From: Chloroflexota bacterium
GTDB lineage: Bacteria; Chloroflexota; Anaerolineae; Aggregatilineales; Phototrophicaceae
Direction: 5' to 3'
Assembly: GCA_016223085.1 (NCBI GenBank)
Contig: JACRPS010000021.1
Coordinates: forward strand, 124,001 to 188,000
Length of the DNA stretch: 64,000 nucleotides
The translations under genes and the position numbers were made by a program. Shown here piece by piece: positions 1-64,000 of the stretch. Each line of letters begins with the position of its first letter. The first letter of the stretch is position 1. The notes beneath the pieces were generated by a model. That model was given only the letters and a program-made list of their open reading frames with translations, searched no databases and was not told the DNA's origin.

Positions 1-1551
1 GATTTCGTGCTGCATCCGCTCAACGCGGTAGATGTAAAACGGGTCGCCGCGCCAGGGTTGGGCTGAATCCGGCGGGGGGAAGGCTTTCAGCAGCAGCATC
101 TCGTCGCGGATAGGCAGCGGCGGGTCGTCGCCGGGGTAGTTGCCGGCGAGGTGGACGTAAGCGATGCCATTCCCGCGCCAGTCGTCCGGCGGCTGGTCAA
201 GGTAACGAATCGTTTCCACCAGCGGGCGGTGCGGGCCGGTGTAGCCGCCCCATATCGGGTTAAACAGCCGCCAGTACCATTTCTGACCTTCCAGCCCGGT
301 GATCGCCAGGGTGCCCGGTTCCAGCGAGGCCACTGACCACTGCACCATTTCCCGCTCGGTGTAGGGGTAGGTCAAAGCCACAATCTGCTGGGAGCGTGTA
401 ACCAGCGGCGGCAGCGCCCAAGCGCCCAGCAGCAGCGCCAGCGGCACGGCAGCGCGAACGGTCAGCCGGCGGCTGAGGGCACAGCCGGCGCTCAGCAACG
501 ACACGGCAATCAGCAGCGCCAGGACGCTGGATGCAGGCGAGATATAACGGTCTTTGAGCGGGTCCCACACCAGAAACGACGACACCAGCCACACGTGAAC
601 CAGGCTGAAGGCGAGCAGCAGCAGCCAGGCGGCACGGCGGTCTGCCGATGCCTGCCGCAAAAACAGCGCCGTGCCGATCAACAGCACCAGCGCCAGCAGC
701 CCTAACCCATACAGGCCGACCTGCGCCGCTGCCACGTTGTACAGGTACAGCACCCGCGCCGGGTTCACCAGATTTTGCAGGCCGGAATTCATGAACTGCG
801 ACGGTTCGGCGTTGCCCCGGTCAACCAGCGTGCTCGCGCCGTACACGGCCAGCAGCAGGTAGGCCGCCAGCGCAATCAGCCCGACCTGCGCCAGCGTCAC
901 CCACAGCCAGCGGCGGTGATGCGACCACGCCAGCCACAACGTCGCGCCGACTCCCAACCCCAGCACGGTGAAGATGCTGTATTTGGCCGCCACCGCGCCC
1001 AGGCCAAACACCGTAGCGGCGACCGCCCACGACCATCGCCGGGTGTCCAGCGTTTGTAACATCGCCCAGACCGACGCGGTCACAAACACCGTTTGCCAGG
1101 GTTCGGTCAGTGCCAGCCGCATCTGCGCCTGGACGACCGGCAGCACGGCCCAGACCAGCGCGGCGACAGCGCCCACCAGCGGCGAATGCAGTTTGTCCCC
1201 GATGCGATAGAGGAGATACACCGTGACCAGATTGGCAGCCGCACTCAGCAGCCGCACGACGCGGACGATCAGTTCGGCGTGGGTGACGGCGGACGTGCCA
1301 GTGATCGCTTCGGTCACGCGCTGCGTGGCGGCGAACAGCCCCAGAATCACCGGCGGGTAGCCGCGCACGGACATCACGGGGATTTCGCCCAAGCCCCGGT
1401 CGCGGAAGGTCTGCGCCAGCAGAATCCCTTCGTCGGTGTCCAGCACCGGCAACCGGTCATCATAGCCGATCAGCAGAAACAGCGCTGCCACCAGCAGCAG
1501 GGCAGTCAAAAAATACGGTGGGTATTTTGTCGAGGAGGGGTTTGGATTCAT
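1..1551 (-). CDS. GT39-like polytopic glycosyltransferase, 3' end cut by window
   Basis: The reading frame is open from an ATG at 1551 to the window edge (517 codons, no stop), so the C-terminus is missing. The protein begins MNPNPSSTKY, followed by a hydrophobic segment (about residues 13-28) and then an acidic first loop containing LDTDEG, where dolichyl-phosphate-mannose/ArnT-type (GT39/GT83-like) enzymes carry their catalytic Asp. Eight to ten further hydrophobic segments follow, and then a soluble domain from about residue 390 (VQWSVASLEPGTLAITG). Enzymes of this type move a sugar from a polyprenyl-phosphate donor outside the membrane. It is divergent from the regulator at 1700, with about 150 bp between them. 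The assignment rests on topology and the first-loop acidic motif; donor and acceptor cannot be read from the sequence. Confidence 0.75.
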   Translation of the reverse strand, partial: MNPNPSSTKYPPYFLTALLLVAALFLLIGYDDRLPVLDTDEGILLAQTFRDRGLGEIPVMSVRGYPPVILGLFAATQRVTEAITGTSAVTHAELIVRVVRLLSAAANLVTVYLLYRIGDKLHSPLVGAVAALVWAVLPVVQAQMRLALTEPWQTVFVTASVWAMLQTLDTRRWSWAVAATVFGLGAVAAKYSIFTVLGLGVGATLWLAWSHHRRWLWVTLAQVGLIALAAYLLLAVYGASTLVDRGNAEPSQFMNSGLQNLVNPARVLYLYNVAAAQVGLYGLGLLALVLLIGTALFLRQASADRRAAWLLLLAFSLVHVWLVSSFLVWDPLKDRYISPASSVLALLIAVSLLSAGCALSRRLTVRAAVPLALLLGAWALPPLVTRSQQIVALTYPYTEREMVQWSVASLEPGTLAITGLEGQKWYWRLFNPIWGGYTGPHRPLVETIRYLDQPPDDWRGNGIAYVHLAGNYPGDDPPLPIRDEMLLLKAFPPPDSAQPWRGDPFYIYRVERMQHEI

Positions 1552-1699
1552 GAATGTCGCTGCGCGCCGGCACACCTGATGCAGGCGAAACCCTTGACCA
1601 ATCGATTCAACAGATTGTACCCGCAAGGCGGATAACTGCCATTGCTTTCATCAATTTACTTTATAATGGATTATCGAAGTTCTGATGGGAGGCGGCGGC

Positions 1700-4228
1700 A
1701 TGGTGGACGTTAGCCCTCAGTCCGATGATCGAAGTTTCGAACCGTTGAGCAAGCGCGAGTTGGATGTCCTGGCGCTGGTCGCTGCGGGGTTGTCGAACAG
1801 TGAAATTGCCGAACGCCTCGTCGTCGCTTACACCACCGTCAAATGGTACATCCGGCAAATCTTCAACAAACTCGGCGTGGACAACCGCGCGCAGGCCACC
1901 GAACGCGCCCGCGCGCTGGGGCTGGTGAGCGCGGCGGAAGCGGCGCAGCCCATCAAACACAACCTGCCCGCGCCGGTGTCACCGTTCATCGGGCGGACGC
2001 GCGAACTGGCCGACCTGACGCGCCTGCTGCGCGAGGGAGACACACGGCTCATCACCATCCTTGCGCCGGGCGGCATGGGTAAGACGCGGCTGGCACTGGC
2101 GCTGGCCGAAACCTTCGTAGGGACACGATATATCGTGTCCCTACCGTTTCCCGACGGCGTGTACGTCGTGCCGTTAGCGCCGCTGACCACACCGGACGGC
2201 ATCATTCCCGCGATTGCCGACGCCCTCGGCTTCCAGTTCGCGCCGGACAGCCGAACGCCGGTGCAGCAGCTTCTCGACTTCCTGCGGCACAAACACCTGC
2301 TGCTGGTGCTGGACAATTTTGAGCACCTGCTGGACGGCGCGCCGCTGGTGACCGACATGCTGCAAGCCGCGCCGGGCGTGGCGGCGCTGGTCACGTCCCG
2401 CGAACGGCTCAACCTGCACGGTGAAAGCGTCTACACGTTGGGCGGCATGGCTTATCCTGAACAGGCCGGGGACGACGCCCTGAGCTACAGCGCGGTACAG
2501 TTGTTTGTGCAGAGCGCCCGCCGTGCCCGCGCCGATTTTGCGCCGGAAGCGGGACCGGATGGCGTGGTGCGGGTCTGCCAGTTGGCGCAGGGGATGCCGC
2601 TGGCGCTGGAACTGGCGGCAGCCTGGGTTGGAGGACTATCGCCGGATGAGATCGCCGAAGAAATCACGCGCAGCCTGGACTTTCTACGCACCAGCAAGCG
2701 GGATGTGCCGGAACGCCTGCGCAGCGTGCGGGCGGTGTTTGAGGCGGCCTGGGCGCGGCTGACAACTGACGAGCAAGCCGTGTTCCGCCGGCTGTCGGTG
2801 TTTCGCGGCGGCTGCACGCGGGAAGCGGCGCAGGCCGTCACCGGAGCGGACGTGATGACACTGGCGGCGCTGGTGGACAAGGCGCTGCTGCGGCGCGACC
2901 CGGCCAGCGGGCGCTACGAAGTCCATGAACTGCTGCGACAGTATGCGGCAGAGCAGCTTGAACACTCAGGAGAAGCACAACAGGTGCGATACGCCCACGC
3001 CGGTTACTTTGCCCAATTCGCTGCCAGACAGGCGGAAAAGCTGAGAGGCGCGCAGCAGTTAGAGGCGCTAAACCAGATCGAAACTGACTTTGATAACATC
3101 CAGCGAGGGTTTCAGACGGCCGGCGAGGCGCGCGATACCGATCTGATCGAACAGTTCGCCGAGCTATGGTTGTTTTTCGATATGCAGGCACGGTATCAGG
3201 AAGGTCTACAGATTTATGAACAGGCGCTCCATCACTTTGGTGGGGAAGAAAACCGGACGGTAGGCAAGCTGCTTTTGGGGCAGGGCCTGTTTTTACATCG
3301 GTTGCTGTTCAATCACGAAGCACTGCCCATAGCTGAGAATTGTGTTCGCATCATGGAAGCGTGTGGTCAACCCCAGGATACGATCATTCCATTCATGCTG
3401 TACGCGATTGTGCTGGATGCACTGGAACATATTGAACGATCCCACGCTATCTACCAGGAACTGTATCCACTGACACAGCAGTACGGGGACACGTGGGAGA
3501 AATCCACCAGCCTGTTTTTAGTGGGCGGTGATGCTCTAAATCACAAAGATTTGGATCGCGGTCGTGCACTCCTTGAGCAGGCTTACCGGGATTACCAGAA
3601 GGTAGGGAATAGCTGGGGTGCTGTATACCCATTACGTGACCTGGCTTATCTGGCCTACCAGGGAAAGGACTACCAACAGGCTGAACAACTGTACAACGAG
3701 CTGTTGAACCTTGCTCAGAAAAATCGTTTTCCGACAATGGTTGCCGATGGTCTTGAAGGATTGGGTTTGATTGCCAGAGCCAGGGGTGATCTCAGAGAAG
3801 CAAAAGATTTTCTTGAAGAAAGTTTAACGATTTACAGGGCTATTGGGAGTTCACGTCCATCGCTTGAACTTAACCTGAGTAGAATAGTATGTGAAATGAA
3901 CGGTTTTCAAACGGCAAAGCCCTATTTTCGTGCCGCCTTTGACAGTACAAAAGCTCTCCAAAGCGTCACCGCGCTTCTTTACCTTGTACTGGTCATCGCT
4001 GAAAATCTGGCTCAGACTGGCGACAATGAAAAGGCTGTCGAACTCATTGGCTTTTATCTTCATCATCCCGAACATGAATCGGTGCTGACATTCCAAACTG
4101 ACAGACCTGCCAAGCTGGTTGTCCAACTCAGGAACGACCTGTCGCCTGATGAGTTTGCGGCGGCATGGCAGCGCGGCCAAGCTGCGTCAATCGAAATGCT
4201 ACTGGAAAAAATGCTCTACTCAACCTGA
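1700..4228 (+). CDS. LuxR HTH / NB-ARC ATPase / TPR transcriptional regulator
   Basis: 842 residues. The LuxR-type HTH is at the N-terminus (about 15-75, core LSKRELDVLALVAAG and SNSEIAERL), unlike MalT/LAL regulators, which carry it at the C-terminus. An AAA/NB-ARC module follows: FIGRTREL (96-103), Walker A APGGMGKT (122-129) and Walker B-like LLLVLDNFEHLLD. The C-terminal half is helical and TPR-like. This is a STAND-type ATP-dependent regulator, probably triggered by a ligand sensed through the TPRs. I chose the ATG at 1700 because GGGAGG lies 7 bp upstream; an in-frame ATG at 1685 would add five residues. A perfect 28-bp palindromic repeat (2117-2144) lies in frame just after the Walker A helix and adds about nine residues (VGTRYIVSL). 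A weak -10 (TATAAT, 1662-1667) precedes the gene. Confidence 0.9.
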   Translation: MVDVSPQSDDRSFEPLSKRELDVLALVAAGLSNSEIAERLVVAYTTVKWYIRQIFNKLGVDNRAQATERARALGLVSAAEAAQPIKHNLPAPVSPFIGRTRELADLTRLLREGDTRLITILAPGGMGKTRLALALAETFVGTRYIVSLPFPDGVYVVPLAPLTTPDGIIPAIADALGFQFAPDSRTPVQQLLDFLRHKHLLLVLDNFEHLLDGAPLVTDMLQAAPGVAALVTSRERLNLHGESVYTLGGMAYPEQAGDDALSYSAVQLFVQSARRARADFAPEAGPDGVVRVCQLAQGMPLALELAAAWVGGLSPDEIAEEITRSLDFLRTSKRDVPERLRSVRAVFEAAWARLTTDEQAVFRRLSVFRGGCTREAAQAVTGADVMTLAALVDKALLRRDPASGRYEVHELLRQYAAEQLEHSGEAQQVRYAHAGYFAQFAARQAEKLRGAQQLEALNQIETDFDNIQRGFQTAGEARDTDLIEQFAELWLFFDMQARYQEGLQIYEQALHHFGGEENRTVGKLLLGQGLFLHRLLFNHEALPIAENCVRIMEACGQPQDTIIPFMLYAIVLDALEHIERSHAIYQELYPLTQQYGDTWEKSTSLFLVGGDALNHKDLDRGRALLEQAYRDYQKVGNSWGAVYPLRDLAYLAYQGKDYQQAEQLYNELLNLAQKNRFPTMVADGLEGLGLIARARGDLREAKDFLEESLTIYRAIGSSRPSLELNLSRIVCEMNGFQTAKPYFRAAFDSTKALQSVTALLYLVLVIAENLAQTGDNEKAVELIGFYLHHPEHESVLTFQTDRPAKLVVQLRNDLSPDEFAAAWQRGQAASIEMLLEKMLYST
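2117..2144. repeat. Perfect 28-bp palindromic repeat inside the NB-ARC gene
   Basis: Arms GTAGGGACACGATA and TATCGTGTCCCTAC form a perfect 14+14 palindrome. The same sequence recurs outside genes at 35249-35276 and nearly so at 33081-33108. Here it is translated in frame as part of the regulator. Confidence 0.95.
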
Positions 4229-4441
4229 GCGAACCGAAAAATACACAATGACGCCGCCCGGCAGTGATCTGGGGTTGACGTGTTCATCGTGGATGTTGAT
4301 ACCCGGCGTTTGCAGCAGCCGATCAACTTCATCCCGGGGAACCGGCGCCCACCAGATCGCGGCGTACAGCCCCGGCTCAATCTCCCTCAACGAGTCCGGT
4401 TGAGCCGGGGCGATCAAATCCCAGACGGAATTCAGGTCCAC
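4220..4441 (-). CDS. Small hypothetical protein (73 aa)
   Basis: This GTG-initiated frame encodes 73 residues and starts 18 bp after the stop of the SnoaL-like gene at 4460-4858. It overlaps the end of the LuxR-type gene by 9 bp in convergent orientation. The C-terminal half looks protein-like (NPRSLPGGVIVYFSVRSG, probably a beta strand), and there are two Trp pairs in the middle. I do not recognise a family. It may be a real co-transcribed small protein or a chance frame in high-GC DNA; the GTG start and lack of a strong Shine-Dalgarno sequence keep confidence low. Confidence 0.35.
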   Translation of the reverse strand: MDLNSVWDLIAPAQPDSLREIEPGLYAAIWWAPVPRDEVDRLLQTPGINIHDEHVNPRSLPGGVIVYFSVRSG

Positions 4442-4459
4442 CGTTGGCGGTACTATTGG

Positions 4460-4858
4460 CTAACCGCTGGACGGCTGGGCTTCCGCCGCGCCGGTAAGCT
4501 GCCGCATCAGCCCCACCGTGTCACCTTGCATCCAGTGCTGGACGATTTTGCCATCGGCAATCCGGTAAATGATGATGAACGGCATTGTCACCTGTTTGCC
4601 GGTTGCCGCAATGCCCATCCATTCGCCCTTGTGTACCGCCCGCAGGAAGCTGCGCACCACCACCCGGTCGCCTTCGGCGATCACGTCTTCGGCGATGAGT
4701 TCGTAACGGGGGAAGGCGGACTCGGCATAGGCGATATGCTGCTTGAGTTCCGGGTCGGAGTCGGCTACGTACTCGTCCACCAGACCCGGCGTCTTGTCCT
4801 TGCCGCTGAGAGCGGCGAAGTATCGGCGGACAAATTCCTTATTCTGTTCGGCTGACAT
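4460..4858 (-). CDS. SnoaL-like ester cyclase/polyketide cyclase family protein
   Basis: 132 residues, the usual size of a single cone-shaped SnoaL/NTF2-like fold. Typical features are the opening helix NKEFVRRYFAAL, an AEDVIAEGDRVVVRSFL strand pair, and the closing IADGKIVQHWMQGD strand, which ends in the family's W-x-Q pattern. Members bind or isomerise small hydrophobic molecules, but many have no known substrate. A strong AGGAGGATAG sits just upstream of the ATG at 4858. A secreted member of the same fold lies directly upstream (4923-5474) in the same direction, so the two are probably co-transcribed. No signal peptide is visible, so this copy is likely cytoplasmic. Confidence 0.85.
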   Translation of the reverse strand: MSAEQNKEFVRRYFAALSGKDKTPGLVDEYVADSDPELKQHIAYAESAFPRYELIAEDVIAEGDRVVVRSFLRAVHKGEWMGIAATGKQVTMPFIIIYRIADGKIVQHWMQGDTVGLMRQLTGAAEAQPSSG

Positions 4859-4922
4859 GGCTATCCTCCTGTAATGTCCATACTTTCAGTCCGGGATGGT
4901 TCTGGTTAATCGAGACAGGTGC

Positions 4923-5474
4923 TCAGTTTGCAGGCATTGCGCCAAGCTGCGTGAAGAAGCCCAGCGTATCGAACTGCACCCACTCTTCCACGATCATGCC
5001 ATCCTCGTCGAAGCGGAAAATGGTGATGAACTCAAACACGACTGGTTGGTTATTGGGCTGAATCGGACCCGTTGGGCCGGCAAATTCGGTTGTGAAGATG
5101 CCTGTGAACACGTTCCGGGTGGCGACCAGATTTCCTTCAACCACCACCGGCTCACGTACAGCTTGAAAATCGCTTAACGCGCTCCGCAGCGCCCCCAGGA
5201 AACCTTTTGTCCCCTCACGGTCGAGATCGCCGAAGGGCGAATGGACGACGTAATCTTCTGACAGGTACTCATCAAGTACTGCAAAATCGCCCGGTATGAA
5301 CGCTTCGTCAATCACCCGCATGACCTTCTCACGTTGCAGGGTTTCCTGGGGGGTCAGTTCAGGAGTCGCTTCCGCGTTTGCACCGGACTGAGACTGTGCA
5401 GCCACCCCGACGATTGCCAACGTGGTAGCTACCAGCACACCCAACAGCACTAACGACGCTCGACGTAAAGACAT
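4923..5474 (-). CDS. Exported SnoaL-like protein
   Basis: 183 residues. An N-terminal signal peptide (MSLRRASLVLLGVLVATTLA, cleavage probably after VAAQS) leads into one SnoaL/NTF2-like domain (about 40-180). FIPGDFAVLDEYLSEDYVVH, the FRFDEDGMIVEEW strand and FDTLGFFTQLG are family-typical. It has a good AGGAGG Shine-Dalgarno sequence. It shares fold and direction with the cytoplasmic paralogue at 4460-4858, and the 64-bp gap suggests one transcript. The substrate is unknown. Export is inferred from the leader; the fold assignment is firm, the biochemical role is not. Confidence 0.85.
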   Translation of the reverse strand: MSLRRASLVLLGVLVATTLAIVGVAAQSQSGANAEATPELTPQETLQREKVMRVIDEAFIPGDFAVLDEYLSEDYVVHSPFGDLDREGTKGFLGALRSALSDFQAVREPVVVEGNLVATRNVFTGIFTTEFAGPTGPIQPNNQPVVFEFITIFRFDEDGMIVEEWVQFDTLGFFTQLGAMPAN

Positions 5475-5627
5475 CTCTTTTCCTCCTGTTATTCATACCT
5501 TCAGTTCGAGACAAGCTGCTTACGTTTTGACTAGCCGGCTGTCACGGTTAGCATATTATCAAGTGGGGTCGAACGTCCCCCTCCCGACGGGAGGGAAAAT
5601 GGGCGGGAAATTGTCGCCGTGAGGAAG

Positions 5628-6281
5628 TTACAGCGCCCGGATGACGTGCGCCGGGTTGCCTGCCGCGATTACGCCGGGTGGCACGTCGCGTGTGACGACG
5701 CTGCCCGCACCGATCACGCTGCCCGCGCCGATGGTGATGCCCTTGAGGATTAAACACTGCATCCCGATGAACACGTCATCTTCGATGGCAATGGGGGCGG
5801 TCGCGCCATCTATCGGAGTCTGCTGGCGGCGCAGCGGGTCGAGGGGGTGAAAATCGGTGTCGGCGATAATCGTGTTTGCGCCGACGGTAACACGATTGCC
5901 GATAATAACGCGCTCCTCGGCGACGATGCTACCGCCGGTCATGCCGAAGTCGTCGCCAATCTGCAAGACCGCGCCGGGACGCCGCGTGCTCAGGATGACC
6001 GGGCGGTGCGGGCCAAGCGGATTGCTGCGGGCGGTCGAGCGCAGTTCCAGCTGCGCGCCGATGGTCAGCGTGCTGCGGCGGTGCTTCTGGATGATCGGCA
6101 GGCCGTACAGCTTCCAGCCCGCGCCCCAGGCCACGCCCACCAGCGCGAACTGAAGCCGCGCCAGCGGCAGCAGCAGCAGGCGTTCCAGTTCGTTGATGGC
6201 CTTCCAGGGCATATCCAGCGCCATCTGGACGGCTGACGTTGACATCAAAGAATCAGGCGGGGCAGTTTTGTAGTCGGTCAT
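5628..6281 (-). CDS. Left-handed beta-helix (hexapeptide) acyltransferase
   Basis: 217 residues from the ATG at 6281, which lies 4 bp after the stop of the RNA methyltransferase gene (6286), so the two are likely one transcript. After an N-terminal helical region, the protein has hexapeptide repeats typical of LbetaH O-acetyltransferases (VIIGNRVTVGANTIIADTDF; GITIGAGSVIGAGSVVTRDV), with the loop FHPLDP where such enzymes carry a catalytic His. The C-terminal GVIAAGNPAHVIRAL is the standard closing motif of the WbbJ/maltose-acetyltransferase group. It probably acetylates a sugar in cell-envelope glycan synthesis; the acceptor cannot be read. The reading frame extends upstream to 6467 inside the neighbour, but that part is not protein-like. 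Confidence 0.88.
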   Translation of the reverse strand: MTDYKTAPPDSLMSTSAVQMALDMPWKAINELERLLLLPLARLQFALVGVAWGAGWKLYGLPIIQKHRRSTLTIGAQLELRSTARSNPLGPHRPVILSTRRPGAVLQIGDDFGMTGGSIVAEERVIIGNRVTVGANTIIADTDFHPLDPLRRQQTPIDGATAPIAIEDDVFIGMQCLILKGITIGAGSVIGAGSVVTRDVPPGVIAAGNPAHVIRAL

Positions 6282-6285
6282 CTGC

Positions 6286-7644
6286 TTATTTGCGCTCGAA
6301 CAACGCGACCGAATCAATGTAATAGGTCTGCGGCGCGAGATCAATCGGCTGGACATAGCGCAGCCGGTAGCCCTTTGCCGCCAGCCGCTTGCCATCACGC
6401 GCCAGCGTGGCCGGGTCGCTGCTGACGTACACCAGACGCGGTGCGCCGATGTCGGCCAGGCGGTCAAGTGCGTCCGTGCTTAAACCGGACGCGGGCGGAT
6501 CCACCAGCGCCGCCTCGTAGCGGCCTTCAAGCGCGTCCAGCACATCTTCGACCGAGCCTTCGATGATGTCCACGTTGTCAAAATCGTTCAGGTTTTCGTC
6601 GGAGTCGGTGACGGCGGGCGGGTAACTTTCGACCAGCGTCACCCGGCGGGCGCGCGGGGCAATAAACGCGCTGAAGATGCCCACGCCGGCGTATAAATCC
6701 AGCACCGTTTCACCGCCGCGCAGGTCGAGCGCGTTCAACACAATGCTAACGAGGTTATCCAACTGCGAGACATTCGGGCGGATCGTGCTGCCCGCCGTCA
6801 CGCGGAAGGTGCGCCCGCCGATGGCGTAATACGAGTGGGAATCGCCAATCAGATTGACCGGCTCGTGGTCGGGCAGCAGGATGTTGACACTGGTCGGCAG
6901 GTCAGTTTCCAGTTCCGGCGCGTCCTCGCTGGTCAGCGTCAGGATTATCATATGCGCGCCGTCCGTGCCGATTTGCAGCCGCACCTGGTCTACGTCCGGC
7001 AGACTGTCGAGATCGAGCGCGTTTTTCAGCGCCAGCAGCTCCGGGTGCAGGATGTGGCACTCGACAATCGGGTGAAAGCGGCCCTCAACGGTGGAGGGGA
7101 AGGCGAGTAGAGGCGAGTGCCGAGTGCCGAGTGCTGAGTACTGAGTGCTGAGTGCTGAGTTTTCGGAACTGGTAACTGGCAACTGGTGACTGGTAACTTC
7201 TTCTGACCGATGACTGACGACTGGTAACTGCTTGGCTTTCACCAGCGCGAACGTCATATGATGGTTATAGACCCACTCCTGCGGGCTGGCGATGACGGCG
7301 CGCACGTCGGCAGCGCCGAAGCCGCCGAGCCGGTCAAGCTGGTCGGCCAGCACGTCCTGCTTCAGCAGCAGTTGGGCAGGGTAGGCGATATGCTGCCAGT
7401 GGCAGCGCCCGCATTTGCCGGGGCCAAAGTGCGGGCAGCGTGGTTGCACGCGGTCGGCGGACGCTTCCAGCAGCATCAGCCCTTCCGCGAAGGCAACGCG
7501 GCCTTTTTCATGCGTAACACGCACGCGCGCCCGTTCGCCGGGAATGGCATAGGGCAGGAACACCAGCCGCCCGCCGTGCCGCCCAATAGCGCTGCCACCG
7601 TGCGCCATGTCGGTCAGTTCGAGTTCAAAGGTGTCGTCCGGCAT
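6286..7644 (-). CDS. RlmD/TrmA-family RNA methyltransferase with altered active site
   Basis: 452 residues from the ATG at 7644 (an in-frame ATG at 7662 adds six). An N-terminal TRAM domain (about 1-58) is followed by cysteines placed like the RumA/RlmD 4Fe-4S ligands (C70, C78, C81, C196), then a SAM-binding Rossmann domain (LDLYAGVGIFSAF, VDPPASGL). The family forms 5-methyluridine in rRNA or tRNA using a nucleophilic Cys in YVSCNPATL; here it reads YVSSDPATLARD, so the Cys is Ser (about residue 409). The C-terminal base motif, usually PQTxHVE, reads PQTYYID, so Glu is Asp. Residues about 138-177 are a translated heptamer-repeat insertion. The family call is firm; catalytic activity of the usual kind is doubtful. 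Confidence 0.88.
   Translation of the reverse strand: MPDDTFELELTDMAHGGSAIGRHGGRLVFLPYAIPGERARVRVTHEKGRVAFAEGLMLLEASADRVQPRCPHFGPGKCGRCHWQHIAYPAQLLLKQDVLADQLDRLGGFGAADVRAVIASPQEWVYNHHMTFALVKAKQLPVVSHRSEEVTSHQLPVTSSENSALSTQYSALGTRHSPLLAFPSTVEGRFHPIVECHILHPELLALKNALDLDSLPDVDQVRLQIGTDGAHMIILTLTSEDAPELETDLPTSVNILLPDHEPVNLIGDSHSYYAIGGRTFRVTAGSTIRPNVSQLDNLVSIVLNALDLRGGETVLDLYAGVGIFSAFIAPRARRVTLVESYPPAVTDSDENLNDFDNVDIIEGSVEDVLDALEGRYEAALVDPPASGLSTDALDRLADIGAPRLVYVSSDPATLARDGKRLAAKGYRLRYVQPIDLAPQTYYIDSVALFERK
7098..7236. repeat. Composite heptamer repeat array in frame in the methyltransferase gene
   Basis: Read on the minus strand, the order is degenerate CAGTCAT units, a GAAGAAGTT spacer, CCAGTTA/CCAGTTG heptamers, CGAAAACTC, then AGTACTC/AGCACTC and GGCACTC heptamers. 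The same order and orientation occur in the GT4 gene at 12442-12588. The translation contains SEEVTSHQLPVTSSENS and LSTQYSALGTR. Confidence 0.9.
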
Positions 7645-7670
7645 AAAACACAGTTCCTTCAATGCAAGTT

Positions 7671-7699
7671 TTTTAATTGTACCGTATTCCGGTTATAAT
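7671..7699 (+). promoter_or_regulatory. Possible promoter of the cNMP-binding protein gene
   Basis: TATAAT at 7694-7699 lies about 43 bp before the ATG at 7742. The -35 region 17 bp upstream (TTTTAA, 7671-7676) is a poor match. It sits in the short divergent region between the methyltransferase and the cNMP-binding gene. Confidence 0.35.
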
Positions 7700-7741
7700 C
7701 TCCCCCAAAGCACAATCCATACCAGAAGGCGGGAAAACACC

Positions 7742-8179
7742 ATGCAGGACCTCGATAAACGAATCCGTTTTTTGCAAACTGTGCCGTTGTTTAAGGGATT
7801 GGACGACCGGCAGTTAAACCGGCTGGCACGGCGTTTCACGGAGCGCAGTTTTGCCACCGGCGAAGCGATTGTGAGCCAGGGAACGCTGGGCATCGGCCTG
7901 TTTATTATCGCCAAGGGCCATGCCGAGGCCGTGCGCGAACTGGCAAACGGTGAAACGGTGGTGGTTAACCAGCTTGGCCCGACCGACTTTTTTGGCGAAC
8001 TGTCGCTGCTGGACGAAGCGCCGCGTACGGCCTCGGTGGTTGCAACCGAGCCGACGACCTGCCTGGTATTAACCCAACTGGATTTTATGGGCGTCCTGCG
8101 CGAAGATACCGACATCCCGATTGCAATTCTCAAGGTGATGGCGCAGCGTTTCCGCCACCTGATGGACAGCCTGCAATAA
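7742..8179 (+). CDS. Single-domain cyclic-nucleotide-binding protein
   Basis: 145 residues forming essentially one CRP/FNR-type cNMP-binding beta-roll (about 12-130): LFKGLDDRQLNRLARRF, the FFGELSLLDEAPRTASV phosphate-binding cassette (with the Gly-Glu and Arg that contact the cyclic phosphate) and a C-terminal helix. No DNA-binding HTH follows, so it is not a CRP-type transcription factor on its own. Stand-alone proteins of this kind may serve as regulatory subunits or effectors. I chose the ATG at 7742 (preceded by GGCGGGAAAA) rather than upstream in-frame starts, which lie in the promoter region. The retained Glu and Arg make cNMP binding plausible. Confidence 0.88.
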   Translation: MQDLDKRIRFLQTVPLFKGLDDRQLNRLARRFTERSFATGEAIVSQGTLGIGLFIIAKGHAEAVRELANGETVVVNQLGPTDFFGELSLLDEAPRTASVVATEPTTCLVLTQLDFMGVLREDTDIPIAILKVMAQRFRHLMDSLQ

Positions 8180-8187
8180 CGTTCGCT

Positions 8188-8808
8188 GTGTTCCACCGTC
8201 CTGCCCCCAAACCCCTCTCCCCACCGGAGAGGGGTTGCTGTGGTGCGTTATGCGCCTCGTTTGGTAGAGGATTACTGGTCGCAGTGATCGGCGCGCTGGC
8301 GGCCTGTGCCCCAGCACAGCTACCAACCCCCACGCCGAGCGCCACGCCCATCGTTCTGCCCACGCTTCCGCCGACCTGGACACCCACCCCCAGCTTTACG
8401 CCCGTGTCGCCGCTGCCAACCTTCACACCTACGCCGACACCTACCCTCGCGCCGACCCTGGCAGCGGCCAGCCTGTGCGAGTCGTTTTACACCGACACCA
8501 ACCTCAACCGGCGCCGCATTTTTGCCCGCGACATGCACATCACCCTGCTTGCACAGTCCCCCGCGCCGGATGTCACGATTCGGTTTATGGCGGTTCATCA
8601 TGTGACCGGCGCGAACAAAGGGGTAGACATGCCGGGCGGAGGCATGACCGGCTTCCAACTGCCGGTGCGCCAGCTTCCAGGAACGGGGCGCTACGACTGG
8701 ACTATCCGCATCGTCAGCCCGGTCTACGGGGAGATTTGCGAACGCGAGGGCTGGTTTCTGGTGGCGCGGCTGGAGTCCACACGCGCCGAGGAAGCGGAAG
8801 TGAGGTAG
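8188..8808 (+). CDS. Lipoprotein with Thr-Pro-rich linker, hypothetical
   Basis: The protein has a lipobox (LLVAVIGALAAC), then a long P-T-P-T linker typical of Chloroflexota surface proteins, then a compact domain of about 110 residues (from ASLCESFYTDTNLN) with a predicted beta-sandwich look (VTIRFMAVHHVTG, YDWTIRIVSP). I do not recognise this domain. The GTG at 8188 is the only upstream start in frame, but the first 30 residues are translated from a palindrome (8210-8236), so the real start may be a non-ATG codon near the hydrophobic segment. It is probably anchored outside the membrane by the Cys. The function is unknown. Confidence 0.7.
   Translation: MFHRPAPKPLSPPERGCCGALCASFGRGLLVAVIGALAACAPAQLPTPTPSATPIVLPTLPPTWTPTPSFTPVSPLPTFTPTPTPTLAPTLAAASLCESFYTDTNLNRRRIFARDMHITLLAQSPAPDVTIRFMAVHHVTGANKGVDMPGGGMTGFQLPVRQLPGTGRYDWTIRIVSPVYGEICEREGWFLVARLESTRAEEAEVR
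8210..8236. repeat. 11-bp stem hairpin (AACCCCTCTCC / GGAGAGGGGTT)
   Basis: A perfect 11-bp inverted repeat with a 5-nt loop lies just after the cNMP gene and overlaps the nominal start of the lipoprotein frame. It has no U-tract, so it resembles a dispersed REP-like palindrome more than a classical terminator. Confidence 0.75.
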
Positions 8809-8878
8809 CCACTGTACTTCAGCATTGGCGTTGTCAAGCCGCGCTGTTAAACTTCATCGGTATCGAGGTTGTTCCCGG

Positions 8879-8934
8879 TTTTCAGTTATCGAACGATAGC
8901 TGAAAACTGAAAACTGAAAACTGATGACTGATAA
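8879..8934. repeat. Heptamer array (CTGAAAA-type) with flanking inverted repeat
   Basis: Five consecutive heptamers run from 8900 to 8934: CTGAAAA three times, then CTGATGA and CTGATAA. Just before them TTTTCAGTTATCG (8879-8891) pairs with CGATAGCTGAAAA (8894-8906) with one mismatch. The ATG of the next gene (8924) lies inside the fourth heptamer. Confidence 0.85.
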
Positions 8935-9649
8935 CTATCCCAAAACGCTGGTGGTTGTCCCGGCGCTGAACGAAGCCGACAGCATCGCCGGCGTGATCGC
9001 ACGGGTGCGCCAGGCCGCCCCCTGGGCGGACGTGCTGGTGATGAATGACGGCTCGACCGATGACACTGGCGCGATTGCCGAAGCGTCCGGCGCGGTGGTG
9101 CTGCACCTGCCGCATAACGTCGGCATCGGGGCCAGCGTGCAGACCGGCTTTATGTTCGCCGACCTGAACGGCTATGACGTGGTGGTGCGCAATGATGGCG
9201 ACGGCCAGCACGAACCACAGGACATCCCGGCGCTGCTGGACGCGCTGCTGCAAGGGGATGCCGATGTGGTGATCGGTTCGCGTTATCTGGAAGATCGCGG
9301 CTATGTGGGCACGGCGGCGCGGCGCGCGGGCAGTCTGATCCTGGCGCGGCTGATTTCGTCCATCACCGGCAATCGGTTCACCGACCCCACCTCCGGCTTT
9401 ATCGCCGCCAACCGCAAGGCGATCAAACTGTGCGCGCAGGTTTACCCACACGACTACCCCGAACCCGAATCCATTGTGCTGCTGCACCGCGCCGGCCTGC
9501 GTCTGAAGGAACGTCCGGTGACGATGAAACCGCGCGCAGGCGGTCGGTCTTCAATCACGCTACTGCGTTCGGTCTATTACATGGCAAAGGTGATTCTGGC
9601 GATACTGGTTGGGCTGCTGCGCCCCGCGCCGAGGGTGGAAGGTGTTTAA
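8924..9649 (+). CDS. DPM1-like GT2 glycosyltransferase
   Basis: 241 residues with a GT-A fold. TLVVVPALNEADSIAGVI opens the Rossmann-like core, VMNDGSTDDT is the nucleotide-sugar loop, NDGDGQHEPQD supplies the DxD-type metal site, and TDPTSGFIAANRKAI is the acceptor loop of polyprenyl-phosphate sugar synthases. This matches the dolichol-phosphate mannosyltransferase-like group, which charges lipid phosphate with a hexose for GT39-type enzymes. A C-terminal hydrophobic stretch (VYYMAKVILAILVGLLR) may dock on the membrane. The ATG lies inside a heptamer repeat array, so the first residues (MTDN) derive from the repeat; no other good start is visible. Confidence 0.9.
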   Translation: MTDNYPKTLVVVPALNEADSIAGVIARVRQAAPWADVLVMNDGSTDDTGAIAEASGAVVLHLPHNVGIGASVQTGFMFADLNGYDVVVRNDGDGQHEPQDIPALLDALLQGDADVVIGSRYLEDRGYVGTAARRAGSLILARLISSITGNRFTDPTSGFIAANRKAIKLCAQVYPHDYPEPESIVLLHRAGLRLKERPVTMKPRAGGRSSITLLRSVYYMAKVILAILVGLLRPAPRVEGV

Positions 9650-9695
9650 TAGTTGAAGAATGTGCAGTTAAGCAGTATTCAAAGGCTGAATAACC

Positions 9696-10184
9696 ATGCC
9701 ATCTCTCTACACATCAAGAACCTCATGGGAGGAAATTGAACGAGCACCGACTTTCCCAATACTCAAGGGTTGCAGCAGGGAATATGTGCTCAAGGGCTGT
9801 TTAGCTATCCCTACAATACTTGTTTCCCTGTATATCATCAGCATCAGCATTGCTTTCATAAATTTTTGTGTCAACGAAGCTAAATGGAAAGCCAACAAAA
9901 TAACCAGTTATTCGGTAGTGATACGGTATGGTATTGAGAGCGGACATTTTTACAGTAGCTTTGAGGAAATTGTGAGAGATGGCAAGTTGGTAAAGGGTGA
10001 GAATGTTCAGCCTGCTATTGATTACGCCTTTGATGAGGCTCGTTCATGCATTTTTATACCTGCGCTATGTCGTGTCGAATACAATGCTCTGTATGGTTAT
10101 CCGATGAGTATTCACAAAGTTGATTTTGATTTAGGGCGTGTGATAGAGCTTGTTGATTTTTCACCCACGATAAAAGCCATCTGA
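9696..10184 (+). CDS. Membrane-anchored hypothetical protein, DUF6174-like, low GC
   Basis: 162 residues with one transmembrane helix (about 41-60, LAIPTILVSLYIISISIAFI) and an extracytoplasmic domain. The pattern fits DUF6174: a paired N-terminal Y-x-V strand (ITSYSVVIRYGIESG), a central helix and a terminal VEYNALYGYPMSIHKVDFDL strand pair. That match is from memory of the motif and is tentative. Base composition is clearly more A+T-rich than the flanking genes, suggesting recent acquisition. Its TGA overlaps the ATG of the MFS gene by one base (TGATG), so translation is coupled. Confidence 0.65.
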   Translation: MPSLYTSRTSWEEIERAPTFPILKGCSREYVLKGCLAIPTILVSLYIISISIAFINFCVNEAKWKANKITSYSVVIRYGIESGHFYSSFEEIVRDGKLVKGENVQPAIDYAFDEARSCIFIPALCRVEYNALYGYPMSIHKVDFDLGRVIELVDFSPTIKAI

Positions 10185-11488
10185 TGACTCACCTCCGTAC
10201 CTTCTACATCCTCGTCGTCACGCAGGGGTTGTCGCTCATTGGCAGCCGCATGAGCAGCATCGCCATCGGCATCCGCGTGTTTGCCGAAACGGGCGACGCC
10301 GCGCCGCTGCTGCTGACGGCGTTCTTTAACGAACTGCCCGCCATGTTGTTCAGCAGCGCCGCCGGGGTGCTGGTAGACCGCTGGGACCGGCGCAGGGTCA
10401 TGATTCTGGCGGACGCGGGGCAGGCCATCGGCAGCCTGCTGCTGGTCGCCAGCTTCCTGTCCGGTGCGTTCCAGTTGTGGCATCTGTACGCCGTCGCGCT
10501 GCTGAACGGCGTGTTTGCCATGTTCCAGGAACCGGCCAAAAGCGCGACCATCACCATGTTGATTCCCGACCAGCAGCGCGACCGCGCCAACGCTATCCAG
10601 TCTATGCTGTTCCCGCTGGCCGGTGTGATTGCCCCGGCACTGACCGGCCTGCTGTACGGCCTGATCGGTATCGCCGGGATTATCGCCCTGGACATGCTGA
10701 CGTTTGTCGTCGCGGTCGTGGTCATCTACGGGCTGCACATCCCCCGCCCGGCGCAGTCGGACGAAGCGCGTGCCAGCAGCGGCGGTTTCTGGCGCGAGCT
10801 AGCCGGCGGCTGGCGTTATCTGCAATCACGCCCCGGTCTGCGCGTGCTGGTGATGTACTTCACACTGATGAACTTCCTGCTCAACGGCCCGCTGGAACTG
10901 TCCATCCCCTACCTGATGACCATCACCCGCAGCGAGACGATCACCGGGCTGGTGCTGGCGGCCAACAGCCTGGGCGGATTCGTCGGTGCGGGCTGGCTGG
11001 CGGCACGGGGCGCGCGTGGCAGCCGGTCGCGTATCCATACCGTCATGCCCGCGTTTCTGGTGGTCGGGTTGATGTTCCTGGTTTACGGCACCACGCGCTC
11101 GCCGCTGGTGCTGGCGGTTTCGATCTTCGTCCTGATCGCTGCCCTGCAAACGTGGGCGCTGTACACCTCCATTTTGCAGGTAAAAACACCGCCGGATATG
11201 CAGGGGCGGATTTTTGCGGTTGTTAACCAACTTGGTTATCTGGGCGCGACGACCTCATTTTTGCTGACCGGCCCGCTGGTGGATAATATCCTCGAACCCG
11301 CCGTCGGCACGTCCGCCTGGAATACCGTCGCGCCCATTGTTGGCAACCAGCCGGGCGCGGGCATGGGCCTGGTGCTGGTTATGACCGGCGTGATTATCAT
11401 CGCCCTGACGGTCGCCGTTTATGCCTGGCCGCCGGTTCGCCGCGTGGAAACCCATCTGCCCAGTTACACGGCAGCGGCGGCGGATTAG
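10184..11488 (+). CDS. MFS transporter (EntS/MFS_3-like efflux)
   Basis: 434 residues and about 12 hydrophobic segments. The start is SRMSSIAIGIRVFAETG and the loop 2-3 motif is GVLVDRWDRRRVMILADAG, the MFS signature A variant of the drug/siderophore exporter group (MFS_3, EntS-like). EPAKSATITMLIPDQQRDRANAI after TM4 is also typical of that group. A hydrophilic central loop (RPAQSDEARAS) separates two six-helix halves. It is probably a proton-coupled exporter of a small molecule; the substrate is unknown. Start overlap with the preceding low-GC gene implies co-expression. Confidence 0.9.
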   Translation: MTHLRTFYILVVTQGLSLIGSRMSSIAIGIRVFAETGDAAPLLLTAFFNELPAMLFSSAAGVLVDRWDRRRVMILADAGQAIGSLLLVASFLSGAFQLWHLYAVALLNGVFAMFQEPAKSATITMLIPDQQRDRANAIQSMLFPLAGVIAPALTGLLYGLIGIAGIIALDMLTFVVAVVVIYGLHIPRPAQSDEARASSGGFWRELAGGWRYLQSRPGLRVLVMYFTLMNFLLNGPLELSIPYLMTITRSETITGLVLAANSLGGFVGAGWLAARGARGSRSRIHTVMPAFLVVGLMFLVYGTTRSPLVLAVSIFVLIAALQTWALYTSILQVKTPPDMQGRIFAVVNQLGYLGATTSFLLTGPLVDNILEPAVGTSAWNTVAPIVGNQPGAGMGLVLVMTGVIIIALTVAVYAWPPVRRVETHLPSYTAAAAD

Positions 11489-11512
11489 CCTCGATACAAG
11501 GAGTGCCTATTC

Positions 11513-11905
11513 GTGATCGTCCGCACCCACACCATTCTCTACGTCAGCGACCAGGAGAGCAGCGCGCGGTTTTACGCCGCTGTGCTGGAGCTTCAGCCCG
11601 CGCTGCACGTTCCAGGCATGACCGAATTTCATTTAGGTGAAGGCAATATCCTAGGGTTGATGCCGGAAGCGGGCATCAAACGCCTGCTGGGGGATGCGCT
11701 GCCTGACCCAACCGCCGCACGCGGCATCCCTCGCGCTGAACTATATCTGGTGGTGGCGGACGCTCTGCTGTATTACCGACGAGCATTGGCGGCGGGCGCG
11801 CGTAACCTCAGTGGGCTGGAAAAGCGCGACTGGGGCGATGTTGTCGCCTACTGCCTCGACCCGGACGGCCACGTGCTGGCATTTGCGGAAACGCAGCCAG
11901 CATGA
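11513..11905 (+). CDS. VOC (glyoxalase/bleomycin-resistance fold) protein
   Basis: 130 residues forming two beta-alpha-beta-beta-beta modules of the vicinal oxygen chelate fold. It opens with RTHTILYVSDQESSARFYAA and closes with DPDGHVLAFAETQ, the usual C-terminal strand with a metal-ligand Glu. Candidate ligands are the His in the first strand (HTILYV), the Glu in AELYLVV and the final Glu. Members include glyoxalases, dioxygenases and antibiotic-binding proteins; the sequence does not decide among them. It overlaps the following GT4 gene by 4 bp (ATGA), so the pair is co-translated. Its Shine-Dalgarno sequence is AAGGAG at about 11500. Confidence 0.88.
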   Translation: MIVRTHTILYVSDQESSARFYAAVLELQPALHVPGMTEFHLGEGNILGLMPEAGIKRLLGDALPDPTAARGIPRAELYLVVADALLYYRRALAAGARNLSGLEKRDWGDVVAYCLDPDGHVLAFAETQPA

Positions 11906-13134
11906 TGCAACCCCTCCGCGTCCTGATGCTGTCCAAAGCGTGTATCGTCGGCATTTACCAGCGCAAGCTGGAGGACATCGCGCGCCTGGGGATAGACCTG
12001 CTGGCGGTAGTGCCACCATCGTGGCAGGACGAGCGCGGCGAACAGGCGCTGGAGCGTGTCTATACCAGCGGCTACCGGCTGGAGGTGCTGCCGCTGCGCT
12101 TCAACGGCAGCTTTCACCTGCATCATTACGTCGGCCTGGGCGACCAGATTCGCCGCTTCCGCCCGCACATCGTTCACATTGACGAAGAACCGTACAATCT
12201 GGCGACGTGGCAGGCGCTGTATCACGCTCGCCGCGCCGGGGCAAAAACACTGTTTTTTAGCTGGCAGAATATCCAGCGCGATTACCCGCCACCGTTTTCG
12301 TGGGGCGAACGCTGGGTGCTGCGCCACGTGGATTACGCTATTGTCGGCACGGACAGCGCCGCCGCCGTCTGGCGCGCCAAAGGCTACACCGGCCCGCTGG
12401 CGGTCATTCCGCAGTTCGGCGTGGATCCAGAGTTGTTTCAAAGTCATCAGTCATCAGTCATCAGTCGTCAGTCCGAAGAAGTTGCCAGTTTCCAGTTGCC
12501 AGTTTCCAGTCCTGAAAACTCGGTACTCAGTACTCAGCACTCAGTACTCAATACTTCTAACTCGGAACTCGGAACTCGGAACTCGGAACAATTGACCATT
12601 GGCTACATTGGCCGCCTCGTCCCCGAAAAAGGCGTGCATCTGCTGCTGGACGCGGCGGCGCGGCTGCCGGACGTGCGGCTGCGGTTGATCGGCGGTGGGC
12701 CGGAGAAGGCGGCGCTGCAAGCCCAGGCGGAACGGCTCGGCATGGCCGGGCGCGTGACGTTTGTTGACCAGCTACCTTCGATCGAAATGCCTGCTCAGTA
12801 CCGCCAACTGGACGCGCTGGCGCTGCCGTCGCTGACACGCCCCAACTGGAAAGAGCAGTTTGGCCGGGTGCTGGTGGAAGCGATGGCATCCGGCGTGCCG
12901 GTGGTGGGGTCAGACAGCGGCGCGATACCGGACGTGATCGGCGGCGCGGGGCTGGTGTTCCCCGAAGGTGACGTAAACGCGCTGACGGATTGCCTGCGCC
13001 GCCTGCAAGCCGACGCCAAACTGCGCGCTGATCTGGCGCAGAAAGGCCGCGCCCGCGTGCTGGCGCACTTCACGCAGCAGCAGGTCGCCGCCGCGACGGT
13101 AGCGGTGTACCGAGAGATGATGGAGACTAACTGA
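11902..13134 (+). CDS. GT4 family glycosyltransferase with repeat-derived insert
   Basis: 410 residues with a GT-B fold. The N-terminal domain (1-175) contains LEDIARLGIDLLAVVPPSW and HIVHIDEEPYNLAT. The C-terminal domain starts at LTIGYIGRLVPEKGVHLLLDA (about 232) and has the donor-site E-x7-E region LVEAMASGVPVVGSDSGAIPDVI. The retaining GT4 group builds exopolysaccharide or glycolipid glycans. Between the two domains about 50 residues (about 180-230) are translated heptamer repeats rather than enzyme sequence (SEEVASFQLPVSSPENS, SELGTRNSE). The insertion falls in the interdomain linker, where it may be tolerated. It overlaps the VOC gene by 4 bp. Confidence 0.92.
   Translation: MMQPLRVLMLSKACIVGIYQRKLEDIARLGIDLLAVVPPSWQDERGEQALERVYTSGYRLEVLPLRFNGSFHLHHYVGLGDQIRRFRPHIVHIDEEPYNLATWQALYHARRAGAKTLFFSWQNIQRDYPPPFSWGERWVLRHVDYAIVGTDSAAAVWRAKGYTGPLAVIPQFGVDPELFQSHQSSVISRQSEEVASFQLPVSSPENSVLSTQHSVLNTSNSELGTRNSEQLTIGYIGRLVPEKGVHLLLDAAARLPDVRLRLIGGGPEKAALQAQAERLGMAGRVTFVDQLPSIEMPAQYRQLDALALPSLTRPNWKEQFGRVLVEAMASGVPVVGSDSGAIPDVIGGAGLVFPEGDVNALTDCLRRLQADAKLRADLAQKGRARVLAHFTQQQVAAATVAVYREMMETN
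12442..12588. repeat. Composite heptamer repeat array in frame in the GT4 gene
   Basis: On the plus strand: CAGTCAT units about four times, GAAGAAGTTG, CCAGTTT/CCAGTTG units, CTGAAAACTC, then AGTACTC units and GGAACTC units about four times. Unit order and reading frame match the array in the methyltransferase gene (7098-7236). Confidence 0.92.
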
Positions 13135-13551
13135 TTAGTGTTTCGGTGGGTGATAACCGCCTTCAACCCACCGCTGGCGCGCAATAACGATGGCGGTGCG
13201 ATTCATTTTTAATCGGACAACAGTGGCTCGACCAACCGGAGTTAAACCTTTAACTCTGATACCACCATCAATCCATTCAAAATGCTCTGACCAGATTTGT
13301 TTTCGAGGATTAAAAAGGGGCAGGAGTAACCCTGTTTCGGGGTCAGGTGAAGTTGTTGCCTTGTGTTTGCTGCTGTTGCAGTTCCAACATGCCAGGCACA
13401 AGTTATCCAGATCATCACTACCATTCGGATCAATATGGTCAATCTGCATTGTCTGCCCGGTATTTACTTCGCATGTCTGTCAGTATTCACAGCAGCCATG
13501 AGCGCGTTCATACACTCGTTGTTTAATTGTAATCCACAACAAATCACTCAT
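13135..13551 (-). pseudogene. HNH endonuclease gene with in-frame TGA at a conserved Cys position
   Basis: From an ATG at 13551 the frame reads MSDLLWITIKQRVYERAHGC, then CEY, then TGA (13482-13480), then QTCEVNTGQTMQIDHIDP and onward to a stop at 13135. This is the start of an HNH nuclease of the RCEYCQ...IDHIxP type, with the stop at the second Cys of the zinc-binding CxxC pair; a second pair, CWNC, is intact. The ATG overlaps the end of the 139-residue upstream gene (ATGAGTGA), the arrangement expected for a coupled partner, which supports this true start. Translation could restart only at ATG 13449, losing the first zinc pair. It is probably inactivated by one base change (TGC/TGT to TGA) unless the read is wrong. 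I see no SECIS-like hairpin after the stop. Confidence 0.75.
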
Positions 13552-13963
13552 GTTTGGGCTGATAATCCTGCTGAGTGAAAACGTAACCCCGCTGTCGCAG
13601 CAACGCGCCTGCTTCGGCCTTGCGCAGCATCAGCCGGTCGGCGCGCTGCACCAGTTGTTCCAGTTCGGCGTGTTCTTCGTTTGTAATCTGCCCGCGTGAA
13701 TTACGCTCCATCAAAACCTGTGCCCGCGCCTGAACGTCATCCGGCATTTGCTCGCGGGCGATTGTCCACAGCGCATCATCGGAAAGATGTCGAAGCGCAT
13801 CTAGCTCGGCCTGTTCGTCAGGGGCAAGGGCTGGCAGGGGCGCGAACAGCGTTTTGAGGTGATCGAGCAGCACCCGTTCGACCGGCTGCGCGGTGGCGTC
13901 GGCAATTTGTCGGGCGCGGGCGGAAATGTCATCAGGGACGGTAAGGATAATCCGGTCTACCAT
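13544..13963 (-). CDS. Small partner protein of HNH nuclease, hypothetical
   Basis: 139 residues, helical and acidic. The N-terminus MVDRIILTVPDDISARARQI looks like a ribbon-helix-helix or antitoxin-like start. The middle has LSDDALWTIAREQMPDDVQ and the end is a coiled helix rich in Leu/Arg. Proteins of this look occur upstream of HNH nucleases in cyanobacteria and Chloroflexota (from memory of such neighbourhoods). The 8-bp overlap with the HNH start implies translational coupling. A toxin-antitoxin or nuclease-inhibitor role is possible but unproven. Confidence 0.75.
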   Translation of the reverse strand: MVDRIILTVPDDISARARQIADATAQPVERVLLDHLKTLFAPLPALAPDEQAELDALRHLSDDALWTIAREQMPDDVQARAQVLMERNSRGQITNEEHAELEQLVQRADRLMLRKAEAGALLRQRGYVFTQQDYQPKHE

Positions 13964-13993
13964 AACGTTCCATCCTCATCTACATACCCCATT

Positions 13994-14785
13994 TTATCCC
14001 GTTTGCAGCCTTGCCCACAGCGCGAAGTACGGCGGCGAGATCGTCTGGAAATGTCCCCACGACCCCGGTGCGGCGCTGGTATCCGCGTCCGGCGCTTCTT
14101 CCCACAGCCCCAGTAGCGTGAAGCCGCGCCCGATCAGGCCGTTGAGGACCGTGCTCAGCTTGTGGTTGAACTCGCGCGGGCCTTCCACGCGGATTACCGT
14201 GCCATCGCCGGCAGTGATGTCCCAGTGCGGGTCGTCAAACAGCACTTCGCCATCAGCGTAAGGGTGTTTCAGGTTGTAGCCCACGCCATTCCAGTCGCGT
14301 TCGTCCGTGCCTTTCGCAAATGGGTTGTGCCAGTCCAGCCGGTACAGCCCGCCGGGGCGCAGCACCCGCCGCACGCCGTCAAACACCGGCGCGGTGTCCG
14401 GCACGAAGCTGATCGAATAGGGGTGAAACACCAGATCAAACGTGGCGTCGGCAAACGCCGATAGGTCGCGCATGTCGCCCTGCACCAGCCGCGCCCTCAG
14501 GCGGTAATGCGCCAGCGCGGCGCGGTCGCGTTCAAGCTGCGTGTCGGACAGGTCGAATACGGTCACATCCGCGCCCAGCAGCGCAAATGCCGCCGACTGC
14601 TGCCCACCGCCGCTGCCCAGGCACAGCACCCGCCGTCCGGCGATCTCGCCCATCACGTTGTAGGGGTCAAGCACCTGCCGCGCGGTTTCCGGGGTTAAGT
14701 CCAGCAGCGGGCGCGAAAAAGCCACGTTGGCCGCTGCCAGCGCCTCCCAACGCGCTTTGTTGTAGTGGATGAGATCGTCGTCCAT
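13994..14785 (-). CDS. Class I SAM-dependent methyltransferase
   Basis: 263 residues. Motif I is GRRVLCLGSGGGQQSAAFAL, motif II is ADVTVFDLSDTQLERDR and motif III is FDLVFHPYSISFVPD, all typical of a Methyltransf_11/25-type small-molecule methylase. The N-terminal MDDDLIHYNKARWEALAAAN and the C-terminal antiparallel strands (HFQTISPPYFALWARLQTG) are common in this group. The substrate is unknown. It is followed by the HNH pair in the same direction with a 30-bp gap, though a functional link is not evident. Confidence 0.9.
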   Translation of the reverse strand: MDDDLIHYNKARWEALAAANVAFSRPLLDLTPETARQVLDPYNVMGEIAGRRVLCLGSGGGQQSAAFALLGADVTVFDLSDTQLERDRAALAHYRLRARLVQGDMRDLSAFADATFDLVFHPYSISFVPDTAPVFDGVRRVLRPGGLYRLDWHNPFAKGTDERDWNGVGYNLKHPYADGEVLFDDPHWDITAGDGTVIRVEGPREFNHKLSTVLNGLIGRGFTLLGLWEEAPDADTSAAPGSWGHFQTISPPYFALWARLQTG

Positions 14786-14871
14786 TGCGGTAAACCGGTG
14801 GTTAAATGATAACCAGCAGGGGCACCGCTTACTGTGCCCCGGCTGTTCCCACCAGTTTACCCCGAACGGCG

Positions 14872-15501
14872 TTAATTGCTAATCACCGGCGCGGCATGAA
14901 GGTACTGCCGGTCGTCAAGCTGCCGGAGGAGAAAAGCAGCGGCATCAGCACGAACCAGGCGCGGCCCGGTGTTGACTCCGACCCAGCCTACACGGACGTT
15001 GCCGGTCGCGGGACCATTCGCCAGCATCGGCACGCGCACCAGCGTCCAGTCCAGCCCGCTGACGCGAATCTGGTCAGCATAATTCTCCGAGTCCTTCAGC
15101 ACCTGTGGCGAGATCGTTTTGAGTGCGAACTTGATGATGTGGTTGAGCAGCTTCGGCCTGTCTTCCGGGAACGCCACACCCGCGCCGGTCATCGCTACCA
15201 GCCGCCGCACACCGCACTTGTTCATCGCCGTGATGATGTTCCGCGCCGCTGTCGCCATCATATTCGGCGGTGAGGTTTTGGTCGGGCCGATCATGCTCAC
15301 GACGACGTCCGCACCCTGAATCGTTTTTTCCACATCGGCGGCGTTCATCACGTCGCCCTGCACCAGCGTCAGTCGGGGGTGCTGCAGCCCCAGTTTCGAT
15401 GGTGTGCGCACCAGTGCTACTACCTCGTGCCCGGCAGCCAGTGCCTGCTGCACAAACGGTACACCGGTTCCACCAGTTGCGCCAAAAACAGCCAGTTTCA
15501 T
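14872..15501 (-). CDS. NAD(P)H-binding atypical SDR
   Basis: 209 residues. It begins MKLAVFGATGGTGVPFVQQA, the GxxGxxG nucleotide-binding motif of NmrA/NAD(P)H-binding (PF13460-like) proteins, followed by VVALVRTPSKL, the Arg that selects NADPH. MTGAGVAFPE and YADQIRVSGLDWTLVRVPML are family motifs. These proteins act as oxidoreductases (flavin/biliverdin reductase-like) or redox sensors. The gene lies just downstream of the DsbA-like gene (18 bp gap), so the two are probably co-transcribed from the divergent region shared with the HxlR-type regulator. Confidence 0.88.
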   Translation of the reverse strand: MKLAVFGATGGTGVPFVQQALAAGHEVVALVRTPSKLGLQHPRLTLVQGDVMNAADVEKTIQGADVVVSMIGPTKTSPPNMMATAARNIITAMNKCGVRRLVAMTGAGVAFPEDRPKLLNHIIKFALKTISPQVLKDSENYADQIRVSGLDWTLVRVPMLANGPATGNVRVGWVGVNTGPRLVRADAAAFLLRQLDDRQYLHAAPVISN

Positions 15502-15519
15502 CCTGCTTCCATCCTTTCG

Positions 15520-16152
15520 TTACGTGCGCGCCACGGCTGCGGCCTGCTGCATCGCGCGCAGCATCACGTCCGGCGGCTGCGCGCCGCTGAGCGCATAGCG
15601 GCGGTTCAAGATAAAAAACGGCACGCCGGTGATTCCCAGGTCGTGCGCGTCATGCGCTTCGGCGATCACCTGTTCCCGCGCTTCGTCGGTCAGCAGGCGG
15701 CGGTGCATCGCGTCGGCGTCCAGCCCGGCCTGCGCCGCGATCTGCGCCAGCACCTCCACGCTGCCGATGTCCTGCCCGAACTCAAAATAAGCGGCGTACA
15801 CGGCGTCTATGACCGCCTCCTTGTGCGCCTGCGGTGCCAGGGCGACCAACCGATGCGACAGCAGCGTGTTCGGCGCACGGGTGATGCGGTCAAAGTTGAA
15901 GGTGAGGCCAACTGCCGCTCCCATTCGGCGCGGCGCATCGAAGAACATCGCCGGCGTGATTCGTCCGCCGCCTTTGGCGGTCATATACGGCAGAAAGTCG
16001 TACCCCTGCGGCGGAATCGACTCGTTCAGAAAAAACGGGCGGTACTGGACGGTGACGGGTTCGCCGTCCCAGCGTTCCAGCGCCAGTTGCAGATGCCGCC
16101 TGCCGATGCGGCACCAGGGGCAGGCCGTATCCTGGTAAACTTCGATATGCAT
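15520..16152 (-). CDS. DsbA/FrnE-family thiol-disulfide oxidoreductase-like protein
   Basis: 210 residues from the ATG at 16152. MHIEVYQDTACPWCRIGRRH has the thioredoxin-fold CPWC motif (residues 11-14), and GITGVPFFILNRRYALSGAQ supplies the cis-Pro loop. The insert of about 100 helical residues between them is that of the FrnE/2-hydroxychromene-2-carboxylate isomerase group. No signal peptide is present, so it acts in the cytoplasm. The start was chosen because translation further upstream (to 16368) runs antisense to the HxlR gene. Divergence from an HxlR-type regulator (16295) is a common arrangement for redox-stress oxidoreductases. Confidence 0.9.
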   Translation of the reverse strand: MHIEVYQDTACPWCRIGRRHLQLALERWDGEPVTVQYRPFFLNESIPPQGYDFLPYMTAKGGGRITPAMFFDAPRRMGAAVGLTFNFDRITRAPNTLLSHRLVALAPQAHKEAVIDAVYAAYFEFGQDIGSVEVLAQIAAQAGLDADAMHRRLLTDEAREQVIAEAHDAHDLGITGVPFFILNRRYALSGAQPPDVMLRAMQQAAAVART

Positions 16153-16294
16153 TTCCCTGGCCCTCCTTACCGTTAACAATCTATCCAATCCAGCTTGCCC
16201 GGTTGCCCCCTGTCTCAAACCAGCCTGATTGTGTAAGATAGTTTCAGAATGAGCAATACGCACATTGTTTATACATAGGCACAAAAAGGATACT

Positions 16295-16672
16295 ATGGGA
16301 GGCCATATGCAGGAGCATCCTGAAGGCAAATGCCCGGTGGAAGTGACCCTGGACATCATCGGCGGCAAGTGGAAGCCGCTGATTATCTATCACCTGCTGG
16401 ATGGCACCAAGCGGTTTGGGCAGCTCCAGCGCCGCCTGCCCGGTGTCACCCGGCGGATGCTGACGCAGCACCTGCGTGAGCTGGAAGCCGCCGGCATCAT
16501 CCACCGCGAGGTGTACAAGGAAGTGCCGCCGAAGGTCGAATACTCGCTGACCGAGATTGGCCGGACGCTGACACCGGTGCTGGATACGATGGTTGAATGG
16601 GGCACGCGCTATCTGGAGAAAACTGAAAAACCCGTGAGAACCGCGCCAGTAAGGGATAAATTATTTGCCTGA
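16295..16672 (+). CDS. HxlR-family transcriptional regulator
   Basis: 125 residues. This winged HTH has the family hallmarks: KCPVEVTLDIIGGKWKPLII near the N-terminus with the conserved Cys (residue 10), RFGQLQRRLPGVTRRMLTQHL as the recognition helix, and VPPKVEYSLTEIGRTL as the wing. In HypR/YodB-type members this Cys senses quinones, aldehydes or disulfide stress. I chose the ATG at 16295 over one 30 bp upstream because the former begins the conserved domain more closely. It is divergent from the DsbA-like/SDR pair, which it most likely regulates (inference from layout). Confidence 0.92.
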   Translation: MGGHMQEHPEGKCPVEVTLDIIGGKWKPLIIYHLLDGTKRFGQLQRRLPGVTRRMLTQHLRELEAAGIIHREVYKEVPPKVEYSLTEIGRTLTPVLDTMVEWGTRYLEKTEKPVRTAPVRDKLFA

Positions 16673-16693
16673 GTATAACAAAGTCTTTATAAT
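16665..16693 (+). promoter_or_regulatory. Promoter of the LPXTG surface-protein gene
   Basis: TTGCCT (16665-16670), a 17-bp spacer and TATAAT (16688-16693) lie 35 bp before the ATG at 16728. The -35 overlaps the end of the HxlR gene. Confidence 0.6.
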
Positions 16694-16727
16694 TTGAAAT
16701 ACTTGTCACAAAACTTCGGGTGGGGAT

Positions 16728-19700
16728 ATGCAAAAAGTAGCTCGCGCCACGTTCCTGGGCCTTTGTTGGCGGGTCACAGTTGTATTATGGTTGACTGGCC
16801 TCAGCGTTATCGGGGTAGCAGCCCAGCCAGGCTGCACCATTTCCGGCGCCACCTACCGCGACTATAATGCCGATGGTACGCAGCAGGCCGGCGAGCCGGG
16901 CCAGGCTGGCGTAGTCGCCCGCGCCTACGATGCCACTGGGCAGGTCGTTGGCACGGCTACCTCGGATGCCAGCGGTGGTTTCAGCCTGATGCCAACCAGT
17001 ACAACCGAAGTACGGGTGGAATTTAGCTGGCCGGAGTCATTTTTGTATTCCGGGCGCCGCCTGGGGGGCGATAGCAGCACCACCATCACGTTTGTGGACT
17101 GCGGCGCGGGTGGCGCGACCGGCATCAATATGGGCCTCAGCCAGCCGGGGCAGTTCTGCATGAGCCAGGACCCGGAACTGGGGACAAGCTGCTACATCTT
17201 TGGCGACCAGCTTAACCCGGACCCCAGCATCACCAACATCACCACTTTCGTGGCCTTTCCATCCGACACAGGCGCGACCTGGTCTGACCGGGTTGGCGAA
17301 CGGTCGTTAGCGAACGCCGATGAGATTGGCACCACCCTGGGGCTGGGCTACCACCGCTCATCGGGCAGTTTTATGGCCGCCGCCTTTTTGAAGCGGCATA
17401 CCGGTTTCGGCCCCGGCGGGCCGGGCGGGATTTATCGTATCCCGGTCGGCGGCGGGCGACCCAGTCTGCTGATTAACCTGAACTCCGTCGGCATCAACGC
17501 CGGCGCTGACCCTCACCCGGCGACGACCAATGACTGCCCCACGCCGCGCTCTCATCCAAACTGCTGGCTGTATGAGGAAAATGCTTACCGAGTCATTGGC
17601 AAACTGTCGCTTGGTGATCTGGACGTGTCCGAAGATGACCAATCGCTGTATGTCGTTAACCTGTTCTCCCGCAGCCTGCATATTATTCCCCTGACGCTGG
17701 ACGGCGGCGCCCGCCCGGCCCAGATTCGTACCATTGGGCTGACCGGCCTGCCTGGCGTCACCTGTCCGGTTGGCGACCAGCGCCCCTTTGGCCTGGGCAC
17801 GCATGAGGGCCGTGTGTACGTTGGCATCGTCTGTTCGGCGGAGTCGTCGCAGAACCCCGCCGATCTGCGCGCTTACGTCTATTCGTTCGACCCGACCGGC
17901 GCGCCGGATTGGCGGTCGGAAGTGGTGCAGAACGGCAATCCGTATATCTCGCTCGACTATGCGCGTGGCTGTGTGGACTGGTCCATCCCGGGCGGGAACT
18001 GCGCCAACGCTTCGGCTGCGTGGAACCCGTGGACGACACCCACTACCTGGCCGCCAACGACCGGAGTTGCCGCAACCTTTCCACAACCACAATTGGTGGA
18101 CATTGTCTTTGATGGTGATGGCAACATGATACTGGGCTTCCGGGATCGCTTCGGTGACAGTTCCGGTTTTATGGCTCCAGACCCGTCGGGCTACACCGAT
18201 CCTGGAAACGAACTGTTCATCGGCATCACTGGCGGTGACATCCTGAAAGCCTGCCCGGATGGCAGTGGCCGGTGGGCGCTGGAAGACAACGGCACCTGTG
18301 GCGGAGCCACCACCGCCGGCACAGGTAACAACGAAGGGCCGGGAGGCGGCGAGTATTTTTTCCATGACCGTAACATCCCGAATGTGGCCGTGCCGAGCGC
18401 TGGACGGCACGATGAAATTTCGATGGGCAGTCTGGTGATCGTACCCGGCACCAACGAAGTTGGGCTGACCGTGTTTGACCCCCTGTGCGAAAGCGGCTGC
18501 GGCAGCGACCCGCTGTTTGACGGCGGTGTGGCTTACTTCAACAACGACACCGGCGCGCGCGTGCGCAGCTACCGGATTTATGACGGCAGGACTAACCAGC
18601 CGCCGCCGCTCCCGGTTTTTGGCAAGGCGAATGGTCTGGGCGATCTGGAAGCGGTGTGCGGCGTGGTGCCACTGGAGATCGGCAACCGTATCTGGGAAGA
18701 CCTGGACCGCAACGGGCGGCAGGACCCCGGCGAACTCAAGCTGGCGAACGTTGTGGTGCAGTTGTACATGGATCAGAACGGTGACGGTCAGGTTGAAGCC
18801 AACCCCATCGCCCGCACCACCACCAATGCTGATGGCGAGTATTACTTTAACGAAACCAATATTTTTGCCAGCAACTCCCTGTTCCCTGCGCCTGTGCCTA
18901 ACGTACACTTTCGTGATTTAAACGGCAGCGGCACGCGGGAAGATTTTGAGCCGGTGGGGGTACTGGCAGATACGGTTTATGAAGTCCGCCTGGACGATCC
19001 GGCCAACTACAACGGTGGGCCGCTGACCAATTACTACATCACGCGGGCGAACGCCGCCACGCTGCAGGATGGTAACGACGACGCCCGCGACTCTGACGGG
19101 ACGAACCGCAACCCGGCGCAGTTGGTCAGCGATACCAACTTCCCGTTCACGCGGCTGACGACCCGCATTTACGGTGATAATGACCATACCTATGACTTCG
19201 GCTTTGCGCTCCAACCGTCCGATCAAATCACGCAAACGCCGCCGCCACCTGGGACCCCCGGGCCGTCGGTTGTGGTTGGCAGCTTTGGCATCAGTAAAGT
19301 GGCTGACCCGCCGTTCAGCGCGCCGGGCGAAGAGGTGGCCTGGACGATTATCGTCACCAACAACGGCGACACACCGGCCACCAATGTGACCGTTATTGAC
19401 CGCGTGCCGGACGATCTGGAAATCCTGTCCGTCCCGTCCAATGCCACCGTTGACGGCCAGACGATACGGCTGACGTTTGCCGAAATTGGGCCGCGCTCAT
19501 CGGTGACGGTGGTTATCCGCACCCGCATCCGCGACGACATCGTTGTACCCTTTATCATCATTAACGAGGTCAGCGTGGAAGGCGGCCCTACTACCCAGGC
19601 ACAGGTGCTGAGCGTGACGCGCTTGCCGGAAACGGGCGAAACGCCGCTGCTGCGCTGGGTGCTGATCGGCGCGGCCTTCATGGTGCTGGCGGTGGGTGGG

Positions 19701-19736
19701 CTGCTGCTGGCGCGGCGGCGACTGGACCAGCCGTGA
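16728..19736 (+). CDS. Large exported SdrD-B/DUF11 surface protein with LPETG tail
   Basis: 1002 residues. A signal peptide (to about VAAQPG) leads into an SdrD-B-like domain (ISGATYRDYNADGTQQAGEP). A long central region follows (about 150-640), with Asp/Gly-rich strands (LSLGDLDVSEDDQSLYVVNL) suggesting a beta-propeller. A second SdrD-B domain (IGNRIWEDLDRNGRQDPGEL) with a Ca-binding look and a DUF11 domain (about 865-955, FGISKVADPPFSAPGEEVAW) come next. The end is LPETGE plus a hydrophobic helix and RRRLDQP, a textbook sortase sorting signal. It is probably displayed on the cell surface and covalently attached. No sortase gene is in the window. Its own promoter is visible at 16665-16693. 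Confidence 0.9.
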   Translation: MQKVARATFLGLCWRVTVVLWLTGLSVIGVAAQPGCTISGATYRDYNADGTQQAGEPGQAGVVARAYDATGQVVGTATSDASGGFSLMPTSTTEVRVEFSWPESFLYSGRRLGGDSSTTITFVDCGAGGATGINMGLSQPGQFCMSQDPELGTSCYIFGDQLNPDPSITNITTFVAFPSDTGATWSDRVGERSLANADEIGTTLGLGYHRSSGSFMAAAFLKRHTGFGPGGPGGIYRIPVGGGRPSLLINLNSVGINAGADPHPATTNDCPTPRSHPNCWLYEENAYRVIGKLSLGDLDVSEDDQSLYVVNLFSRSLHIIPLTLDGGARPAQIRTIGLTGLPGVTCPVGDQRPFGLGTHEGRVYVGIVCSAESSQNPADLRAYVYSFDPTGAPDWRSEVVQNGNPYISLDYARGCVDWSIPGGNCANASAAWNPWTTPTTWPPTTGVAATFPQPQLVDIVFDGDGNMILGFRDRFGDSSGFMAPDPSGYTDPGNELFIGITGGDILKACPDGSGRWALEDNGTCGGATTAGTGNNEGPGGGEYFFHDRNIPNVAVPSAGRHDEISMGSLVIVPGTNEVGLTVFDPLCESGCGSDPLFDGGVAYFNNDTGARVRSYRIYDGRTNQPPPLPVFGKANGLGDLEAVCGVVPLEIGNRIWEDLDRNGRQDPGELKLANVVVQLYMDQNGDGQVEANPIARTTTNADGEYYFNETNIFASNSLFPAPVPNVHFRDLNGSGTREDFEPVGVLADTVYEVRLDDPANYNGGPLTNYYITRANAATLQDGNDDARDSDGTNRNPAQLVSDTNFPFTRLTTRIYGDNDHTYDFGFALQPSDQITQTPPPPGTPGPSVVVGSFGISKVADPPFSAPGEEVAWTIIVTNNGDTPATNVTVIDRVPDDLEILSVPSNATVDGQTIRLTFAEIGPRSSVTVVIRTRIRDDIVVPFIIINEVSVEGGPTTQAQVLSVTRLPETGETPLLRWVLIGAAFMVLAVGGLLLARRRLDQP

Positions 19737-19775
19737 GCCGGGGATAACACCCTGACGGGAAAGTTTATGTAACGA

Positions 19776-19801
19776 CAGGGACATGGCGCTGCCATGTCCC
19801 T
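19776..19801. repeat. Palindromic repeat copy (AGGGACATGGC type)
   Basis: Arms AGGGACATGGC and GCCATGTCCCT, separated by GCT, lie between the ends of the convergent surface-protein and thiolase genes, where the hairpin could also act as a bidirectional transcript end. Confidence 0.9.
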
Positions 19802-19823
19802 ACATTTTTGCAACAATCAGTCT

Positions 19824-21092
19824 TTACCGAATAATCTCGATAATCGTGGCTTCGCCCTGGCCCACGCCCACGCACAGGGTAGCCAGTCCGGCGCGCATCG
19901 TCTCGCCAGCATCGGCGCGGCGGTGCATTTCGTACATGAGCGTCGTCAGGATGCGCGCGCCGGAACAGCCGAGCGGGTGTCCCAGCGCAATCGCACCGCC
20001 GTTAACGTTGGTGATCGCCTCGCTGATGCCCAGCTCGCGCAGCACTGCCAGCGCCTGCACGGCAAACGCCTCGTTCAGTTCCACCAGATCAATATCGGCC
20101 AGCGTTTTGCCCGCGCGCGCCAGCACCTTCCGGGTGGCCGGAACGGGGCCGAGTCCCATCGTGCGCGGGTTTACCCCGGCGGCAGCGGACGCCACCCAGC
20201 GCGCCAGTGGCTTAACGCCCAGCGCCTCGGCTTTCGCGGCGGACATCAGCACCAGCGCGCACGCGCCATCATTCAGGCCGCTGGAATTGCCCGCCGTCAC
20301 CGTGCCGCCGGCGCGGAAGGCCGGTTGTAACCGGGACAGCGATTCGAAATCTGTTGCCAGTTGGTAGCTGTCGCCAGTTTTGATATAACGCGGATGTTCG
20401 TCGGTGTCTACCACCAGCGGCGTGCCCTTCCGCTGCGGAATGCTGACCGGCACGATCTCCCGCCGGAAATACCCGGCGTTGATAGCGTGGACAGCGCGGG
20501 ACTGGCTTTGCAGGGCGAACCGATCCTGCTCCGCGCGGGTGATTTCGCCGCCGGTAATCTGTCCGGCGCAGCTTAGTTCATAGATGTTTTCGGCGGTTTC
20601 GCCCATCGCTTCCAGTGGGAACAGAGCTTCCAGGCGCGGGTTGGGGTAGCGCCAGCCGAGCGTGGTATCGTAGGCGGTGAGGTTGCCGTTGGCCCAGGGC
20701 TGCGCGTTTTTCGGCAGCGAATACGGCGCGCGTGTCATGGACTCTACGCCGCCCGCGACAAAAATATCCCCTTCGCCGCAGCGAATGGCGCGGGCCGCCT
20801 GGTTGACCGCGTTCAGGCCGCTGGCGCACAGCCGGTTCACCGTCACACCCGCCACCCGGTCGGGCAGGCCGGCCAGCAGCAGCGCCATGCGCGCCACGTT
20901 GCGGTTATCTTCGCCGGCCTGGTTGGCGCAGCCCAGATAAACTTCTTCGACTTCGGCGGCATTTATCCCCGCCCGGCGCACCGCTTCCTGAATCACCAGC
21001 GCGGCCAGATCATCCGGGCGCACTGCCGCCAGCGCCCCGCCCAGTTTGCCAATCGGCGTCCGTACCGCGCTGACAATCACCACGTCATCCAT
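19824..21092 (-). CDS. Acetyl-CoA C-acyltransferase (thiolase)
   Basis: 422 residues from the ATG at 21092. The nucleophilic Cys lies in [11 protein letters not shown] (C89), the catalytic His in [16 protein letters not shown], and the second Cys in [13 protein letters not shown] (usually CIGGGQG; here the first Gly is Val). The N-terminal [19 protein letters not shown] is typical. It catalyses thiolytic cleavage of 3-oxoacyl-CoA, or the reverse condensation, in beta-oxidation, aromatic degradation or acetoacetyl-CoA formation; the degradative type is favoured by the PcaF/FadA-like motifs. It stands alone, without hydratase or dehydrogenase neighbours, so the pathway cannot be fixed from context. 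Confidence 0.95.
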
Positions 21093-21252
21093 TATTATCA
21101 CCATCCCGTTTTAACACCACAAACAGTATGATTGTAGCAAACAGCGGCGGGGTGCGGGTTTGATTTGGCAAACTGCACCTTGTAATCCCTATTGACCTCT
21201 AGTAGACTTCCATGCCCGTTTTTTCAGTGGCACAGCCAGAGGATACAGGACG

Positions 21253-23616
21253 ATGATTGTCGGTATGGACTTTGGCACGACCAACTCCGGCATGGCCGTT
21301 TACGATGGTCAGCACCTGCGCCTCATCCCGCTTGACCCGGCCAACGCCAACCCGCACGTGGCGCGCAGCGCGCTCTACATCACCAACGACCGCACCATTC
21401 ATATCGGACGTGACGCGATTGACACCTACTACCGGCAGAACCTGGGGCGCCCCTCCAAGTACGAACTGGTGCCGGTCGGCGAAATCGAACTGACTTTCGC
21501 CGAACTGCCCTCCTTCATCCGCGACGTATTTGCCGAACGCGACATTTATTCCCCCGGGCGGCTGTTCCTGTCGTTTAAGATGGGGCTGTCGTCGCCGAAC
21601 TACCTGGGCACGCTGGTCGGCGCGAACTATTTTTACCTCGAACACATCATCGCCACCTATCTCTACATCACCCGCCGCCGCGCCGAAGCCCTGCTGCAAA
21701 CCGAACTGGACACGATTGTGCTGGGGCGGCCTGTCCGCTATTCCGACGATGCCACCCACAACGAGTTAGCCCGCGAACGGCTGCTGCAGGCGGCCTTCCG
21801 CGCCGGTTACCAAACGGTCTACCTGCAATACGAGCCGGTGGCCGCCGCGCACTATTACGAAACCTTCATCAACCGCGAGCAGAACGTGCTGATCTTTGAC
21901 TTCGGCGGTGGCACGCTGGACATCAGCATCCTGCGGCTGGGCAATCCCAAAACGCGGCGGGTGCTGGCAAGCGGCGGCATCCCGATTGCCGGTGACGTGT
22001 TCGACCAGAAGATCGTGCGGGCGCTGCTGCCGCCGCACCTGGGCGAAGGCGAAACCTACCGCGCCGGCGACCGCGAACTGCCGATACCGGGGAGTTTTTA
22101 CGACGCCTTTTCCAGTTGGCAGGACCTGCTGGCCTTGCAGCGGCGCGAACGGCTGGACGCGCTAGAGCGCATCGAACGCGGCGCGCGCAGCCCGCACAAA
22201 ATCCACATGCTCATCCGGTTGATTCAGAGCAACTACGGCATCAAGCTGTTTGATATCGCCGAGGCGGGCAAACGCGCACTCTCCACCGCGCCGCAGGTAT
22301 CGCTGCTGTTTAACGGGCCGGGCTTCACGATTCAGGAATCGCTCAGCCGCGTCGAGTTCGAGCGCCTGATTCAGTCGGATATTCGCGTCATTGGCCAGCG
22401 GTTGGACGACGTAGTGCGGCAGGCCGGGCTGCGCGATGACCAGATTGACGCCGTGATTCGCACTGGCGGTTCGTCACAAATCCCGGCCTTCATTCAACTG
22501 CTGGAACGGCGCTTCGGCGCGGACAGGGTGCGCGACATTGATACCTTCAGCAGCGTCACGGCGGGACTGGGCGTGATCGCGCGCCAGCTAGAGGCGGGCG
22601 AACTCGCTTTACCTGCCCACACCCGCGCCGACCATCCTGACCCGACCTATCTCCAGAACAAGAAACAGGGCGGCATCCCGGTCGTGGATTTTGATCTGCT
22701 TAAGCGGCTGGTAGACCTCAGGGAGCGCCGCGCAGCGGCGGGCGACCAGCCCCGCGTCATCGTCGCCACAACTGCCGCCGGCGATCTGCAAACGTTCCGG
22801 CAGCCGCACTTCGGCGTCAACGGTTCACGGCAGCCCTTGCATCTGCCGGATGACCTGCGCCCGCCGGTAGACGCTTTCCTGCCGGATGAGCCGGTTTTAC
22901 TGATGACCACCGACTACCGCTTCCTGCTGCGCCCGGCTTCTGAACTGGCCGACCTGTACGAGGCTGGGCTGGACTTCGCCAGTATCGAAAACTTCCACCG
23001 GGATGCGTTTGGCAAGGAAACGGTGTGCGGGCTGGCGTCGGCGTCGGACTGGGACAGCGCCGCGTCGCTGCTGGTGCTGACCACGCGCGGCTACGGCAGG
23101 CTGATCGCCGCCGAGCCGTTCCTGAACCGCCTCAAACAGCACGTCCCCTACCGGATGGAACGGTCGCGCGGCTATCCGGCGGCGGTGCTGCCGGTGTCCC
23201 CGCACGGAGAAGTGATTCTCATCAGTCACGCGGGGCGGGCGCTGCGGCTGCCCGCACAGCGGCTGTCGTCGCTGGAAGAACGGCTGCTGCGAATACCGCC
23301 GGAGGGTGGCATCATCGGCGCGCTGTGCCTGCAACAGCCCGGCGACCTGCTGATCGCCACCGCTGGCGGCCACTACCAGGTGGTGCGCTCGACTGACATC
23401 CCCCTGACGGAAACGTTCAACACCAGTGGCAGCAAGGTTATCTCACGCGCCCAGCCGGTGATCGCGCGGTCGCACCGGTCCGACTGCCCGCTGTGGGTGA
23501 TCACCACCCGGCGTATCGTGCCGGTTGCGTTGAAATCCGGCACGGCTGGCCGCCTGCTGCGGCTGGAGCAGGGTGAGGCGCTGGTCAGCCTGTTCTACGA
23601 CACCGATGCGGCGTAG
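21253..23616 (+). CDS. Hsp70 ATPase domain fused to a GyrA-CTD-like propeller
   Basis: 787 residues. The N-terminal 450 or so are an Hsp70/actin ATPase of YegD-like type: GMDFGTTNSGMAVY (phosphate 1), NVLIFDFGGGTLDISIL (phosphate 2) and IRTGGSSQIPAFIQLLERRF (adenosine motif), with a long insertion before phosphate 2. There is no recognisable Hsp70 substrate-binding domain. Instead, from about 505 to the end come six spaced repeats of a strand plus glycine-turn pattern: RVIVATTAAGDLQTF, VLLMTTDYRFLLRP, SLLVLTTRGYGRLI, EVILISHAGRALRLP, DLLIATAGGHYQVVR and PLWVITTRRIVPVA. These resemble the blades of the DNA gyrase/topoisomerase IV A-subunit C-terminal pinwheel. The ATPase call is firm; the propeller call is by eye. 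Confidence 0.88.
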   Translation: MIVGMDFGTTNSGMAVYDGQHLRLIPLDPANANPHVARSALYITNDRTIHIGRDAIDTYYRQNLGRPSKYELVPVGEIELTFAELPSFIRDVFAERDIYSPGRLFLSFKMGLSSPNYLGTLVGANYFYLEHIIATYLYITRRRAEALLQTELDTIVLGRPVRYSDDATHNELARERLLQAAFRAGYQTVYLQYEPVAAAHYYETFINREQNVLIFDFGGGTLDISILRLGNPKTRRVLASGGIPIAGDVFDQKIVRALLPPHLGEGETYRAGDRELPIPGSFYDAFSSWQDLLALQRRERLDALERIERGARSPHKIHMLIRLIQSNYGIKLFDIAEAGKRALSTAPQVSLLFNGPGFTIQESLSRVEFERLIQSDIRVIGQRLDDVVRQAGLRDDQIDAVIRTGGSSQIPAFIQLLERRFGADRVRDIDTFSSVTAGLGVIARQLEAGELALPAHTRADHPDPTYLQNKKQGGIPVVDFDLLKRLVDLRERRAAAGDQPRVIVATTAAGDLQTFRQPHFGVNGSRQPLHLPDDLRPPVDAFLPDEPVLLMTTDYRFLLRPASELADLYEAGLDFASIENFHRDAFGKETVCGLASASDWDSAASLLVLTTRGYGRLIAAEPFLNRLKQHVPYRMERSRGYPAAVLPVSPHGEVILISHAGRALRLPAQRLSSLEERLLRIPPEGGIIGALCLQQPGDLLIATAGGHYQVVRSTDIPLTETFNTSGSKVISRAQPVIARSHRSDCPLWVITTRRIVPVALKSGTAGRLLRLEQGEALVSLFYDTDAA

Positions 23617-23620
23617 GTTG

Positions 23621-23647
23621 GTAGGGACACGGCGTTGCCATGTCTAC
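23621..23647. repeat. Degenerate palindromic repeat copy
   Basis: GTAGGGACACGGC, then GTT and GCCATGTCTAC: same family as the other copies, with mismatches in the right arm. It overlaps the stop codon of the MFS gene on the minus strand. Confidence 0.75.
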
Positions 23648-24855
23648 GCAGGCTGCCACCGGATGAACAGGGCCAGCGCCGCCAGCGCCAGCGCCGCGCC
23701 CAGCACAAACGGGGCCGCCGGGCCAAAACCCGGCCACACGCCAATCCCCTGCCAGACAATCCCGGCCAGCAGGCTGGCGGGCAAGGCGACCAGTCCGACC
23801 GCCGCGTTGTAGATGCCGTAGGCTGTGCCCCGTTTTTCGGGCGGGACGAGGTCGGCGACAAACGCTTTGGCTGTGCCTTCAAAAGTAGCGTAATACACGC
23901 CGTAGAGCGCATATAGCGCCCACGCCTGCCAGGCTTCGGTCATCGCGGCAAAACCGAGGTAGATCAGCCCGTAGACCGTCCAGCCCGCCACAATCAACCG
24001 CTTCCGGCCTACCCGGTCGGAGAGCGCACCCGCCGGGCCAGAGATGAGCGCGTAGACCAGATTAAAGGTGATGAGCATCCCCAGCACACCGGCAACGTTC
24101 AGCCCGCGCTCCTGCGCGCGCAGGATAAGAAACGCATCGGCGGAATTGCCCAGCGTGAAGATCGCCATGATCAGCAGAAAACGCCGGAACGCCGGTGTCA
24201 TCTCGCGCAGGCTGAGGCGCGGCGGGCGCGCATCCTCTTTGACCGGCACCTCCCGCGCGCCGAAGGCCAGTACCAGCACCGCCAGTACCGCCGGAATAAT
24301 GCTGACCAGCACCACTACCTGGAATGTCTCCTGTGATAGGCTGACTGCACCGAACTGCGTGCTGAGTACCAGCGCCAGCGCGATCATAAGACCCACCATC
24401 GCGCCCAGCGTGTCGCCGGCGCGGTGCAGCCCGAAGGCCAGCCCGCGGTGGCGCGGGTCAATACTATCGGCGATCAGCGCGTCACGCGGGGCGGTGCGGA
24501 TGCCCTTGCCAACCCGGTCAGCAAAGCGCACCGCCAGCACCCCCGGCCAGGTGGTCGTGAAAAACAAAAACGGCTTCGACAGGCTGGACAGCGTATACCC
24601 CAGCACCGTCAGGCTTTTGCGCTGGCGCAGCCGGTCGGACAGCCAGCCGGAGAATACCTTGAGGATGCTGGCGGTGCTTTCCGCAATGCCTTCGATCAGC
24701 CCGATGACGCCGGTTTTGACACCCAGCACGTTTGCCAGGAACAGCGGCAGCAGGTTCAGCACCATTTCGCTGGAAACGTCGGTCAGGAAGCTGGTGATCG
24801 TCACAATCCAGACATTACGCGGCAGGGCGCGCAGGCCGGTTTTGGCAGGGGACAT
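23644..24855 (-). CDS. MFS transporter
   Basis: 403 residues with about 12 hydrophobic segments. The loop 2-3 motif GWLSDRLRQRKSLTVLGYTL and the mirrored GALSDRVGRKRLIVAGWTVY in the second half are MFS signatures. FADRVGKGIRTAPRDALIADS is characteristic of a subgroup of putative sugar/drug efflux MFS proteins. Its C-terminal codons (RWQPA, stop) lie within a degenerate palindromic repeat, so that element has probably replaced the original tail. The substrate is unknown. It is convergent with the Hsp70 fusion gene. Confidence 0.9.
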   Translation of the reverse strand: MSPAKTGLRALPRNVWIVTITSFLTDVSSEMVLNLLPLFLANVLGVKTGVIGLIEGIAESTASILKVFSGWLSDRLRQRKSLTVLGYTLSSLSKPFLFFTTTWPGVLAVRFADRVGKGIRTAPRDALIADSIDPRHRGLAFGLHRAGDTLGAMVGLMIALALVLSTQFGAVSLSQETFQVVVLVSIIPAVLAVLVLAFGAREVPVKEDARPPRLSLREMTPAFRRFLLIMAIFTLGNSADAFLILRAQERGLNVAGVLGMLITFNLVYALISGPAGALSDRVGRKRLIVAGWTVYGLIYLGFAAMTEAWQAWALYALYGVYYATFEGTAKAFVADLVPPEKRGTAYGIYNAAVGLVALPASLLAGIVWQGIGVWPGFGPAAPFVLGAALALAALALFIRWQPA

Positions 24856-24876
24856 AATTGTTTTTCACCTTAACCT

Positions 24877-24905
24877 GTAGGGACATGGCGCTGCCATGTC
24901 CCTAC
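24877..24905. repeat. Palindromic repeat copy (GTAGGGACATGGC type)
   Basis: GTAGGGACATGGC, GCT and GCCATGTCCCTAC form a near-perfect 29-bp palindrome just upstream of the MFS gene start. The rest of 24906-25117 shows no gene or RNA I can support. Confidence 0.92.
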
Positions 24906-25117
24906 GGATACCCACCTTTTATCCTATGTCATACCCGCCTGAAGGGCGAGGATAATATATAACCATTGGCAGAGGGGTTCGTTACGCCGATTTTCATGAA
25001 CGAAAGATTAAAATTTCCGTTAGAATTGTGTTGCCCCCTATACACAAAAAGCGAAATTGGTTGTATCCTGTGATTTAAGCGACCGGGCTGGCACAGACTG
25101 GTCCGCTTGGGCAACTA

Positions 25118-25146
25118 TTGACATCCAAATATGATGGGGCTACAAT
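25118..25146 (+). promoter_or_regulatory. Sigma70-type promoter of tRNA-Ala
   Basis: TTGACA (25118-25123), a 17-bp spacer and TACAAT (25141-25146) lie 15 bp before the tRNA: a near-consensus vegetative promoter. Confidence 0.85.
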
Positions 25147-25160
25147 ACCTGCCAGTTCGC

Positions 25161-25233
25161 GGGCCTATAGCTCAGCTGGGAGAGCGCTTCAATGGCATTG
25201 AAGAGGTCAAGGGTTCGAATCCCTTTAGGTCCA
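25161..25233 (+). tRNA. tRNA-Ala(GGC)
   Basis: 73 nt. The acceptor stem GGGCCTA/TAGGTCC (one G-U) closes a D arm (GCTC/GAGC), an anticodon arm CTTCA-ATGGCAT-TGAAG with anticodon GGC, and a T arm AAGGG-TTCGAAT-CCCTT. The discriminator base is A; the CCA end is not encoded. It has a near-consensus promoter upstream and a terminator at 25275-25317. Confidence 0.97.
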
Positions 25234-25274
25234 CAGGCAGCGTAGACCAATTTGTATCAAGCTGGTCGTAAAGC

Positions 25275-25317
25275 CCCCTTCATCCGGTCATCACCTGAAG
25301 AAGGGGTTTTTATTTTT
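25275..25317 (+). terminator. Intrinsic terminator after tRNA-Ala
   Basis: CCCCTTC (25275-25281) pairs with GAAGGGG (25300-25306), followed by TTTTTATTTTTT. Confidence 0.8.
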
Positions 25318-25358
25318 TGACCTGTTTACGACGATCAGCACGAGAAAGGTAGTCGAGC

Positions 25359-25532
25359 GTGGCGAAGCAAAAGCGTTCAATACTGGATGATCTGGGTAAT
25401 CGAGTGCGTGAATTACTGGAAGACATGGAACGCCTGCTGAAGCCCAGCCAGCCCAAACGCGCGCCCGTACCCGTCCCGGTACCCGTGCGTGTGCCACGTC
25501 CAGAATCCAGAAAGCGCAGTCCATACTTCTAA
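25359..25532 (+). CDS. 57-residue basic small protein, hypothetical
   Basis: The GTG start at 25359 follows GAGAAAGG (25342-25349). The product starts MAKQKRSILDDLGNRVRELL, continues as an amphipathic helix to about residue 28 (LLKP), then has a Pro-Val alternating stretch (APVPVPVPVRVPRP) and a basic tail ESRKRSPYF. It lies between the tRNA-Ala terminator and the promoter of the next gene, in a region with no competing longer frame, and its codon usage matches the core genes. I do not recognise a family. The helix plus basic tail could bind nucleic acid or a partner protein, but that is guesswork. Confidence 0.6.
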   Translation: MAKQKRSILDDLGNRVRELLEDMERLLKPSQPKRAPVPVPVPVRVPRPESRKRSPYF

Positions 25533-25625
25533 ACGGCTGCCTTGCCCAACTGAGTTTTGCTCCCCGGCGCGGCAAATCCGTCAGCGATATTTGCCGCGTT
25601 TTGTTTCCAACGCCCCGGTACACCC

Positions 25626-25654
25626 TTGACTGATCTCATTATTGATAATATAAT
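25626..25654 (+). promoter_or_regulatory. Sigma70-type promoter of the secreted hydrolase gene
   Basis: TTGACT (25626-25631), a 17-bp spacer and TATAAT (25649-25654) lie 59 bp before the ATG at 25714. Confidence 0.85.
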
Positions 25655-25713
25655 CATTTCTGGTTGCATACTCCGGAAACGGTTAGCCGTGTTCCGGCCA
25701 AAGGAGACATATC

Positions 25714-27264
25714 ATGAAAACTCTGTCACGCTGGCTGATGGCGCTGCTGCTGTTCACCCTGGCGACGGCAGCGCTGGCGCAGGATGATGCCATCACGCTC
25801 ACCCCGTTCACCAACCCAAGCTACGGTATTCAGGGGATGATCCCGGCAGGCTGGCAGGACATGGGGCGCGGGCTGTATGGCCGGTCGCCGGCCACGCAGG
25901 ACGTAACGCTGCTGGCGCTGCAGGCCGTTCCGGCAAAGGCCGACCAGGTGCTGCAATCGCTGCTGCCACAATTGCTGCTGACGGAAGCGCCGGAGAGTGT
26001 TGGCACGCGGGAAACCGATGCCTTCACCTGGACGCTGTACCACGTGGAGGTTGACGCACGCGGTGTACAGGTGGCGGTTGATCTGGCGCTGGCAGAGCAG
26101 GACGGCAAAACCTACCTGGCGCTGCTGCAAACCACACCGGAGGAATCTGAGGCGCTGCACGAGAACGTCTTTCTACCGGTGCTGGCTGCTTACCAGCCGC
26201 TGACCACCGAGGTGACGCCGGACCCGTCGCTGCCGTACCGGTCGGAAAACGTGACGTTTGACAACGGCGAGGTTACGCTATCCGGCACGCTGACACTGCC
26301 GGAAGGCGACGGCCCCTTCCCGGCGGTGGTGCTCGTTTCCGGCAGCGGCCCGCAGGACCGGGACGAGTCGCTGCTGCCGGCGGCGGAGATCAAGCCCTTT
26401 CAACTGCTGGCTGATGGCCTGACCCGCGCCGGTATCGCCGTGCTGCGCTATGATGATCGCGGCGTTGGCGCTTCCAGCGGCGACTTTACCAGCGCGACCA
26501 CCCGCGACTTTGCCGGCGATGCCGCCGCTGCCATAGATTATCTGCTCTCCCGCGAGGATATTATTCCACAGCAGATCGGCGTGCTGGGCCACAGCGAAGG
26601 CGGCATTGTGGCAGCCATACTGGGCGCGGAAAACCCGAACGTCGCCTTTATCATCTCGCTGGCCGGGCCGGGTGTGAGTGGCATGGATGTGCTGCTGAAG
26701 CAGAACGAACGGATCCTTCAGGTGAGCGGCGCCAGGCAGGAAGTAATAGACATTCAGCTCGAATACCTGAACCAACTGTACGATCTGATTGAATCGGGCA
26801 AGCTGGACGCCATCGAGCCGCTGATCGCGGATACGCTGACGCGGCAGGCCGAGTATATGACCGAGGAAGAACGCGCCGCCGTCGGTGATCTGGATGCCTA
26901 CGTCGCACAGACTGCCGCTGCCCAGGCGGAGCAGTTTGCTACGTCCTGGTGGAAGGAATTTCTGAGCCTTAACCCGGCGAACTACTGGGCTAAAACCACC
27001 GAGCCGGTGCTGGTGATCTTCGGCAGCCGGGATGTGCAGGTCGACGCCGAACAGAACGCTCCGGCAGTTGAGGCTGCCCTGCAGGAAGCCGGCAACAAGG
27101 ACGTGACGGTGGTCGTTATCCCGGATATGAACCACCTGGGCCAGCAGGCCGAAACCGGCGGTCTGGAAGAATACGGCACGCTGGAGCCGACCTTCCACCC
27201 CGATTTGCTGCCCACCATCACCGGCTGGCTGCTGGCGCGGGTGGACGCTGCCGGGGAGCAGTGA
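25714..27264 (+). CDS. Exported alpha/beta-hydrolase (dienelactone-hydrolase/BAAT-like)
   Basis: 516 residues. A signal peptide (MKTLSRWLMALLLFTLATAA, cut near ALA-QD) is followed by an N-terminal domain of about 150 residues, then a serine hydrolase of the YqiA/BAAT-type group: VVLVSGSGPQDRDESL (oxyanion region), VLRYDDRGVGASSGDF, the nucleophile elbow GVLGHSEGGIVAAIL (Ser), the acid in FGSRDVQVDAEQNAP (Asp), and the catalytic His in VIPDMNHLGQQ. It probably cleaves an ester or peptide bond outside the membrane; the substrate is unknown. It has its own good promoter (25626-25654) and GGAGA Shine-Dalgarno sequence. Confidence 0.9.
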   Translation: MKTLSRWLMALLLFTLATAALAQDDAITLTPFTNPSYGIQGMIPAGWQDMGRGLYGRSPATQDVTLLALQAVPAKADQVLQSLLPQLLLTEAPESVGTRETDAFTWTLYHVEVDARGVQVAVDLALAEQDGKTYLALLQTTPEESEALHENVFLPVLAAYQPLTTEVTPDPSLPYRSENVTFDNGEVTLSGTLTLPEGDGPFPAVVLVSGSGPQDRDESLLPAAEIKPFQLLADGLTRAGIAVLRYDDRGVGASSGDFTSATTRDFAGDAAAAIDYLLSREDIIPQQIGVLGHSEGGIVAAILGAENPNVAFIISLAGPGVSGMDVLLKQNERILQVSGARQEVIDIQLEYLNQLYDLIESGKLDAIEPLIADTLTRQAEYMTEEERAAVGDLDAYVAQTAAAQAEQFATSWWKEFLSLNPANYWAKTTEPVLVIFGSRDVQVDAEQNAPAVEAALQEAGNKDVTVVVIPDMNHLGQQAETGGLEEYGTLEPTFHPDLLPTITGWLLARVDAAGEQ

Positions 27265-27278
27265 TCGGTGCTTACGCG

Positions 27279-27306
27279 GTAGGGACGAGGCATGCCTCGT
27301 CCCTAA
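27279..27306. repeat. Palindromic repeat copy (GTAGGGACGAGG type)
   Basis: GTAGGGACGAGGCATGCCTCGTCCCTAA is shown here as arms GTAGGGACGAGG and CCTCGTCCCTAA around CATG, between the convergent hydrolase and GT2 genes. Confidence 0.9.
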
Positions 27307-27328
27307 GTCACAGTCCATACAACCGGCA

Positions 27329-28282
27329 TCACCGCAGATGCCGGTTGTAGTCCATATCAAACCACATGGCAAACATCAGAAAGTTCAGCCCGAACATGAT
27401 GAGGAACATGGCAAACAGGGCCGAGGTCGCGGCGACCGGTCCGTTGAACAGCCGGTGGAAAAACAGAACCAGGCCGAGGATGAGGCCGGGCAAAAACGTG
27501 AGCACGCCGAAGAAGTAAAACAGCACCAGTGGATGAGAGTCGCGCACGATAAACTTCTGGAACAGCCGTTGGATAAAGCCCCGCAGCAGCAGCAGCGAGA
27601 TGGTGGGTATCACGCGCCAGATACGAATCCCGCTGCGTTCCCCGATGCCGTAGACTGGCTTGACCGGCACATCACGCACCGCGAAGTTGTGAATATTCAG
27701 CATAATCAGCAGGTGATTCGGGTAGCCGTAGCGTTTCCACAGCCGGTCGAGTTCGAGGGTTTGCAGCGCCCGGCGGGAGATGGCGGTATAGCCGGTCTGC
27801 GAATCGAAGATGTGCCAGTAGCCGGATGCGATTTTGGTCATCAGCGACAGGAATACGTTGCCCAGGTAGCGCACGCGCGGAATCTGATCCCACGCTTCGC
27901 CAGTGACCAGCCGGTTCCCCTTGGTGTAATCCACCTCGCCGGCCACGACCGGCCCGATAATCAGCGGCAGGTCATCGGGGTCCATCTGGGCGTCGCCAGC
28001 CATGACGGCGACCACATCCATGTTATCCTGCAACGCGCGTTTATAGCCCGTGACAATCGCGCCGCCCACCCCCTGGTTAACTTCATGGCGGATAAAACAG
28101 ACGCGGGCGGTGCCAGTCGTGCGCACGTACTCCTCCACCACCTGCGGCGTCCGGTCGGTGCTCGTGTCGTCTACCACGTAAATCCGGTCAACATAATCCG
28201 GCATAGTGTCCAGCACGCGCGTGATGAGCAGTTCTTCGTTGTGGCAGGGGACAACGACGGCGACCGAGGCTTCCTGATACAT
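27329..28282 (-). CDS. GT2 glycosyltransferase with C-terminal membrane domain
   Basis: 317 residues from the ATG at 28282, which has GGAG 9 bp upstream; in-frame ATGs at 28312 and 28342 lack a ribosome site. SVAVVVPCHNEELLITRVL opens the GT-A domain; YVVDDTSTDRTPQVVEEY and VMAGDAQMDPDDLPLII (the DxD region) are GT2 motifs. The C-terminal 90 residues hold three hydrophobic helices (VLFYFFGVLTFLPGLILGLV and on), as in polyprenyl-phosphate sugar transferases that anchor in the membrane. It probably makes a lipid-linked sugar for cell-envelope glycans. It is divergent from the DUF354-like gene at 28420. Confidence 0.9.
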   Translation of the reverse strand: MYQEASVAVVVPCHNEELLITRVLDTMPDYVDRIYVVDDTSTDRTPQVVEEYVRTTGTARVCFIRHEVNQGVGGAIVTGYKRALQDNMDVVAVMAGDAQMDPDDLPLIIGPVVAGEVDYTKGNRLVTGEAWDQIPRVRYLGNVFLSLMTKIASGYWHIFDSQTGYTAISRRALQTLELDRLWKRYGYPNHLLIMLNIHNFAVRDVPVKPVYGIGERSGIRIWRVIPTISLLLLRGFIQRLFQKFIVRDSHPLVLFYFFGVLTFLPGLILGLVLFFHRLFNGPVAATSALFAMFLIMFGLNFLMFAMWFDMDYNRHLR

Positions 28283-28419
28283 AAATGCTTGCTCCGTTTG
28301 TGATGCGCGCATGGTTGTACGCAAGAAATCTGAAACTGTCAAGCCTGCATCTGCATCGTGTACAATAGGTCACATTCCGAAACGGGGCGTGGCGCCCCCA
28401 CAGATGTGTAAAGGGCATC

Positions 28420-29469
28420 ATGGCAAATATCCTGATTGATCTCGGCCATCCGGGCGATGTGCATATTTTTCGCGGCGCGGCGCAGCGGTGGATGGCGCAG
28501 GGACACAAGGTTCTGTTCACGGCGCTCGACCGCGAGATGATCGTGCGGCTGCTCGACGTCTACAAGCTGCCCTACCGCGTGACTTACAAGCGGCGGAAGG
28601 GCAAGCTGGCGCTGGCGTTTGAACTCATCCTGCGTACGCTGGCGACTCTGCGGATTGCACGGCAGTTTAAGACCGATTTGTTTGTGGGCATTGGCAGCCC
28701 GACCATCGGCTTCCCGGCCTGGCTGATGCGGAAGCCCTATATCGCGCTGACGGATACGGAACACGCCAGGGAACAGCACGCCCTGTTTAAACCGTTTGCT
28801 ACGCTGGTCGCCACGCCGGATGTGTTCACGTATGATATGGGGCCAAAACAGGTGCGTTACCCGGCTTATCATGAATTGATGTACCTGCACCCGGAGGATT
28901 TCACCCCTGACCCAGCCGTGCTTGAACCGCTGGGCTTAACCCCGGATGACCGCTTTTTTGTCGTGCGCTTTGTCGCCTGGGAAGCGACACACGATGTTGG
29001 CCAGCACGGGTTCTCGCTGGACGAGAAACGCGCCCTGCTGCGCGAACTGGCGTCCCACGGGCGAGTGCTGCTTTCGGTTGAAGGCCGTGTTGACCACGAA
29101 TTTCAACCACTCGTCCAATCCTTTGCTCCTGAAGACGTGCATCACCTGCTGGCGTTTGCCACGCTGTATGTTGGCGAGGGCGCCACGATGGCGTCAGAGG
29201 CGGCTGTGCTGGGCACGCCCGCGGTTTATGTCAACACGCTGACGATGGGATACGTCCTGGAGGAGGAGCAGTACGGCCTGCTGCACATCTGCAGGGACGG
29301 CAGCGCGGCGCTGGAGAAAGTGCGCGAACTGCTGGCGCTGCCCGATCTTAAACCGCAGTGGACGGCCAAACGTGACCGGCTGCTGGCGACAAAAATTAAC
29401 CCCACTCCCTGGCTGGTCGAACTGGGCAACCGCCTGCTGCACAACCCGCGCGGGCCGGCGTATGAGTAA
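28420..29469 (+). CDS. DUF354 family GT-B-like protein
   Basis: 349 residues. The N-terminus MANILIDLGHPGDVHIFRGA and the following ALDREMIVRLLDVYKLPYRV are the DUF354 signature (GT-B fold related to MurG/UDP-sugar 2-epimerase). VRFVAWEATHDVGQHGFSLD and VGEGATMASEAAVLGTPAVY (the nucleotide-sugar loop with the Glu) support a glycosyltransferase-like role in polysaccharide or glycolipid synthesis, though no activity is known to me for this family. The C-terminus overlaps the start of the zinc-ribbon protein by 8 bp. It is divergent from the GT2 gene, forming a glycan-related pair. Confidence 0.88.
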   Translation: MANILIDLGHPGDVHIFRGAAQRWMAQGHKVLFTALDREMIVRLLDVYKLPYRVTYKRRKGKLALAFELILRTLATLRIARQFKTDLFVGIGSPTIGFPAWLMRKPYIALTDTEHAREQHALFKPFATLVATPDVFTYDMGPKQVRYPAYHELMYLHPEDFTPDPAVLEPLGLTPDDRFFVVRFVAWEATHDVGQHGFSLDEKRALLRELASHGRVLLSVEGRVDHEFQPLVQSFAPEDVHHLLAFATLYVGEGATMASEAAVLGTPAVYVNTLTMGYVLEEEQYGLLHICRDGSAALEKVRELLALPDLKPQWTAKRDRLLATKINPTPWLVELGNRLLHNPRGPAYE

Positions 29470-29695
29470 ACGACGCCGGAAATCAGTAGGGACACGGCAT
29501 GCCGTGCCCCTACAACCCGATGCAGACCAGCCGCCGGACATAATGCCCATCTGGGAATGTCCCAACTGTGGGCAGAACTACTTCGGGGCGCAGCCGCCGG
29601 ATATGTGCGCCTACTGCCGCGATTTCACCACCTGGCGGCCTGTCCAACCCGATGATCCCCATAATCTGCCGGATAAACACAATGGTCGTTTATAA
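29462..29695 (+). CDS. Rubredoxin-like zinc-ribbon protein, repeat-extended N-terminus
   Basis: 77 residues from the ATG at 29462, or 50 from the in-frame ATG at 29543. The core is WECPNCGQNYFGAQPPDMCA followed by YC: two CxxC knuckles 14 residues apart with a PPxxC turn, the rubredoxin/rubrerythrin-tail pattern that binds Fe or Zn. Residues 8-20 (SVGTRHAVPLQP region) are translated from a palindromic repeat (29486-29513), so either the repeat moved into the 5' end of the gene or the true start is at 29543. It overlaps the DUF354 gene. It may be a redox or zinc-binding partner; no more can be said. Confidence 0.7.
   Translation: MSKRRRKSVGTRHAVPLQPDADQPPDIMPIWECPNCGQNYFGAQPPDMCAYCRDFTTWRPVQPDDPHNLPDKHNGRL
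29486..29513. repeat. Palindromic repeat copy inside the zinc-ribbon frame
   Basis: Arms GTAGGGACACGGC and GCCGTGCCCCTAC around AT, 28 bp with one mismatch. Confidence 0.9.
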
Positions 29696-29697
29696 AG

Positions 29698-29726
29698 GTA
29701 GGGACACGGCGCCGCCATGTCCCTAC
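29698..29726. repeat. Palindromic repeat copy (GTAGGGACACGGC type)
   Basis: GTAGGGACACGGC, GCC and GCCATGTCCCTAC, with one mismatch, lie between the convergent ends of the zinc-ribbon and sensor kinase genes. Confidence 0.9.
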
Positions 29727-29736
29727 AGGAGACCCG

Positions 29737-31515
29737 TCAGTCCGTAATGGCAGACGTGCCTTTCCAGACCACGCGGACTGCCGTACCCTGTCCCGACCCG
29801 CTGGTAATCTCAAGCTGCGCGCCGATCGCTTCCGCACGTTCGCGCATCATCTGCAACCCCAGGCCGCCGGAGGGCGTGGTCGCATCGAAGCCGCGCCCGT
29901 CGTCCTGAATCGTTAACTCCACCGCATTGGCTTCGCCGCGCAGATTCACCGTGACGTGCCGGGCTTTGGAATGTTTGGTGATGTTGTTGAGCGCCTCCTG
30001 CGCAATCCGGTACAGCGCGATGTGCGCATCCGGCGGCAGCACAAATTCGCCGTCCACGTTCAGCGCGACGGTGATACGGCGGCGGCCATACATGGCGGTG
30101 ACAAGCTGGTGCAGCAACCGGTCCAGGCTGGTGTTGAGAATCGCCGGGGGGCGCAGTTGCAGCAGCAGCGTGCGCATCTCCGCCATCGCCGCTTTAATCA
30201 ACTGGTGCAATTCGGTGAGTGCCTGAGGAATCCGGTCGGGCTGGCGCTGCCACTGCCGCGTCAGGGTTTCGGTCAGGACGCTGGCGGAAAACAGTGTCTG
30301 GGTCACGGCGTCGTGCAGGTCGCGCGCCAACTGCTGCCGTTCCTGCAGGGCTGCCAGTTCCTGCGCCTGCAGGTAAAGCTGCGCGTTCCGAATCGCAATC
30401 GCGGCCTCATAGGCGAACAGTTGCAGGATTTCCGCGTGATTGTCGTTAAAATAGTCCGCCTGGCTGCTCATCACATTCAGCAGGCCGATCACATCGTTTT
30501 CAATCAGAATCGGTGTGCCCAGGTACGAGCGCATGGTTGTGACCAGCGGCAGCCGCGGGGACGAGTCCACCGTGTCGAGATTTGGGACGATCAGTGGGCG
30601 GCGTGTATCCACGATCTGCGCGAACAGCGGCCTGTCGTCAATGCGCAGGCGGTATTGTTTGATGTTCGCTTCCAGTTCGGCCAACCCCTGCTCACCCTGG
30701 CCGTAGCTGCGCACGCGGGTAATGATGCCGTTGTCAATCAGCAGAATGTAGGCAGAGTCGTGTGGCACCAGCCGCCCGACGGTCATCAGAATGTGTTCCA
30801 GCACCTGATCGAGATTGAGCGTGCTGGTCAGCACGGTAGCAATATCGCGCAGGGCTTCTGCCAGTATCCGGCGCTCGCGCTCGGCGGTTTCCGTCTGGTG
30901 CCGCCGGGTGACATCGCGCGCGACTTTGATAAACCCCTGCAGGTCGCCGTTCCGGTCGCGCAGCGGACGCAGCGTGCCGCTGGCAAAAAAGCGGCTGCCA
31001 TCCCGGCGGAGGTGCCAGCGTTCGTCTTCGGCATACCCGTTTGTCAGCGCCTGCTGCTGTTCCTTCCAGGCTTCGCCGCTCACCTGGTCGTCCGGCGTGA
31101 ACAGAATTGCCGCGTTCTGTCCCAGGATTTCAGCTTCGCTGAACCCAAAGATTCGCTGCGCGCCAGCGTTCCAGGTGGTGATGCGCCCATCCAGAGCCAT
31201 CGTAAAAATGGCGTAATCCTTGATATTCTCCAGAATAGCCTGGAGCTGCTCCTGCGCATCAAACAGGGCAGATTCGGCGCGCGCCCGCGCCTCCATTTCC
31301 GCTTCCAGCACATCGTCAGTGGGCGCTTCCGCCGCCGCTGTGCGTTGCACGTCTTCACACCGGAGGATGATCTCCTCAACCAGCGGACGGAGCGACTGCC
31401 GGTGTTCCGGGGGCAGGCCATCCATCTGCTGTTGAAACGCCTGGACTGCCGTTAACAGGGCTTCAAACGGATTCTGAGAGGTATTTACAATCACATACTG
31501 TCCTCGATCAACCAT
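29737..31515 (-). CDS. PAS-GAF NarL-type sensor histidine kinase
   Basis: 592 residues, no transmembrane segment. A PAS domain (about 90-205, ILENIKDYAIFTMALDGRIT and TTWNAGAQRIFGFS) with PAC tail is followed by a GAF domain (about 235-385, SYGQGEQGLAEL; SYLGTPILIENDVIGLLNVM). The HisKA_3 dimerisation helix is RQQLARDLHDAVTQTLFSAS (phospho-acceptor His in LHD), and the HATPase is RIAQEALNNITKHSKARHV with DDGRGFD and GLGLQMMRERAEAIG. This is a cytoplasmic sensor that would phosphorylate a NarL-type regulator; none is adjacent, so it is an orphan here. A possible ligand or heme in PAS/GAF cannot be inferred. Confidence 0.93.
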   Translation of the reverse strand: MVDRGQYVIVNTSQNPFEALLTAVQAFQQQMDGLPPEHRQSLRPLVEEIILRCEDVQRTAAAEAPTDDVLEAEMEARARAESALFDAQEQLQAILENIKDYAIFTMALDGRITTWNAGAQRIFGFSEAEILGQNAAILFTPDDQVSGEAWKEQQQALTNGYAEDERWHLRRDGSRFFASGTLRPLRDRNGDLQGFIKVARDVTRRHQTETAERERRILAEALRDIATVLTSTLNLDQVLEHILMTVGRLVPHDSAYILLIDNGIITRVRSYGQGEQGLAELEANIKQYRLRIDDRPLFAQIVDTRRPLIVPNLDTVDSSPRLPLVTTMRSYLGTPILIENDVIGLLNVMSSQADYFNDNHAEILQLFAYEAAIAIRNAQLYLQAQELAALQERQQLARDLHDAVTQTLFSASVLTETLTRQWQRQPDRIPQALTELHQLIKAAMAEMRTLLLQLRPPAILNTSLDRLLHQLVTAMYGRRRITVALNVDGEFVLPPDAHIALYRIAQEALNNITKHSKARHVTVNLRGEANAVELTIQDDGRGFDATTPSGGLGLQMMRERAEAIGAQLEITSGSGQGTAVRVVWKGTSAITD

Positions 31516-31777
31516 TAAACAAAGCGTTAAAAAAGACAGTTTTGAATGTCATACACCATTTGTATTGATTTCCTGTTGGTGGAGTTTATAAGACGTGTAA
31601 GCGAACCGGAGCGTACGCCGCTGCTCCATGCTGGTCTGGATAAAATGCCGAACGCAAAGTAGCAAAAAGCCGGAAACGTGGTATAAACATATACTGCCGT
31701 TCCCGGTGTGGAACGGGGAAAACAGGTAGGTTTTCAACTGTTTTCCAAATAGATAGGGTTAAAGGAGAAGGAAGGTT

Positions 31778-33067
31778 ATGCGCAGCAGTAAATGGTTCAT
31801 ACTCGTGGCAGCCCTGGCGCTGATGCTGGGCGTGTTTGCCCTGGCCTCGGCCCAAGATGCGCAGCCATCCGGCGACCTTGAAATCTTCTCGTGGTGGACG
31901 GGCGGCGGCGAAGAAGCCGGCCTGAACGCCCTGATCGAGAAGTTCAAGGAAATGTACCCGGACGTGAACGTGATTAACTCGGCGGTGGCCGGTGGTTCGG
32001 GCGTGAATGCACGCGCCGTGCTGCAAACGCGAATGCTGGGTGGTGACCCGCCCGGCACGTTCCAAGTCCATGCCGGCGCGGAACTGAACACCCTGTGGGT
32101 GGCCGCCGACAAGATGGAACCGCTGAACGACCTGTACGAACAGAACGGCTGGATGGAGCAGTATCCGCAGGGTCTGCTCGACCTCATCAGCGACGATGAA
32201 GGCAACATCTACTCGGTGCCGGTGAACATTCACCGCTCGAACGTGCTATGGTACATCCCCGCCAATCTCGAAGAGTGGGGCGTGACGGTTCCGGCGACGT
32301 GGGACGAGTTTATCAATGAAACCTGCCCCAAACTGCAGGAAGCCGGCGTGACGCCGCTGGCCGTTGGTGAAACCTGGACCCAGGTTCACCTGTGGGAAAA
32401 CGTGGCGCTGGGCGTGCTGGGGCCGGAAAAATATAACGGCCTGTGGGATGGCACGACCGACTGGGCCGGCGAAGACATGACCCAAGTCTGGGAGACGTTC
32501 GGCAAGGTGCTGGACTGCGCCAACGAAGACATGAATGCACTGACCTGGCAGGACGCTTCCAGGATGGTCATCGAGGGCAAGGCCGCCTTTAACGTGATGG
32601 GCGACTGGGCCGCCGGGTACTTCCTGGTGGACAACAGCCTGGAACCGGAAACGGGCTTCGGCTGGGCGCCGGCGCCGGGCACGGAAGGTGTGTTTAACAT
32701 GCTGTCCGACACCTTCGGTCTGCCGAAGGATGCCCCGAACCGCGACGCGGTTGTCGCCTGGCTGTCATTCCTCGGCTCGGCTGAGGCGCAGGACATCTTC
32801 AACCCGCTGAAGGGTTCGCTCCCGGCCAACACGGAAGCCCAAATTGACGACTCGGAGCTGTACAACGCTTACTTCCAGAACGCCTATGAAGACTGGACAA
32901 GCAACACCATCGTCGGCAGTCTGGCGCACGGCGCGGTCGCTCCGCAGGAATTCAGCAGCCCGTTTAACGACGTGATCGCTGGCTTCCAGGAAAGCCGCGA
33001 CGTGGCTACCGCCCAGGCGACGGCTGCCGAACTGGCCGCCACCACCATGACGGCGGGCAGCGAATAA
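31778..33067 (+). CDS. Sugar ABC transporter substrate-binding protein
   Basis: 429 residues. The leader MRSSKWFILVAALALMLGVF, cut near ALASAQD, lacks a lipobox Cys. The mature protein is a family 1 (MalE/UgpB-like) solute-binding protein: LEIFSWWTGGGEEAGLNALI, VNSAVAGGSG-type hinge, DLYEQNGWMEQYPQGLLDLI, and a C-terminal lobe with WAPAPGTEGVFNMLSDTFGL. It is the first gene of an importer with the two permeases at 33262 and 34362, and a good GGAGAAGGAAGG Shine-Dalgarno sequence precedes it. No ATPase gene is in the operon, so a shared MsmK/UgpC-type ATPase elsewhere is likely. Nearby galK and galT hint at a galactoside substrate (inference). Confidence 0.92.
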   Translation: MRSSKWFILVAALALMLGVFALASAQDAQPSGDLEIFSWWTGGGEEAGLNALIEKFKEMYPDVNVINSAVAGGSGVNARAVLQTRMLGGDPPGTFQVHAGAELNTLWVAADKMEPLNDLYEQNGWMEQYPQGLLDLISDDEGNIYSVPVNIHRSNVLWYIPANLEEWGVTVPATWDEFINETCPKLQEAGVTPLAVGETWTQVHLWENVALGVLGPEKYNGLWDGTTDWAGEDMTQVWETFGKVLDCANEDMNALTWQDASRMVIEGKAAFNVMGDWAAGYFLVDNSLEPETGFGWAPAPGTEGVFNMLSDTFGLPKDAPNRDAVVAWLSFLGSAEAQDIFNPLKGSLPANTEAQIDDSELYNAYFQNAYEDWTSNTIVGSLAHGAVAPQEFSSPFNDVIAGFQESRDVATAQATAAELAATTMTAGSE

Positions 33068-33080
33068 TTCAATCAACTCT

Positions 33081-33108
33081 GTAGGGACACGATCTATCGT
33101 GTCCCTAC
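33081..33108. repeat. Palindromic repeat copy (GTAGGGACACGAT type)
   Basis: GTAGGGACACGAT, CT and ATCGTGTCCCTAC lie between the binding-protein and first permease genes. The hairpin may trim the transcript and favour higher expression of the binding protein. Confidence 0.92.
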
Positions 33109-33205
33109 GACGCAGACACAGAGGGGCGCACGCAGGTGCGCCCTTGCCGTTTCCAAAACGGACAAAACGGGGTAAGGTAGGGGTGCATTTCAACGAGAGG
33201 ACGGC

Positions 33206-33227
33206 TGTAGGGGCGTACGCCCCTACA
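33206..33227. repeat. Short palindrome of the GTAGGGGCG subtype
   Basis: TGTAGGGGCGT and ACGCCCCTACA form a perfect 22-bp palindrome, about 100 bp after the previous copy and within the same operon gap. Confidence 0.92.
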
Positions 33228-33261
33228 GATAACGTTCGGGAAATTATTAGAGGACACACTT

Positions 33262-34365
33262 ATGAACCGTGACCGCGTGACGGCAATTTTGATGCTGACG
33301 CCCTCGGTAATTCTGCTGGCGATCTTTGTCTACGGCTTTATCGCCTGGACCGGCTACACGTCCGTGACGGACAGCAACCTGCGCCAGCAGCTACGGGGTG
33401 AAACGGCGGAGGTGGTCGGGCTGAAGAACTACGAAGACCTGTTCACCGGCCTGTTGAACAAACGCTTCCGCGTTGACATGACCAACACGGTCTTTTTTAC
33501 CATCCTGTTCATCGTCGCCTGTCTGGGTGTTGGTATTCTGCTGGCGATTCTGCTTGACCAGAAGATCAAGGGTGAGTCCGTTTTCCGTACCATCTTCCTG
33601 TTTCCGATGGCGCTGTCCTTTGTGGTTACGGGGGTAGCGTGGAAATGGCTGTTTAACCCGACCAGCGGCATCAACGTTCTGCCGACGGTCATTGGCTTGC
33701 CGGCGGGGCAATTCCAGTGGTTCATCAGCGAAGATCGCTGGCTGCCGTTTAACTGGCATGACCTGGGTTTTTATATCGCCCTGATTCTGCTGGGCATGGC
33801 CCTGCTGTTTACACTGTGGCAGTGGAGCAAGAAGCGGTCGCAGTGGGCCGCCTTCGGCGCGGCGCTGACGCTGCTGCTGCTGGCGTGGGTGACACTGGGC
33901 GACCCACGCAGCATCACGCCGATCAGGGAAGATGGTCACGGCTTCAACGTGGCGCTGATCGCGCTGGTGGTGGCCGCCGGCTGGCAGATGTCCGGCTACA
34001 CGATGGCGATGTACCTGGCCGGGCTGCGCGGCATCTCCGAAGATTTGCGCGAGGCGGCGCGGGTGGATGGCTGCAGCGAACTCCAGGTCTACCGGCGGAT
34101 TATCTTCCCGCTGCTCCAGCCGATCACGCTAAGCGCCATGATTATCCTCGGCCACATCTCGCTCAAGATTTTTGATCTGGCCTACACGATGGGCGGCGGC
34201 AACAACCTGTTTATTGACATGCCGGGCATCAACATGTTTTTCACCACCTTCCGCGCTTCGGAGTTCGGGCGCGGCGCAGCAATTGCCGTCATCATGCTGA
34301 TTATGGTCGCGGTGGTGATCGTGCCGTACCTGTACACGCAGCTTCGCTCGGAGACGCACCTATGA
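33262..34365 (+). CDS. Sugar ABC transporter permease (MalF/UgpA-like)
   Basis: 367 residues. TM1 is in [20 protein letters not shown], and the EAA loop is [20 protein letters not shown], which contacts the ATPase. Compared with the usual 290-300 residues, there is an extra segment around 175-215 ([20 protein letters not shown] and [12 protein letters not shown]), two added hydrophobic helices before the conserved core. The C-terminus ends in [20 protein letters not shown]. It overlaps the next permease by 4 bp (ATGA). It forms the membrane channel of the importer with the 34362 gene. Confidence 0.93.
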
Positions 34366-35240
34366 GCACAACGGTTTCGCCCTCCCAGTCCGTACCGGCG
34401 CAAACCGCTGCCGCGCCGCTGTCCGGCGTCCGCGTCAGCCGCGCGCTGATCTACGCGGCGCTGGTGATCTTTGCCGCCCTGTTCCTGATTCCGGTGTACA
34501 TGGTGCTGGTCACCAGCTTCAAGAGCATTGACCAGGTGAGCATCTCGACGATGTGGAACCTGCCCACCTCGTTCACGCTGGAGAGCTTCCAGCGCGCGCT
34601 GGAAAAACTGCTGCCCAACCTGATTAACAGTCTGCTGCTGGTTGTCCCGGCAACGGTGCTGTCGGCGGCGCTCGGTTCAATGAACGGCTACGTGCTGTCG
34701 AAGTGGCGCTTTCGCGGCGCGAACATCATCTTCCCGCTGATGCTGTTTGGCATGTTCATCCCCTACCAGGCGATTCTGATTCCGCTGGTCCAGTTCCTGC
34801 AAACCATCGGCCTGTACGGCAGTATTGGCGGGCTGATTCTGGTACATGTAGTCTACGGCCTGCCAATCACAACGCTGATTTTCCGCAACTATTACGCGGA
34901 AGTGCCGGACGAAATGATCGAAGCGGGCGCGATTGACGGCGCGGGGTTCTTTGGCCTGTACTGGTGGGTGGTGCTGCCGATTTCGCTGCCCGGCTTCGTG
35001 GTGGTGATTATCTGGCAGTTCACGCAAATCTGGAACGAGTTCCTGTTCGGCGTGACGATCACCAACACCGCCTCGCAGCCAATCACGGTTGCGCTGCAAA
35101 ACCTGTCCGGCAGCCAGATTGTCGAGTGGAACGTGCAGATGGCGGGCGCGTTTTTAACGGCGCTGCCGACGCTGCTGGTCTATATCCTGCTGGGGCGCTA
35201 CTTCATTCGCGGCCTGCTGGCCGGCAGCGTGAAGGGATAG
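34362..35240 (+). CDS. Sugar ABC transporter permease (MalG-like)
   Basis: 292 residues. TM1 is [29 protein letters not shown] is the typical MalG periplasmic start, and the EAA loop is [20 protein letters not shown]. The final segment [20 protein letters not shown] ends in GLLAGSVKG, the family's usual C-terminus. It overlaps the MalF-like gene by 4 bp. A palindromic repeat (35249-35276) follows immediately and separates it from convergent galK. Confidence 0.94.
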
Positions 35241-35248
35241 GGAGATGC

Positions 35249-35276
35249 GTAGGGACACGATATATCGTGTCCCTAC
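35249..35276. repeat. Perfect 28-bp palindromic repeat
   Basis: Identical to the copy inside the NB-ARC gene (2117-2144). It lies between the convergent permease and galK ends. Confidence 0.95.
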
Positions 35277-35295
35277 AGAGATCGCACGCCCTGTT

Positions 35296-36435
35296 TTACC
35301 CCACCACTTCCGCGCCGTTGGTGGCTTCGCAGACATAAATCGCGGGTTTGAGGCCGGTCGCCTGCCGGTAGCGTTCGCCGACGATGGTCACAAATTCGCC
35401 AACCACCTCTGCCCGCACCAGCGCCACCGCCGCGCCGCCAAAACCGCCGCCGGTCATGCGCGCGCCGTAGCTGGCCGGGTGCGCCTGTGCCAGTTCCACC
35501 ATTTTGTCCATCTCCGGGCGGGAAATTTCAAAGTCGTCCCGCATACTGGCATGGCTGGCGTCCATCAGCTTACCCAGCGCGACAGCATCGCCTCGGCGCA
35601 TGACTTCGGCGGCTTCCAGCGTGCGGGCGTTCTCGGTAATGACGTGGCGGGCGCGGCGGCGGGTCACCTCGTCCAGACCGGCGGCGCGCGCCTCAAACAT
35701 CTCCATTGTCACGTCGCGCAGCGCGGGCACGCCAAAGTACTGCGCGGCGGCCTCGCACTGGGCGCGGCGCTCGTTATAAGCGGAGTCCACCAGACCGCGC
35801 CGGGTGGCTGTGTCCAGCACCACCACCAGCGTATTGGGCGGCAGCGGCACAAGCTGGCTGTCCAGCGTGCGGCAGTCAATCAGCAGGGCGTGGCCGTCCT
35901 TGCCCGCCGCCGAGATCATCTGATCCATAATGCCACAGTTCATCCCGACCCACTGGTTTTCCGCTTTCTGGCCCAGCTTCGCCATGATCGGCGCGCTCCA
36001 GGGAAAGCCTGAGGTGACGCCAAAGGCGCGGGCGGTCGCCAGTTCCAGCGCCGCCGACGACGACAGCCCCGCGCCAATCGGCACGTCGCCAGCGATCACG
36101 CCATCCCAGCCAGTCAGGACATAGCCGGCGTTTTGCAGCGCCCAGGCCACGCCTTTGACGTATTCCACCCAGCGCGACGGCGTTTTTTCCAGCCGGTCGA
36201 GTTCAAATTCCGCCGCGTCCTTAAACTCAATCGAGTACACGCGCACCACGCGGTCGTTGCGCGGGCGCAGCGCAATCCAGGTGGCGCGGTTGATCGCCAT
36301 CGGCAGTACGAAGCCATCGTTGTAATCGGTGTGCTCGCCGATCAGATTGACGCGGCCCGGCGCGCGCACGACGGCCTGCGGTTTTACACCATAGCGGCGT
36401 TCAAATTCGTCGGTCACTTGCTGGTGTAGCGACAT
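35296..36435 (-). CDS. galK: Galactokinase
   Basis: 379 residues of the GHMP kinase family. The galactokinase signature PGRVNLIGEHTDYNDGFVLP lies at about 27-46, the ATP-binding GAGLSSSAALELATARAFG at about 121, and MTGGGFGGAAVALV near the C-terminus. The Asp in NCGIMDQMISAAG is the usual catalytic base. It phosphorylates galactose at C1 (Leloir pathway). The ATG at 36435 has GAGGAG upstream. It is the last gene of a minus-strand cluster galT - 233-residue unknown - TIR protein - galK, and it converges with the sugar importer. Confidence 0.96.
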   Translation of the reverse strand: MSLHQQVTDEFERRYGVKPQAVVRAPGRVNLIGEHTDYNDGFVLPMAINRATWIALRPRNDRVVRVYSIEFKDAAEFELDRLEKTPSRWVEYVKGVAWALQNAGYVLTGWDGVIAGDVPIGAGLSSSAALELATARAFGVTSGFPWSAPIMAKLGQKAENQWVGMNCGIMDQMISAAGKDGHALLIDCRTLDSQLVPLPPNTLVVVLDTATRRGLVDSAYNERRAQCEAAAQYFGVPALRDVTMEMFEARAAGLDEVTRRRARHVITENARTLEAAEVMRRGDAVALGKLMDASHASMRDDFEISRPEMDKMVELAQAHPASYGARMTGGGFGGAAVALVRAEVVGEFVTIVGERYRQATGLKPAIYVCEATNGAEVVG

Positions 36436-36476
36436 GCAATACTCCTCAGGTGGATAAAATTGATTACGGGCTGCGG

Positions 36477-38498
36477 TCAGGTTACGACAACGCCAACCTT
36501 CTGCCAGGCGGCTGCGACGGCGCGCTTTTCTTCACTATCGGAGCCAAATAAAGTTCCGGCAGTTGAATAGGTTGCGGCGGCCAGGTGTTGAAAATCGCTG
36601 TCCGTTTTGAGCCGAAAAAGCGCCTGATACCAGATGGTCAGTGCGCGGTCCGAACCAATCTGGATCGCCGTTTCGTAAAAGGCTTTATTCGGGATGCCGG
36701 AGTTGATGCGTGTCTCGCGCCCATCTGACGTCGGCGCCAGCTCATCCATATGAGCGACCTGGGGGTCCTTGCCGATCCCAGAATCGTCGTAGGCTGTGCC
36801 CGGCGCTTTGAGCGAAACCCACGGCGATAAATCCGTCGTCCGAGAAACATCATCCCCCCTCGCCCAGGCGACACTGCCGGGCGCCAGAATCCAATCGGCG
36901 GTTTCGGCAGTCTGTCCCAGACGATTTTGTCGGATGACCGAAGCGAACACTTCCCGATAGGACCGAAATATAGCCCCGGCCTGTCCTCTGTTCTCCAGCA
37001 GTACCACATCATACAGATAAGCTGTAGAAGAGAGTTGATAAACAACGTCCGGCAGATATTGAACCGACGGGGAAACGTAGTAACTACCGTTATCCCAGTA
37101 GGCGTTATTGATTTCCTCTTCCAACAGAATTATGGGCGGAACACTGCGCCGGGCGTCAAACCAATGGTTCAGAAACACGACGGCGTAGGTTGCATCCTCA
37201 CAAATGATTTCCAGCGCAGCATCCAGTGTTGATGAGCAATCAGTCACCTGTTCGATCAATTCCACGTCAAATGCCTGTAACACGTGGGAAATCGGTGCAA
37301 TGATGGAATGCCGCGCATTCGCGCCGACAATCACGCCTATGATGGCACCGCGTTCGTCCACAACCAGCCCACCCTGATCGCCGGGTTGACTGATTAAGAG
37401 TGATCGAGCCACACCGTTCAGGTCCAGTATCGTGCCCTCGCCAAGGCCAACGCCTACCGAAACGTTCACGGCCTCGACCTTGCCAGTTACATAAACGTTG
37501 GTCTGGCTGGCAATATGAACCTGCGTGCCCATCGTAGGCATGCTCACACCCTGAAGCGGCTGCATTCCAGACAGAAAGGAAGCCAGTTGAACGTTATCAT
37601 CCAGTTTAACAAGGCCAAGAAGCTGCGCCAGCGGAGAGTTATTCGATACTTCGATAAATTCCCCGATACGCACATCCTCGCTTCTATTCTCTCCAGGCTG
37701 CATGACAACCGTGCCCGGAGGATGAAAGGCAGTAACCAGATACGTCTGCTGGTTCAGGCCGCGTACAAACGGCCCGACGATTCCGATGTCTTCCCCCTCA
37801 ACGGACAGAAGTTTATCGCTGGGCAAAATTGGACGGGCGCGTGTCCTTAGCATAACAGCCGGCGTTGCTGATGGGCTTCGGGTGGGAGCCGTTGTGCCGT
37901 CCGGCGTATCACTGGCCTCTGTTGTGGGTGATGCCTGTACTGCTGGCTCGAATACTCCTGCCGCGTTCAGCGCGACCAGGGTGACAATCACCAGCGCAAC
38001 CGAGCCGATAGCCAGCGACATGTAGTACAGGAGGCGATGCCGTGCCTGTTTTCTGACTGGCTGAAGGGGCGCAGCCGTCTCGCTGAGCAGGGAGCCGGTA
38101 ACATCTTCGCCCCCACCCGCCTGTCGTGGCGCGATTTCCGCCAGCCGGTCAATCAATGCCTCGTCGGGGAGTTTCCCGTCGCGCACGTCAACGTACTGCG
38201 TCAGCACAAACAGCGGCCAGTTTTCGCCGGCCAGCAGCAGCGGAAACAGGGGCTTGCGATAGTGTTCCGCCAGAGCGACCTCGCGCTCGACCCAGCGCGA
38301 TTGTTCTGAATCGGGCGTCATAATGACGATAAAAACGGCACAGTTCTGTATGGCGGCGACGATTTCTTTCCACCAGTTTTCGCCGTATTCGATGCGCTCA
38401 TCAATCCAGACGCGAAAGCCCTGTTGAAGCAGGTGTTCAGCGAGTTGCCGGGCATATGGACGATTCTTTTTGCTGTAGCTGATAAAGACGTGCGACAT
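36477..38498 (-). CDS. TIR domain, membrane helix, degenerate trypsin-like and thermolysin-like domains
   Basis: 673 residues. A TIR domain (1-125: HVFISYSKKNRPYARQLAEH; SRWVEREVALAE with the Trp and putative NADase Glu at 73) is followed by one transmembrane helix (157-180) and a Thr/Ser/Pro linker. A chymotrypsin-like domain (about 225-405) keeps VTAFH (His259), but the serine motif GDSGGP reads GDQGGL (Gln375). A thermolysin (M4)-like region follows (about 445-673): NNAYWDNGSYY, then DVVYQLSSTAYLYD where HExxH should be, QAGAIFRSYREVFAS where GALNEAxSD should be, and RINSGIPNKAFYETA with the catalytic His replaced by Arg. The C-terminal AAAWQKVGVVV is intact. The TIR faces the cytoplasm and the rest lies outside. 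Both proteases appear catalytically dead. Confidence 0.85.
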   Translation of the reverse strand: MSHVFISYSKKNRPYARQLAEHLLQQGFRVWIDERIEYGENWWKEIVAAIQNCAVFIVIMTPDSEQSRWVEREVALAEHYRKPLFPLLLAGENWPLFVLTQYVDVRDGKLPDEALIDRLAEIAPRQAGGGEDVTGSLLSETAAPLQPVRKQARHRLLYYMSLAIGSVALVIVTLVALNAAGVFEPAVQASPTTEASDTPDGTTAPTRSPSATPAVMLRTRARPILPSDKLLSVEGEDIGIVGPFVRGLNQQTYLVTAFHPPGTVVMQPGENRSEDVRIGEFIEVSNNSPLAQLLGLVKLDDNVQLASFLSGMQPLQGVSMPTMGTQVHIASQTNVYVTGKVEAVNVSVGVGLGEGTILDLNGVARSLLISQPGDQGGLVVDERGAIIGVIVGANARHSIIAPISHVLQAFDVELIEQVTDCSSTLDAALEIICEDATYAVVFLNHWFDARRSVPPIILLEEEINNAYWDNGSYYVSPSVQYLPDVVYQLSSTAYLYDVVLLENRGQAGAIFRSYREVFASVIRQNRLGQTAETADWILAPGSVAWARGDDVSRTTDLSPWVSLKAPGTAYDDSGIGKDPQVAHMDELAPTSDGRETRINSGIPNKAFYETAIQIGSDRALTIWYQALFRLKTDSDFQHLAAATYSTAGTLFGSDSEEKRAVAAAWQKVGVVVT

Positions 38499-38542
38499 AT
38501 GACCTCTGCCGGAACAGCCGCCTGCGTCCGTACCCTACTATA

Positions 38543-39244
38543 TCACGTTCTGCCGGGCGTGAGCAGCTTTTGCAGTGCCAGCAGCAGGTCTTTCGGCAGT
38601 GGATGCCGGGCGAGCGAATTCAGCCAGTGCGGATGATCCGGCGGACAGCGCACTAGCACGGCGCTCAGGTGGCGGTACTGGCGCAGGAAATCCGCCGCGT
38701 CGTCATAGCCGTGCCGTATGAAAAACTGCTCCTGCTTGGTGTCCGCCAGGGTTTTCAGGCGTTTCCCGGCGGCAGCCAGGTCGGCGGCAGTGACCGGCAT
38801 TTCGGCGGCGATGAACAGGACATTGACCGCGCCAGCAGGCATCTGCCCGGTTTTGTCACCCAGCGTTTCCGTCAGCCGGGTGATATTACCTTCGCCGGTC
38901 TGCTCTCCTACTGGGCGCAGGCGCGTGACTTCCAGATGAAAGGGCGCGCTACGGAAGGTCACGGCGAAATCCGGCCCGCATGTTTTACCGGCGGCCAGCG
39001 GTTCGTATTGTAGCGTAAACCGTTTATCGCTCAACAGGCAGCGGGCAGTTTCGAGTTCCAGCCGCACGTCTTTTAAGCCATCCTCACCCGGGGCAGTGCG
39101 AATCTTTTTGCGGATTTTTCCCTGATAGGTTTCGGCAAAAGCGCGGAATGCCTTCGATTCACGCACCCACGCTTCAAACTCCGGTCGCAGCGTGGACGCT
39201 GACTGCTCGAAGATGCTGTTGAGCAGATCATCTAGCGAAAGCAT
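38543..39244 (-). CDS. Hypothetical protein, possible nuclease-like fold
   Basis: 233 residues from the ATG at 39244, 8 bp after the galT stop, with the TIR gene 44 bp downstream. The N-terminus is helical (LSLDDLLNSIFEQSASTLRP). The middle has GPDFAVTFRSAPFHLEVTRL, whose PDF and E-x-T spacing recall a PD-(D/E)XK core with Thr in place of Lys; this is weak evidence. The C-terminal half alternates helices and strands (AGAVNVLFIAAEMPVTAADL; LSAVLVRCPPDHPHWLNSLA). I do not recognise a family. Its position between galT and a TIR-domain gene suggests it either belongs with the TIR protein or is a passenger in the gal cluster. Confidence 0.8.
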   Translation of the reverse strand: MLSLDDLLNSIFEQSASTLRPEFEAWVRESKAFRAFAETYQGKIRKKIRTAPGEDGLKDVRLELETARCLLSDKRFTLQYEPLAAGKTCGPDFAVTFRSAPFHLEVTRLRPVGEQTGEGNITRLTETLGDKTGQMPAGAVNVLFIAAEMPVTAADLAAAGKRLKTLADTKQEQFFIRHGYDDAADFLRQYRHLSAVLVRCPPDHPHWLNSLARHPLPKDLLLALQKLLTPGRT

Positions 39245-39251
39245 AGCACCT

Positions 39252-40400
<1,149 letters not shown>

Positions 40401-40484
40401 TCAGAAAGAGACGTTCGGTTTGTCCCGTTATGAGCCGATACCTGCCGCTTGCCCCACGCGCCGGGGCGCTGCCACCCCCTACCG

Positions 40485-40512
40485 TTGACTTGTCCCCCCC
40501 CCGTGTTATAAT
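40485..40512 (+). promoter_or_regulatory. Sigma70-type promoter of the LysM surface-protein gene
   Basis: TTGACT (40485-40490), a 16-bp spacer and TATAAT (40507-40512) lie 56 bp before the ATG at 40569. The rest of the 270-bp divergent gap after galT shows no gene. Confidence 0.8.
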
Positions 40513-40568
40513 CCGCGCCGCTGCACAAGGCCAGCAGCACTGCGTTTAAGAGGCGGAGTATAACCATA

Positions 40569-42242
40569 ATGCGTGTCATCAGGCTTGCGATTCTGGCGTT
40601 TTTATGCCTGATATGGATTACCGGCGCCGTTGGCGCGCAGGACGCCAGCAACCTGCTTACCAATCCGGGTTTTGAAGAGGGCAGCTTTGGCCCCTATACC
40701 CAGCGGCGCGGCGGTGAAAAACCCATTTACCTCCCGAACGGCTGGAATGCGGTGCTGCCGGCAGCGCAACGAGGTGATTACTACGAACGTGCCGACCGTG
40801 TAACCATCAACCCCCACCCGGAAACCGGCTTCCCCAAACCGCTGAAGGGCACACGCGCCCTGTCCGTAGACTGTGGTTTTGTCACCTGCACGGTATCGGT
40901 CTATCAGACTGTCAGCACGGGCATTACGCCGGGCGCCAATGTGCGCGCTGAAGCCTGGGCGCAGGTCAAAGCCTGTAATTTGCCGAAGGATGACCCTGGC
41001 CTGGGCTGCGGCTCCGCAGTGGAGTCCGGCGCCAAGACTCGCATTGGCATTGACCCGAACGGCGGCAGCGATCCGAACGACGCCGATATTGTCTGGTCAG
41101 GTTTTATCAGCCCCCATGAACAGGGCGGGTGGCAGAAGATGACTGTTGATGCTACCGCCACCGGCAATGCCGTTACCCTGTTCCTGTATTCGACACAGCA
41201 GAATTTTTCCGACATTAACATCACTTACTGGGATGAAGCCGCGTTAGCAGGCGGGGGCAGTGGTGGTGCAGCCCCCAGCGCCGCGACTGCCGTACCGACT
41301 GCGCCGCCCCAGGTGGCGTTTGTGGTGCCGCAGGCGCCGCAGGACGACGGTTCGATTGTCCACACCGTTCAGGCGGGGGATACGGTGGACAGCATCGCCT
41401 TTGCCTATGGTGTGACGCGCACCCAGATTCTGGAACTGAACAATCTGGCGTCGGCGCGGTTCATCCAGCCCGGCCAGAAATTAATTGTGAAGACCGCCGA
41501 ACCGCCAGCAACCGGGAATGGCGCGGCGGGCACGGAGCGTAATCCCCCGGCGGATACCCCGCCGGAAACCGCGCCTGACAGCGGCGAAACGTTTGAAGAA
41601 GTGGTGGGCACGCTGGTGCCCGCCGATGTCCAGGCCGCTCCGCCGGAGCAGCAGCCACCGGCACAGGCAGCGCAGCCGACTGAACCGCCCGCGCCCACGC
41701 AGCTACCGCAGCCCGCGCCGGTGACGGAAGTGGCTTCCAGCGCGATTGACCCGGCAGCCACGACCGGCTCGGTGTGTGTGATGCTGTTTGACGATCAGAA
41801 TCAGAACCGGATTCAGGAATCCGGTGAAGCGGCGCTGGCCGGTGGCACGATTAACCTCAGCCAGGCCGGGCAGCCGGTGGAGAGCATCCAGACCGACGGC
41901 GCGCCGGACCCGCACTGCTTTGCCGATCTCTCGATGGGGGATTATGTTGCGGTTGCTTCTGCCCCCAGTGGCTACGGCCTGACCACCGCCAACCAGTTCC
42001 GCGTGCAGCTTAGCCCCGGCGCGACCATCAACGTGGCCTTTGGCGCGGCGCAGGGTGTGCAGCCTGCCGCCCCGCCGCCGGCGGATGCCGGCGGTCTGAC
42101 GCAGGAAACCGCGTCGCAGCCTGCCGCTACGCCTTCGCTGGCCGACCAGTTGATGTCGGTCAGCGGCCTGATTGTGATCGGGCTGGCGGCGCTGGTGCTG
42201 ATCGGCGGCCTGGGCCTCGCCCTGGTGATGCGGCGGCGGTAA
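40569..42242 (+). CDS. LysM surface protein with SdrD-B-like domain and C-terminal anchor
   Basis: 557 residues. A signal peptide (MRVIRLAILAFLCLIWITGA) leads into a carbohydrate-binding-like beta-sandwich (about 25-220: LLTNPGFEEGSFGPY; SVYQTVSTGITPGANVRAEA). A LysM domain (about 262-305: HTVQAGDTVDSIAFAYGVTR) binds peptidoglycan-type glycans. A long Pro/Ala linker and an SdrD-B-like domain (GSVCVMLFDDQNQNRIQESG) follow, and a C-terminal helix ending in VMRRR anchors it in the membrane. There is no LPXTG motif, unlike the protein at 16728. It is probably an envelope structural protein, followed by a related anchored protein at 42317. Confidence 0.88.
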   Translation: MRVIRLAILAFLCLIWITGAVGAQDASNLLTNPGFEEGSFGPYTQRRGGEKPIYLPNGWNAVLPAAQRGDYYERADRVTINPHPETGFPKPLKGTRALSVDCGFVTCTVSVYQTVSTGITPGANVRAEAWAQVKACNLPKDDPGLGCGSAVESGAKTRIGIDPNGGSDPNDADIVWSGFISPHEQGGWQKMTVDATATGNAVTLFLYSTQQNFSDINITYWDEAALAGGGSGGAAPSAATAVPTAPPQVAFVVPQAPQDDGSIVHTVQAGDTVDSIAFAYGVTRTQILELNNLASARFIQPGQKLIVKTAEPPATGNGAAGTERNPPADTPPETAPDSGETFEEVVGTLVPADVQAAPPEQQPPAQAAQPTEPPAPTQLPQPAPVTEVASSAIDPAATTGSVCVMLFDDQNQNRIQESGEAALAGGTINLSQAGQPVESIQTDGAPDPHCFADLSMGDYVAVASAPSGYGLTTANQFRVQLSPGATINVAFGAAQGVQPAAPPPADAGGLTQETASQPAATPSLADQLMSVSGLIVIGLAALVLIGGLGLALVMRRR

Positions 42243-42257
42243 TTCATTGCCATTCCG

Positions 42258-42285
42258 GCAGGGACATGGCGCTGCCATGTCCCTG
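42258..42285. repeat. Palindromic repeat copy (GCAGGGACATGGC type)
   Basis: GCAGGGACATGGC, GC-rich centre GCT and GCCATGTCCCTGC lie between the two anchored surface-protein genes. Confidence 0.92.
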
Positions 42286-42316
42286 CGTCACCCATGATTA
42301 CTCAGGAGTATGGTTG

Positions 42317-43039
42317 ATGATTCGGCGACTGGTGTTCGCCCTGATGGTGTTGGTAAGCCTGTACGGGATGGTCGCCGCGCAGAGCGGCGGCCAGTTGTGT
42401 GTGCGCTCGTTTGAAGACCGCAACGGTAATGGCACGCTCGACCCCGGCGAACCGCTGCTGACGCGCGGCGTTGGCGTCAATTTGCTCGACAGCAGCGGCG
42501 TGACAATTGCCAGCTCGCTGCTGGATACCTCTCCAACTGCCGCGCAGGGGGTGGTCTGCTTCCAGTTTCTGCCGGCGGGGCAGTACAGCGTGGTTATGAC
42601 CAGCGCCGACTACACCGCCACCACGCCGGACACGATCACCACGACCATCAGTGACAGCGGCCTGCCGACGGTAGTTGAATTTGGCGCGCGGCTGGCAGCA
42701 ACGCCCACGTCAGCGGCTTCTCCCACCGGCGCACAGGCGGTGGATACCACCCGCGTTGCTGTTTCCGGCATGGCGGCCCTGCTGGTAGTGGGTTTTATGG
42801 TGTTTCTGGGCATGATCGTATTCTGGTCCGCCTTTGGCCGCCGCGCGCCGGTTGACGCGCGGGTTACGACCGGCTCGATGCGGGCGGTGCGCGACACGGG
42901 AACGGCGCCGCGAGTCAGCGATACCGGCTCGATGCGCCGTGTGACCGATACCGGCGAGGTGCGTTCGCCGCGCGACACCGGCGCGGCCCGCCGCGTGGAG
43001 GATGATGACCCCTTCCACATTCCGGACGATTTGCCGTAA
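42317..43039 (+). CDS. Anchored SdrD-B-like protein with RxxDTG repeats
   Basis: 240 residues from the ATG at 42317 (AGGAG 8 bp upstream). A signal peptide (MIRRLVFALMVLVSLYGMVA) leads into one SdrD-B-like domain (LCVRSFEDRNGNGTLDPGEP). A Thr/Ser linker and a transmembrane helix (about 165-185, MAALLVVGFMVFLGMIVFWS) follow. The cytoplasmic tail has spaced DTG repeats (RAVRDTG, PRVSDTG, RRVTDTG, RSPRDTG). The tail repeats are unusual; they could be phosphorylation or docking sites. It is transcribed after the LysM protein and closed by a strong terminator (43096-43123). Confidence 0.85.
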   Translation: MIRRLVFALMVLVSLYGMVAAQSGGQLCVRSFEDRNGNGTLDPGEPLLTRGVGVNLLDSSGVTIASSLLDTSPTAAQGVVCFQFLPAGQYSVVMTSADYTATTPDTITTTISDSGLPTVVEFGARLAATPTSAASPTGAQAVDTTRVAVSGMAALLVVGFMVFLGMIVFWSAFGRRAPVDARVTTGSMRAVRDTGTAPRVSDTGSMRRVTDTGEVRSPRDTGAARRVEDDDPFHIPDDLP

Positions 43040-43057
43040 GTGCTGCCTGAAACCACC

Positions 43058-43088
43058 TCACCCTCTGCGCACGGTGCGCAGAGGGTGA
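43058..43088. repeat. Perfect 14-bp stem hairpin
   Basis: TCACCCTCTGCGCA and TGCGCAGAGGGTGA flank a 3-nt CGG loop. It lies 20 bp after the DTG-repeat gene and just before the terminator; it may be a REP-like element or an RNA-stabilising stem. Confidence 0.85.
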
Positions 43089-43095
43089 AATCCAT

Positions 43096-43123
43096 GCCGC
43101 CGGTCTTTAGGCGGCTTTTTTTA
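43096..43123 (+). terminator. Intrinsic terminator
   Basis: GCCGCC (43096-43101), an 8-nt loop and GGCGGC (43110-43115) are followed by TTTTTTT. Confidence 0.88.
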
Positions 43124-43155
43124 TTTCCCGATTGTGACATCCCTCACGTCGTTTG

Positions 43156-43169
43156 TGTGATTTTTCACA
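43156..43169. promoter_or_regulatory. 14-bp palindrome, possible operator of the cytochrome operon
   Basis: TGTGATTTTTCACA: half-sites TGTGA and TCACA with a 4-bp spacer, 62 bp before the ArsR-type gene. The half-site is that of CRP/FNR-like and Rex boxes, but the spacer is shorter than in CRP (6). The regulator is unknown. Confidence 0.45.
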
Positions 43170-43231
43170 TTCGCCACTTTTGTTAATTCGTTCGAAAATT
43201 CACATAGATCAATATTCAAACGGATTATTTT

Positions 43232-43591
43232 GTGGATACACAGTTATTTCAGGAAATCGAGATGCTGCACGAGCGCATCTGTCTGGCGCTCGGCGACCCC
43301 AAACGGCTGATGATTCTGTACCTGCTGAGCCAGCATCAGCGCAGCGTCGGCGAACTGGCCCACGAACTGGACACGCCGCAGCCCACTATTTCCCATCATC
43401 TGAAAATCCTGCGCGAGCGCTCGCTCGTTCGCACGCATAAAGACGGAACGACCGTGTATTACGCGCTGGCCGATACGCGGGTGATCCAGGCTGTTGATCT
43501 GCTGCGCGCGGTGCTGCACGACAATCTGGCGGAGCAGGCGCGCCTGGCGGAGTTTCACGCGCTGGACGCTGAGCGCAAAGATTTAGGCTGA
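43232..43591 (+). CDS. ArsR/SmtB-family transcriptional regulator
   Basis: 119 residues, GTG start. The winged HTH carries LALGDPKRLMILYLLSQHQR, HELDTPQPTISHHLKILRER as the recognition helix and VRTHKDGTTVYYALADTRV as the wing. The metal-binding ELCVCDL motif is absent (GELAHELDTP instead); the only Cys is at residue 17. Relatives without the metal box include sulfide/redox sensors of the SqrR/BigR kind, though their two-Cys switch is not visible here. It sits immediately upstream of the cytochrome-rhodanese operon in the same direction and probably regulates it (inference). Confidence 0.9.
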   Translation: MDTQLFQEIEMLHERICLALGDPKRLMILYLLSQHQRSVGELAHELDTPQPTISHHLKILRERSLVRTHKDGTTVYYALADTRVIQAVDLLRAVLHDNLAEQARLAEFHALDAERKDLG

Positions 43592-43627
43592 TTAGTTTAC
43601 TTCGCAGTACAACAGGGGGAACAATTG

Positions 43628-45292
43628 ATGACAGGACGGTGGTTGACCGGGCTGCTGGGAAGCGGGGGATTGCTGATTCTGCTGGGTAGTCTGGTAGCGG
43701 GCTGCGCGCCGGATACCTCCGCACCCGTGTTGCAGCAGCGCCCCGGCGCGACGCCAACCGCGCCGGCAGTCGCCGTTAACCTGCCCCCTACCGAAGTCTG
43801 GCTTGAACCCTTCACCGATACCGCCTGCCTGCAATGCCACACCGACCAGGCCAGACTGACCGAACTTGCCAAACCGGTTGAGCCAAAGGAGTCCCTGTCC
43901 GAAGGGCCTGGCTGAGGCGGTTCCGTGGCTCCGTTGGAGCCATGGCAGCGCGTCTGGATTGACGCCACCACCTACAGCGCCGACACCCACTCCAACATCA
44001 ACTGCACCGCCTGTCACGGCGGGCAGGCGGTGGAGGACATGGACACCGCCCATACCGGCCTGGTTGCCTCCCCGGCTACGGACGCCGTTGCAACCTGTGG
44101 CAAATGCCACCCGGACAACACGCCGGCCAATATGAACAGCCTGCATTCAACACTGCGCGGCTATGATACCGTGCTGTACGAGCGCAGCGCCCCGGAAAAC
44201 CATGCCGCGCTGGAGACGATGCAGCAAAACCACTGCAATAGCTGCCACACCACCTGCGGCGACTGCCACGTCAGCCAGCCGAACTCGGTTGGCGGTGGGC
44301 TGCTGAAGGGGCATACCTTCGTCCAGACGCCGCCGATGAGCCAGACCTGCACCGCCTGTCACGGCAGCCGCGTCAAAAACGAGTACTTTGGCCTGAACGA
44401 AAACATCCCCAGCGACGTACATTTCCGCGCCCGCATGGCCTGCGCTGACTGCCACACGGGCGATGAGATTCACGGCACGACGGTCGCCGCCGATCATCGC
44501 TACGACCGGATGCAGGGGCTAGGCTGTGAATCGTGCCATGAAGACCAGATCGGCGTCGGGTCGGGCATCGAACAACACGAAATCCACGGCACGGAGTTGC
44601 TGTCCTGCCAGACCTGCCACAGCACCACCTACACCAACTGCGTCAACTGCCACGTCGAACAGACCGACGATCAGCAGCCGTTTTATACGATTGAGGAACA
44701 CTCGCTCGACTTTTTGATCGGGCGTAATCCGCTGCAAAACACCGACCGTCCGTACCGCTATGTGCCGGTGCGCCACGTGCCGGTTGACGTGAATTCGTTC
44801 AGCTTTTACGGTGATAACCTGCTGGTGAACTTCAACCGCCGCCCGACCTGGGCCTACGCGACGCCGCACAACATCCAGCGCGTCACGCCGCAGACGGAAA
44901 GCTGCACGGCCTGTCATGGCAACAACGACGTGTTTTTGACCGCCGATAAGGTGTCGCCGGCTGAACAGGCGGCCAACGCCAGCGTGATCGTAGAAGTCGC
45001 CCCGCCGCTGCCGGAAGGTTACGAGAACCGCGTCACCGGCCAGGAAGCGGCTCCGGCGGCTGAATCGGGCGGCGATTTCTGGGGTGGCGACAGCGCCGCC
45101 GAAGCCACTCCGGCGGTCAGCGGTGATAGTTTCTGGGGGAGCGAAGCCCCGGCAGCTACCCTGCCAGCCGATAGTTTCTGGGGCGGTGACGCCACTGACG
45201 CCACGCCGACGCCTGCTGGCGATGACCGCTTTTGGAGTGCGCCAGATGCCGAACCTACTGAAAGCAGTGACGATGCTTTCTGGGGAAGTTAG
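43628..45292 (+). CDS. 11-heme cytochrome c lipoprotein, candidate selenoprotein (UGA at codon 96)
   Basis: From the ATG at 43628 the frame encodes a lipoprotein leader (LLILLGSLVAGC), a linker and a first heme site CLQCH, and reaches TGA at 43913-43915. The same frame continues without another stop to 45292 and carries ten more CxxCH sites (CTACH, CGKCH, CNSCH, CGDCH, CTACH, CADCH, CESCH, CQTCH, CVNCH, CTACH). Read through, the product is 554 residues with ESLSEGPG-U-GGSVAPLEPW around the UGA. A 10-bp hairpin with a GUU loop starts 7 nt after the UGA (43923-43945), as in bacterial SECIS elements. The C-terminal tail has five FWG/FWS motifs. The protein would be extracytoplasmic and move electrons with the NrfD complex downstream. 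The alternative is a nonsense mutation splitting a normal cytochrome gene. Confidence 0.75.
43923..43945 (+). promoter_or_regulatory. Candidate bacterial SECIS hairpin
   Basis: CCGTGGCTCC (43923-43932) pairs with GGAGCCATGG (43936-43945): ten base pairs including one G-U, with loop GTT. The stem starts 7 nt after the UGA, so the loop G is about 17 nt from it. Known bacterial SECIS elements have a G at the start of a small apical loop at roughly this distance. Confidence 0.7.
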
Positions 45293-45327
45293 ATTTTTCG
45301 GGTAGATAAGACTCAAGGAGTCGTAAG

Positions 45328-46965
45328 ATGAAACGTTTCCTGTTCCTGCTCTTGCTCGTCATGATGACGGTCATGCCGGTTCTGGTCGTGACCGCCCAGG
45401 ACGAAGCGGTGGTGGCTCGTCTGGAAGCCTACAACGGCAGCCTGCCGAAGGGTTACGGCGTCACCAGCGTGGAAGATTTTAATGCGCTGCTGGCGGAAAA
45501 AGAACTGGTGCTGCTCGACGTGCGCCAGCCGGAAGAATATGCGGCGGGGCACATTCCCGGTTCGTTTAACGTGCCGATACGGGAACTGGGCCAGAACCTG
45601 AATCTGCTGCCCGACCTGGACGCTGAGATCATGGTGATCTGCAAGGGCGGCGGTCGCGCCATGCTGGCGATGACGGCGCTCAATGTCCTGGGTTACAACA
45701 ACGCCCGGATGCTCAAGGGCGGTTACGATGCCTGGGCCGGCGAAGAACTGCCGACCACGACCGAAGCGTTTGTGCCGGAAGCCGGCGCCGCGCCGGAAAT
45801 CGAACCCGCCGTGCTGGAAGCGGTAGACGCCTACCTGAGCACGCTGCCGGCAGGCTACAGCATCGTTGCGCCGAAAGACGTGGCGGTTGAACTGACCGAA
45901 AACGCCCCGATTCTGATTGACGTGCGCAGCCAGGAAGAATGGGACAAGGACGGCTACATCGAAGGCGCGCAGCACATCTGGATTAACGAATTCATGAGCC
46001 GCCAGGATGAATGGCCGGCGGACAAAGACGCCAACATCGTCGTGTATTGCGGCGGCGGCTTCCGGGGTGGCATCGCCACCGTTATGCTGGAACTGATGGG
46101 TTACAGCAACGTTCGCAACCTGGCGGGCGGCCTGGGCGGCTGGAAAGCGGCGGAACTGCCGGTGGTTGGCGCGCAGCCAGCCGAAGTGGAATTCAGCCTG
46201 GACCAGTTCCTGGCCGATTACGTCAGCGGCCTGCCGGAAACCTTCAACGCCCTGCGCGTGCAGGACCTGACCGATGCGATTGCGGCAGGTGAAGACACGC
46301 TGATCGTGGACGTGCGCACGGCGGACGAATACGCCGAAGGCCACATCGAAGGCGCGATCAATATCCCGCTGAACGATCTGACCGCGAACCTGAATCTGTT
46401 GCCGCATCTCGACCAGAACATCGTGATTGTCTGCGGCAGCGGCCACCGGTCGGCAGTGGCGATGACGGTGCTGAATCTGCTGGGTTACACCAACGTGCGC
46501 AGCCTGATGAGCGGTATGGGTGCCTGGACCAAGGCCGAACTGCCCGTGACCGATGTCGCTGCCGAAGCGGTGGCGGGCACGGCGCCGACGTTTGCGCCGG
46601 AAGTGCTGGCGCTGGTTGAGCCATTTGTCACCGGCATCCCGCAGGGGTACTACGCAGTCAAGGCGGCGGACCTGAGCGCCGAACTGATTGACAACCCGCC
46701 GGTGCTGCTGGACGTGCGCACCGATAGCGAATGGGCTAACGGCTTCATCGAAGGCGCGACGCACCTGCAACTGCGCGATTTTATGGCGCAGATGAGCGAG
46801 TGGCCGCAGGACAAGGCCGCGCCGGTCGTCGTCTACGACAACCCGACGCACCGCAGTTCGATGGCGCTGGTGTTCCTGAAGTTGATGGGCTACGAGAACG
46901 TCCGCGTGCTGGGCGGCGGCGTCGGCGCGTGGACTGCTGCCGAACTGCCGCTGGTGACGCCGTAA
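45328..46965 (+). CDS. Exported protein with four tandem rhodanese domains
   Basis: 545 residues after a signal peptide (MKRFLFLLLLVMMTVMPVLV). Four rhodanese domains are in tandem: LLDVRQPEEYAAGHIPGSFN with ICKGGGRAM; LIDVRSQEEWDKDGYIEGAQ with VYCGGGFRGG; IVDVRTADEYAEGHIEGAIN with IVCGSGHRSA; and LLDVRTDSEWANGFIEGATH with VYDNPTHRSS. The first three keep the catalytic Cys; the fourth has Asp. Domains 1/3 and 2/4 are most alike, suggesting a duplicated pair. Rhodaneses move sulfane sulfur, so a periplasm-side sulfur carrier for the adjacent cytochromes is likely (inference). The Shine-Dalgarno sequence AAGGAG lies between GACTC and GAGTC arms that could fold. Confidence 0.93.
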   Translation: MKRFLFLLLLVMMTVMPVLVVTAQDEAVVARLEAYNGSLPKGYGVTSVEDFNALLAEKELVLLDVRQPEEYAAGHIPGSFNVPIRELGQNLNLLPDLDAEIMVICKGGGRAMLAMTALNVLGYNNARMLKGGYDAWAGEELPTTTEAFVPEAGAAPEIEPAVLEAVDAYLSTLPAGYSIVAPKDVAVELTENAPILIDVRSQEEWDKDGYIEGAQHIWINEFMSRQDEWPADKDANIVVYCGGGFRGGIATVMLELMGYSNVRNLAGGLGGWKAAELPVVGAQPAEVEFSLDQFLADYVSGLPETFNALRVQDLTDAIAAGEDTLIVDVRTADEYAEGHIEGAINIPLNDLTANLNLLPHLDQNIVIVCGSGHRSAVAMTVLNLLGYTNVRSLMSGMGAWTKAELPVTDVAAEAVAGTAPTFAPEVLALVEPFVTGIPQGYYAVKAADLSAELIDNPPVLLDVRTDSEWANGFIEGATHLQLRDFMAQMSEWPQDKAAPVVVYDNPTHRSSMALVFLKLMGYENVRVLGGGVGAWTAAELPLVTP

Positions 46966-46990
46966 ACGTCGTTGGTTTTTCGGCTAAATC

Positions 46991-47023
46991 CGGTAGGGGC
47001 GAACCACCGGTTCGCCCCTACCG
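46991..47023. repeat. 33-bp palindrome of the GTAGGGGCG subtype
   Basis: CGGTAGGGGCGAACC, ACC and GGTTCGCCCCTACCG: perfect 15-bp arms between the rhodanese and 8-heme genes. Confidence 0.95.
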
Positions 47024-47074
47024 ACCGCGAGGTTTACGAACGGGTAAACCAGCCGCTGACAGATAGGGAATGTT

Positions 47075-47983
47075 ATGCGTACTTCGTCCAGTTTATGCCG
47101 CTGGTTGGCCGCAGCCATTGTGTTTGCGCTGGGCGCGGGTATAGCGGCTGCCCAGGAAGCGACCCCACCGCCGACGCCCGCTCCGGACTGCGCTGAGTGC
47201 CACCTTGACGTGGTGGCTGCCTGGCAGGACAGCATCCATGCCCAGGCGTACCATGACCCGGAATTTCAGACGGCGTGGCAGGCGCAGAAAAGTGACCCGG
47301 CCTGTCTGTCCTGTCATACTACCGGCTTTGTCGCCCGAACGGGGCAGTACGATCAGGCCGGCGTGACGTGTACGGCCTGTCATGGCGAAACACCCGCCAC
47401 CCACCCGCCGGAAGCGGTTCCAATTGACCCCGGCGTGAACGTCTGCGCCGACTGTCATCCAACCACTGTGAACGAGTGGGAAGCCAGCCTGCACGGCGAG
47501 CAGCAGTTGGCCTGCACCACCTGCCACACCCCGCATGACCAGAAAGTGCGGTTTGAGACCGCCAACGTGCTGTGCCTGAACTGCCACGACGAAACCCGCG
47601 CCGATTACGCCCACGTGTCGCATCCCGATCAGGCGTGTATTGACTGCCACTGGTATCGCAACCTGGACGAAACGCAGCACATCAAGACCGGCGACCTGCT
47701 CCCAACCGGCCACGACAGCCAGGTTGAAACTTTTACCTGTGTGGACTGCCATGCCAAGCTGCCGGAAAACGCGCAGGCCGTGACTCCCGCGTCACCGCAT
47801 CCGCTGACGGTGGCGCAGGTGCGCATCCACGAACTGGAAGCCGAAGTCCAGACGGCGCAGGCGCAGGGGGAAAACCAGGCCGCTGCCCAGCTCATCACCG
47901 GTCTGGTGGTCGGCGCGGTGGTGATGGGCATCGGCGTGGGCAGTTTTTCGCGCCTGCGGCGTGACCGGCGTCAGGAGGAGTGA
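47075..47983 (+). CDS. 8-heme membrane-anchored cytochrome c
   Basis: 302 residues. A signal peptide (LAAAIVFALGAGIAAAQ) is followed by eight CxxCH motifs (CAECH, CLSCH, CTACH, CADCH, CTTCH, CLNCH, CIDCH, CVDCH) between about 39 and 227, then a short coiled region (ELEAEVQTAQAQGENQAAAQ) and a C-terminal helix (LITGLVVGAVVMGIGVGSF) with an Arg-rich end. The cytochrome domain faces outside. Shared stop-start (GTGATG) with the ferredoxin gene shows tight coupling. It probably relays electrons between the NrfD/ferredoxin pair and an external acceptor or donor. Its size and plain CxxCH sites do not match the MccA sulfite reductase. Confidence 0.92.
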   Translation: MRTSSSLCRWLAAAIVFALGAGIAAAQEATPPPTPAPDCAECHLDVVAAWQDSIHAQAYHDPEFQTAWQAQKSDPACLSCHTTGFVARTGQYDQAGVTCTACHGETPATHPPEAVPIDPGVNVCADCHPTTVNEWEASLHGEQQLACTTCHTPHDQKVRFETANVLCLNCHDETRADYAHVSHPDQACIDCHWYRNLDETQHIKTGDLLPTGHDSQVETFTCVDCHAKLPENAQAVTPASPHPLTVAQVRIHELEAEVQTAQAQGENQAAAQLITGLVVGAVVMGIGVGSFSRLRRDRRQEE

Positions 47984-48810
47984 TGGAGGAGAAGTTTGTC
48001 TCCCGCCGTGACTTTGTGAAGCTGATGGCCGGGCTGGGCGTGGGCGTATCCGCCCTCGCCGTGCTGGGCAGCGCCGATCGGCTGGGCCAGCTTCTCCGTG
48101 AGGAACAGGCGCTTGACCTGGCCGCTGCGGCAGAACCCCACACGGCTGCCGCCAGTGGTCACCCGCACCGCTGGGGCATGGTTATCAACCTGAGCGCCTG
48201 CATCGGCTGCGACTACTGCGTGTATGCCTGCCAGGCGGTCAACGACGTGCCGGACGACATGCGCTGGAATGTGCATCTGATCGAACGGACGGAAACGGGG
48301 CGGGTCTTCCACATGACACGCCCGTGCCTGCACTGCCAGGATGCACCGTGCGCGGCGGTTTGCCCGGTCGGCGCGACTTACGTCCGCGACGACGGCATCG
48401 TCATCATGGATTACACCAAATGTATCGGCTGCCGTTACTGCCAGGTGGCCTGCCCCTACGGCGCGCGCAGCTTCAACTGGGGCGAGCGCGAGGGCAGCAG
48501 TGGCTACCAGCCGGAATGGGGCAGCGCCGAGATCGAACGGCGCCCGCGTGGGGTGGTGGAAAAATGCACCTTCTGCGTGCATCGCATTGATCGGGGGCTG
48601 GCGCAAGGGCTGATGCCCGGCGTAGACCGGCAGGCGACGCCAGCCTGTGTCAACATCTGCCCGGTGAAAGCGCGCGTGTTTGGTGATCTGAATGACCCCA
48701 ACAGCCCGGTGTCGCAGGCGATTGCGGCCAATCCCACCTTTCGCCTGCGTGAAGACCTGGGCACGGAACCGAACGTGTATTACATTCCGCCGGAGGGGAT
48801 GACGCTGTGA
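47983..48810 (+). CDS. Ferredoxin subunit with Tat-like leader (NrfC/PsrB/HybA-like)
   Basis: 275 residues from the ATG at 47983 (AGGAGGAG upstream). The N-terminus has SRRDFVKLM, a twin-arginine signal, and a hydrophobic stretch. Cys clusters for four 4Fe-4S centres follow: CIGCDYCVYAC, CLHCQDAPCAAVCP, CIGCRYCQVACPYGARSFNW, and CTFC with CVNICP. These are the marks of the beta subunit of complex iron-sulfur enzymes (NrfC, PsrB, HybA). It transfers electrons between the NrfD quinone site and a catalytic or cytochrome partner. It overlaps the NrfD gene by 4 bp. No molybdopterin subunit is nearby. Confidence 0.94.
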   Translation: MEEKFVSRRDFVKLMAGLGVGVSALAVLGSADRLGQLLREEQALDLAAAAEPHTAAASGHPHRWGMVINLSACIGCDYCVYACQAVNDVPDDMRWNVHLIERTETGRVFHMTRPCLHCQDAPCAAVCPVGATYVRDDGIVIMDYTKCIGCRYCQVACPYGARSFNWGEREGSSGYQPEWGSAEIERRPRGVVEKCTFCVHRIDRGLAQGLMPGVDRQATPACVNICPVKARVFGDLNDPNSPVSQAIAANPTFRLREDLGTEPNVYYIPPEGMTL

Positions 48811-50045
48811 TCGGTATCCTGCGCCGCCGGGTCGAGCAGTCGGCATCACCGTTTATGGTCTGGTTGGGCGTTCTGGGGCTGTTGATCGCCGTCGGGGTGG
48901 TTTGCGCTGTGCTGGTCTTCGCCAACGGTCTGAAGATCACGGCGCTGTCGAACCTCGTGCCCTGGGGGTTGTGGATTACCGTTGACCTGTCCGCGATTGC
49001 GCTGGGCGCCGGCGCGTTTTCACTGTCCACCATCGCCTATCTGTTCCGTGTGAAAGCCTTCCAGCGGATTGCCCGCATCGCCGTGTTTGTCGGCCTGGTC
49101 GGTTACACCTCCGCTATGCTGGCGCTGCTGCTGGACATTGGCCGCCCCGACCGCTTCTGGCATCCGGTCGTATTCTGGAACGTACATTCGGTGCTGTGGG
49201 AAATCACCATGTGCGTCATCCTGTATTCGTCGGTGCTGCTGGTGGAATTCGCGCCGGTATTCCTGGAAAGCGATGCAGTGCGCCGCCGCTTCCCGCGCGG
49301 GTCACAGATAGGCCACTGGCTACACCGCCTGACGCCGGTCGTGTCGGTGCTGGGGCTGGCGCTGTCGCTGTTGCACCAGTCGTCGCTGGGCGCGACTTAC
49401 GGCGTGCTGGTTGCCCGACCGATCTGGTTTAAACCCTCGATGCCGGTCATGTTTATCCTGTCGGCGGTCGCCGCCGGGGGCACGTTCACGCTGGGGCTGA
49501 CCATCCTCTACGAAAACCTCGTCCGCCGGCGCCAGATTGACGGCAGCCTACGCCGCTACGTCGCCATCTTCGCCGGGCTGATGATGCTGGCCTACCTGTA
49601 CCTCAAGCTGTGGGATTTCCTGGCAACCAGCTACTACAGCCATCTACCGGCGAGCGCGGAGGCATTAGACCTGTTAAGCCGCAGCACCCCCTATACCGCC
49701 GCCTTCTGGCTGGTGGAAGTGGTGCTTGGCGCGCTGCTGCCGGCAGTGATTTTGCTGGTGCCGCGCTGGCGTCAGCGGGATACCTGGGTGCTGCTGGCCG
49801 CCGCGCTGGCCGTGATGGGTATCATCGTTAACCGCTGGAACGTTACGCTGTCGGGGCTGATCGTCCCGCTGGACTGGTCGCCCGGGGCGGCGGAGTTGTT
49901 CCCGGTGAACGCTTATTTGCCGAGTCTGGTGGAATGGGGTGTGGCGCTGGGTGTGCTCGGTTACGCGCTGCTGATTTTTACGCTGGGACTGCGCTTTCTG
50001 CCGATGTTCCCTGACCCGATATCCCACAGCCAGCATGAAAATTAA
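48807..50045 (+). CDS. NrfD/PsrC-family quinone-interacting membrane subunit
   Basis: 412 residues and about ten hydrophobic segments. Typical NrfD features are the segment VPWGLWITVDLSAIALGAGA, LALLLDIGRPDRFWHPVVFW and ITMCVILYSSVLLVEFAPVF. The Arg and Asp in LDIGRPDRFW are those proposed to form part of the quinol site or proton path in this family. It would exchange electrons between menaquinone and the ferredoxin subunit upstream. It ends 12 bp before a strong bidirectional terminator (50057-50086), so it closes the operon. Confidence 0.94.
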   Translation: MIGILRRRVEQSASPFMVWLGVLGLLIAVGVVCAVLVFANGLKITALSNLVPWGLWITVDLSAIALGAGAFSLSTIAYLFRVKAFQRIARIAVFVGLVGYTSAMLALLLDIGRPDRFWHPVVFWNVHSVLWEITMCVILYSSVLLVEFAPVFLESDAVRRRFPRGSQIGHWLHRLTPVVSVLGLALSLLHQSSLGATYGVLVARPIWFKPSMPVMFILSAVAAGGTFTLGLTILYENLVRRRQIDGSLRRYVAIFAGLMMLAYLYLKLWDFLATSYYSHLPASAEALDLLSRSTPYTAAFWLVEVVLGALLPAVILLVPRWRQRDTWVLLAAALAVMGIIVNRWNVTLSGLIVPLDWSPGAAELFPVNAYLPSLVEWGVALGVLGYALLIFTLGLRFLPMFPDPISHSQHEN

Positions 50046-50056
50046 GCTATATTAAA

Positions 50057-50086
50057 CAAAAAGCGTCCCGCTTGGGACGCTTTTTG
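50057..50086. terminator. Strong bidirectional terminator
   Basis: CAAAAAGCGTCCC and GGGACGCTTTTTG flank a 4-nt loop. U-tracts on both strands end the NrfD operon on the plus strand and any transcript reading down from the island on the minus strand. Confidence 0.93.
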
Positions 50087-50096
50087 TCACTCGTTC

Positions 50097-50168
50097 GTGC
50101 CTGGAGGGATTCGAACCCCCGGCCCTTTGCTCCGTAGGATTGTGCTCACCTCTTCATATCTTAGGTAC
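50097..50168 (-). pseudogene. Degenerate tRNA-Arg(ACG)-like sequence
   Basis: 72 nt on the minus strand. The 3' half looks like a good tRNA: CTACGGA as anticodon loop (ACG) and GGGGG-TTCGAAT-CCCTC as T arm. The D arm is not pairable and the acceptor GTACCTA/CAGGCAC has two mismatches. The length and spacing equal a normal tRNA, which suggests decay of a real gene rather than chance. Confidence 0.5.
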
Positions 50169-50259
50169 GTGAAGGGACTCGAACCCACGACACCTTGCTG
50201 GTGTCTACCTCAGCTTGGTTTTCGATGGATTTGCCTCATTCTGTTTCCCCATTCGTACC
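50164..50259 (-). pseudogene. Degenerate class II tRNA-like sequence
   Basis: About 96 nt on the minus strand. GGTACG/CGTACC could close an acceptor, GACACC-AGCAA-GGTGTC resembles a long variable arm and GTGGG-TTCGAGT-CCCTT a weak T arm. The D and anticodon arms are not convincing and U33 is missing. It overlaps the Arg-like sequence by 5 nt. It may be a remnant of a Ser/Leu-type tRNA. Confidence 0.35.
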
Positions 50260-50261
50260 GC

Positions 50262-53200
50262 CTAAGGCGCAGCGATGACGAAACTCTCCACTGTGCTCCA
50301 GGCTCCCCACTGAGTAAGTGTTTTCTGGGCACGAACACGCCAATAGTAAGTTCCGTTGTTCAATTCTGGCGTAGTCCATGACGTTTGGTCAGGCAACAAT
50401 TGCTGGATATAATTGTAGGTTCCATCAAACCCCTTGCTGTTGTTGATTTGCACTTCATAGACTTGCGCCCAAGTAATGGGACCCCAGAATAGCGTCACAG
50501 TCTTCGAAGAGACGGAATTCCGCGAAGGGGCGGCGCTCTCAGGTGAACAGGCGAGGGTGCTTGCGACCACAGCGTTGGTGTAGCCAGAATATTCTTGGTC
50601 CTGGGAGCGATATGCTCTTACCCGATAATAGTAGGTGGTAGCGCAACTCAACTGGTTATCGACGTAGAGGGTATAGTCGGTTGATGTCTGTCCTACCACA
50701 AGCCAGCCAGTCTGACCGTCTCCAGATCGCTCAATGTAGAAATCGGTCTCATCAAGCGAAGTATCAATCCACCGTAGAGCAATTTGGTTAACGGAAATTG
50801 GATTTAGGGTAAGACCCGTTGGGGCCGCAACAGGTAAACAATCAGAGGTCGTGGCATTCACAGTCGGTGAGTAATCTGACATCTCACCTCTAGCTTTACG
50901 ATGGGTCAGAACACGGTAATAGTAGCTTTTCTCGCAGGTAAGGTTGCTATCGGTGTAGCTATTGATGTCAGCATTGGTCTGACCAATCTCAATCCAGTTA
51001 TTGATCCCATCCACTGAACGTTCAACGCTAAATCCCATTTCACCAAGTGAAGTATCAGTCCAATTCAACCGTATTTCAGAAGCAGAAATTGCTGAAGCGG
51101 ACACGTCGCTTGGCGGATTTAGAGGAGGGCAAGCATCAGTCGTTGCGCTCACGGTTTCAGAATACGGCGAATACGCGCCATTACTACTGCGATAGGCGCG
51201 GATGCGGAAATAGTATGAGGTCTCACATATCCCGGTGGTGTCTTGATACTCAACAGCGTTTGGATCGGTAATACCAATTTCAACCCAATCAGTTGCTCCG
51301 TCTAATGATCGCTCGATGCTGAACCCAGTTTCGTCAAGTGCATTCTCCAGCCAACTTAGATTGATCTGATGGAACGAAACGGTTGTAGCCATCAAATTGA
51401 TTGGGGTAGGAAGCGATGGACATGTGGTTGTGATTACTTCCACGACATTCGAGTAGCGCGTGTACCGTCCGTCACTAAGGTGAGCACGGACGCGATAATA
51501 ATAGGTACTTTCGCAAATCACAGAGGTGTCGGCGTAGTCTTGCCCATTCTGGGCTACGGTGCCGATTTCCGCCCAGTTTGTCACTCCATCCGATGATCGT
51601 TCGATGCTGAATTCAGTTTCGTGGAATGCATTGTCTGTCCAGGCCAGATCAACCTCATTATACTGAGCCGTATTAGCCGATAAGGCTGTTGGTGCAGAAT
51701 TTAGCGTCAGGGAAAGACTGCTGGAGTTCGTCCAGCTATCGAAATCCAGCTCATTTAACCACACGGTAACAATGTTAGATTGGCTTCCAACCGCTGGTGA
51801 GTTGAACCGTACCGTTACATTGAGAATTACACTACTACCCGCCGCCAAATCACCAATCGTACAGAAATATTGACCAAGTTTCTGTGTGCAGGCATATTGT
51901 GATGGTGTGACCTGCACCAGGGCAGAGTGGACGGGTATGACATCCCGAATCACGACGCCCGTAGCGTTTTGAGTCCCCTGATTATTGACTATAACGGTAT
52001 ACGTTACTTCATCCAGCTCCTGTACTACCGATTTGGAAGCAGTCTGGTTTATAACCAAATCTGTTTTGACAGGAGGAACAACGGGCAGGGGATTCTCCGC
52101 CAGGAACACATCTTGTTGTTGATTAGGGTCGTTAATGACCAGGGTAGCTACGGCAGAGCTAAATACAGCATAATGACCATCGGAGGACAGTGAGGGTTCC
52201 CAGGACGTATCTCTGCCCGGTATACCCGCTGTGTCGGTGGACAGGATTACAATTTGTCCCGTGATACGATCTTTAAGGTAAACCTGATAAGCACCATAGG
52301 TATCTTCATCAACCAGATTCCAGGCATCCGATCTAAAAAGAATATATCGTCCGTCTGCTGAAATCTGTGGGTCCTGTGATACTCCGGAAGCTGGGACGCC
52401 GTTGGCGTTAGTCGAAACTCGTGTGGCATCTCCCGTACGCATATCATACAGATAGATTTCTCTGCCGGTGTACCCTTTAGCATAATAAGGTAAATAAGCG
52501 ATATAATGCCCATCGGAGGATATCGAAGGGGCAGCGTAACCGGGGAGACCGCTTGCCGCGATTAGGGTGGTTGTGTGGGTTACCAGATCGTGCAGAAAAA
52601 CATCGGGAGCGTCGTTTGTATCATTGGCAATCAGGTTACTTGCAGTGGATGAAAATGTAACAAAATGTCCGTCGGCAGAGATACTTGGAGGATACGACAC
52701 ATTGTTAGCCTGAACGCCGTCAGAACTTACCGAAACCCTCATCGTTTGCCCGGTTAAACGATCATGGACAAACACATCCTCCACATTATTGGTATCGCCA
52801 CTGACCAGGTTGCTTGCACGAGATGTAAACGCAATGAAACGGCCATCTCGTGAAATGCTCGCATTATCGGAAATGCCATTAGCTTGCGTACCGTCACTGG
52901 CAATTGAGATACGTGTTACTTCGCCAAGCACAGTATCACGAACAAAGACATCTCTTGTCCGGTTGGTATCGCCGTTTATTAACGTCGTTGCGTTGGAAGC
53001 GAAGGCTACATAACGGCCATCACCTGAAATCGCTGGTCCCCATGAGACAGCGTTCGCATGATAACCATTAGCTGAAGCAGAAATCAACGATTTTCGGCAC
53101 GTCAATCGGTCGTAGAGAAACACATCTGTGAGGTAATTGTAGTCACTGGCAACCATATTATCGGCTGACGTCTGAAATGCTACATAACGGCCATCTCCAG

Positions 53201-56174
53201 ATACAGCTCCAGCCGCAGCGCCGAAAACTTCAGGTGAGCCATCATAGGCGTTCGAGACCCGCAGAATACGGTCAAGCGGGGGGCAGCTGGGCACGAGGAT
53301 CGCCAAACTGCTGTTGTTATTGCTATCAACTGGGTCAGGTTGATCTCCTCTTATCGACACGGTATTCGTAAAGGTTGTTCCAGGTGCAACTGAATTGACC
53401 GTTGTAACGATATTGAGCGTAACACTTTCCTCAGCTTCCAGTGTGCCGATTACCCACTCACCATTACCCGGCTCATAATTCCCTTGACTGGAACTGGCAG
53501 ACACAAAGGAGACTTCAGGAGGCAGCAAATCAGTTACGACTACGCCGGTCGCCCCCACAAGCCTGCTTCGATTGACGGCATTGACGGAGTAAGTAACTGC
53601 GCCGCCTGGGGATGGTGCCGTGTTATCGGCAGTGAGTGTGACACCAAGGTCTACTTTACCCACTGAAATGGAAACGCTCGCACTGTCATTAGCGCTATAT
53701 AGATCGGCAGGTGTGAACTGACTAACCTGTGCTGTATTGGTGATGGTCATACCGCTCGTGTTTGCGTCGACTGTGGTCTGGAGGTTGAGTGATGCAGTCT
53801 GACCGGAAAACAAAGAATTTAGTGACCATGTGCCATCGGAAGAGTTGTAGTTTCCCGCGCCGCTGGCGGAAACAAACGATAATCCTGCTGGAAGTGAGTC
53901 CTCGACAACGATGTTATTGGCCGAGTTTGGACCTCGGTTCGTCAGACTCAGAGTGAAAGTAACTGTTGAACCTTCACTCACTGTACTATCGTTGACCCAC
54001 TGCTCAATATCGAGGGTATAAGGTGCGATTTTTACCAGAAACACCCCGGCTCCCATATTATCAGCGTTATGAGGCTGGTATGCGTTAGGGGTGATAGGAA
54101 AATCGGTTGACTTTGAAGTACCCGTGACATAAATATTGCCACGAGCATCGCCTGCAACGGCTGTGATACTGTCAAAGAAGTCTCCTCCAACGGTTTGTCC
54201 ATTCAGCAAGGTCGAAAAGATCAAGTTTGAGCCGGATGGATTCATTCGGGAAATGAAACCATCATAATCGGTAGAGGTGTTATTGGGGTTGCTTTGAATT
54301 GCATTCACCAGAGGGAAGTTTATGGATTCCGTTCTGCCTACTACATAGGCAGTTCCGTCCTCAAAAGCAACAACATCAAGCGGGGCTTCCTCACGAGCGC
54401 CTCCTAAAAACGACGAATAGACGAGCGATGCACTTCCTGATACATTCGGGTTTATTTTTGCGATGAATGCATCTGGTCCAATTGCACCTACTGTCCGGTC
54501 ATAAGCGCCTGGTGTGGTGGGAAATCCGTCATTAGCCACACCTGTCAAATAGATGTTACCGCCGCTATCCACCGCGATAGCTTGCCCTACGTCGTTTCCT
54601 GCACCTCCCAGATAAGACGCGTACATAGCTGATGAGGCTGACCGATTGAGCTTCATGATAAAGGCGTCGTTTTCGCCACCAATTGCCAGTTGAAAGGCGT
54701 TTGCCGCTGTCACTGGGAAGTCGCTTGATCCCGTCTGCCCAATGAGATAGATGTTTCCGCCGTTGTCAAGTTCAATATCAGGTAGGGCTTCGAATCCGCT
54801 ACCACCGATATACGTTGAAAAGTCCACAGCCGTGCCATTTGTGTTAATCTTTAACAGAAAAACATCTACACTACCGCCGCGAGTTGCTTTAAGAGCATTT
54901 ACGGTAGGAAAGTCGGCAGAATAGGTTTTTCCCGCGACATAGGCATTGCCTTCGTCGTCCACAGCAATCGCGTCACCCTCGTCAGTTGCTGATCCTCCCA
55001 GAAAAGTGGAATAAATTAACGAATTTCCCTCTGCACTCAATTTCAATGCAAAAGCCTGATCTGAACAGATTTTGCTTAAGCAAACGTCATCAATAGGAAC
55101 TGAATAAAGGGCGTTTTGGGTCGGAAAGTTCATAGACTGGGTGACACCGGTCAGATAAACATTCCCGGCAGAATCTATAGCCATATCCAGTGCTTTATCG
55201 GAATAGAGACCACCGATGTAAGTCGAGAATAAGACGCGATTACCTTCGGGATTTAGCTTGGTGACGAACGCATCGTAATCGTTGTATGCCGCTGCGCCGT
55301 TTTTTGCCTGAAATGGATTCACAATGGGGAAATAGTAACCACTGGGAGTGGTGGCGACGTAACCTGAAAGATAAATATTGCCAGAACTATCAACGGCAAT
55401 GCCTGTACCTGAGTTTGCGTTACTCGATCCTATAAAGCTACAGTACACAAGCGTTGGGTCAAGGATCAGTGGATAGGCTGAGTTGTAATCCTCAATCGAG
55501 AAGTGGATGCTTTTATCTTGTTCCAATTGATACTGTACATTGATTGGTACATCATGACCCTTTATGGGTTGCCATGCGATGGGCGCACGTTCTGTCAATT
55601 CATTTCCGTTTGGCAGCATCACGTTCAGATCGCCGGTTACGGTATCCACACTCAGACTTTCCGCTTCTTCGTAGCGCCAACGAATCTGAGTTGGGTCAGC
55701 CCCTGGATTAACCGTATACGTACCTTTAAGCAGACCATCTACGCCGTTAAATTCCAGATCAATGCCAGGATAGAGATTTCTGTAAATCACCCCCTCATAA
55801 GTTGGTACATCGGTAAGCCATGCAGTCGGGTCATTTCCAGTTAGGAAGTTTACCTTTCCCGGCAGAAGTTCTGCGCCTACGATTTCAGTCGACTCCGACG
55901 CGCCATCAAAACGCAACTGGATAATCGTTAAAGGATTTTGACCCCCTGGCAGCGCCAAAGTAACTTGAGTTGGCTTGAATAACAACGAACCGTTAGCTGT
56001 AGAGACCTGAAATTGGGTCTCTGCGGCATCTTGTCTCACATCGGGTACAAAAGAAAGGGGGAGTTTACCAAACTCGGTTTGATCTTGAGCATTAGCTTCA
56101 GCGTTTACATTTTGCAGGGAACTGAGAAGGGTAAAGAGCGGAATCAGGAAGATAAAAAATATTTTCATTTTCAT
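50262..56174 (-). CDS. Giant mosaic surface protein (SBBP, DUF11, TolB-like, FN3)
   Basis: 1970 residues from the ATG at 56174 (AGGAGG upstream). A signal peptide (MKMKIFFIFLIPLFTLLSSL) is followed by an N-terminal DUF7948-like domain, then SBBP beta-propeller repeats (about 250-760: TGIAVDSSGNIYLSGYVATT; DEGDAIAVDDEGNAYVAG). Two DUF11 domains follow (GSTVTFTLSLTNRGPNSANN), then TolB/PD40-like repeats (AGAVSGDGRYVAFQTSADNM and several ISxDGRYVAF units). A third DUF11 domain (VVQELDEVTYTVIVNNQGTQ) and five fibronectin III repeats (VDLAWTDN, INLSWLEN, IRLNWTDT, IALRWIDT, VTLFWGPI) complete it. No sorting or anchor signal ends the protein. Base composition is lower in GC than the core. The function is probably cell-surface adhesion or display. 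Confidence 0.9.
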   Translation of the reverse strand: MKMKIFFIFLIPLFTLLSSLQNVNAEANAQDQTEFGKLPLSFVPDVRQDAAETQFQVSTANGSLLFKPTQVTLALPGGQNPLTIIQLRFDGASESTEIVGAELLPGKVNFLTGNDPTAWLTDVPTYEGVIYRNLYPGIDLEFNGVDGLLKGTYTVNPGADPTQIRWRYEEAESLSVDTVTGDLNVMLPNGNELTERAPIAWQPIKGHDVPINVQYQLEQDKSIHFSIEDYNSAYPLILDPTLVYCSFIGSSNANSGTGIAVDSSGNIYLSGYVATTPSGYYFPIVNPFQAKNGAAAYNDYDAFVTKLNPEGNRVLFSTYIGGLYSDKALDMAIDSAGNVYLTGVTQSMNFPTQNALYSVPIDDVCLSKICSDQAFALKLSAEGNSLIYSTFLGGSATDEGDAIAVDDEGNAYVAGKTYSADFPTVNALKATRGGSVDVFLLKINTNGTAVDFSTYIGGSGFEALPDIELDNGGNIYLIGQTGSSDFPVTAANAFQLAIGGENDAFIMKLNRSASSAMYASYLGGAGNDVGQAIAVDSGGNIYLTGVANDGFPTTPGAYDRTVGAIGPDAFIAKINPNVSGSASLVYSSFLGGAREEAPLDVVAFEDGTAYVVGRTESINFPLVNAIQSNPNNTSTDYDGFISRMNPSGSNLIFSTLLNGQTVGGDFFDSITAVAGDARGNIYVTGTSKSTDFPITPNAYQPHNADNMGAGVFLVKIAPYTLDIEQWVNDSTVSEGSTVTFTLSLTNRGPNSANNIVVEDSLPAGLSFVSASGAGNYNSSDGTWSLNSLFSGQTASLNLQTTVDANTSGMTITNTAQVSQFTPADLYSANDSASVSISVGKVDLGVTLTADNTAPSPGGAVTYSVNAVNRSRLVGATGVVVTDLLPPEVSFVSASSSQGNYEPGNGEWVIGTLEAEESVTLNIVTTVNSVAPGTTFTNTVSIRGDQPDPVDSNNNSSLAILVPSCPPLDRILRVSNAYDGSPEVFGAAAGAVSGDGRYVAFQTSADNMVASDYNYLTDVFLYDRLTCRKSLISASANGYHANAVSWGPAISGDGRYVAFASNATTLINGDTNRTRDVFVRDTVLGEVTRISIASDGTQANGISDNASISRDGRFIAFTSRASNLVSGDTNNVEDVFVHDRLTGQTMRVSVSSDGVQANNVSYPPSISADGHFVTFSSTASNLIANDTNDAPDVFLHDLVTHTTTLIAASGLPGYAAPSISSDGHYIAYLPYYAKGYTGREIYLYDMRTGDATRVSTNANGVPASGVSQDPQISADGRYILFRSDAWNLVDEDTYGAYQVYLKDRITGQIVILSTDTAGIPGRDTSWEPSLSSDGHYAVFSSAVATLVINDPNQQQDVFLAENPLPVVPPVKTDLVINQTASKSVVQELDEVTYTVIVNNQGTQNATGVVIRDVIPVHSALVQVTPSQYACTQKLGQYFCTIGDLAAGSSVILNVTVRFNSPAVGSQSNIVTVWLNELDFDSWTNSSSLSLTLNSAPTALSANTAQYNEVDLAWTDNAFHETEFSIERSSDGVTNWAEIGTVAQNGQDYADTSVICESTYYYRVRAHLSDGRYTRYSNVVEVITTTCPSLPTPINLMATTVSFHQINLSWLENALDETGFSIERSLDGATDWVEIGITDPNAVEYQDTTGICETSYYFRIRAYRSSNGAYSPYSETVSATTDACPPLNPPSDVSASAISASEIRLNWTDTSLGEMGFSVERSVDGINNWIEIGQTNADINSYTDSNLTCEKSYYYRVLTHRKARGEMSDYSPTVNATTSDCLPVAAPTGLTLNPISVNQIALRWIDTSLDETDFYIERSGDGQTGWLVVGQTSTDYTLYVDNQLSCATTYYYRVRAYRSQDQEYSGYTNAVVASTLACSPESAAPSRNSVSSKTVTLFWGPITWAQVYEVQINNSKGFDGTYNYIQQLLPDQTSWTTPELNNGTYYWRVRAQKTLTQWGAWSTVESFVIAAP

Positions 56175-56224
56175 GATCGGATTGCCTCCTAGAGACAGTA
56201 ACTCTTGCACAAATGCAAACGACA

Positions 56225-56240
56225 AGTGAAATATTTCACT
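56225..56240. promoter_or_regulatory. 16-bp palindrome upstream of the giant surface gene
   Basis: AGTGAAATATTTCACT is a perfect palindrome 50 bp before the start, just downstream of a -10-like TATAAT on the minus strand (56255-56250). The 14-bp core GTGAAATATTTCAC equals the core of Rex operators, but the outer TT/AA bases differ. Confidence 0.5.
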
Positions 56241-56915
56241 GCTTACTTAATTATAAGCCTAAAAATAGTAGAAAAAGTTGAGATGGACTCATAACACGAA
56301 AAATGGAGAGCAATTTATTCTGGTTTTTCACGCGAATTTCACAAAGTTTTTACAGCCTGTGTTTATAATTAATTTAGACGCTGATTAAAGTGTGGGTTTG
56401 TAATGATGGAGACGATGTGGAGGAGCAGTAAGTAGCGAAAAAATCTTTGTCGGACTCTATGAATTAACAACTTATAAAGCCTTAGAATGCTGACTGAATA
56501 TATCATCTTAAACTCGCTTGACAGGATAATCAGACAAAAAGTTATATACATGTCCCCAAAAAGTGCTTTGAGTTTCGCATAAGACCCATTAACCAAAACT
56601 GAGCCTCATAGGACAACAGCTTGATCCTAATCCGCCATGTTCACTTTGACGGCTAACACGATGGGCACACTGGAGTATGTCAGTATCTCCAATAGTTTTA
56701 AACGCTGAGTATTCTTAACGATCTGTTGCCTGCTTCATGATATAATGACGATTGTTTCCCCACTCGAAAACTGACCCCGTCCCTTTTCAAACAGCCCTTT
56801 TGAGTTGAGAAGTTCATCATGTAGCTAACTTTCCATCGGCTGCTAACCGTTAGCGACGTTTCCTCGTCAGTTCGCCCGCTTCCCCGTTCTTACCCCGGCA
56901 AAGGAGTCCCCCTCA
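56241..56915. other. AT-rich intergenic region
   Basis: About 675 bp with no gene I can support. It contains the presumed promoter of the giant surface gene near 56250, one GCTAAC-type palindrome (56841-56855), a TATAAT at about 56740 that could serve the HNH-AP2 gene, and AAAGGAG just before its start. The short minus-strand frame at 56369-56596 is not protein-like. Confidence 0.6.
56841..56855. repeat. GCTAAC-type palindrome copy 1
   Basis: TGCTAACCGTTAGCG: GCTAAC and GTTAGC arms around one base. Other copies lie at 58206-58222, 58604-58618 and 59496-59512. Confidence 0.75.
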
Positions 56916-57512
56916 ATGTTCCCGACACGTTTCATTCCCCTTACCAAAGGGCAGGCCGCTCTTGTGGATTCATCCGACTATGACATGCTCATGCGTATCG
57001 GCAACTGGTGCTTCAGTAAGTCAGGCTACGCCGTTCACTATTTCACCGATGAGCAAGGTCGGCACAAGACCCTCTACATGCACCGCGTGTTGATGGCCTT
57101 TCACCTGCGCAAAGCGCCGCCCGGAATGCAGGTGGATCACATCAACCACAACCGCATTGACAACCGACGCTCGAACCTTCGCCTTGCCACCCGACAGCAG
57201 AATCAGGCGCACAAAGGCAAGCGGCAGGATAGCAACAGTCCCTTCAAAGGTGTGACCTACAACACCGGCAGGTGGGAAGCGCGCATCAAGTACGGTGGCA
57301 GGCGCATTAATCTGGGGCGGTTTTACAGCCCGGAAGACGCAGCTTGGATGTATGATGCCGCGAGCAGGCTGTTGTACAGCGAGTTTGCGGGCACGAACTT
57401 CCACGAGCACCCCTGCCGGACGTTGTTTGAGCAGGTCATAGGTGTGCTTACTAAGTACGGTATGGACACAACCATCTTGTGTCGTTCCGATGCCTTCCGC
57501 CGCTCACGATAA
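56916..57512 (+). CDS. HNH endonuclease with AP2 DNA-binding domain
   Basis: 198 residues. The HNH_3 nuclease core is LYMHRVLMAF, then GMQVDHINHNRIDNRRSNLR with the catalytic His, followed by LATRQQNQAHKG. An AP2 domain follows (about 108-155: SPFKGVTYNTGRWEARIKYG; LGRFYSPEDAAWMYDAASRL). HNH-AP2 proteins are typical free-standing homing endonucleases of phages and bacterial mobile elements. It has AAAGGAG upstream and stands next to a truncated phosphoesterase gene, consistent with a homing-type insertion (inference). Confidence 0.92.
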   Translation: MFPTRFIPLTKGQAALVDSSDYDMLMRIGNWCFSKSGYAVHYFTDEQGRHKTLYMHRVLMAFHLRKAPPGMQVDHINHNRIDNRRSNLRLATRQQNQAHKGKRQDSNSPFKGVTYNTGRWEARIKYGGRRINLGRFYSPEDAAWMYDAASRLLYSEFAGTNFHEHPCRTLFEQVIGVLTKYGMDTTILCRSDAFRRSR

Positions 57513-57559
57513 CGTTGGCTTGATCTCAACCATCTTGTCTCGTTGTGATCGCCGCCATG

Positions 57560-58200
57560 TCAGTTCCACGCCTCGAAGATTTCCCGCTCGTACTCCACCC
57601 AGATGCGGCGGCCATCCTTCTCGAACATGAGGTTGTCGCACTTGGCATAGCGGCTGTTGAGGTCAATGTACATGACGCTCGTCCCAAGCTGCCACTTGCT
57701 GCGCTGGCGGCCACGCTGATAGTGCGGGTAGCTGCACAGACAGCCCGACGCCTTTGACCACACATCAAAGTCCTCGCCGCGCTTGGTGAACTCGTCCAGG
57801 CGGTGGACATGCCCGAACTGCGTACAGACCTGACCGGCCACGTCATCGTAGACCTTTTTGGCGACGTTCTGGCAGACGCGGTTGCCGTGCATCACCACAA
57901 CCGGGCCAAGCCGTACCCAATCCACTTCGCCCAGATAGAGAACGTCACCGTTACAGCGCACGATCTCTTTCCAGACGCGCATGACGGTCTTCCGCAGCTT
58001 GGGCGCTTGCTCTTGCAGGTAGCGCAGGATGCGCCATTCGTGGTTGCCGTAGATGTGAACGAGCGCGTCAGGACAGCGCCGCCTGAGTTCCGCAATATGC
58101 GCCTTCCAGTGGCAGGTGAAGGTATCCAGTTCATCGGTGATGTCTTCTTCGATGTCCGGGTCATGTTTGAAGGTGGACAGAATCTGGGAACTGGAGCATA
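57560..58200 (-). pseudogene. Truncated calcineurin-like metallophosphoesterase
   Basis: The frame from about 58200 down to 57560 encodes the C-terminal two thirds of a metallophosphoesterase: HIYGNHEWRILRYLQ carries the GNHE motif, VVVMHGNR the next His, and FGHVHRLDEF the GHxH motif. The end is FEKDGRRIWVEYEREIFEAW. The N-terminal metal motifs (DxH and GDxxD) are missing, and there is no in-frame start codon before a stop near 58229. The break coincides with a GCTAAC-type palindrome (58206-58222). A shorter product could begin at the ATG at 57982 but would lack half of the metal site. The full-length relatives are common in phages. Confidence 0.75.
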
Positions 58201-58205
58201 GTTTT

Positions 58206-58222
58206 CTGCTAACAGTTAGCAG
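58206..58222. repeat. GCTAAC-type palindrome copy 2
   Basis: CTGCTAACAGTTAGCAG: perfect 8-bp arms around one base, at the broken end of the phosphoesterase gene. Confidence 0.85.
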
Positions 58223-58245
58223 CTATTTGTTGGGAGCGATGCCTT

Positions 58246-58363
58246 GCCACCCTTTTCTATCTGGGCAAATCGTGCATTAATGTACGGTACATAATGCACG
58301 TCCAAACTAGCCATCCTTTTCGATCTGGGCAGATGATGCCATAATGCGCTTCGCATTAGTGCG
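58246..58363. repeat. Two direct repeats, each ending in a hairpin
   Basis: Unit 1 (58246-58300) starts GCCACCCTTTTCTATCTGGG and unit 2 (58310-58363) starts GCCATCCTTTTCGATCTGGG. Each is followed by a hairpin: CGTGCATTAATGTAC/GTACATAATGCACG (one bulge) in unit 1 and AATGCG-CTT-CGCATT in unit 2. Confidence 0.75.
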
Positions 58364-58849
58364 ACCCCAACGCTTCAACCCGGCACTTTAGCCGCTAAAG
58401 GAGCATAAAAAAGGACGCGACAATCTGGATTGAAAGTGGCCGTTTTCCGTTGCCGATCACCTAGCGGAAAATCGCCCCAGTGATCTACTTGGCGATCCGT
58501 ACCGCGTATCCAATGATGGCCGTTTGATGGTGAGAAACCGTCCGTCGTTGGCATGAGCTTCCGGCGGCACATGAACTGCCAATACCGAGGTGAAGCGGAC
58601 AATTGCTAACGGTTAGCAGGCTTAGTGACCGGTTACGGGCGCTTTTGTTGAGAAGGATTTGCCCGGAAAGGCGGCGAGAGGGCATTTCTGCGAAAAACTT
58701 TTGAGGCATGGAGAGGGGGAGGAGTCATATACCCCCTGTCATTTTCGGCCTGTTTTGGACGCTTTAAAAGCCGATTCCGTGTAAAAGTGTGTAAACCCTC
58801 CCAATAAGTCTTTGCACAAAAACAGGCCGATAACCCTCTATTATCACTC
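58364..58849. other. Non-coding stretch before the IS remnant
   Basis: I see no supported gene. It contains the third GCTAAC-type palindrome. The frames at 58375-58602 and 58485-58709 (minus) have no domain-like sequence. Confidence 0.5.
58604..58618. repeat. GCTAAC-type palindrome copy 3
   Basis: TGCTAACGGTTAGCA: 7-bp arms around one base. Confidence 0.85.
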
Positions 58850-59437
58850 CTATTTTCCCTTTCCCGGCGTATTCTTCTTGCGCCAGGTGTAGACCGGCAG
58901 TGATCTAGGCGGCAGGGACATAATATACTCTCGCCAAGCCCCTATCTCTTCCAGTAGCTTAGGCCTCCTAATCGGCGGTCGGTATTGTACAGGTTCACGC
59001 TGAAAGGAATAGCCCAAACGATGGAGGAGGGCGCGAAAGGTGTTCTCCGACAGCCGCCTGCCAGTTCGCTCCTGCATCACTTGTTGCAGCATTTCCACTG
59101 TCCATCCGGGCGAACCGTAGCCATATTCCTCAGGCTGTCTGCTCAATGTCGCTTCCAGTATTTCTCGATACGCAGCATCGGTTATCAAAGGTCGCCCAGA
59201 ACGAGGCGCTTGGTGAAACAAAGATGCTATCCCATCTTGTTTCCATCGCTTCATCCAATAGTAAATCAGTGAGCGGTTGCGGACATTCACCGTTCGTACA
59301 ATCTCATCGAAACGGTAGCCATGATGTACCATTCGGAGCGCCTTAGCGCGACGCCGAACCTCGCCACAGTTATCGTTCATAGCAACTTCTATTTGCTCAA
59401 GTTCTTCTGGGCTGAGTTGGAACGTGCGGCTAGGCAT
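58850..59437 (-). pseudogene. Truncated IS630-type transposase (N-terminal part)
   Basis: 195 residues from the ATG at 59437. The N-terminal HTH (LSPEELEQIEVAMNDNCGEV; RRRAKALRMVHHGYRFDEIV) and second wHTH (GYGSPGWTVEMLQQVMQERT; LSENTFRALLHRLGYSFQRE) match IS630/Tc1-mariner OrfA. After LEEIGAWREYIMSLPPRSLP the catalytic DDE domain is missing: the frame ends after 15 more unrelated residues, and the next 100 bp hold no DDE sequence. The element is a dead remnant; I see no clear terminal inverted repeats or TA duplications. Confidence 0.8.
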
Positions 59438-59841
59438 GAGATTGCGCTCAGTTGATGGGATATGCACAAAGAGCATACTTGAATTGGCCGATAAACAGCT
59501 AACAGTGAGCAGACAATCGTTTGAAATGAAATATAGTGTTGTACATCAGATCATATACCTTATTAAGCTGCTTGTTTCGGCAATAGTCCATGGGCTTTGG
59601 CCGATTAGGGCGTCAGTCCACAGGCCAACATTATCCAAGTTGTGTCCAATACTGATCAAAGATCGGCAAGAGCGACAGCCTAATCCGCCCGTAGCCAGAA
59701 ATTCCACTTTCGAGCACAGAGTCATTAAAAAACGCCTTCCGTTGCGTGTATAGACCACTTTAATGCCCGTCATTTGCGTCACCAAACCGCTGCCGCACCG
59801 CTTCTTCATCCCGGCAAATTACCACTGCCGCCCGCGTGTTT
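59438..59841. other. Non-coding stretch at the island edge
   Basis: About 400 bp with no convincing gene. An 87-codon minus-strand frame at 59546-59809 has no recognisable features. It holds the fourth, degenerate GCTAAC-type palindrome. It marks the return to high-GC operon DNA at 59842. Confidence 0.5.
59496..59512. repeat. GCTAAC-type palindrome copy 4 (degenerate)
   Basis: CAGCTAACAGTGAGCAG: GCTAAC against GTGAGC, one mismatch in the arms. Confidence 0.6.
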
Positions 59842-61107
59842 CTATATGGGTAGGCAGCTCTGAATGACCTCAACCGCTCGCTGCACACCGTTTTCCTCTG
59901 CTATCAGCTTATGCAAATGAACGGCTTGCCGCTGCATACCCGTGCTATCACCCATTGTTCGAATTGCCTGGGCGAGATTGTCTACCGTAAGACTGGAAAA
60001 AAGTATTGGTACGGGACCAACACCCAGAGCATGGGTTCTTGCGCCCCAGAACGGCTGGTCCGCCGTGAATGGGATAACCATCGAGGGAGCGCCAGAGCGC
60101 AACGCCAGCCCGGTTGTGCCTGACCCACCATGATGAACCACAGCCGACATACGCGGGAAAAGCCAGGCATAGGGTGCATAATCCAGCAGAAACACCGTAT
60201 CCGGTAGTTCTGTCGAACCAAGCTTCGCCCATCCAGCGTGCACTATGCCGCGCTTACCGCTTTCCTTCAGAGCTTCGACGATGAGCGCAGTCGTTTTCTG
60301 TGGTTCGGGTACGGGCATACTGCCGAAGCCGATAAAGACGGGTGGCTCGCCTGCATCGAGAAATGATAACAGGTCCTCGGGTGGCTTCCAGCCGGATTCA
60401 TCCAGTAGCCAGTAGCCGGTGGTGTGAACGTGACTGCCCCATTCCGGCTGCCTGGGAATGACCCACTGGCTGAATCCCTGAATGACGGGGGTACGCTCGC
60501 GCTTCATCCGCCGCATATTCCCCCACCAGAAGGAGGCAGGCGGCAGGCCAAGCTGCCGTCGAAACGCATTGATTGGCTGGCGGAATGGATGCCATGCCAA
60601 CTGCTGACCGAAGTAGTAGGTCAGACGGTTGTACCACTGTCCCAGCGAGAACTGCATCGGCAGTAGGGACAACGGCCACGCGCCCGTGATTTCCTGCGGG
60701 ATGACCGACAGGGCGATATACGGGACATGCAGCGCCTCCGCCAGATCGTAGCCGTAGAAACCGCCCGGAAGCTGGCTCAATATCGCGTCCGTGTCGCACA
60801 GCGCGTCAGCAGCAAGCGTTTCCTGATAGCTTCGGGTAATCGCGCCAAACGTCCGCATGATGCCGCGATACATCGAAAAGATGTTCAGACCGTTTCCTTT
60901 CATCCCGGCCAACATCATTTCATTGGTCAGTGCCTGAGCATCACCCTTCACGGGAAAGAACTCCAGCCCCTGCCCACGCACCAGCGGCTCGAAGCTCTCC
61001 AGCGTGACTATCCGCACCGCATAACCGACATCCAGTAACCCGCACCCAAGCGCGACAATGGGCTGCACATCCCCACGTGATCCAATGGCGATAAGGGTAA
61101 GCTTCAT
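59842..61107 (-). CDS. UGT/MGT-type GT1 glycosyltransferase
   Basis: 421 residues, GT-B fold. The N-terminus MKLTLIAIGSRGDVQPIVAL is the Glyco_transf_28/sterol-glucosyltransferase opening. The C-terminal donor motif is AVVHHGGSGTTGLALRSGAP followed by FTADQPFWGARTHALGVGP. This group includes sterol, macrolide (MGT) and glycopeptide glycosyltransferases, which inactivate or decorate natural products. It overlaps the nucleotidyltransferase gene upstream by 4 bp (ATGA). Its place in an operon with an ANT-like enzyme suggests glycosylation of a drug-like compound; a role in lipid glycosylation is the alternative. Confidence 0.9.
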   Translation of the reverse strand: MKLTLIAIGSRGDVQPIVALGCGLLDVGYAVRIVTLESFEPLVRGQGLEFFPVKGDAQALTNEMMLAGMKGNGLNIFSMYRGIMRTFGAITRSYQETLAADALCDTDAILSQLPGGFYGYDLAEALHVPYIALSVIPQEITGAWPLSLLPMQFSLGQWYNRLTYYFGQQLAWHPFRQPINAFRRQLGLPPASFWWGNMRRMKRERTPVIQGFSQWVIPRQPEWGSHVHTTGYWLLDESGWKPPEDLLSFLDAGEPPVFIGFGSMPVPEPQKTTALIVEALKESGKRGIVHAGWAKLGSTELPDTVFLLDYAPYAWLFPRMSAVVHHGGSGTTGLALRSGAPSMVIPFTADQPFWGARTHALGVGPVPILFSSLTVDNLAQAIRTMGDSTGMQRQAVHLHKLIAEENGVQRAVEVIQSCLPI

Positions 61108-61961
61108 GGGTTACCTAAGCCTAAGATGTAATCAGTCACTTCCTCAATCATGCTTCGCGGATAGTCGTAACCGAGACTGGCTGCCGTTTCCTCGCTCAAG
61201 CGCGTGAACAAGCGGATTGAAGCCAGCAGCGCCTTCCGGCTATCTGTCGCGTCAAAATGAGCAAATACGCCGTGCAGTTCGCGCCACGTATCCTCACTAA
61301 CCCAATCACGCATGAAATCGCCACGATAGTAAGTATCAACGGGTTGTTCATGGGTTGCATGGGCATGCCATTCCAGCATTTCCAGGAGCATCGTTTGCTG
61401 AATCTGGTCTGCCCACTTCGCTTTCCACCGGTTGTCACGCCTGATCTGCTTGGCGACATAGACCGCGCCGTAAAAATAACCTTCGACGCGCTGGATGAAC
61501 TGCTCCTGCGTCGGTGGTATGTAAGGCGGCGGATCAAATGGCGTGGGAGCTGGAAGCTGCACCGCAATGCCATCTTTGTCCAACAGAATCTTGTAGCCGC
61601 GCTGCTGATCGCCCCATAAGGTTTTTTTATCAATCACCGGTCGAAGCGTGCTGATCGGTGTAACCGAGAAATCAACCTTGATGCCGCCCTGATACAGGAT
61701 GAGCCAGCTTTTTGTCTCGTCGTGGTGTTCTTCAAGAATCATCCAGACCAGAGCAATATCGCACAGCCAGTGGAGATAAACATCGCTTTTCTGCTCAAAT
61801 CCCCCCACGACATACAGGGACACATCCAGATCAGAATATTCATCTGCTGGTTTAACCCGCCGCGCCTGTGAACCGACGATGAGGATCACCCGAATCTCCG
61901 CGATGCCTTCTGCCCACTCCACCAGTTCGGCTTGCAATCGTTCGAAGGCGTGGGTGTTCAC
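61104..61961 (-). CDS. ANT(6)-like aminoglycoside nucleotidyltransferase
   Basis: 285 residues, GTG start. IRVILIVGSQARRVKPADEY followed by SDLDVSLYV is the nucleotidyltransferase signature (GSxAR...DxD). The layout, with a long helical C-terminal domain and KSWLILYQGGIKVDFSVTPI, matches the streptomycin 6-adenylyltransferase (AadE/AadS, PF04439-like) family. Such enzymes use ATP to adenylylate aminoglycosides at O6. Sequence distance from clinical enzymes cannot be judged here, so the substrate may be another aminocyclitol or unknown. It overlaps the response regulator upstream (GTGA) and the GT1 gene downstream (ATGA). Confidence 0.85.
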   Translation of the reverse strand: MNTHAFERLQAELVEWAEGIAEIRVILIVGSQARRVKPADEYSDLDVSLYVVGGFEQKSDVYLHWLCDIALVWMILEEHHDETKSWLILYQGGIKVDFSVTPISTLRPVIDKKTLWGDQQRGYKILLDKDGIAVQLPAPTPFDPPPYIPPTQEQFIQRVEGYFYGAVYVAKQIRRDNRWKAKWADQIQQTMLLEMLEWHAHATHEQPVDTYYRGDFMRDWVSEDTWRELHGVFAHFDATDSRKALLASIRLFTRLSEETAASLGYDYPRSMIEEVTDYILGLGNP

Positions 61962-62638
61962 TGCTGATTCCCTTTCCCTAGTCCGGCATCGCGCGCTCTG
62001 ACGATGGCCTGCGCGCGGTCTGCAACCTGCAATTTATTGAAGATGTTGGAGATGTGATTGCTCACCGTCTTGACCGTGATATGCAAAAGTGCCGCGATCT
62101 CGTGGTTGTTCAGGCCGCGTGCAAGCTGATCCAATACATCGCGTTCGCGCTCGGAGAGTTCCGGGAATGGCGCATCAGGCTGCGCCTGGTGGCCTGGCGC
62201 GCGGTTTAACCGGCGAAAGTAGTCAGACACGCGGTTGGCAATCGCCGCGCCGAACAGCACATCACCGCTGGCGACTGCACGAATCGTTCGCAGCACTTCC
62301 GATTTGTCCGCCCCTTTGAGAACATAACCCCGCGCCCCTGCTGTCATCGCGGCGAACAAGGACTCGCTGTCTTCCATCATCGTCAGCATAATGATTCTGG
62401 TTTCGGGCAGCAGCTCCAAGATACGTTGACTGGCTTCGATACCGTTCATGTCGTCCATTTGGATGTCCATAAGGATTATGTCCGGCTTGAGCGTTTCGGC
62501 CTGTTGTATTGCGCCCGTACCACTGGCAGCCTCGCCTATAACTTCAATATCGCTGACAGACAGGAAAATCGCTTGTAGCCCTTCGCGGAACAACGTGTGG
62601 TCGTCAACGATCAACAGCCGGGTCGTATCTTCAGTCAT
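61958..62638 (-). CDS. NarL/LuxR-type response regulator
   Basis: 226 residues. The receiver domain is TRLLIVDDHTLFREGLQAIF, with the phospho-acceptor Asp in DIILMDIQMDDMNG and Thr/Lys switch residues in MLTMMEDSE and YVLKGADKSE. The LuxR HTH is LSERERDVLDQLARGLNNHE and VKTVSNHISNIFNKLQV. It is the partner of the sensor kinase upstream, which it overlaps by 4 bp (ATGA), and presumably controls its own operon, including the ANT-like and GT1 genes (inference). Confidence 0.95.
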   Translation of the reverse strand: MTEDTTRLLIVDDHTLFREGLQAIFLSVSDIEVIGEAASGTGAIQQAETLKPDIILMDIQMDDMNGIEASQRILELLPETRIIMLTMMEDSESLFAAMTAGARGYVLKGADKSEVLRTIRAVASGDVLFGAAIANRVSDYFRRLNRAPGHQAQPDAPFPELSERERDVLDQLARGLNNHEIAALLHITVKTVSNHISNIFNKLQVADRAQAIVRARDAGLGKGNQQ

Positions 62639-63999
62639 CGTCCATCGCTCGTTTCTGATAGGGGCAGCGATACGGCGATACAGGTGCCGCCCGTCGGACG
62701 CGGTTGTATCTGAAATGTGCCGCCGAGTTCCTCCGCGCGTTCACGCATAGACCGTAGGCCGACATTCGCTACAGCCGCAGGAGGTAAACCTGTACCGTCA
62801 TCCTCAATGCTGATGTTTAAGCTGGATGGTTGCTCGATGATTCGCAGCGCGACCCAGCAGTGCTGCGCCTGAGCATGTTTGAGCACATTGGTGACGGCTT
62901 CCATTATGATCCGGTAGGTCGCAGCTTCGATAGCGGCAGGAAGATCGTGAGGCAGTTGATTTTCATCAAGGCTGATTTGCAGTCTATCAGGATGTGTTCG
63001 AAGCTGTGCGATCGCTCCACGAAGTGCTTCGGTTAACCCCAGTTCATCGAGGGCTGGCGGACGTAAATCATGAACAACCTGCCGCACATCGCCTACAAGC
63101 TGCTGTGCCTGTTTCTTGACATCCCCCAACAACTTGACAGACATGGCTCGGTCCTGCTCCATCAGGTCAATGGCGGCATCAACCTTCAAGGGAAGGCTGG
63201 CGAGCGCGGGACCTAAACCATCGTGCAGATCACGCCGCAAGCGACGGCGTTCTTCTTCCCGCGTCGTGACGATGCGCTGGCGTGAGTGCTGCAATTCATC
63301 CCACATCTGCACAGCGCGCACGGTGGTCGCGGTCAGTGCAGCGATGGCACTCAACAACGTCCGCTCGTGCTCGTTGAACTGCTCATGTGGGCTGCGCGGT
63401 GCGACCAGCAGATCGCCAACCGTTTCGTTACGGTAGATCAAGGGGATATGCTGCGCAGGATCACGACTTTCACCCCAGATAGCTGCCCGTTGGGTTTCTG
63501 GATTCGCGTCAGGCAGTTGGATGGCGACGTAAGGGATTTTAAGCGTCTGCGCGATTGTGTGTGCAAGATTTGGAAGAATGGCGGCGCGGGTATCGGTGGT
63601 TTGAAGCTGATGCGCCAACCGTGTGAACACGGCTGCCGGGTCATCACGTTCGCCATACAGCAAGCGGTTCACGCCGTGCTGCAATCGGTCGCGCAGCGGT
63701 TGGAACAGCACAGCGATGATTGCGGTAGCAATCAAGCCATTGACAGCGGTCGTTTGGCTGTGAAGTATCGCGCCTGCTCCGCCCACAATCAGCACATACA
63801 GCGCGATGATCAGCAGGGTCAGCGTGCCATACACCAGCGTCCGACTCAGGATCGCGTCAATGTCCCACAACCGATGGCGAAACACGGCCAGCCCCACGCA
63901 CACGGCGAAGACGAACTGACTCCCGTACCAGAGTGTATCCTGTAATAACTCCCATAAAACGCCCTGTTCGAATGTCACGATAAGGTATTCATTCGTCAC
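62635..63999 (-). CDS. Membrane sensor histidine kinase (HisKA_3), 5' end cut by window
   Basis: At least 454 residues; the frame is open to the window edge, so the GTG at 63999 need not be the real start. Two hydrophobic helices remain (YGSQFVFAVCVGLAVF; LTLLIIALYVLIVGGAGAIL) around the conserved FRHRLWDIDAILSRTLVYGT. A GAF-like sensor (about 130-245) follows. The HisKA_3 helix is EEERRRLRRDLHDGLGPALA, and the HATPase has RIIMEAVTNVLKHAQAQHCW, DDGTGLP and GLRSMRERAEELGG. It is a UhpB/DesK-type kinase partnered with the regulator at 61958. Confidence 0.92.
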   Translation of the reverse strand: MTNEYLIVTFEQGVLWELLQDTLWYGSQFVFAVCVGLAVFRHRLWDIDAILSRTLVYGTLTLLIIALYVLIVGGAGAILHSQTTAVNGLIATAIIAVLFQPLRDRLQHGVNRLLYGERDDPAAVFTRLAHQLQTTDTRAAILPNLAHTIAQTLKIPYVAIQLPDANPETQRAAIWGESRDPAQHIPLIYRNETVGDLLVAPRSPHEQFNEHERTLLSAIAALTATTVRAVQMWDELQHSRQRIVTTREEERRRLRRDLHDGLGPALASLPLKVDAAIDLMEQDRAMSVKLLGDVKKQAQQLVGDVRQVVHDLRPPALDELGLTEALRGAIAQLRTHPDRLQISLDENQLPHDLPAAIEAATYRIIMEAVTNVLKHAQAQHCWVALRIIEQPSSLNISIEDDGTGLPPAAVANVGLRSMRERAEELGGTFQIQPRPTGGTCIAVSLPLSETSDGR

Positions 64000-64000
64000 A

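What the first reader, a model, noticed from the sequence alone, without database searches (positions are those of the whole stretch)
43628..45292. Candidate selenoprotein multiheme cytochrome: in-frame UGA plus SECIS-like hairpin
Seen: one reading frame carries a lipoprotein leader and the first CxxCH, then UGA (43913-43915), then ten more CxxCH with no further stop. Seven nt after the UGA a 10-bp stem (one G-U) closes a GUU loop, with the loop G about 17 nt from the UGA. Known: bacterial SECIS elements need a small apical loop with G in the first positions, roughly 16-37 nt after the UGA. Inference: the UGA is read as selenocysteine in GPG-U-GGSV, giving an 11-heme selenocytochrome, a type I do not know to be described. 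UGA is an ordinary stop elsewhere in this window, so general reassignment is unlikely. A nonsense mutation is the main alternative.
Basis: partly seen in the sequence, partly recalled or inferred. Interest (0 to 1): 0.88.

Follow-up and report, generated by a model that had tools for sequence, protein, structure and literature searches.

The report
Selenium-containing multiheme cytochrome of Chloroflexota
A stop codon inside a bacterial electron-transfer protein gene is almost certainly read as the rare selenium amino acid selenocysteine; the same site and RNA signal recur across a large, apparently undescribed protein family whose gene is nearly always followed by one for a sulfur-handling enzyme.

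Summary
The genome has selA, selB, selD and a tRNA-Sec (anticodon TCA). Among 200 relatives, 45 of 47 homologue-bearing genomes (own included) have TGA at the same codon; so do 79 of 80 named GTDB loci, in a G-x-G-U-G-G motif. No Cys form was seen. The hairpin fits the published bacterial SECIS model and shows compensatory changes; its five codons are the most codon-frozen of 175 conserved columns. A four-domain rhodanese follows in 75 of 79 loci; the other four contigs end too early. In four loci selB and selA lie within about 6 kb.

Function is inferred: a Sec-bearing mobile loop on a multiheme wire that works with sulfane sulfur from the rhodanese, linked in this genome to menaquinone through a cytochrome/FeS/NrfD module. 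Eleven conserved extra histidines make Sec unnecessary as a heme ligand.

The parts
43628..45292 (+). Selenocytochrome gene: lipoprotein leader, 11 CxxCH, Sec at residue 96, 554 aa with UGA read as Sec
43913..43915 (+). In-frame UGA (Sec codon)
   Evidence: same codon in 45 of 47 homologue-bearing genomes, own included, and 79 of 80 named loci
43904..43921 (+). Sec loop motif G-P-G-U-G-G (family: G-x-G-U-G-G)
   Evidence: G-3, G-1, U, G+1, G+2 in 79 of 79 named TGA loci; among more distant loci L052 and L053 have Ala at +1 and L055 at +1 and +2
43923..43945 (+). Bacterial SECIS hairpin: 10-bp stem, GUU loop
43232..43591 (+). ArsR/SmtB-family regulator directly upstream (adjacency only)
   Evidence: a homologue nearby in only 2 of 79 loci
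45328..46965 (+). Exported protein with four rhodanese domains, 35 nt downstream; conserved partner
   Evidence: PF00581, four stretches; 75 of 79 loci; active-site Cys of three domains in 67 of 67 aligned proteins (window and 66 loci), of the fourth in 53 of 67, the window's own being Asp
47075..47983 (+). Multiheme cytochrome (MHC2): 8 CxxCH and a C-terminal membrane anchor, both read by eye
   Evidence: a homologue near the selenocytochrome in 38 of 79 loci
47980..48810 (+). 4Fe-4S protein with a Tat-type leader (by eye), DsrO-like (208.7 bits against cut-off 200)
   Evidence: 31 of 79 loci
48807..50045 (+). NrfD/QrcD-like membrane subunit, expected to exchange electrons with menaquinone (inference)
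   Evidence: PF03916 110 bits, best NCBIfam QrcD below cut-off; 28 of 79 loci

Best explanation
Shown by computation, as far as sequence can: 43628-45292 is one gene whose UGA is decoded as selenocysteine by SelA/B/C/D with the help of a SECIS hairpin right after the codon. It makes an exported 11-heme lipoprotein with Sec in a Gly-rich loop between heme 1 and heme 2. Inferred (about 0.4): the conserved partner rhodanese collects or delivers sulfane sulfur, which the Sec selenolate binds as a selenosulfide. The heme chain then exchanges electrons with that sulfur; in this genome MHC2, the FeS protein and NrfD link the chain to the menaquinone pool. Sec is more likely the chemical site than a heme ligand, because 11 other conserved His can serve the 11 hemes. 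The confidence given is for the selenoprotein claim.
For: Sec machinery. Conserved TGA. No general reassignment: 19 of the 79 same genes end in TGA. SECIS: 33 double-changed pair cells against a shuffle mean of 8.9, 0 of 500; residues 100-104 are the five most codon-frozen of 175 columns; 84 of 93 meet published criteria against 53 of 1580 sampled other codons (criteria). SelA in 43 of 47 homologue-bearing genomes against 114 of 153 others, one-sided Fisher p = 0.008. selB-selA within about 6 kb of the UGA in L072, L074, L077, L081. Rhodanese in 75 of 79 loci with conserved active Cys. Eleven non-motif His in 60-61 of 61 members. Two relatives without UGA lack the Sec motif rather than carrying Cys there (L159, L047).
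Against: No protein-level evidence of Sec is available. 9 of 93 hairpins miss the strict criteria, at least 2 of the 84 passes are by another hairpin, and 41 of 498 other codons of the window gene and 5 of 19 terminal UGAs meet the criteria by chance. Three stem pairs (the two outermost and 14-30) are broken in 31-46 of 90 sequences. Two homologue-bearing genomes (G133, G144; 81% and 69% complete) show neither SelA nor SelB over cut-off. The sulfur role rests on one neighbour. NrfD is near only 28 of 79 loci, many of them short contigs. Heme number is not fixed at 11: 39 of 79 named loci have 12 or 13 CxxCH. A fold match to octaheme tetrathionate reductase (Z 9.0) did not recur with a second model.
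Confidence: 0.93

Rival explanations
1. Nonsense mutation or sequencing error: the gene is broken.
For: A single TGA in an otherwise open frame is what a nonsense mutation looks like.
Against: The same TGA in 79 of 80 named loci and 45 of 47 homologue-bearing genomes, with conserved flanking residues and, in the 79, one CxxCH before it and at least ten after.
Confidence: 0.005
2. Two proteins: translation ends at UGA and restarts at the GTG three codons later (43925).
For: That codon is GTG in 78 of the 79 sequences with Val there, and an ORF can be listed from it.
Against: The restart product would lack an export signal, although c-type hemes are attached outside the cytoplasm (general knowledge). 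In other members this codon is GTA, GTC, TTG, ACG or CCG, and GTA comes with a pair-restoring change in the stem (A-U for G-C, 3 sequences). GTG is part of the stem. The nearby selA/selB in four loci would be unexplained.
Confidence: 0.02
3. UGA is reassigned to Trp or another residue in these organisms.
For: The frame is open with UGA as sense.
Against: 19 of 79 of these genes use TGA as their own terminator, and only one UGA per gene needs reading through.
Confidence: 0.005
4. It is a Sec cytochrome, but it works like the Geobacter Ext system: selenite, tellurite or another metalloid/metal is the substrate, not sulfur.
For: The ext cluster also pairs a rhodanese (ExtH) with a Sec cytochrome (ExtKL) (PMC5877670 passages); weak sub-cut-off hits to ExtM, ExtN and ExtO models; ArsR regulator here.
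Against: No ExtKL relative over cut-off in this genome, and this gene is not among NF040886 matches up to E 10. No porin or bc-type partner was recognised among the nine neighbour clusters annotated, two of which had no Pfam match. ArsR is near in 2 of 79 loci only.
Confidence: 0.25
5. The Sec protein is part of an extracellular electron-transfer chain, and Sec has a structural or heme-tuning role.
For: MtrC/MtrF domain hit over the gathering score; lipoprotein; many hemes.
Against: Eleven other conserved His can provide the distal ligands; the loop is Gly-rich and modelled with lower confidence; no Cys substitution was seen, which points to a selenium-specific reaction; the rhodanese partner would be unexplained.
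Confidence: 0.2

Closest known systems
ExtKL, Geobacter multiheme selenocytochrome (NF040886)
   Same: c-type cytochrome with one predicted Sec; in a cluster with a rhodanese-like protein (ExtH)
   Different: 5 hemes and 49.5 kDa in the paper passages against 11 hemes here; this gene is not among NF040886 matches at E up to 10; different phylum and neighbours
Tetrathionate reductase family octaheme cytochrome (TIGR04315; 1sp3)
   Same: Multiheme fold: best VIA match of the window model, Z 9.0, rmsd 4.4, 262 residues; the 2026 review lists a GenBank-annotated Sec member of this family
   Different: 8 hemes by name; this gene is not among TIGR04315 matches at E up to 10 while the same genome has a separate true member at 573.6 bits; the fold match was not repeated with a second model
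MtrC/MtrF domain II/IV-like and cytochrome c7/c3 domains (PF22113, PF14522, PF14537)
   Same: All three over Pfam gathering scores
   Different: Their best stretches (residues 124-283, 262-332, 265-342) lie after the Sec loop
Psr/Qrc/Hmc/Dsr-type NrfD modules
   Same: FeS protein (DsrO 208.7 bits, over cut-off) plus NrfD-family subunit
   Different: The NrfD subunit is below the cut-offs of QrcD, HmcC and DsrP; no molybdopterin subunit among the four genes downstream

Membership tests
Bacterial selenoprotein | Sec machinery in the genome (SelA, SelB, SelD, tRNA-Sec) | tested here: met
Bacterial selenoprotein | In-frame UGA conserved in homologues as Sec or Cys | tested here: met
   UGA in 45 of 47 homologue-bearing genomes, own included, and 79 of 80 named loci; no Cys form seen
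Bacterial selenoprotein | bSECIS: 3-9 nt loop, 4-16 bp stem, early loop G, 16-37 nt spacing, MFE at most -7.5 | tested here: met
   Window: 10 bp, GUU, 17 nt, -17.3 kcal/mol; 84 of 93 loci pass; criteria from PMC13188914 section 5
Bacterial selenoprotein | Selenium at that residue in the protein | not testable with these tools
   needs 75Se labelling or mass spectrometry
ExtKL (NF040886) | Score over the curated cut-off of 250 bits | tested here: not met
   gene not listed at E up to 10
Octaheme tetrathionate reductase family (TIGR04315) | Score over the curated cut-off of 375 bits | tested here: not met
   gene not listed at E up to 10; 4 of 61 family members match weakly, best E 1.9e-5
Octaheme tetrathionate reductase family (TIGR04315) | Same fold | tested here: inconclusive
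   Z 9.0 to 1sp3 with the window model; not listed with the Bellilinea model
Multiheme cytochrome c | Several CxxCH motifs, export signal, cytochrome Pfam domains over cut-off | tested here: met
   export signal judged by eye

The most novel reading that the evidence does not exclude
A class-wide selenoenzyme in which Sec on a mobile loop beside a heme takes sulfane sulfur from a dedicated four-domain rhodanese, and a chain of eleven or more hemes carries the electrons: heme-wired selenium-sulfur chemistry in sulfur respiration, with no cysteine form found, and in some genomes encoded within 6 kb of selA and selB.
Probability: 0.3. Interest if true: 0.88.

Novelty: new variant of a known kind. 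Interest (0 to 1): 0.78.

Why it matters
Selenocytochromes are barely known: Table 1 of the 2026 review has two c-type cytochrome families (ExtKL and an octaheme family). This one is widespread (400 related stretches in one scan, 80 kept), has no Cys form among those inspected, and has a nearly constant sulfur-transfer partner. Gene callers are expected to split it at the UGA, so these genomes would be misannotated (inference). A named strain, Bellilinea caldifistulae GOMI-1 (L135; cultured status recalled), makes it testable. It may also bear on the puzzle that some Anaerolineae encode a Sec elongation factor without an annotated Sec dehydrogenase (A. thermophila UNI-1, PMC4959059 passage); whether that strain has this gene was not tested.

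Tried and rejected
Search for Cys-form homologues: none among the homologues in 200 relatives, the 80 kept of 400 GTDB hits or the full-length matches in 400 phylum genomes. The other 320 GTDB hits were not inspected, so rare Cys forms are not excluded. Viral contigs: 39 pattern hits, no relative.

Sec as the sixth ligand of a heme: disfavoured because 11 non-motif His are kept in 60-61 of 61 members (two more in 53 and 55; two Met in 59-60). No structure with hemes was available, and model coordinates were not among the files I could read.

Structure searches: Foldseek against PDB, best E 2.0; BFVD, best E 5.5. VIA-align gave the tetrathionate reductase match for one model only, and the tool warns that best Z of 7-8 is common for models without a clear match. 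PDB sequence search: one chain under E 0.01, 28pb_A, E 2.1e-5; 13 up to E 10.

Consensus promoter and terminator scan of 43100-50300: 2 promoters against a shuffle mean of 1.7, 10 terminators against 6.1; not used.

Rows set aside: G157 and G173 were dropped as weak partial hits before counting 47. G150 (L047) has neither UGA nor the motif. L057 is cut by a contig end. L153 carries an extra TAA.

Literature: searches; none of the listings or passages seen names this family. Opened: PMC5877670 (passages), PMC13188914 (abstract, sections 5 and 7 parts 1-2 with the whole of Table 1, passages), PMC9012536 (one passage), PMC4959059 (passages), PMC7117926 (one passage). The rest were seen as listings only.

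Full report
OBSERVATION. The frame 43628-45292 is as described: lipobox Cys26, CxxCH at C67, TGA at codon 96 (43913-43915), ten more CxxCH, TAG end. The hairpin 43923-43945 has ten pairs, one G-U, and a GUU loop with 17 nt between it and the UGA; the 48 nt fold at -28.3 kcal/mol, z -4.19, none of 200 shuffles as stable.

MACHINERY. The window's genome (6.03 Mb, 37 contigs) has SelA (449 bits), SelB (373 bits, over cut-off), SelD (368 bits, itself with an in-frame TGA after AACAG) and a tRNA-Sec (73 bits; anticodon TCA).

CONSERVATION OF THE UGA. Among 200 relatives (own genome included) 49 have a match; two weak partial hits (G157, G173) were set aside, leaving 47. I fetched those without loci and found TGA at the same codon in 45 of 47. 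The two exceptions: G144 is frameshifted there, and G150 lacks the motif and one heme. A scan of named GTDB contigs gave 400 relatives, 80 kept; its two search patterns lie after the UGA, so it is not biased towards UGA. In 79 of 80 the codon is TGA, not TAA or TAG; the eightieth, L080, has a contig of the same length (13,035 bases) as that of the frameshifted G144, so I take it to be the same record. Around it G-3, G-1, G+1, G+2 are invariant in those 79. All 79 have one CxxCH before the UGA; after it 40 have ten, 21 eleven and 18 twelve, so eleven hemes is the minimum and commonest number, not a fixed one. In 400 genomes of the phylum all 13 full-length matches, in 12 genomes with its own, have an in-frame TGA; the seven loci I opened have it in the same motif. 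A more distant relative, L159, has no UGA: the loop is missing, with no Cys in its place.

THE RNA SIGNAL. On 93 sequences (90 distinct) the ten-pair stem keeps 85.9% of cells paired; 33 cells show changes on both sides against a shuffle mean of 8.9, 0 of 500 shuffles reaching it, and sliding the partner by 1-3 columns drops pairing to 39-45%. Pair 16-28 is G-C in 59 and C-G in 26. The two outermost pairs and pair 14-30 are often broken (46, 37 and 31 of 90), so the conserved core is the six pairs next to the loop, plus G13-U31. Of 175 conserved, degenerate codon columns in 80 sequences, the five with the least codon variety are residues 100-104, in the hairpin: GTG 78 of 79, GCT 60 of 60, CCG 78 of 79, TTG 62 of 62, GAG 78 of 78, mean relative diversity about 0.01 against 0.89 elsewhere (the printed Mann-Whitney p = 3e-5 is for residues 100-105 against the columns outside 98-106). 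By the criteria of a 2026 review (section 5) 84 of 93 pass, at least two of them by another hairpin, against 53 of 1580 sampled other codons of the 79 genes, 41 of 498 in the window gene and 5 of 19 terminal UGAs.

CO-OCCURRENCE AND LINKAGE. SelA is found in 43 of 47 homologue-bearing genomes and 114 of 153 others, one-sided Fisher p = 0.008; the effect is modest because Sec use is common in this class. Of the four without SelA, two (G123, G124) have SelB over cut-off; G133 and G144 have neither. In L072, L074, L077 and L081 the order along the DNA is selB, selA, NrfD, FeS, MHC2 on one strand, then, divergent, selenocytochrome and rhodanese, with selA 3.9 to 5.9 kb from the UGA.

NEIGHBOURS. 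The four-domain rhodanese follows in 75 of 79 loci; L083, L085, L095 and L121 end within 1.7 kb of the UGA. Its active-site Cys are kept in 67 of 67 aligned proteins (window and 66 loci with a long enough ORF) for three domains and 53 of 67 for the fourth; the window's fourth domain has Asp. MHC2, FeS and NrfD homologues are near in 38, 31 and 28 of 79, many loci being too short to tell. A cluster whose annotated representative is a LysR-type regulator covers 51 loci, 33 of 51 members on the opposite strand, and cytochrome c maturation genes (CcmB, Cytochrom_C_asm) lie near in 7 loci each.

PROTEIN. No NCBIfam model reaches its cut-off for the window protein; for the 61 aligned members only counts and best E-values were given, best 6.5e-12, 25 of 31 families shown. 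Pfam gives Cytochrome_C7, MtrC/MtrF II-IV and Cytochrom_c3_2 over cut-off. Eleven CxxCH are matched by eleven other His kept in 60-61 of 61 members (121, 142, 173, 202, 229, 265, 282, 317, 320, 383, 414), one possible distal ligand for each. AlphaFold gives pLDDT 81, pTM 0.77; the ten residues from Sec on average 65. The best structural match is octaheme tetrathionate reductase 1sp3, Z 9.0 over 262 residues, next row 4.2; a second model, with Bellilinea first (pLDDT 76), gave only Z 3.8 and 3.6 to hydroxylamine oxidoreductases. So the fold tie is tentative.

MECHANISM. Sec incorporation is established as far as sequence can. The rest is inference: a flexible GxGUGG arm fits a redox or sulfur-carrying site better than a heme ligand; an exported rhodanese with its catalytic Cys as the one near-constant partner suggests sulfane sulfur; NrfD-type modules suggest exchange with menaquinone in some genomes. 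The direction, reduction or oxidation, is not decided.

KNOWN AND NEW. ExtKL of Geobacter is a published candidate selenocytochrome beside a rhodanese gene (passages of PMC5877670). Table 1 of PMC13188914, which the text puts at 119 families or subfamilies, includes ExtKL and a GenBank-annotated octaheme member, but I find no entry for this one. NF040886 and TIGR04315 searches do not list this gene at E up to 10; the genome has a separate true TIGR04315 member. Literature searches showed no description; they cover open-licence papers only. I rate it a new family of a known kind, with an unusual architecture and partner.

Noticed in passing
46993-47021: Perfect 13-bp inverted repeat with a 3-nt loop between the rhodanese and MHC2 genes; no other exact copy in the window, two copies with 2 mismatches at 33207-33226.
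   Followed up: partly
G000 contig C35:83024-83959: The genome's selD itself has an in-frame UGA, after AACAG, the usual Sec/Cys site as recalled.
   Followed up: partly
G000 contig C17:301930-303165: The genome carries a separate true octaheme tetrathionate reductase family gene, 573.6 bits.
   Followed up: no
L047 (G150): Relative that lost the Sec motif and one CxxCH; its genome shows only a weak SelA match (E 1.3e-28) and no SelB over cut-off, which would fit loss of Sec use.
   Followed up: partly
L159:736-2448: Distant relative in another class without the Sec loop, beside a small multiheme gene that looks NapC/NrfH-like (by eye, recalled); a possible Sec-free ancestor type.
   Followed up: partly
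L157 and G209:C524:6226-7446: One genome of another class has two copies, each with one in-frame TGA.
   Followed up: no
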